From: Hyphomicrobiales bacterium
GTDB taxonomy: Bacteria > Pseudomonadota > Alphaproteobacteria > Rhizobiales > HXMU1428-3
DNA length: 13,629 nucleotides
Assembly: GCA_021775385.1 (NCBI GenBank)
Contig: JAJFHW010000137.1
Location: 1 to 13,629, forward strand
Reading direction: 5' to 3'
Part shown: positions 1 to 13,629 of the stretch, piece by piece
Layout of the letters: each line of letters starts with the position of its first letter
How positions within the stretch are numbered: the stretch's first letter is position 1
The notes under the pieces: generated by a model
The model's database searches: none
Told to the model about the DNA's origin: nothing
The model's input: only the letters and a program-made list of their open reading frames with translations
Program-made: the position numbers and the translations under genes

Positions 1-84
1 GAAATATTTTGCTTGAATTTGCGTGCTTTGCTTCAAGAGGCTACTTGCCCACCAACTGATATTGCCGCATATCAGGTAAGTTAA
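1..84 (+). CDS. possible 3' end of a gene entering from the left edge
   Basis: The frame that opens at base 1 stays open for 27 codons and stops at TAA 82-84. Its translation begins EIFCLNLRALLQEA and ends DIAAYQVS. The residue mix is protein-like, but the piece is too short to assign to a family. If real, the gene points toward rpsT and would be the last gene before the long gene-free stretch. It could equally be a chance open frame. Confidence 0.2.
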   Translation, partial: EIFCLNLRALLQEATCPPTDIAAYQVS

Positions 85-178
85 ACTCTTGCATAAATTC
101 TTAAATTTAATCGTTTGCTACAGACAAAAAAGACAAAAAAAGACAAGAAATACTAAAAGTCAAAAACTATTACATAAC

Positions 179-226
179 AAAACCAGTGCCAGTACATACC
201 AAAAACGGTACGTGCCAAAACCAGTG
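179..226. repeat. 10-bp direct repeat flanking an imperfect hairpin
   Basis: AAAACCAGTG occurs at 179-188 and again at 217-226. Between the copies, 192-200 can pair with 207-215 in eight of nine positions, counting one G-T pair, around the loop AAAAAC. Just upstream (122-148) lies a run of AGACAAA-type short repeats. The function is unknown. It could be a protein-binding site or simple low-complexity drift. Confidence 0.35.
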
Positions 227-482
227 AATGACAAATGCAAGAGAATATGAAGTTAAGCCGATAAAAATGCCCTCAGCTTTTTATTCTCAAGTTTGGTCAA
301 AAAAACTCTCATCGAATTCACTGATTAGAAGAGAAGAACATCCTTCAATACGGAAGCTAATTTCGACATCAATAAAAACCCAATTAAATGAGTGTCATAA
401 AAACCGGTTATGTTTTAGTTCTTGCTTGTCCAGCAAGTGATTAAATAGAATTGAAAACCTAATTAAAATCACATTGTACATA

Positions 483-570
483 GTTTCAAAGCACTTAATT
501 TCAAAGTGCAGAATTTCAAAAATATACCTCTAAGAAATACATGTTTCAGAGCAGTACACCCCCTGAAACA
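483..570. repeat. TTTCAAA repeats with two inverted repeats
   Basis: TTTCAAA occurs three times (from 484, 500 and 514). GCACTT 491-496 is the inverse of AAGTGC 504-509 across a 7-nt spacer. Further on, TGTTTCAG 542-549 is a perfect inverse of CTGAAACA 563-570 across 13 nt. Neither arm pair is followed by a T-run, so these are not ordinary intrinsic terminators. The role is unknown. Confidence 0.35.
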
Positions 571-659
571 AAATATCCTACCAAAGTCACCATGATCTAA
601 GTCTAAAAGACATCATGACCTGTGTTTACAAAGACATTGTGAGCCAACTTTAAATTAGC

Positions 660-673
660 GTCTGATATCAGAC
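660..673. repeat. 14-bp perfect palindrome
   Basis: GTCTGATATCAGAC reads the same on both strands with no spacer. Such an uninterrupted palindrome in AT-rich non-coding DNA could be an operator for a dimeric regulator, but no promoter or gene is close enough to say what it would control. Confidence 0.35.
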
Positions 674-713
674 TTAAAAAGCGAACAAACTAAAAAAGTT
701 TAACGCCTCAAAT

Positions 714-750
714 TTAAAGCTTTGCTTTAAGCTTCAACAGAGAAGCTTAA
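714..750. repeat. two overlapping hairpins
   Basis: TTAAAGC 714-720 pairs with GCTTTAA 724-730 over a 3-nt loop. The alternative arm TTAAGCTTC 727-735 pairs with GAAGCTTAA 742-750 over AACAGA (9 bp, no mismatch). The two stems share bases 727-730, so they exclude each other, as in an attenuator-like switch. No gene follows within a useful distance on either strand, so a switch role is unsupported. No T-tract follows. Confidence 0.35.
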
Positions 751-2353
751 TTGCAGCACAAGTATTTAAGTTCATATTCAAAGAGCCAAACAATAATTTC
801 AGCGCATTTGAGCCCGTTTAAAGTGAACCTGCAAAAGTTGCTCCTTATCAGTCACGGCCTTGTAAGTAATAAATTTACCACTTACGTTAAGGTTAATTTA
901 ACCAATCGCCGATAAACAAGGCTTGAATAGTAAGTTCAATGAACTCAGAAATTTATTAAGACACAGTGGTTAAAAACACCTAATTAAAATACCGCAAGCG
1001 GTAATAAAACGAGGTGGTTGAAGGCGATATCAGCTCCAATATTGATATCTAAAAGCTTCCATCGCTCTGTTAAAGCGATTGATTAACAATCCGTATCTAT
1101 AAATGTCTTTGTAATAGTTTTTTATGATTTTAAAGGTCTGGCAAAGCCTGCCCTTCAATTCAGATAAGTAGTTCCCCCTTCCGCAATTTATTTCAATTAC
1201 CCTCTTAGATGACTGAAAATTGGAACTAAATTGTCCTTCAGTCATAATTCTAAATATGCCTTAGTTTTAAAAGCCTTGTTTTAAGACAAGACACGAAAGA
1301 CTTTCAAAATTTGGCCTTTAAATCATTTGCTAAACAATCAATGCTCTTAAAACTATCGCTGGAAGTGTAATTCTCCCTACAAACCGGACAAGAAACCCGC
1401 CTAACAAGAAACTTGAATGTAATTCCATGCAATAAGGCAAGGAAAGGTAGAGCGATCAAAGCAAATCATTTAAAGGTCAAAATCAATTCTCAAAAACTTA
1501 TAACTTTCTGTTTTTAGGGCGGATCTAAATGAAATTTTTTCTTTCAGCATAGGTCTTTTCTTTTATCAGCGAATGCTAAGTTTAAAAAAAGCCTGAAAAT
1601 CCATCTCTAAAGAGCAGTTATGTTTTAGAAAATTAAGAATGATTGATGCTACGTTGTAAATTCCCCCTTGGTTATTAACCGTTTTTGTTGACTATAAAAC
1701 CCCACTATCAAATCTTAAAACTTTCAAACCAGTCCCAAGTTAAACAGTGGAGCTGGATAGTAGCTAGGCAAGATAGGCCTACTCACTTTTCTAATGTTAA
1801 GGCAAGCACTAGAGAAGTAAAAAAATAAAAAATCATCGAGTTAAAGTGCTGTTTTAAGTGTTGACCCTCTTTAATGTTCAGTTGTTGCAATCAAAGCCTA
1901 TCTTTTGTTTTTAAAGGCAATAAAAATACCTTCGCTCAAATCGCTAAGAGCGCGAATGTCTTATCTTTTACGCTAGGTTTACTTTTAGAATACTTGGTGA
2001 GCGGTCTTAGTAGTCCCTCTATTTCCAAGACTATACACATACCTAAAAGACCTTGCAAGTCAGACTTGGGCCTGAAGGATGCAATTTTAGTATGGTTTAG
2101 AGCCTCATGAATTAACCCTTCGGCGCCCGTATTAATGGTGTTCATTAACCAACTTATTGGGAATTAATAGTTTTTTTACGAATCTGTGGAGTATGCGTTT
2201 TGCGAATCGAGTCAAGACTTGCATCAAAAAAAACACAATTATTTTTTTTATCAAAAAAAGCGACGGTATCTGAGTAGTTCTTGTGAAAAATGCGGCCTCT
2301 TAATAACATGTTGAATCTAGGAAAAATCCTGAATTGTACGATGAAAAAAGCAC

Positions 2354-2386
2354 CAAAAAAAAACACCTGGAGAAATCCAGGTGTTT
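2354..2386 (-). terminator. intrinsic terminator of rpsT
   Basis: Read on the minus strand, a 10-bp stem (2377-2386 pairing with 2361-2370, core AACACCTGG) closes over a 6-nt loop and runs straight into a T-tract formed by the A-run at 2355-2361. It lies 56 bases beyond the rpsT stop, as expected for the end of that transcript. The other side has only a short T-run, so it is mainly a minus-strand terminator. Confidence 0.92.
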
Positions 2387-2441
2387 CTAAAATGCAACAG
2401 AATAGCGCCGCAATGTAAAATAAAAAATCTAGCGGTAAAAT

Positions 2442-2708
2442 TTAAGCACTAAGGGCTTTAATTCTAGCTGAAAGACGAGAAACTTTACGTGAAGCGCTGT
2501 TTTTATGCAGGATACCTTTTTGGGCACTGCGCATAATTTCTGGCTGAGCCGCAACAAGAGCCTGTTGAGCAACTGTTTGATCGCCAGCTGAAATAGCTTC
2601 CTCAACTTGGCGAATAAAAGTGCGCATACGGCTGCGACGGTTTTTGTTAATTGCCGTTTTGCGGGCAATTTTACGAATGGCTTTCTTAGCCGATTTAGTA
2701 TTGGCCAT
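2442..2708 (-). CDS. rpsT: 30S ribosomal protein S20
   Basis: The 88-residue product is the primary rRNA-binding protein S20 of the small ribosomal subunit. It begins [13 protein letters not shown] and contains NRRSRMRTF and an [18 protein letters not shown] block; these and the length are diagnostic of the family. It is highly basic and alpha-helical throughout, with no targeting signal. The ATG at 2706-2708 is preceded on the minus strand by GAGG about 13 nt upstream, a slightly long spacing. It is a single-gene transcript: a candidate promoter lies about 80 bases upstream and a strong terminator follows. It is divergent from gluQRS. In many alphaproteobacteria dnaA follows rpsT, but not here. 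Confidence 0.97.
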
Positions 2709-2785
2709 GACGGCTAATCCTCGTTATATCAATCTATTGTGAAAAAACGCAAAAACTTCAATTGGTCTGAAAAACCAAACTCTTT

Positions 2786-2791
2786 ATTATA
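2786..2791 (-). promoter_or_regulatory. candidate -10 box of the rpsT promoter
   Basis: On the minus strand this is a perfect TATAAT, about 77 bases before the rpsT ATG, in the rpsT-gluQRS divergent spacer. No clear TTGACA-like -35 box is found at 16-18 bp; the upstream bases are only T-rich. The leader it would give holds a small hairpin (TTGGT 2762-2766 with ACCAA 2774-2778). I infer promoter function from position and the hexamer alone. Confidence 0.4.
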
Positions 2792-2883
2792 AAAATCAAT
2801 AAAAACAAAAGCTTATTGAAGTAAGAGTTTAGGTTAAGAGCAAAAAGAGAGTTGCGAAAAGCAAAGCCGCCCAGCATTAAACA

Positions 2884-3993
2884 ATGCAAGAGCGGCGAAA
2901 ACTCTGCAATCTTGTATCATTGCAAGCACTAAAGGTCAACAGAGCAGTGTCAATAGCTAGAGAACCCTCATTTAGATTTGCCCCAAGCCCCAATGGCTTA
3001 CTCCATCTTGGGCACGCTTACTCAGCTATTTTAACCTATGAAATGGCTAAAAAGCATGTAGGAGAGCTCTATCTCCGTATTGAAGACATAGATGGAGCGC
3101 GGTCCCAAGAAAGCTTTAGTACAGCAATTATACGCGATTTACATTGGCTTGGGATTGAATGGCAAACCCCTGTGATTTACCAATCAGATCATTTTGAGAT
3201 CTATTCAGGTGCAATTCGGGATTTAATTGAGCTGGAGCTGCTCTATCCTTGTTTTGCAAGCCGCAAAGAAATCAAGCAAGCTTTAGAGAGAAATGAAACC
3301 ATCAGGCAAGACCCAGACGGTGCCCCCCTTTATCCAGCGCTCTACAAATATTATCCAAAAGCAAAGGCGGAAGAGCGCATCGCTTCTGGAGAACCTTTTG
3401 CACTAAGGCTTCATATGGATAAAGCGATCGATAGAGCTAAGCAGTTAAATAGTGACAGAGAAAAAAAGCTTGCCTATCAAGCAATCACCATCGATTGCTT
3501 GATAGGCAATGAAGGGGACACTCCTGGTAGCGTAGTGAGCAATCGAAGGGATACCCCCGGTTGCGTAGTGGGCAATCGAAGGGATTCCCCCGGTTGCGTA
3601 GTGGGCAATCGAAGGGACAATAAAGAGCAGCAACTTTCATCCATCCCACTGGCAGCTGAGCGCTGGGGAGATGTCGTAATTAAGAGAAAAGATACCCCAA
3701 CAAGCTATCATCTATCTGTAGTTATTGATGATGACAAACTCGGTATAACTCATATTTGCCGCGGAAAAGATTTAGAGGCTGCCACAGATATCCATCGAAT
3801 TTTACAGATAAACCTAGGTCTTGCTCAGCCGATTTATCATCATCATGATTTGGTTCTTTATAATAATGATAAGCTTTCAAAATCCAAAGGCCATCCAAGT
3901 CTTTTTGAATTAAGAGAAAATGGTGTAAATCCATTAGATATTTACAAAAGCGCTTTAATAGGGCCTTCAGAGTTAAGTAAATATTTACCCTAA
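2884..3993 (+). CDS. gluQRS: glutamyl-Q tRNA(Asp) synthetase with an in-frame repeat insertion
   Basis: GluQRS is a truncated GluRS paralogue that activates glutamate and attaches it to queuosine at the tRNA(Asp) wobble position. The class I catalytic fold is clear: RFAPSPNGLLHLGH (HIGH motif at residues 41-44), LRIEDIDGAR, DPDGAPLYP, RWGDVVIKRKDTPTSYHL and KLSKS (330-334). The anticodon-binding domain is absent, as expected. Residues 196-246 are extra compared with the family: four 11-residue repeats (GCVVGNRRDTP type) encoded by 33-bp DNA repeats, which brings the protein to 369 residues against roughly 300. The usual zinc site also looks lost: only C123 remains where CxC is expected (C-F-A), and the later Cys is replaced in PALY. 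A GTG at 2947 (residue 22), with AAAGG about 10 nt upstream, gives an N-terminus closer to the family and may be the true start. Confidence 0.93.
   Translation: MQERRKLCNLVSLQALKVNRAVSIAREPSFRFAPSPNGLLHLGHAYSAILTYEMAKKHVGELYLRIEDIDGARSQESFSTAIIRDLHWLGIEWQTPVIYQSDHFEIYSGAIRDLIELELLYPCFASRKEIKQALERNETIRQDPDGAPLYPALYKYYPKAKAEERIASGEPFALRLHMDKAIDRAKQLNSDREKKLAYQAITIDCLIGNEGDTPGSVVSNRRDTPGCVVGNRRDSPGCVVGNRRDNKEQQLSSIPLAAERWGDVVIKRKDTPTSYHLSVVIDDDKLGITHICRGKDLEAATDIHRILQINLGLAQPIYHHHDLVLYNNDKLSKSKGHPSLFELRENGVNPLDIYKSALIGPSELSKYLP
3470..3618 (+). repeat. four 33-bp hairpin repeats inside gluQRS, led by a 17-bp stem
   Basis: Four tandem units start at 3493, 3526, 3559 and 3592, each exactly 33 bp, so they add 11 codons each and keep the frame. 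Each has a 5-nt arm, a 7-nt loop and a second arm followed by (C)GAAGG: ATTGC/GCAAT, GTAGC/GCAAT, then GTTGC/GCAAT twice. Pairing is perfect in the first, has one G-T pair in the last two and is weak in the second. The first unit also belongs to a large perfect inverted repeat, with 3470-3486 pairing to 3493-3509 around ACCATC. The unit is clearly related to the arrays at 8704-8863 and 9008-9190, sharing the period, the TAGTGGGCA core and the GAAG after the hairpin. Confidence 0.85.
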
Positions 3994-4021
3994 AGTTTAT
4001 TCTTCCAGAAAAGTTAATATT

Positions 4022-4098
4022 TTAAAGCGGACTTTAACGACTTCTATCTAAGCTTGGCTACAGTGCAAGAATATGCGCCAAAAATGTGCATATGGAAG
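4022..4098. repeat. hairpins between gluQRS and the soluble hybrid kinase
   Basis: TTAAAG 4022-4027 pairs with CTTTAA 4032-4037 around CGGA. A second, longer stem has ATATGCGC 4071-4078 pairing with GTGCATAT 4086-4093 (8 bp, one G-T) around a 7-nt loop and is followed by GGAAG. Neither has a T-tract, so intrinsic termination of gluQRS is doubtful. The second resembles the hairpin-plus-GAAG layout of the 33-bp repeats but shares no arm or loop sequence with them. The rest of the 227-base spacer shows no clear promoter. Confidence 0.3.
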
Positions 4099-4220
4099 TG
4101 CTCGTGCTTTGTGAGCAGAATGTAGGGCAGGCCTAGAGTGTCGGGCAAACATGGCTTGATAACGAGATCGTTTGCGTGACTACATGTTTTAAGTATTTAG
4201 AGTAAAGGCGTTTCAAAGTT

Positions 4221-5558
4221 ATGTCAGTGACGGGCAAAACAAACCATCCTGAGAATCAAACAGAGCAGAAAGCGCATCAAGAAAGCCTTGATGCGGAAAG
4301 AAGCTTGGCTGAAGAGAACGCTGAGCTAAAACAGCAGCTCATCAAGTTAGAAGAGCGCGAGCAGGCAAATGCAGAAATGCTAGCAACAGTTAGCCATGAA
4401 ATCAGAACGCCGATAGGGGCGATTATGACAATGGTCGAATTGTTGCAGACAACAGATTTAAACACCAATCAACATCACTATGCGCAAACGTTGCAACTTG
4501 CTGCTAAAAATCTTTCGACGCTAACTACCGACATTTTAAATTTTGCTCGTTTAGAAGCGGGCCATGTTGAGTTAGAAGAAGAAACGTTTAATCTAAAAGA
4601 GTTCCTTGAAACTCTGACAAGCTCAATTAAGCCACGCGCAACTGACAAGGGCTTGAGTTTTATCTGCGAGTTAGATGAAAATTGTCCCAAAATTATTAAA
4701 GGCGATCAAGTGCGCCTTAGCCAAGTCATAAATAATCTGGCTAACAATGCTCTTAAGTTTACTGAAAAAGGAGCTTTGAAACTAACAGTATCTTCTTCAG
4801 GAATTAGGGAAGAAAAGGTTGGCGAGAAACTCCACTTACTCCGAGTTGAGCTTAAAGACACTGGCATTGGTATCAGCAAAGCTGAGCAAGAAAAAATCTT
4901 CACTCCCTTTTGTCAGGCCAATAGTTCAATTCAGGCAAAATTTGGTGGCAGTGGTCTTGGGCTTTATATTTCTAAGAACTTAGCCGAACGTATGGGCGGA
5001 AAATTAGATTATAAAAGTCAAAAAGAATGTGGCAGCACCTTTTGGTTTACGTTTCTAAGTGAAGAGGTCGCAGATCAGAATGAAGAGATGGCGGAAGACG
5101 AAGCTAACGAAGATGAGCATTTAATAAAGGCTCATGCATTGATTGTAGAAGATAACCCGCTAAATCAAATGCTAATTAAAACGTACCTAGATCAATTCGG
5201 CGTAACTTATGATTGCGTCGCAAACGGACAGCTCGCGCTCAATATCATGAAAAAAGAGATGGGCTGTCAAAGCGGTTTGAAACAAAAATATGATCTAATT
5301 TTGATGGATATTATGATGCCCGTAATGGATGGTATAACCACAACAAAAGAATTGCACAAAATGTGGGCCAGCCAAACATCTCAAAGTTCCGTGCCGATTT
5401 TGGCATTAACAGCTAACGCTCTAGATGACCAAGTCGAAGAATATTACAAAGCTGGTGTAGATGGATACGTATCCAAACCGATCAGAGGTGCGGATTTATA
5501 TGATGCGATTGAAGCACTCTTGCAAAATGCCGATGTGAAAAAAGCAGCCTCTGCTTAG
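4221..5558 (+). CDS. soluble hybrid histidine kinase with C-terminal receiver
   Basis: A 445-residue cytoplasmic hybrid kinase. A charged, Leu/Glu-rich coiled coil occupies about residues 18-55. HisKA follows, with phosphoacceptor H59 in ATVSHEIRTP. The HATPase domain has the N box NNLANNALKFTEKG (171-184), the G1 box DTGIGIS (213-219) and the G2 box GGSGLGL (242-248). An acidic linker (281-300) leads to a receiver at 304-435 with acidic pair E310/D311, phosphoacceptor D363 (LMDIMMPVMDG), T397 and K419-P420. All catalytic positions are present. There is no membrane segment and no PAS, GAF or other sensor domain, so input must come through the coiled coil or a partner. The H box has IRTPIGAI where most kinases of this type have a MNGI-like Asn. 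ATG at 4221 has AAAGG upstream at long spacing. No Hpt or output regulator lies nearby, so the partner is unknown. Confidence 0.93.
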   Translation: MSVTGKTNHPENQTEQKAHQESLDAERSLAEENAELKQQLIKLEEREQANAEMLATVSHEIRTPIGAIMTMVELLQTTDLNTNQHHYAQTLQLAAKNLSTLTTDILNFARLEAGHVELEEETFNLKEFLETLTSSIKPRATDKGLSFICELDENCPKIIKGDQVRLSQVINNLANNALKFTEKGALKLTVSSSGIREEKVGEKLHLLRVELKDTGIGISKAEQEKIFTPFCQANSSIQAKFGGSGLGLYISKNLAERMGGKLDYKSQKECGSTFWFTFLSEEVADQNEEMAEDEANEDEHLIKAHALIVEDNPLNQMLIKTYLDQFGVTYDCVANGQLALNIMKKEMGCQSGLKQKYDLILMDIMMPVMDGITTTKELHKMWASQTSQSSVPILALTANALDDQVEEYYKAGVDGYVSKPIRGADLYDAIEALLQNADVKKAASA

Positions 5559-5704
5559 TGTAGTGGATACTCATATTGTAGGTGTTTCATATAAAAAGCC
5601 TCTAAAACTCTCCTTTGTCATTCTCTTGCCTTTAAAGCAAACTTAAATATGCTTTACTGATCGGCATGAGCTGCTCACGTGTATTTCTGATATCGTCAAT
5701 TTAA

Positions 5705-6418
5705 ATGACTGTTCAGGAACGGCGTGAGAGAGGAGGCAGGGTGATAATTTATAAATTTCTAAAAAACAAAAATTTTCAAATGAAGATTAGACGAAGCTAT
5801 GTTCTTGGTCTTTTTATGATCGCATCTGTTGGGTTATCTCAATCTTTATTGGTCACATATTTTATATCATCAGCTCAGTCTCAGACTTCTGAGAAAGTTG
5901 AAGAGTTGCAGAATGCAGAAAAGATCGAAAAAAAATCCGTTCAACAACGTTTGGCAAAAGCGGCGTTAGAGCGAACAAAGCATCTCGTTATATATAATCC
6001 AAAATATTATAAAATTCCCTATCCCAATGGCGATGTCCCCGCACATTTTGGGGTCTGCACAGATGTCATAATTAGAGCGTATAGAGAAGTTGGTATCGAT
6101 CTTCAAAAAGATGTTCATGAAAAAATGGGAGGAGATGCAAACATTGCTCATAGGCGTGTCAAAGTGCTTGAGAAATTTTTCAAACGGTTTGGTCAATCAC
6201 TCCCAGTTACAAAAAACCCGAAAGCATATAAACCAGGTGATGTTGTCACCTTTTATTTAAAAGAAGCCATTTCATCAAAAGATCATATCGCTATTGTGTC
6301 TGATAAAATCGGAATTTCAGGCAACCCTATGATCATTCATAACATCGGTCTAGGTCCCAAATTAGATGATGATTTGTTTAGCTATCAAATCAGAGGCCAC
6401 TTCAGATATGGAAGTTGA
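5705..6418 (+). CDS. DUF1287 family protein with N-terminal membrane anchor
   Basis: The region from about residue 90 to the end matches DUF1287, a family with an NlpC/P60-like look: YPNGDVPAHFGVCTDVIIRAYREVGIDLQ, then NIAHRRV, YKPGDVVTF, HIAIVSD, HNIGLGP and a final GHFRYGS. C118 with H194 and H212 are candidates for a Cys-His active site; this is inference, as the family function is not established to my knowledge. One hydrophobic segment (about 31-54) behind basic residues is a signal anchor or signal peptide, putting the domain in the periplasm. The loop between VHEKM and NIAHRRV is very short, where relatives as I recall them carry a Tyr/Pro-rich stretch. The ATG at 5705 has no ribosome binding site. 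GTG at 5741, right after AGGAGG (5731-5736), would remove 12 residues and is an attractive alternative. Confidence 0.85.
   Translation: MTVQERRERGGRVIIYKFLKNKNFQMKIRRSYVLGLFMIASVGLSQSLLVTYFISSAQSQTSEKVEELQNAEKIEKKSVQQRLAKAALERTKHLVIYNPKYYKIPYPNGDVPAHFGVCTDVIIRAYREVGIDLQKDVHEKMGGDANIAHRRVKVLEKFFKRFGQSLPVTKNPKAYKPGDVVTFYLKEAISSKDHIAIVSDKIGISGNPMIIHNIGLGPKLDDDLFSYQIRGHFRYGS
5731..5743 (+). promoter_or_regulatory. strong Shine-Dalgarno before an internal GTG of the DUF1287 gene
   Basis: AGGAGG at 5731-5736 is followed by CAGG and an in-frame GTG at 5741. The overlapping GAGAGG just before it gives about 7 nt of spacing. The annotated ATG at 5705 has no comparable site, so this may mark the true start, giving a shorter N-terminus (MIIYKFLKNK) ahead of the membrane segment. 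Confidence 0.5.
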
Positions 6419-6528
6419 AATTGAGGCCAGGTCGAAGTTTTCAAAAATATAAAATCAAAAATGTTCTCATTTTGTTCTTGATCATGCAAAGCATTTCCGT
6501 TAGGTTGATTAGAGTAAAGTGATTTAGG

Positions 6529-6550
6529 GGAAGCTAGTGCAGCTTTAATG
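6529..6550 (+). repeat. possible lone, diverged copy of the 33-bp hairpin unit
   Basis: GGAAGC, TAGTG and CAGCTT follow one another just before the DUF6653 start at 6553. AAGCT 6531-6535 pairs with AGCTT 6541-6545. The TAGTG loop core and the GG before the arm match the repeat units at 8704-9133, while the stem differs but still pairs. The GAAG after the hairpin is not conserved (TAATG). With one short copy this may be coincidence. Confidence 0.3.
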
Positions 6551-6552
6551 AT

Positions 6553-7059
6553 ATGGCATCAATATCAATCATCGAAAAATTATTTTCCATGTCAGATGAG
6601 GTTTGGGCACGACATGCAAACCCATGGAGTGTTTGGACAAGATATTCCTGCCTTCCTCTCTTGGCGTTAGCTGTCTGGTCAAGAGAATGGCTTGGTTATC
6701 TCTCACTAGTGCCAATAATTCTTGTATGCCTCTGGACATGGCTAAATCCGCGTTTTTTCAACAAACCTAAAACTACAAATCATTGGGCTTCTAAAGCAGT
6801 GCTTGGTGAACGTGTTTGGCTCCAGCACCCAAAAGATCAAATTCCGTCTCACCACCACCGGGCCATACTAATTTTAAACATCATCACTTTTGCTGGGTTC
6901 CTGCTTGCCATTTTAGGCTTAATCCAGTTGGAAATTTGGCCAACTGTCTTTGGTACTATCATCACCATGATCGGCAAAAGCTGGTTTTTAGACCGGATGG
7001 TCTGGCTATATCAGGATTTGAAGTCTGAAAAAGAACTTTATCAATCTTGGGATTACTAA
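6553..7059 (+). CDS. DUF6653 family membrane protein
   Basis: The 168-residue protein matches the DUF6653 pattern: MSDEVWARHANPWSVWTR near the N-terminus, then LNPRFF, NHWASKAVLGERVWL, and FLDRMVWLYQDL near the end. Three or four hydrophobic stretches (about 33-43, 46-64, 104-124 and 128-144) indicate an inner-membrane protein, with the conserved Trp/Arg-rich motifs probably cytoplasmic. The function of the family is not known to me and no catalytic motif is visible. It lies 134 bases after the DUF1287 gene and 83 bases before comM on the same strand, so it may share a transcript with comM. The ribosome binding site at 6553 is weak, and no other in-frame start gives a better one. Confidence 0.85.
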   Translation: MASISIIEKLFSMSDEVWARHANPWSVWTRYSCLPLLALAVWSREWLGYLSLVPIILVCLWTWLNPRFFNKPKTTNHWASKAVLGERVWLQHPKDQIPSHHHRAILILNIITFAGFLLAILGLIQLEIWPTVFGTIITMIGKSWFLDRMVWLYQDLKSEKELYQSWDY

Positions 7060-7142
7060 TTTTAAGCCTGGAACTACTTTTTTAGGAATGTCTAACGTAT
7101 GAGAGGCATGTATGGCCACAAGTAGGCCGAAGGGGAATAAGC

Positions 7143-8714
7143 ATGTATGCTGAAGTGAAGACAGTTGCCTTTATCGGGGTTGAAGCTAAGCCAATAGACG
7201 TGCAGGTTCAAGTCGCTTCAGGTCTCCCAGCCTTTAACATTGTAGGCCTTCCAGACAAAGCCGTTGCAGAAAGCCGTGAGCGTGTGAGGGCGGCGTTAAA
7301 TGCGCTGGGGCTTGGACTGCCACCAAAAAGAATTACAGTGAACTTAGCCCCTGCTGATGTGCCCAAATATGGCTCCCATTATGATCTTCCAATTGTATTA
7401 GGTCTCATGGCTGCAACTGACGCTATATCAAAAGACCCCTTGGCCAGATATCTGGTTTTAGGTGAGCTTGCCCTTGATGGAGGAATTAGTTCTGTTGTAG
7501 GTGCGTTGCCAGCATCAATCAGTGCAAATAGGTTAAACCTCGGTCTTATTTGTCCATCTGCTTGTGGGCCGGAAGCCGCTTGGGCAGCTGAGGATATGGA
7601 CATATTAGCGCCCAAACATTTACTAAGCCTGATCAATCATTTCAAAGGAACGCAAGTTTTAAGTCCGCCAAAGCCAAAAATGAATACCATTGCCTCATCA
7701 GATGAAGGCAAGCCAGATATGGCTGATATCAAAGGCCAGGAAGGCGCAAAGCGGTGTATGGAGATTGCAGCGGCCGGCGGTCATAATTTGCTTATGTCAG
7801 GTCCGCCAGGTGCTGGTAAAACCATGCTGGCGTCTCGCTTGCCAACAATCTTGCCCCCCCTCTCTCCAGAAGAAATGCTTGAGGTCTCTATGATTCAAAG
7901 CTTGGCCGGTGAGTTAAGTGGCGGTGAATTAAAACAAGCGCGCCCCTTTAGAGCGCCGCATCACTCGGCCACAATGGCAGCGTTAGTTGGTGGCGGTAGT
8001 AAGCCAAAACCAGGCGAAGTTGCTTTAGCCCATCATGGTGTCTTATTTCTTGATGAGCTTCCTGAGTTTACAGCTCAAGTTCTTGATAGTTTGCGCCAGC
8101 CGCTTGAATCTGGTGAAACATCAATTGCTAGAGCCAATCACCGCATTACATATCCTTCAAAAATTCAGCTGATCGCTGCCATGAACCCGTGCCGGTGTGG
8201 CAAAGCCTTTGAGCCAGGCTTTGCGTGTTCCAGAGGTAGTAATTGCGCTGAGCGCTATCAATCTCGAATTTCAGGTCCCTTGTTAGATCGAATAGATTTG
8301 CAAATTGAAGTCCCAGCTGTATCGGCACTTGATCTCCTTGATGAAAGCCCCGTTGAAACAAGTTCCGAGATAAGAAAGCGCGTGACTATGGCACGGTTAA
8401 TTCAACGAGAGAGATTTGATAAATTAAACGGCAGGGCAGAATTGTTGAACGCCACCTGTTCCCCCCCTCTCTTAGAGCAAATTGCAGCACCGGATGAATT
8501 AGGTAAAAAGCTGCTAAAAGAAGCGGCGATAAAGCTTAAACTTTCAGCAAGAGGGTTCCATAAAGCTTTAAGAGTTGCGCGAACTTTAGCTGATCTTGAA
8601 AATTGTGAAAGAGTGAACCGGGCTCATATAGCTGAAGCCTTATCTTATCGCGGAAATAAAGCAGAAAACACTCAGCCTAAAATCACTAGAAATAACCAAA
8701 TAAGCGGATACTAG
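7143..8714 (+). CDS. comM: YifB/ComM family AAA+ ATPase (Mg chelatase-like)
   Basis: ComM is a hexameric AAA+ helicase that promotes branch migration during integration of transforming DNA; this is the role of the characterised family member. The N-terminal ChlI-like domain (1-170) opens with the diagnostic ASGLPAFNIVGLPDKAVAESR. The AAA+ core has Walker A GPPGAGKT (220-227), Walker B VLFLDE (300-305), and a four-Cys cluster (C350, C352, C362, C368) beside SGPLLDRIDL. The C-terminal domain has LSARGFHKALRVARTLADL and RAHIAEALSYR. The length of 523 is slightly above the usual 500-515. ATG at 7143 has a good site (AAGGGG, 8 nt). The last codons and the stop (GGA TAC TAG) lie inside the first unit of a 33-bp hairpin array, so the tail after about residue 505 is partly repeat-derived. 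Confidence 0.95.
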   Translation: MYAEVKTVAFIGVEAKPIDVQVQVASGLPAFNIVGLPDKAVAESRERVRAALNALGLGLPPKRITVNLAPADVPKYGSHYDLPIVLGLMAATDAISKDPLARYLVLGELALDGGISSVVGALPASISANRLNLGLICPSACGPEAAWAAEDMDILAPKHLLSLINHFKGTQVLSPPKPKMNTIASSDEGKPDMADIKGQEGAKRCMEIAAAGGHNLLMSGPPGAGKTMLASRLPTILPPLSPEEMLEVSMIQSLAGELSGGELKQARPFRAPHHSATMAALVGGGSKPKPGEVALAHHGVLFLDELPEFTAQVLDSLRQPLESGETSIARANHRITYPSKIQLIAAMNPCRCGKAFEPGFACSRGSNCAERYQSRISGPLLDRIDLQIEVPAVSALDLLDESPVETSSEIRKRVTMARLIQRERFDKLNGRAELLNATCSPPLLEQIAAPDELGKKLLKEAAIKLKLSARGFHKALRVARTLADLENCERVNRAHIAEALSYRGNKAENTQPKITRNNQISGY

Positions 8715-8863
8715 AGGGTGTCTCAAGTAAGAAAATGCGGATACTAGCAGGTATCTCAAGCAAAGAAATGCGGATGCTAGTGGGCATCTGAAGCACAGAA
8801 ATGCGGATGCTAGTGGGCATCTGAAGCACAGATATGCGGATGCTAGTGGGCATCTGAAGCACA
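8704..8863 (+). repeat. array 1: five 33-bp hairpin units over the comM stop
   Basis: Left stem arms begin at 8707, 8740, 8773, 8806 and 8839, an exact 33-bp period. Arms and loops are: GATAC-TAGAGG-GTGTC, GATAC-TAGCAG-GTATC, then GATGC-TAGTGG-GCATC three times. Each is preceded by GCG and followed by TCAAG or TGAAG plus an A-rich spacer. Both arms change together (GATAC/GTATC against GATGC/GCATC), so the pairing is preserved. Unit 1 has one G-T pair and contains the comM stop codon. There is no T-tract. The units are too similar, and the spacers too short, for CRISPR. The open frames seen across the array follow from a period divisible by three and are not genes. Confidence 0.92.
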
Positions 8864-9007
8864 AAAATGAGCATTTTAGAACCATTTCAGCAAATTTCAT
8901 CTAGTTAGATAAAATTTGAATTATTATTCTAAGCCTTTCTCAAATCAATTCTGATTAACTAAAACTCGAGCATATTGTTTTAAGTGGATACTCCTCCCAG
9001 TTGCTTG
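8864..9007. other. spacer between the two arrays
   Basis: An AT-rich stretch of 144 bases with no gene. AGTGGATACTC at 8983-8993 recurs at 5562-5572, just after the soluble hybrid kinase stop, and resembles the start of a GATAC-type repeat unit, so both may be decayed copies. If the downstream kinase has its own promoter it may lie here, but I see no good -35/-10 pair. Confidence 0.4.
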
Positions 9008-9190
9008 TGCGGATGCTAGTGGGCATCTGAAGCAAAGATCTGCGGATGCTAGTGGGCATCTGAAGCAAAGATCTGCGGATGCTAATTAGCATCTGAAGCA
9101 AAGATTTGCGGATGCTGGTGGGCATCTGAAGCAAAAAAATGGGAACTGAGGAGCGTTCGCGACGGTTGCAAGTGGGCAACTGAAGGAGCG
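9008..9190 (+). repeat. array 2: four 33-bp hairpin units plus one diverged unit
   Basis: Left arms begin at 9012, 9045, 9078 and 9111 (33-bp period). All four are GATGC/GCATC, with loops TAGTGG, TAGTGG, TAATTA and TGGTGG, so the stems stay fixed while the loops drift. All are followed by TGAAGCA. A fifth hairpin out of phase, GTTGC 9165-9169 / GCAAC 9176-9180 with loop AAGTGG and then TGAAGG, links this array to the gluQRS repeats, which use GTTGC arms and GAAGG. The fifth unit sits inside an outer inverted repeat, GGAACT 9142-9147 and AGTTCC 9196-9201, and ACTGAGGAGCGTT (9146) is near-repeated at 9179. The array ends 42 bases before the TTG start of the hybrid kinase. Confidence 0.92.
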
Positions 9191-9231
9191 TTAAAAGTTC
9201 CAAAATGCTCTCATGCGGCAGTTAATTAAGA

Positions 9232-11868
9232 TTGAGTTCATTCGTGAAAAATAAAATTCCAAATTTATCAGAAAGAATTTTGCTGAACCAAACAGCAAGT
9301 ATAGGCCATGAAAATCAGCTATTAACGGTTTCTAATGGTGAAATCGATAGTGGTTTTCAGCATGACTTTCAATTTGATCATGATTGCAGTGAACATGAAA
9401 GAGTTGGTGAAAAAACAACAGGGTTCAAAAATACTAAGCCTGGAGATATAGCCCCCTTATTAACACAAGCAAAATCACAAATAAAACAAGCACAGCTTAC
9501 CAATGATGCGCAAAAACTTTTTCAAGGCATAACAGCGAAAAAACTCATAGCAGCTGGAGCACTTCTTTCAGTTGTATGCTCCACTCTAATGTTCTTATTC
9601 TCCATCATTTTACTTGCCAGCACGATCAATCCATTTTGGGCGAGTCTTTCCTTTGTTTCAATTTTGATGATGATGGGTACCAGCTGGAGTGCATATTATT
9701 TAACGGCTTCAAAATCCAAAAATATTTCAGCAGATACTCTTGTCACTGAACTGAACGAACAAGTGGAACACTTCAGTGATGTCCAGTGGGAACTGAGAGA
9801 TAGTGAAAGTCGTTATAGAGATTTATTGGATTGTCAAAATGATATCATCATTCGAAAAGATATTCATGGATTACTGACCTATACGAATAGTGCATTTAGT
9901 CGTCAATTTGGAAATCTTTTGTCGTCAGAAAGTGGTCAAAAATTCAATCCAACAATCATAGCCGGTGACAAAACGCCAGCACTTGATTTTAAGGCAGGCC
10001 AAGGACGCCGAAATTACTCACAACGCATCGCAACTCCCTTAGGTCTTAGATGGTTTGAATGGGAAGAATTTGCTATTCGTGATAATGCGTTGAATATAAT
10101 TGAAATCCAGTCCATTGGCCGTGATATAACAGATCAAAAGCAAGCTGAAGATGAATTGCAAGAAGCACGAGACCAAGCTCTTCGTGCAAATTCCGCAAAG
10201 GGGCAATTTCTGGCAACCATGAGCCATGAAATCAGAACCCCAATGAACGGAATTTTAGGGATGACGGGCTTGATGATGGACACACAATTATCAGCTGAAC
10301 AAAAAACATATGCGCGAGCCATCAATTGCTCTGCTAAAAGCCTTCTTTCACTCATTGATCAAATTTTAGATTTCTCAAAAATTGAGGCTGGTAAATTAGA
10401 GCTTGAAGAGCAACCTATCGATTTAAGAGACATAGCCCAGTCAGTTGTTGAGTTACTAGCCCCGCGCGCTCATGATAAAAAATTACAAATGGCCTGGTAT
10501 ATCGACCCAACCATTCAAGAAACGCTCATTGGTGATGAAGTGAGGTTGCGCCAAATTCTGACAAACCTAATTGGTAACGCGATTAAATTCACTGAGACAG
10601 GTGGCATTACAGTTGAGATTTTAGATGCAGATAAAAAAGACAATGGCGATAAATATTTCAGCAAACCAAGCAGTGCTTCTACGCAAAAAATAAGAATAAA
10701 TGTAAGAGACACTGGAATCGGCCTAACCAAGGCAGCACAGAAAAAAGTTTTTGGTGATTTTGAACAAGCTGATAGTTCGCATGCACGCCGCTTTGGAGGC
10801 ACTGGCCTTGGGCTTGCGATCACCAAGCGCATCATAGAAAAAATGAATGGTAATATTCACATTTCGTCTGAGCAAGTCGAAGGGTGCCAAAATCCAGGTG
10901 CTGAATTTCATATAGAAATTGAGCTAAAAAGAAACAAAAATTCTAGCCATCTCTATCAATTTTATCAACTGCCAGATGACCCCCATAACGTCTTGCTCGT
11001 TGGTGAGTTGGACATTGAGATGAAGGCGATCATTAAAACATTAAAAGCTGCAGGGCTTTCAGCTGAATATTGTCAGTCCAAAAATGCTTTACAAAAAATT
11101 GCTGGAGCCGGTAAATCAGGACATCCCTTTGACACGCTTATTTTAGATACCAAAACAGCGAATACGGTTTACAATAAACTATCAAAAGAGTTTAACGCTC
11201 AATTGCAAGAGCAGCCTAAAAATATCTCGCCAAGAATAATTGTTATTATGGAAGTCTCGGAGCGGGGTGGTTTTTCCATTTTACAAGAGCAAGGTGTCAA
11301 TGCATATTTAACAAGACCGGTCCGACCAATTTCACTATTTGCAAGAATAAATGCAGACTTTGCTATCAAAAGTAGTGAGCAAAAATCAGAAAAACATAAA
11401 AAAAATGATAGTTGCGGAATAATTAATAAAAATCAAAAGACAACTATTCTATTAGCTGAAGATAATGAGATTAATGCATTATTAGCCAGGACAATTTTAT
11501 CAAAGCTTGGAGTAGACGTTTTACATGTCAAAAATGGTGAAGCCGCTTTAGAACTTGTGAAAGACCATAATGAGGCAGCTAGATCAATTGATTATATTTT
11601 AATGGATATTCACATGCCTGAGATGGATGGTTTTGCCGCAACCAAAGCAGTGCGCAGCTATTTAGAAAAACATGAAAATACAATTTCTAAAGCAGTTCCA
11701 ATTATCGCTCTCACTGCCAATGCATTCCCTGAAGATCGTGAGAAATGCCTTAAAGCAGGCATGAATGATCATCTTGCTAAGCCTTTTGAGCAAGACCAAC
11801 TCAAGGAAGTTTTACTAAAATGGCAGGCTCCAATAGAACTGAAATATAAAGAGAAGGTCTCTGCCTGA
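9232..11868 (+). CDS. membrane-bound PAS hybrid histidine kinase with two receivers
   Basis: An 878-residue hybrid sensor kinase. The first 100 residues are polar and unassigned. Two membrane helices (about 104-130 and 136-158) are joined by only a few residues, leaving almost no periplasmic part. A PAS-like domain spans about 190-302. HisKA has H332 (ATMSHEIRTPMNGIL). HATPase has NLIGNAIKFTETGG, D493-TGIG and GGTGLGL (522-528). A first receiver-like domain (586-710) is degenerate: the acidic pair is G591/E592 and the conserved Lys is Arg694 (TRPVRP), though D639 remains. The last receiver (737-862) is intact, with E743/D744, D792 in LMDIHMPEMDG, T828 and K850-P851. Phosphate most likely goes to D792 and then to an unseen Hpt protein. 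The start is uncertain: TTG 9232 has little ribosome binding site, and GTG 9244 is no better. Confidence 0.92.
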   Translation: MSSFVKNKIPNLSERILLNQTASIGHENQLLTVSNGEIDSGFQHDFQFDHDCSEHERVGEKTTGFKNTKPGDIAPLLTQAKSQIKQAQLTNDAQKLFQGITAKKLIAAGALLSVVCSTLMFLFSIILLASTINPFWASLSFVSILMMMGTSWSAYYLTASKSKNISADTLVTELNEQVEHFSDVQWELRDSESRYRDLLDCQNDIIIRKDIHGLLTYTNSAFSRQFGNLLSSESGQKFNPTIIAGDKTPALDFKAGQGRRNYSQRIATPLGLRWFEWEEFAIRDNALNIIEIQSIGRDITDQKQAEDELQEARDQALRANSAKGQFLATMSHEIRTPMNGILGMTGLMMDTQLSAEQKTYARAINCSAKSLLSLIDQILDFSKIEAGKLELEEQPIDLRDIAQSVVELLAPRAHDKKLQMAWYIDPTIQETLIGDEVRLRQILTNLIGNAIKFTETGGITVEILDADKKDNGDKYFSKPSSASTQKIRINVRDTGIGLTKAAQKKVFGDFEQADSSHARRFGGTGLGLAITKRIIEKMNGNIHISSEQVEGCQNPGAEFHIEIELKRNKNSSHLYQFYQLPDDPHNVLLVGELDIEMKAIIKTLKAAGLSAEYCQSKNALQKIAGAGKSGHPFDTLILDTKTANTVYNKLSKEFNAQLQEQPKNISPRIIVIMEVSERGGFSILQEQGVNAYLTRPVRPISLFARINADFAIKSSEQKSEKHKKNDSCGIINKNQKTTILLAEDNEINALLARTILSKLGVDVLHVKNGEAALELVKDHNEAARSIDYILMDIHMPEMDGFAATKAVRSYLEKHENTISKAVPIIALTANAFPEDREKCLKAGMNDHLAKPFEQDQLKEVLLKWQAPIELKYKEKVSA

Positions 11869-11871
11869 TTT

Positions 11872-11889
11872 AAAAAGCTAGAGCTTTTT
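11872..11889. terminator. symmetrical terminator between convergent genes
   Basis: AAAAAGC 11872-11878 pairs perfectly with GCTTTTT 11883-11889 around TAGA. The T-run is part of the stem on either strand, so the structure could stop both the hybrid kinase transcript and the ccoI-ccoS transcript. It starts 4 bases after the kinase stop and 8 bases from the ccoS stop. Confidence 0.7.
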
Positions 11890-11896
11890 GAAGGGC

Positions 11897-12049
11897 TTAC
11901 TTAAGAGGTCTATCATCATCATCAAGAATGCGATGCGCAGAACCTTCTAGATCTTCAAATTGATCAGTTTTTAACGCCCATAAGAAGCCAAGCAGACCTA
12001 AAAATCCAAGCCCTAATGCTATTGGAATAAGTAATAATAAATTGCTCAT
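11897..12049 (-). CDS. ccoS: cbb3-type cytochrome oxidase assembly protein CcoS
   Basis: A 50-residue protein starting MSNLLLLIPIALGLGFLGLLGFLWALKTDQFEDLEGSAHRIL and ending DDDDRPLK. One N-terminal membrane helix (about 3-25) is followed by the family motif FLWALKTDQFEDLEGSAHRIL and an acidic cytoplasmic tail. CcoS is needed to mature the cbb3 terminal oxidase, probably at cofactor insertion into CcoN. The ATG at 12047-12049 follows an excellent ribosome binding site (AGGAGG) that overlaps the ccoI stop codon, 8 bases away, so the two genes are almost certainly cotranscribed and translationally coupled. This is the normal ccoGHIS order, and length and motif are typical. Confidence 0.93.
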   Translation of the reverse strand: MSNLLLLIPIALGLGFLGLLGFLWALKTDQFEDLEGSAHRILDDDDRPLK

Positions 12050-12057
12050 CACACCTC

Positions 12058-13629
12058 CTATAAGGGCTCATCTTCCTGCCATTGATAAGAAGAGGCAAGA
12101 AGGTGCAATCGTAACGCATTTAACGTCACAATCATAGATGAAAGAGACATAGCAATTGCTGCAACAATTGGGGTCGCAAATCCAAACACAGCGATAGGTA
12201 CAGCGATCAGGTTGTAAACTAAAGCAAGAGCAAAATTTTGGTATATGAGCGCTTTAGAACTTTTTGCAAGTTGAAAAAGACCAATAATAGATTTCAAACT
12301 ATCATTCATTAAAACAAAGTTAGCCGTAACCTGAGCAACATCGCTCGCACTTGAGGGGGAGAGCGAAGTAAATGCAGCCTTTAAGGAAGGGCCATCATTT
12401 ATCCCATCACCAACCATAAGAACTTTTGAACCATTTGATCCAAGCTCTTCTATATAACTGCATTTCTCATCTGGTTTCATTTCAGCTTTGAAATGTTCTA
12501 TATTTAGCAATTGAGCCATGCGCTCAACAGCTTCTTGCCGATCGCCAGATAAGAGCTGCACATCAATGTTCTGCGCCTTTAAGGTTCTAATTAATCCTAT
12601 AACGCCTGGGCGCAACTCATCTTCAAATGTAAAAAGAGCTATGCGCTGTTTTTCTCCTGTCCTGTTGTAGGAGGCCCAAAGCATCAAATTAACTTCATTA
12701 TGAGTTTCATGCGCTTTATCAATGTTACACCACTCAAAAGAACCAAGACGCAACTCACCGCCTTTATATGTTGCACGAAGTCCTGAACCAGGATGCTCTT
12801 CAATACCTAAGAGTGTTTCTGTTTGCCCGCTTTTTTCCTGTAAAGGCGGACTTTGATAAGCTCTGGCCAAAGCTCTAGAAAGAGGGTGAAGACTGTTTTG
12901 CGCAAGCTGAGCAGTTATGGGAAACAATTCATCTGCTTCAAAAAAACTCCCAGAAAGTTTGAGTTTAGATAAAGTAAGTGTGCCTGTTTTATCAAAAACA
13001 ACAGTATCAACTTCACTTAACTTCTCAAGAGCAGCACCATCCTTCATTAAGAGGCCGTGCTTGTGCGCAATCGAACTAGCAACCACTTGAACAACAGGAA
13101 CAGCAAGGCCAAGGGCACAAGGACAGGTGATGATAAGAACTGAGATAGCCGTATAAAGTGAACCTTGCCAAGGCACGCCATAAAGCATCCAGCCAGAAAA
13201 TGTTAAAAGAGCGACTAAATGCACAAAAGGCGCGTAAACAGAAGCAGCTCGATCAGCCAGTTTTCTGTATCGCGGAGCTCGTTCATTCGCCTGTTCCATT
13301 AAACGAATGATTTCAGCTAGCAGTGTTGTATCCCCAACAGCTGTGGTTTTAATTTCAAGCGGGCCAGATAAATTAACAAGCCCTGAAAACACCTCGTCTC
13401 CCGGTTGAGCTTTGGTAGGAACAGATTCGCCATTGACCAAAGACCAGTCAATATCACTCTTACCAGCAAGAATTTCTCCATCAACAGGAATGGTTTCACC
13501 AGGCAAAACAAAAACCCGCATACCAGTTTCGATATCGGAAATGGGTAGAGTTTTCTGGCTTCCATCATCATTAATAATCTGTGCAATTGAGCTTTTAAAA
13601 GCAAGCAGTTGGCGCACACCTGAAAAAGC
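12058..13629 (-). CDS. ccoI: copper-translocating P-type ATPase CcoI/FixI, 5' part missing
   Basis: The frame is open to the window edge, so the gene is cut; the GTG at 13615-13617 is an internal Val (SGVRQLLAF), not a start. Visible from the edge (residue 1 at 13629): actuator domain with NGES (66-69), metal-site helix with CPC (169-171), phosphorylation motif DKTGTLT (D213), the soft-metal ATPase HP motif (248-249), hinge GDGIND (407-412) and two final membrane helices. This is a P1B copper ATPase. Its position immediately before ccoS identifies it as CcoI/FixI, which supplies copper to cbb3 oxidase, rather than a detoxification CopA. The actuator loop reads NGES where TGES is usual. The N-terminal metal-binding domain and first helices lie beyond the window. 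It should belong to a ccoGHIS operon entering from the right. Confidence 0.95.
   Translation of the reverse strand, partial: AFSGVRQLLAFKSSIAQIINDDGSQKTLPISDIETGMRVFVLPGETIPVDGEILAGKSDIDWSLVNGESVPTKAQPGDEVFSGLVNLSGPLEIKTTAVGDTTLLAEIIRLMEQANERAPRYRKLADRAASVYAPFVHLVALLTFSGWMLYGVPWQGSLYTAISVLIITCPCALGLAVPVVQVVASSIAHKHGLLMKDGAALEKLSEVDTVVFDKTGTLTLSKLKLSGSFFEADELFPITAQLAQNSLHPLSRALARAYQSPPLQEKSGQTETLLGIEEHPGSGLRATYKGGELRLGSFEWCNIDKAHETHNEVNLMLWASYNRTGEKQRIALFTFEDELRPGVIGLIRTLKAQNIDVQLLSGDRQEAVERMAQLLNIEHFKAEMKPDEKCSYIEELGSNGSKVLMVGDGINDGPSLKAAFTSLSPSSASDVAQVTANFVLMNDSLKSIIGLFQLAKSSKALIYQNFALALVYNLIAVPIAVFGFATPIVAAIAMSLSSMIVTLNALRLHLLASSYQWQEDEPL

Follow-up and report, generated by a model that had tools for sequence, protein, structure and literature searches.

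A family of REP-like hairpin repeats with nearly fixed orientation and nesting in hairpin loops in a genus of Hyphomicrobiales

What are the short tandem hairpins in this stretch of the genome of a marine alphaproteobacterium, and by what means have they spread? The stretch analysed, called the window here, is 13,629 bp long and corresponds to contig C43 of a draft genome of 2.88 Mb (400 contigs, 79% complete). The nearest named relatives found for its DUF6653 protein are a Methyloligella sp. DHS20C07 MAG (91% identity) and a Hyphomicrobiales bacterium HXMU1428-3 MAG (81%). The window contains three arrays (A, B, and C) of a short hairpin unit, which we name family F1. The original prediction had described 14 units, and all of them were found, although array C lies outside the coordinates given there. 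The arms, the loops, and the GAAG that follows are as described, with CAAG in the first two units. For scoring, a covariance model (R1) was built from an alignment of 40 units of the window's genome, namely 37 of 47 chosen units and three others, which includes seven of the 14 window units (A3, A5, B1, B4, B5, C3, and C4). All window units are on the plus strand. Array A (8704-8868) consists of five units at the 3' end of comM, whose stop codon TAG (8712-8714) lies in the loop of the first unit, A1 (8704-8736). A1 has the arms GATAC/GTGTC and CAAG in place of GAAG, and R1 gave no match to it at E<=1. It is followed by A2 (8737-8769, E 0.002), A3 (8770-8802, E 3e-12), A4 (8803-8835, E 3e-12), and A5 (8836-8868, E 1.7e-12). 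Array B (9009-9140) precedes a hybrid histidine kinase gene and has four units that all match R1, B1 (9009-9041), B2 (9042-9074), B3 (9075-9107, loop TAATTA), and B4 (9108-9140, loop TGGTGG). A fifth unit, B5 (9160-9191, E 3.2e-9), is of the GTTGC/GCAAC type and carries a tandem GA/GA mismatch in its outer stem (CGAC/GGAGC). Array C (3489-3620) is located within the gluQ-RS frame and is translated in frame. Its first two units, C1 (3489-3520, E 0.086) and C2 (3522-3554, E 0.42), are weak, and C3 (3555-3587) and C4 (3588-3620), both with the outer stem CCC/GGG, match R1 and are in frame in the gluQ-RS translation.

The layout proposed originally, an inner stem, a loop, and GAA, holds but is incomplete, because a second, outer stem closes beyond the GAA and the element is thus longer. 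An F1 unit is built from the outer stem, the inner stem, the loop, a 3' GAA bulge, and the closing half of the outer stem, as in TGC-GGATGC-TAGTGG-GCATCT-GAA-GCA. Units are between 33 and about 42 nt long; the outer stem mostly has 3-5 bp, the inner stem has 5-6 bp, and the loop of 6-7 nt mostly ends in GTGG. The loop length was found in 162 of 166 units (of 193) that were parsed for loop and foot features. A CACTA-type tail is often present. A pseudoknot between loop and tail (GTGG with CCAC) was considered by eye and dropped, as the tail is not conserved. Neither the window at the gathering threshold nor two stretches that hold F1 together with the second repeat family described below (L162 and L172, E<=1) matched any Rfam covariance model, and six further stretches, L172 included, gave just four tRNAs and one TPP riboswitch at the gathering threshold.

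The covariation claimed for the arms is real. In the R1 alignment 92.1% of the cells pair, compared to 80.3% after shuffling and 24-43% after sliding. Because the units of this alignment had been chosen beforehand with the inner stem paired, the test of the outer stem was repeated on a new set, for which nothing but the inner arms, the length of the loop, and the bulge was considered, so that the outer stem played no part; the overlapping loci L003-L007 were left out of the unit counts for this and for the mismatch tallies. Of 224 distinct units of the genus, 162 have the first three pairs of the outer stem intact, whereas permuted right halves gave 61.4 (highest 78). Among the twenty commonest triplets the paired ones are TGC/GCA (54), CGC/GCG (47), GCC/GGC (14), CCC/GGG (13), and GGC/GCC (11), followed by the rarer ACC/GGT (4), AGC/GCT (3), CAC/GTG (3), and TAC/GTA (2). 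The variable pair of the inner stem is A-T in 101, T-A in 114, and mismatched in nine of the 224 units. Sixteen units (7%) have the outer stem GAC/GGA, with one C-G pair beside two G-A mismatches. With at least nine fully paired versions of the outer stem, found independently of how the units were chosen, there are in our judgement too many versions for gene conversion of a few variants to be the source. Concerning the strand that folds, G-T and A-C mismatches number 37 and 18 in the inner stem and 35 and 58 in the outer stem.

The family is not restricted to the window, for which further copies in the genome and its relatives had been anticipated; there are hundreds. In the window's genome the pattern TAGTGGGCATCTGAAG with up to three mismatches has 304 matches (177+127), and the reversed control has 15 (8+7). 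R1 detected F1 in all eight genomes of the genus that were searched, and since 150 candidates were scored per genome the counts are lower bounds: at least 3 matches in G001, 27 in G005, 39 in G004, 136 in G007, 166 in G006, 168 each in G003 and in the window's genome (G000), and 177 in G002. The same search in 33 other genomes gave one match. Across the order, at least 21 of 397 genomes have a match at E <= 1e-4. Of these, eight belong to the genus and 12 to a single other family, and the remaining genome, from outside both, has one match; here 17 candidates were scored per genome, and these counts are lower bounds as well. In the second bacterial family, where G343, G256, and G390 have most matches, the unit is much alike (GCGC-GGATGC-nnGTGG-GCATCC-GAA-GCGC), the F1-bearing stretches have 62-68% G+C, and the arrays have a period of 33-40 bp. 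Its four outer pairs are invariant in 14 distinct units and are therefore uninformative on covariation. Presence and copy number of F1 are species-specific: G002, which is 99% complete, has at least 169 matches at E <= 1e-4 and F1 is as abundant there as in G003, yet G001, 95% complete, has just the few given above. In G002 and G003, 179 of 193 units are outside of open reading frames, for which mechanical proxies of at least 110 codons were used.

Some F1 units are found within the loops of other hairpins, as seen on inspection of 106 printed clusters. Excluding clusters at the ends of loci left 134 for the split and stem tests and 135 for the energy test. A host F1 is split by 15 of the 134 clusters, and all 15 split points are within the loop of the host. 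With permuted right flanks 6.8 cases arise on average (highest 11), because the halves are shared. Other hosts belong to a second repeat family, F2, which is about 105-125 nt long and shows double changes in 17 of 30 predicted pairs (22 copies aligned). The loops of F2 hairpins host F1, with 23 of 193 units having an F2 linker before and an F2 end after them; 29 of 193 units are followed by an F2 end within 60 nt, compared to 7 for the reversed motif, and F2+F1 composites recur. In the window, array B is placed between 8991-9004 (CTCCTCCCAGTTGC) and 9141-9153 (GGGAACTGAGGAG), which by eye could pair, imperfectly, as a larger hairpin with the array in its putative loop. In 20 of 134 clusters the sequences on either side of the unit can form a perfect stem of 6 bp or more (5.8 in 2000 permutations, highest 16), and in five of them one of 7 bp or more (1.8, highest 7). 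In the energy test, flank complementarity in the 135 clusters is just slightly stronger than expected by chance, 135 of 10000 permutations having an energy as low. With an energy signal this weak and so few stems of 7 bp or more, no hairpin loop can be recognised around most of the isolated units. The idea that all of them are located in hidden loops, which the energy and stem tests support weakly, was set aside.

The period of 33 bp, which had been ascribed to every array, does hold for all three arrays of the window. However, the distance from B4 to B5 is 54, and in stretches from four further species of the genus, 53 of the 96 distances below 60 nt between units on the same strand measure 37-41 (range 32-59), so that 33 bp is a local spacing and no property of the family. 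A single spacing is found in 11 of 18 arrays with three or more units. The positions themselves can be compared between species. In the interval from comM to the kinase gene, the genomes G003 and G002 carry units at the places of both array A and array B, G006 carries them at the place of array B only, and the number of units there differs among the window, G003, G002, and G006. In G003 and G002 the interval also contains F2-type sequence, and their comM genes end (TAG and TAA, respectively), as in the window, within the loop of a unit at the equivalent position. None of the six other genomes of the genus that were aligned has array C in gluQ-RS; G002, G003, G004, and G007 were compared directly and G006 and G005 via the records L062 and L065, taken as the same genomes because their BLAST figures are identical. 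In G001 gluQ-RS was not recognised. Ungapped identity is 0.82 between units of the same array compared to 0.58 between arrays. Together, the shared positions between comM and the kinase gene, the likeness within arrays, and the absence of array C suggest that some positions are inherited, that arrays grow locally, and that there is gain of new positions as well. On its left, array C borders on a 17-nt piece of resident gluQ-RS sequence (3470-3486) that has similar sequence in the relatives. The exact reverse complement of this piece occupies 3493-3509, where it accounts for most of C1, and is absent from the aligned orthologues. Judged from this arrangement, a strand may have folded back and been copied during the event. 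It could be asked whether mobility is needed at all, if local slippage, hairpin-templated correction, and gene conversion built the arrays and kept the stems paired. The likeness within arrays and the fold-back copy of array C would be expected then, but such processes cannot spread one unit to hundreds of places, and the units in F2 loops and the recurrent F2+F1 composites stay unexplained. We thus regard the absence of mobility as very unlikely.

The orientation of the units is surprising. G002 and G003 have 335 matches in total; of the 150 that were listed, 148 are on the majority strand of their contig (25 contigs), and for the 19 contigs with three or more listed matches this is the plus strand in 11 and the minus strand in eight. 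A contig of 1.16 Mb has 24 units on one strand and one on the other; in 200-kb parts of two contigs, 24 of 25 (G003:C5, 1-200 kb) and 42 of 42 units (G002:C5, 60-260 kb) share a strand. In G004 29 of the 31 matches listed (39 in total) are on the majority strand. F2 is oriented as well, with 56 of 61 copies that have both ends on the F1 majority strand; when the F2 end motif is counted by itself and one mismatch is tolerated, the bias is weaker (89 of 107). The strand with F1 is the one that is poorer in G than in C at third codon positions, as measured on the same stretches, which had been picked for holding units and not by strand. The C-rich strand carries 187 of 193 units in G002 and G003, 49 of 54 in G007, 18 of 18 in G004, and 73 of 78 units (18 of 21 stretches) in the window's genome, where two of the three exceptional stretches have a skew near zero. 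Across these five genomes of the genus the orientation is nearly fixed. A strand switch at G007:C45 was considered as an origin or terminus and rejected; the skew at third codon positions keeps its sign there, so that the three plus-strand units are local exceptions. The second bacterial family, represented by six 10-kb stretches of three high-GC genomes, does not agree with this: nine units are on the C-rich strand, but 15 are on the one rich in G (G343 9 and 6, G256 0 and 3, G390 0 and 6). By the usual convention, the strand poorer in G than in C is the one made discontinuously. The C-rich strand carrying F1 is thus presumably the lagging strand, as read from GC skew, and the complement of F1 would lie on the lagging-strand template.

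Selection on a transcript is a different explanation for such conserved hairpins, which could be structured RNA signals such as 3'UTR stabilisers or protein-binding hairpins. The strong covariation, the conserved letters of loop and bulge, the location of most units outside of the reading frame proxies, and the copy at the comM end, which is at the same place in the species of the window, G003, and G002, would all agree with this. However, the open reading frames flanking 165 units in G002 and G003, seen from the unit, are ++ in 66, -- in 47, +- in 27, and -+ in 25 cases, and these mixed strands mean that transcription does not explain the orientation of F1. The 47 units that are antisense between two reverse reading frames, copy numbers from at least 3 to at least 177 among species of one genus, and the units inside other repeats make selection on RNA quite unlikely as the main explanation. 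An oriented chromosome signal, held in one orientation by selection in the manner of KOPS or Chi, would account for the near-absolute orientation relative to GC skew. Signals of the KOPS and Chi type are short unstructured words, but in F1 the arms vary while the pairing stays, and tandem arrays, nesting, and near absence from G001 are hard to reconcile with an essential signal. We consider this origin highly improbable.

If F1 is mobile, which enzyme moves it? The original prediction had suggested looking for a RAYT (Y1) transposase, or another protein, whose copy number tracks the repeats. A RAYT of this kind is not supported; the likeness to REPs in spirit is. Y1_Tnp was not found in seven of the eight genomes of the genus, including that of the window, nor in ten of the 13 other F1-bearing genomes. 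The sole exception in the genus is G003, where two genes match the NCBIfam REP-associated tyrosine transposase at 80.4 and 83 bits, just over the cut-off of 80 bits. Both are flanked by repeats of the ATTACGGTGACAGT type, and no F1 was found beside them; in all eight genomes no RAYT gene flanked by F1 was found. Reverse transcriptase (RVT_1, PF00078) is present in two of the eight genomes, G004 and G006, and was not found in the other six, G000, G002, and G003 among them, which does not suggest an element borne by this enzyme such as a group II intron or a retron. RAYT and reverse transcriptase were therefore rejected as drivers for most of the genomes searched. In the near-complete and F1-rich G002 neither was found, so that the mover would be of another kind or a RAYT that is now lost. 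In the latter case F1 would be ordinary REPs, and most species would have lost the RAYT, a Y1 HUH transposase, that moved them. Y1 elements are known to insert as single strands into the lagging-strand template (PMC6006769), and the two genes of G003 and Y1 genes in three of the 13 other F1-bearing genomes fit as well. The absence of a Y1 match from most of the genus, G002 included, the foreign repeats beside the G003 genes, and an F1 abundance that is the same in G002 and G003 all speak against it. In addition, among 130 units whose outer stem has 2 bp or more, just 24 carry the GT[AG]G foot, read on the complementary strand, for which the reading as canonical GTAG REPs was given up. We regard a lost RAYT as unlikely.

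By the features tested, F1 is a REP-like family outside of the GTAG and CGTC superfamilies. The loose definition of a REP, an imperfect palindrome of 20-40 bp in high copy number and mostly intergenic, describes it well. GTAG REPs, according to PMC3733652 and PMC6006769, are imperfect hairpins of 20-40 nt, intergenic and in many copies, some of them bulged and some in tandem or in frame inside reading frames. In hairpin size, place, copy number, bulge, tandem, and in-frame copies F1 is alike. It differs by having no conserved GT[AG]G foot, by the missing Y1 match in seven of eight genomes, by head-to-tail units instead of inverted pairs, by its near-absolute orientation, and by nesting in loops. 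REPINs have two inverted units, and F1 does not consist of them, because the units of a given contig almost all share one strand. CGTC REPs, as described in PMC3733652, are small alphaproteobacterial hairpins, apparently without a dedicated transposase, with stems of 8-9 bp and loops of 4-5 nt, and are mostly head-head dimers. F1 resembles them in host class, in being a small hairpin, and in that no dedicated transposase was found, and differs, in a comparison based on structure and arrangement, by its loop of 6-7 nt, the GAA bulge, and the head-to-tail arrays. IS200/IS605 elements insert strand-fixed into the lagging-strand template at replication forks (PMC6006769); F1 has a similarly fixed strand but carries no gene, and in the majority of genomes searched no Y1 was found. 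In P. fluorescens SBW25 some tandem REP arrays have a forward orientation on one side of the chromosome but are reversed on the opposite side (PMC3116915). This is a partial precedent for the orientation of F1, although those arrays are few and large, whereas the orientation of F1 also holds for single dispersed copies. In a REP survey (PMC12306157) a word search found none of orientation, lagging, tandem, and nested, and a near-absolute orientation of dispersed copies together with loop nesting was not found described for REPs in the parts of this literature at hand. No description of the F1 family was found in the open-licence literature searched.

Two more comparisons can be added. For an integron attC site, which has paired core sites and goes with an integron integrase, 33 nt would be short. 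The SDR repeats of Nostoc, treated by Elhai et al. in 2008, are reportedly hairpins of 21-27 nt that show compensatory changes and are nested in other repeats; F1 is found in a different host and is of other sequence and size.

We think it somewhat probable that F1 is mobile, a hairpin of the REP-like kind that spreads in single-stranded form at replication forks. The lagging-strand template, exposed there, would receive new copies as single-stranded DNA, and this would fix their orientation. Hairpin loops in the exposed template may be favoured sites of entry, and the arrays would then expand by local duplication. A more specific and rather doubtful proposal is that one pathway of single-strand DNA insertion, neither Y1 nor reverse transcriptase, places the unrelated hairpin families F1, F2, and F3 in the lagging-strand template with a preference for loops, which would result in nesting and in one direction per replichore. 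A family that is both oriented and nested in loops gives a direct handle, because these features single out the fork, one of its strands, and a structure as target. In addition, F1 could be used to read the direction of replication in draft genomes of the genus.

The stretches analysed from the two related genomes of the same genus (G002 and G003) contain a second dispersed repeat family, F2, which is about 105-125 nt long, folds into several hairpins with strong covariation, and conserves the motifs GAAGAAGGAG, GGACATG, and GCCGTGAGAGA. Copies are found, for instance, at L178:6203-6327 on the minus strand and at L191:18221-18345 on the plus strand. An Rfam search of L162 and L172 did not return a match for F2. 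Most copies (56 of 61) have the same orientation as the REP-like hairpin unit F1, and composites of F2 and F1 with an identical junction recur in L182, L183, L184, L200, and L201 as well as in the window's own genome (L008, L019, and L020). The P4 loop of F2 also accommodates a third repeat, F3, of the pattern AAGATCAGCCCGAACGGAGC...GCTGATCGCA, in L182 (G002:C1:120001-140000) near 8180-8380 and in L188 near 14700-14890. A larger hairpin in L173 (near 15780-15940) encloses two F1 units and adjoins a palindrome of the CCTAAAAGTGGATACCGGTTTTAGG type, a repeat that is common in Rhizobiales.

Two RAYT-like genes are encoded in G003 (L199, G003:C1, 11363-17162), surrounded by ATTACGGTGACAGT repeats that differ from F1. 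The loop of unit B4 (window 9108-9140) is spanned by GCTGGTGG, which is identical to the Chi sequence of E. coli, and GCTAGTGG is read in many F1 units. The agreement with Chi is probably a coincidence.

In the G002 and G003 stretches, 13 of the 14 F1 units located within mechanically called ORFs (at least 110 codons) are antisense to the ORF, and these ORFs may be spurious, read out of the repeats. The leftmost part of the window (1-2400) includes more than 2 kb in which no ORF longer than 78 aa begins. Where array C has its left boundary (window 3470-3509), 17 nt of resident gluQ-RS sequence recur as an exact fold-back copy. The comM stop codon is contributed by the first F1 unit (window 8704-8714), and with an F1 unit at the same place in G003 (L061) and G002 (L152), comM terminates in the loop of the unit.
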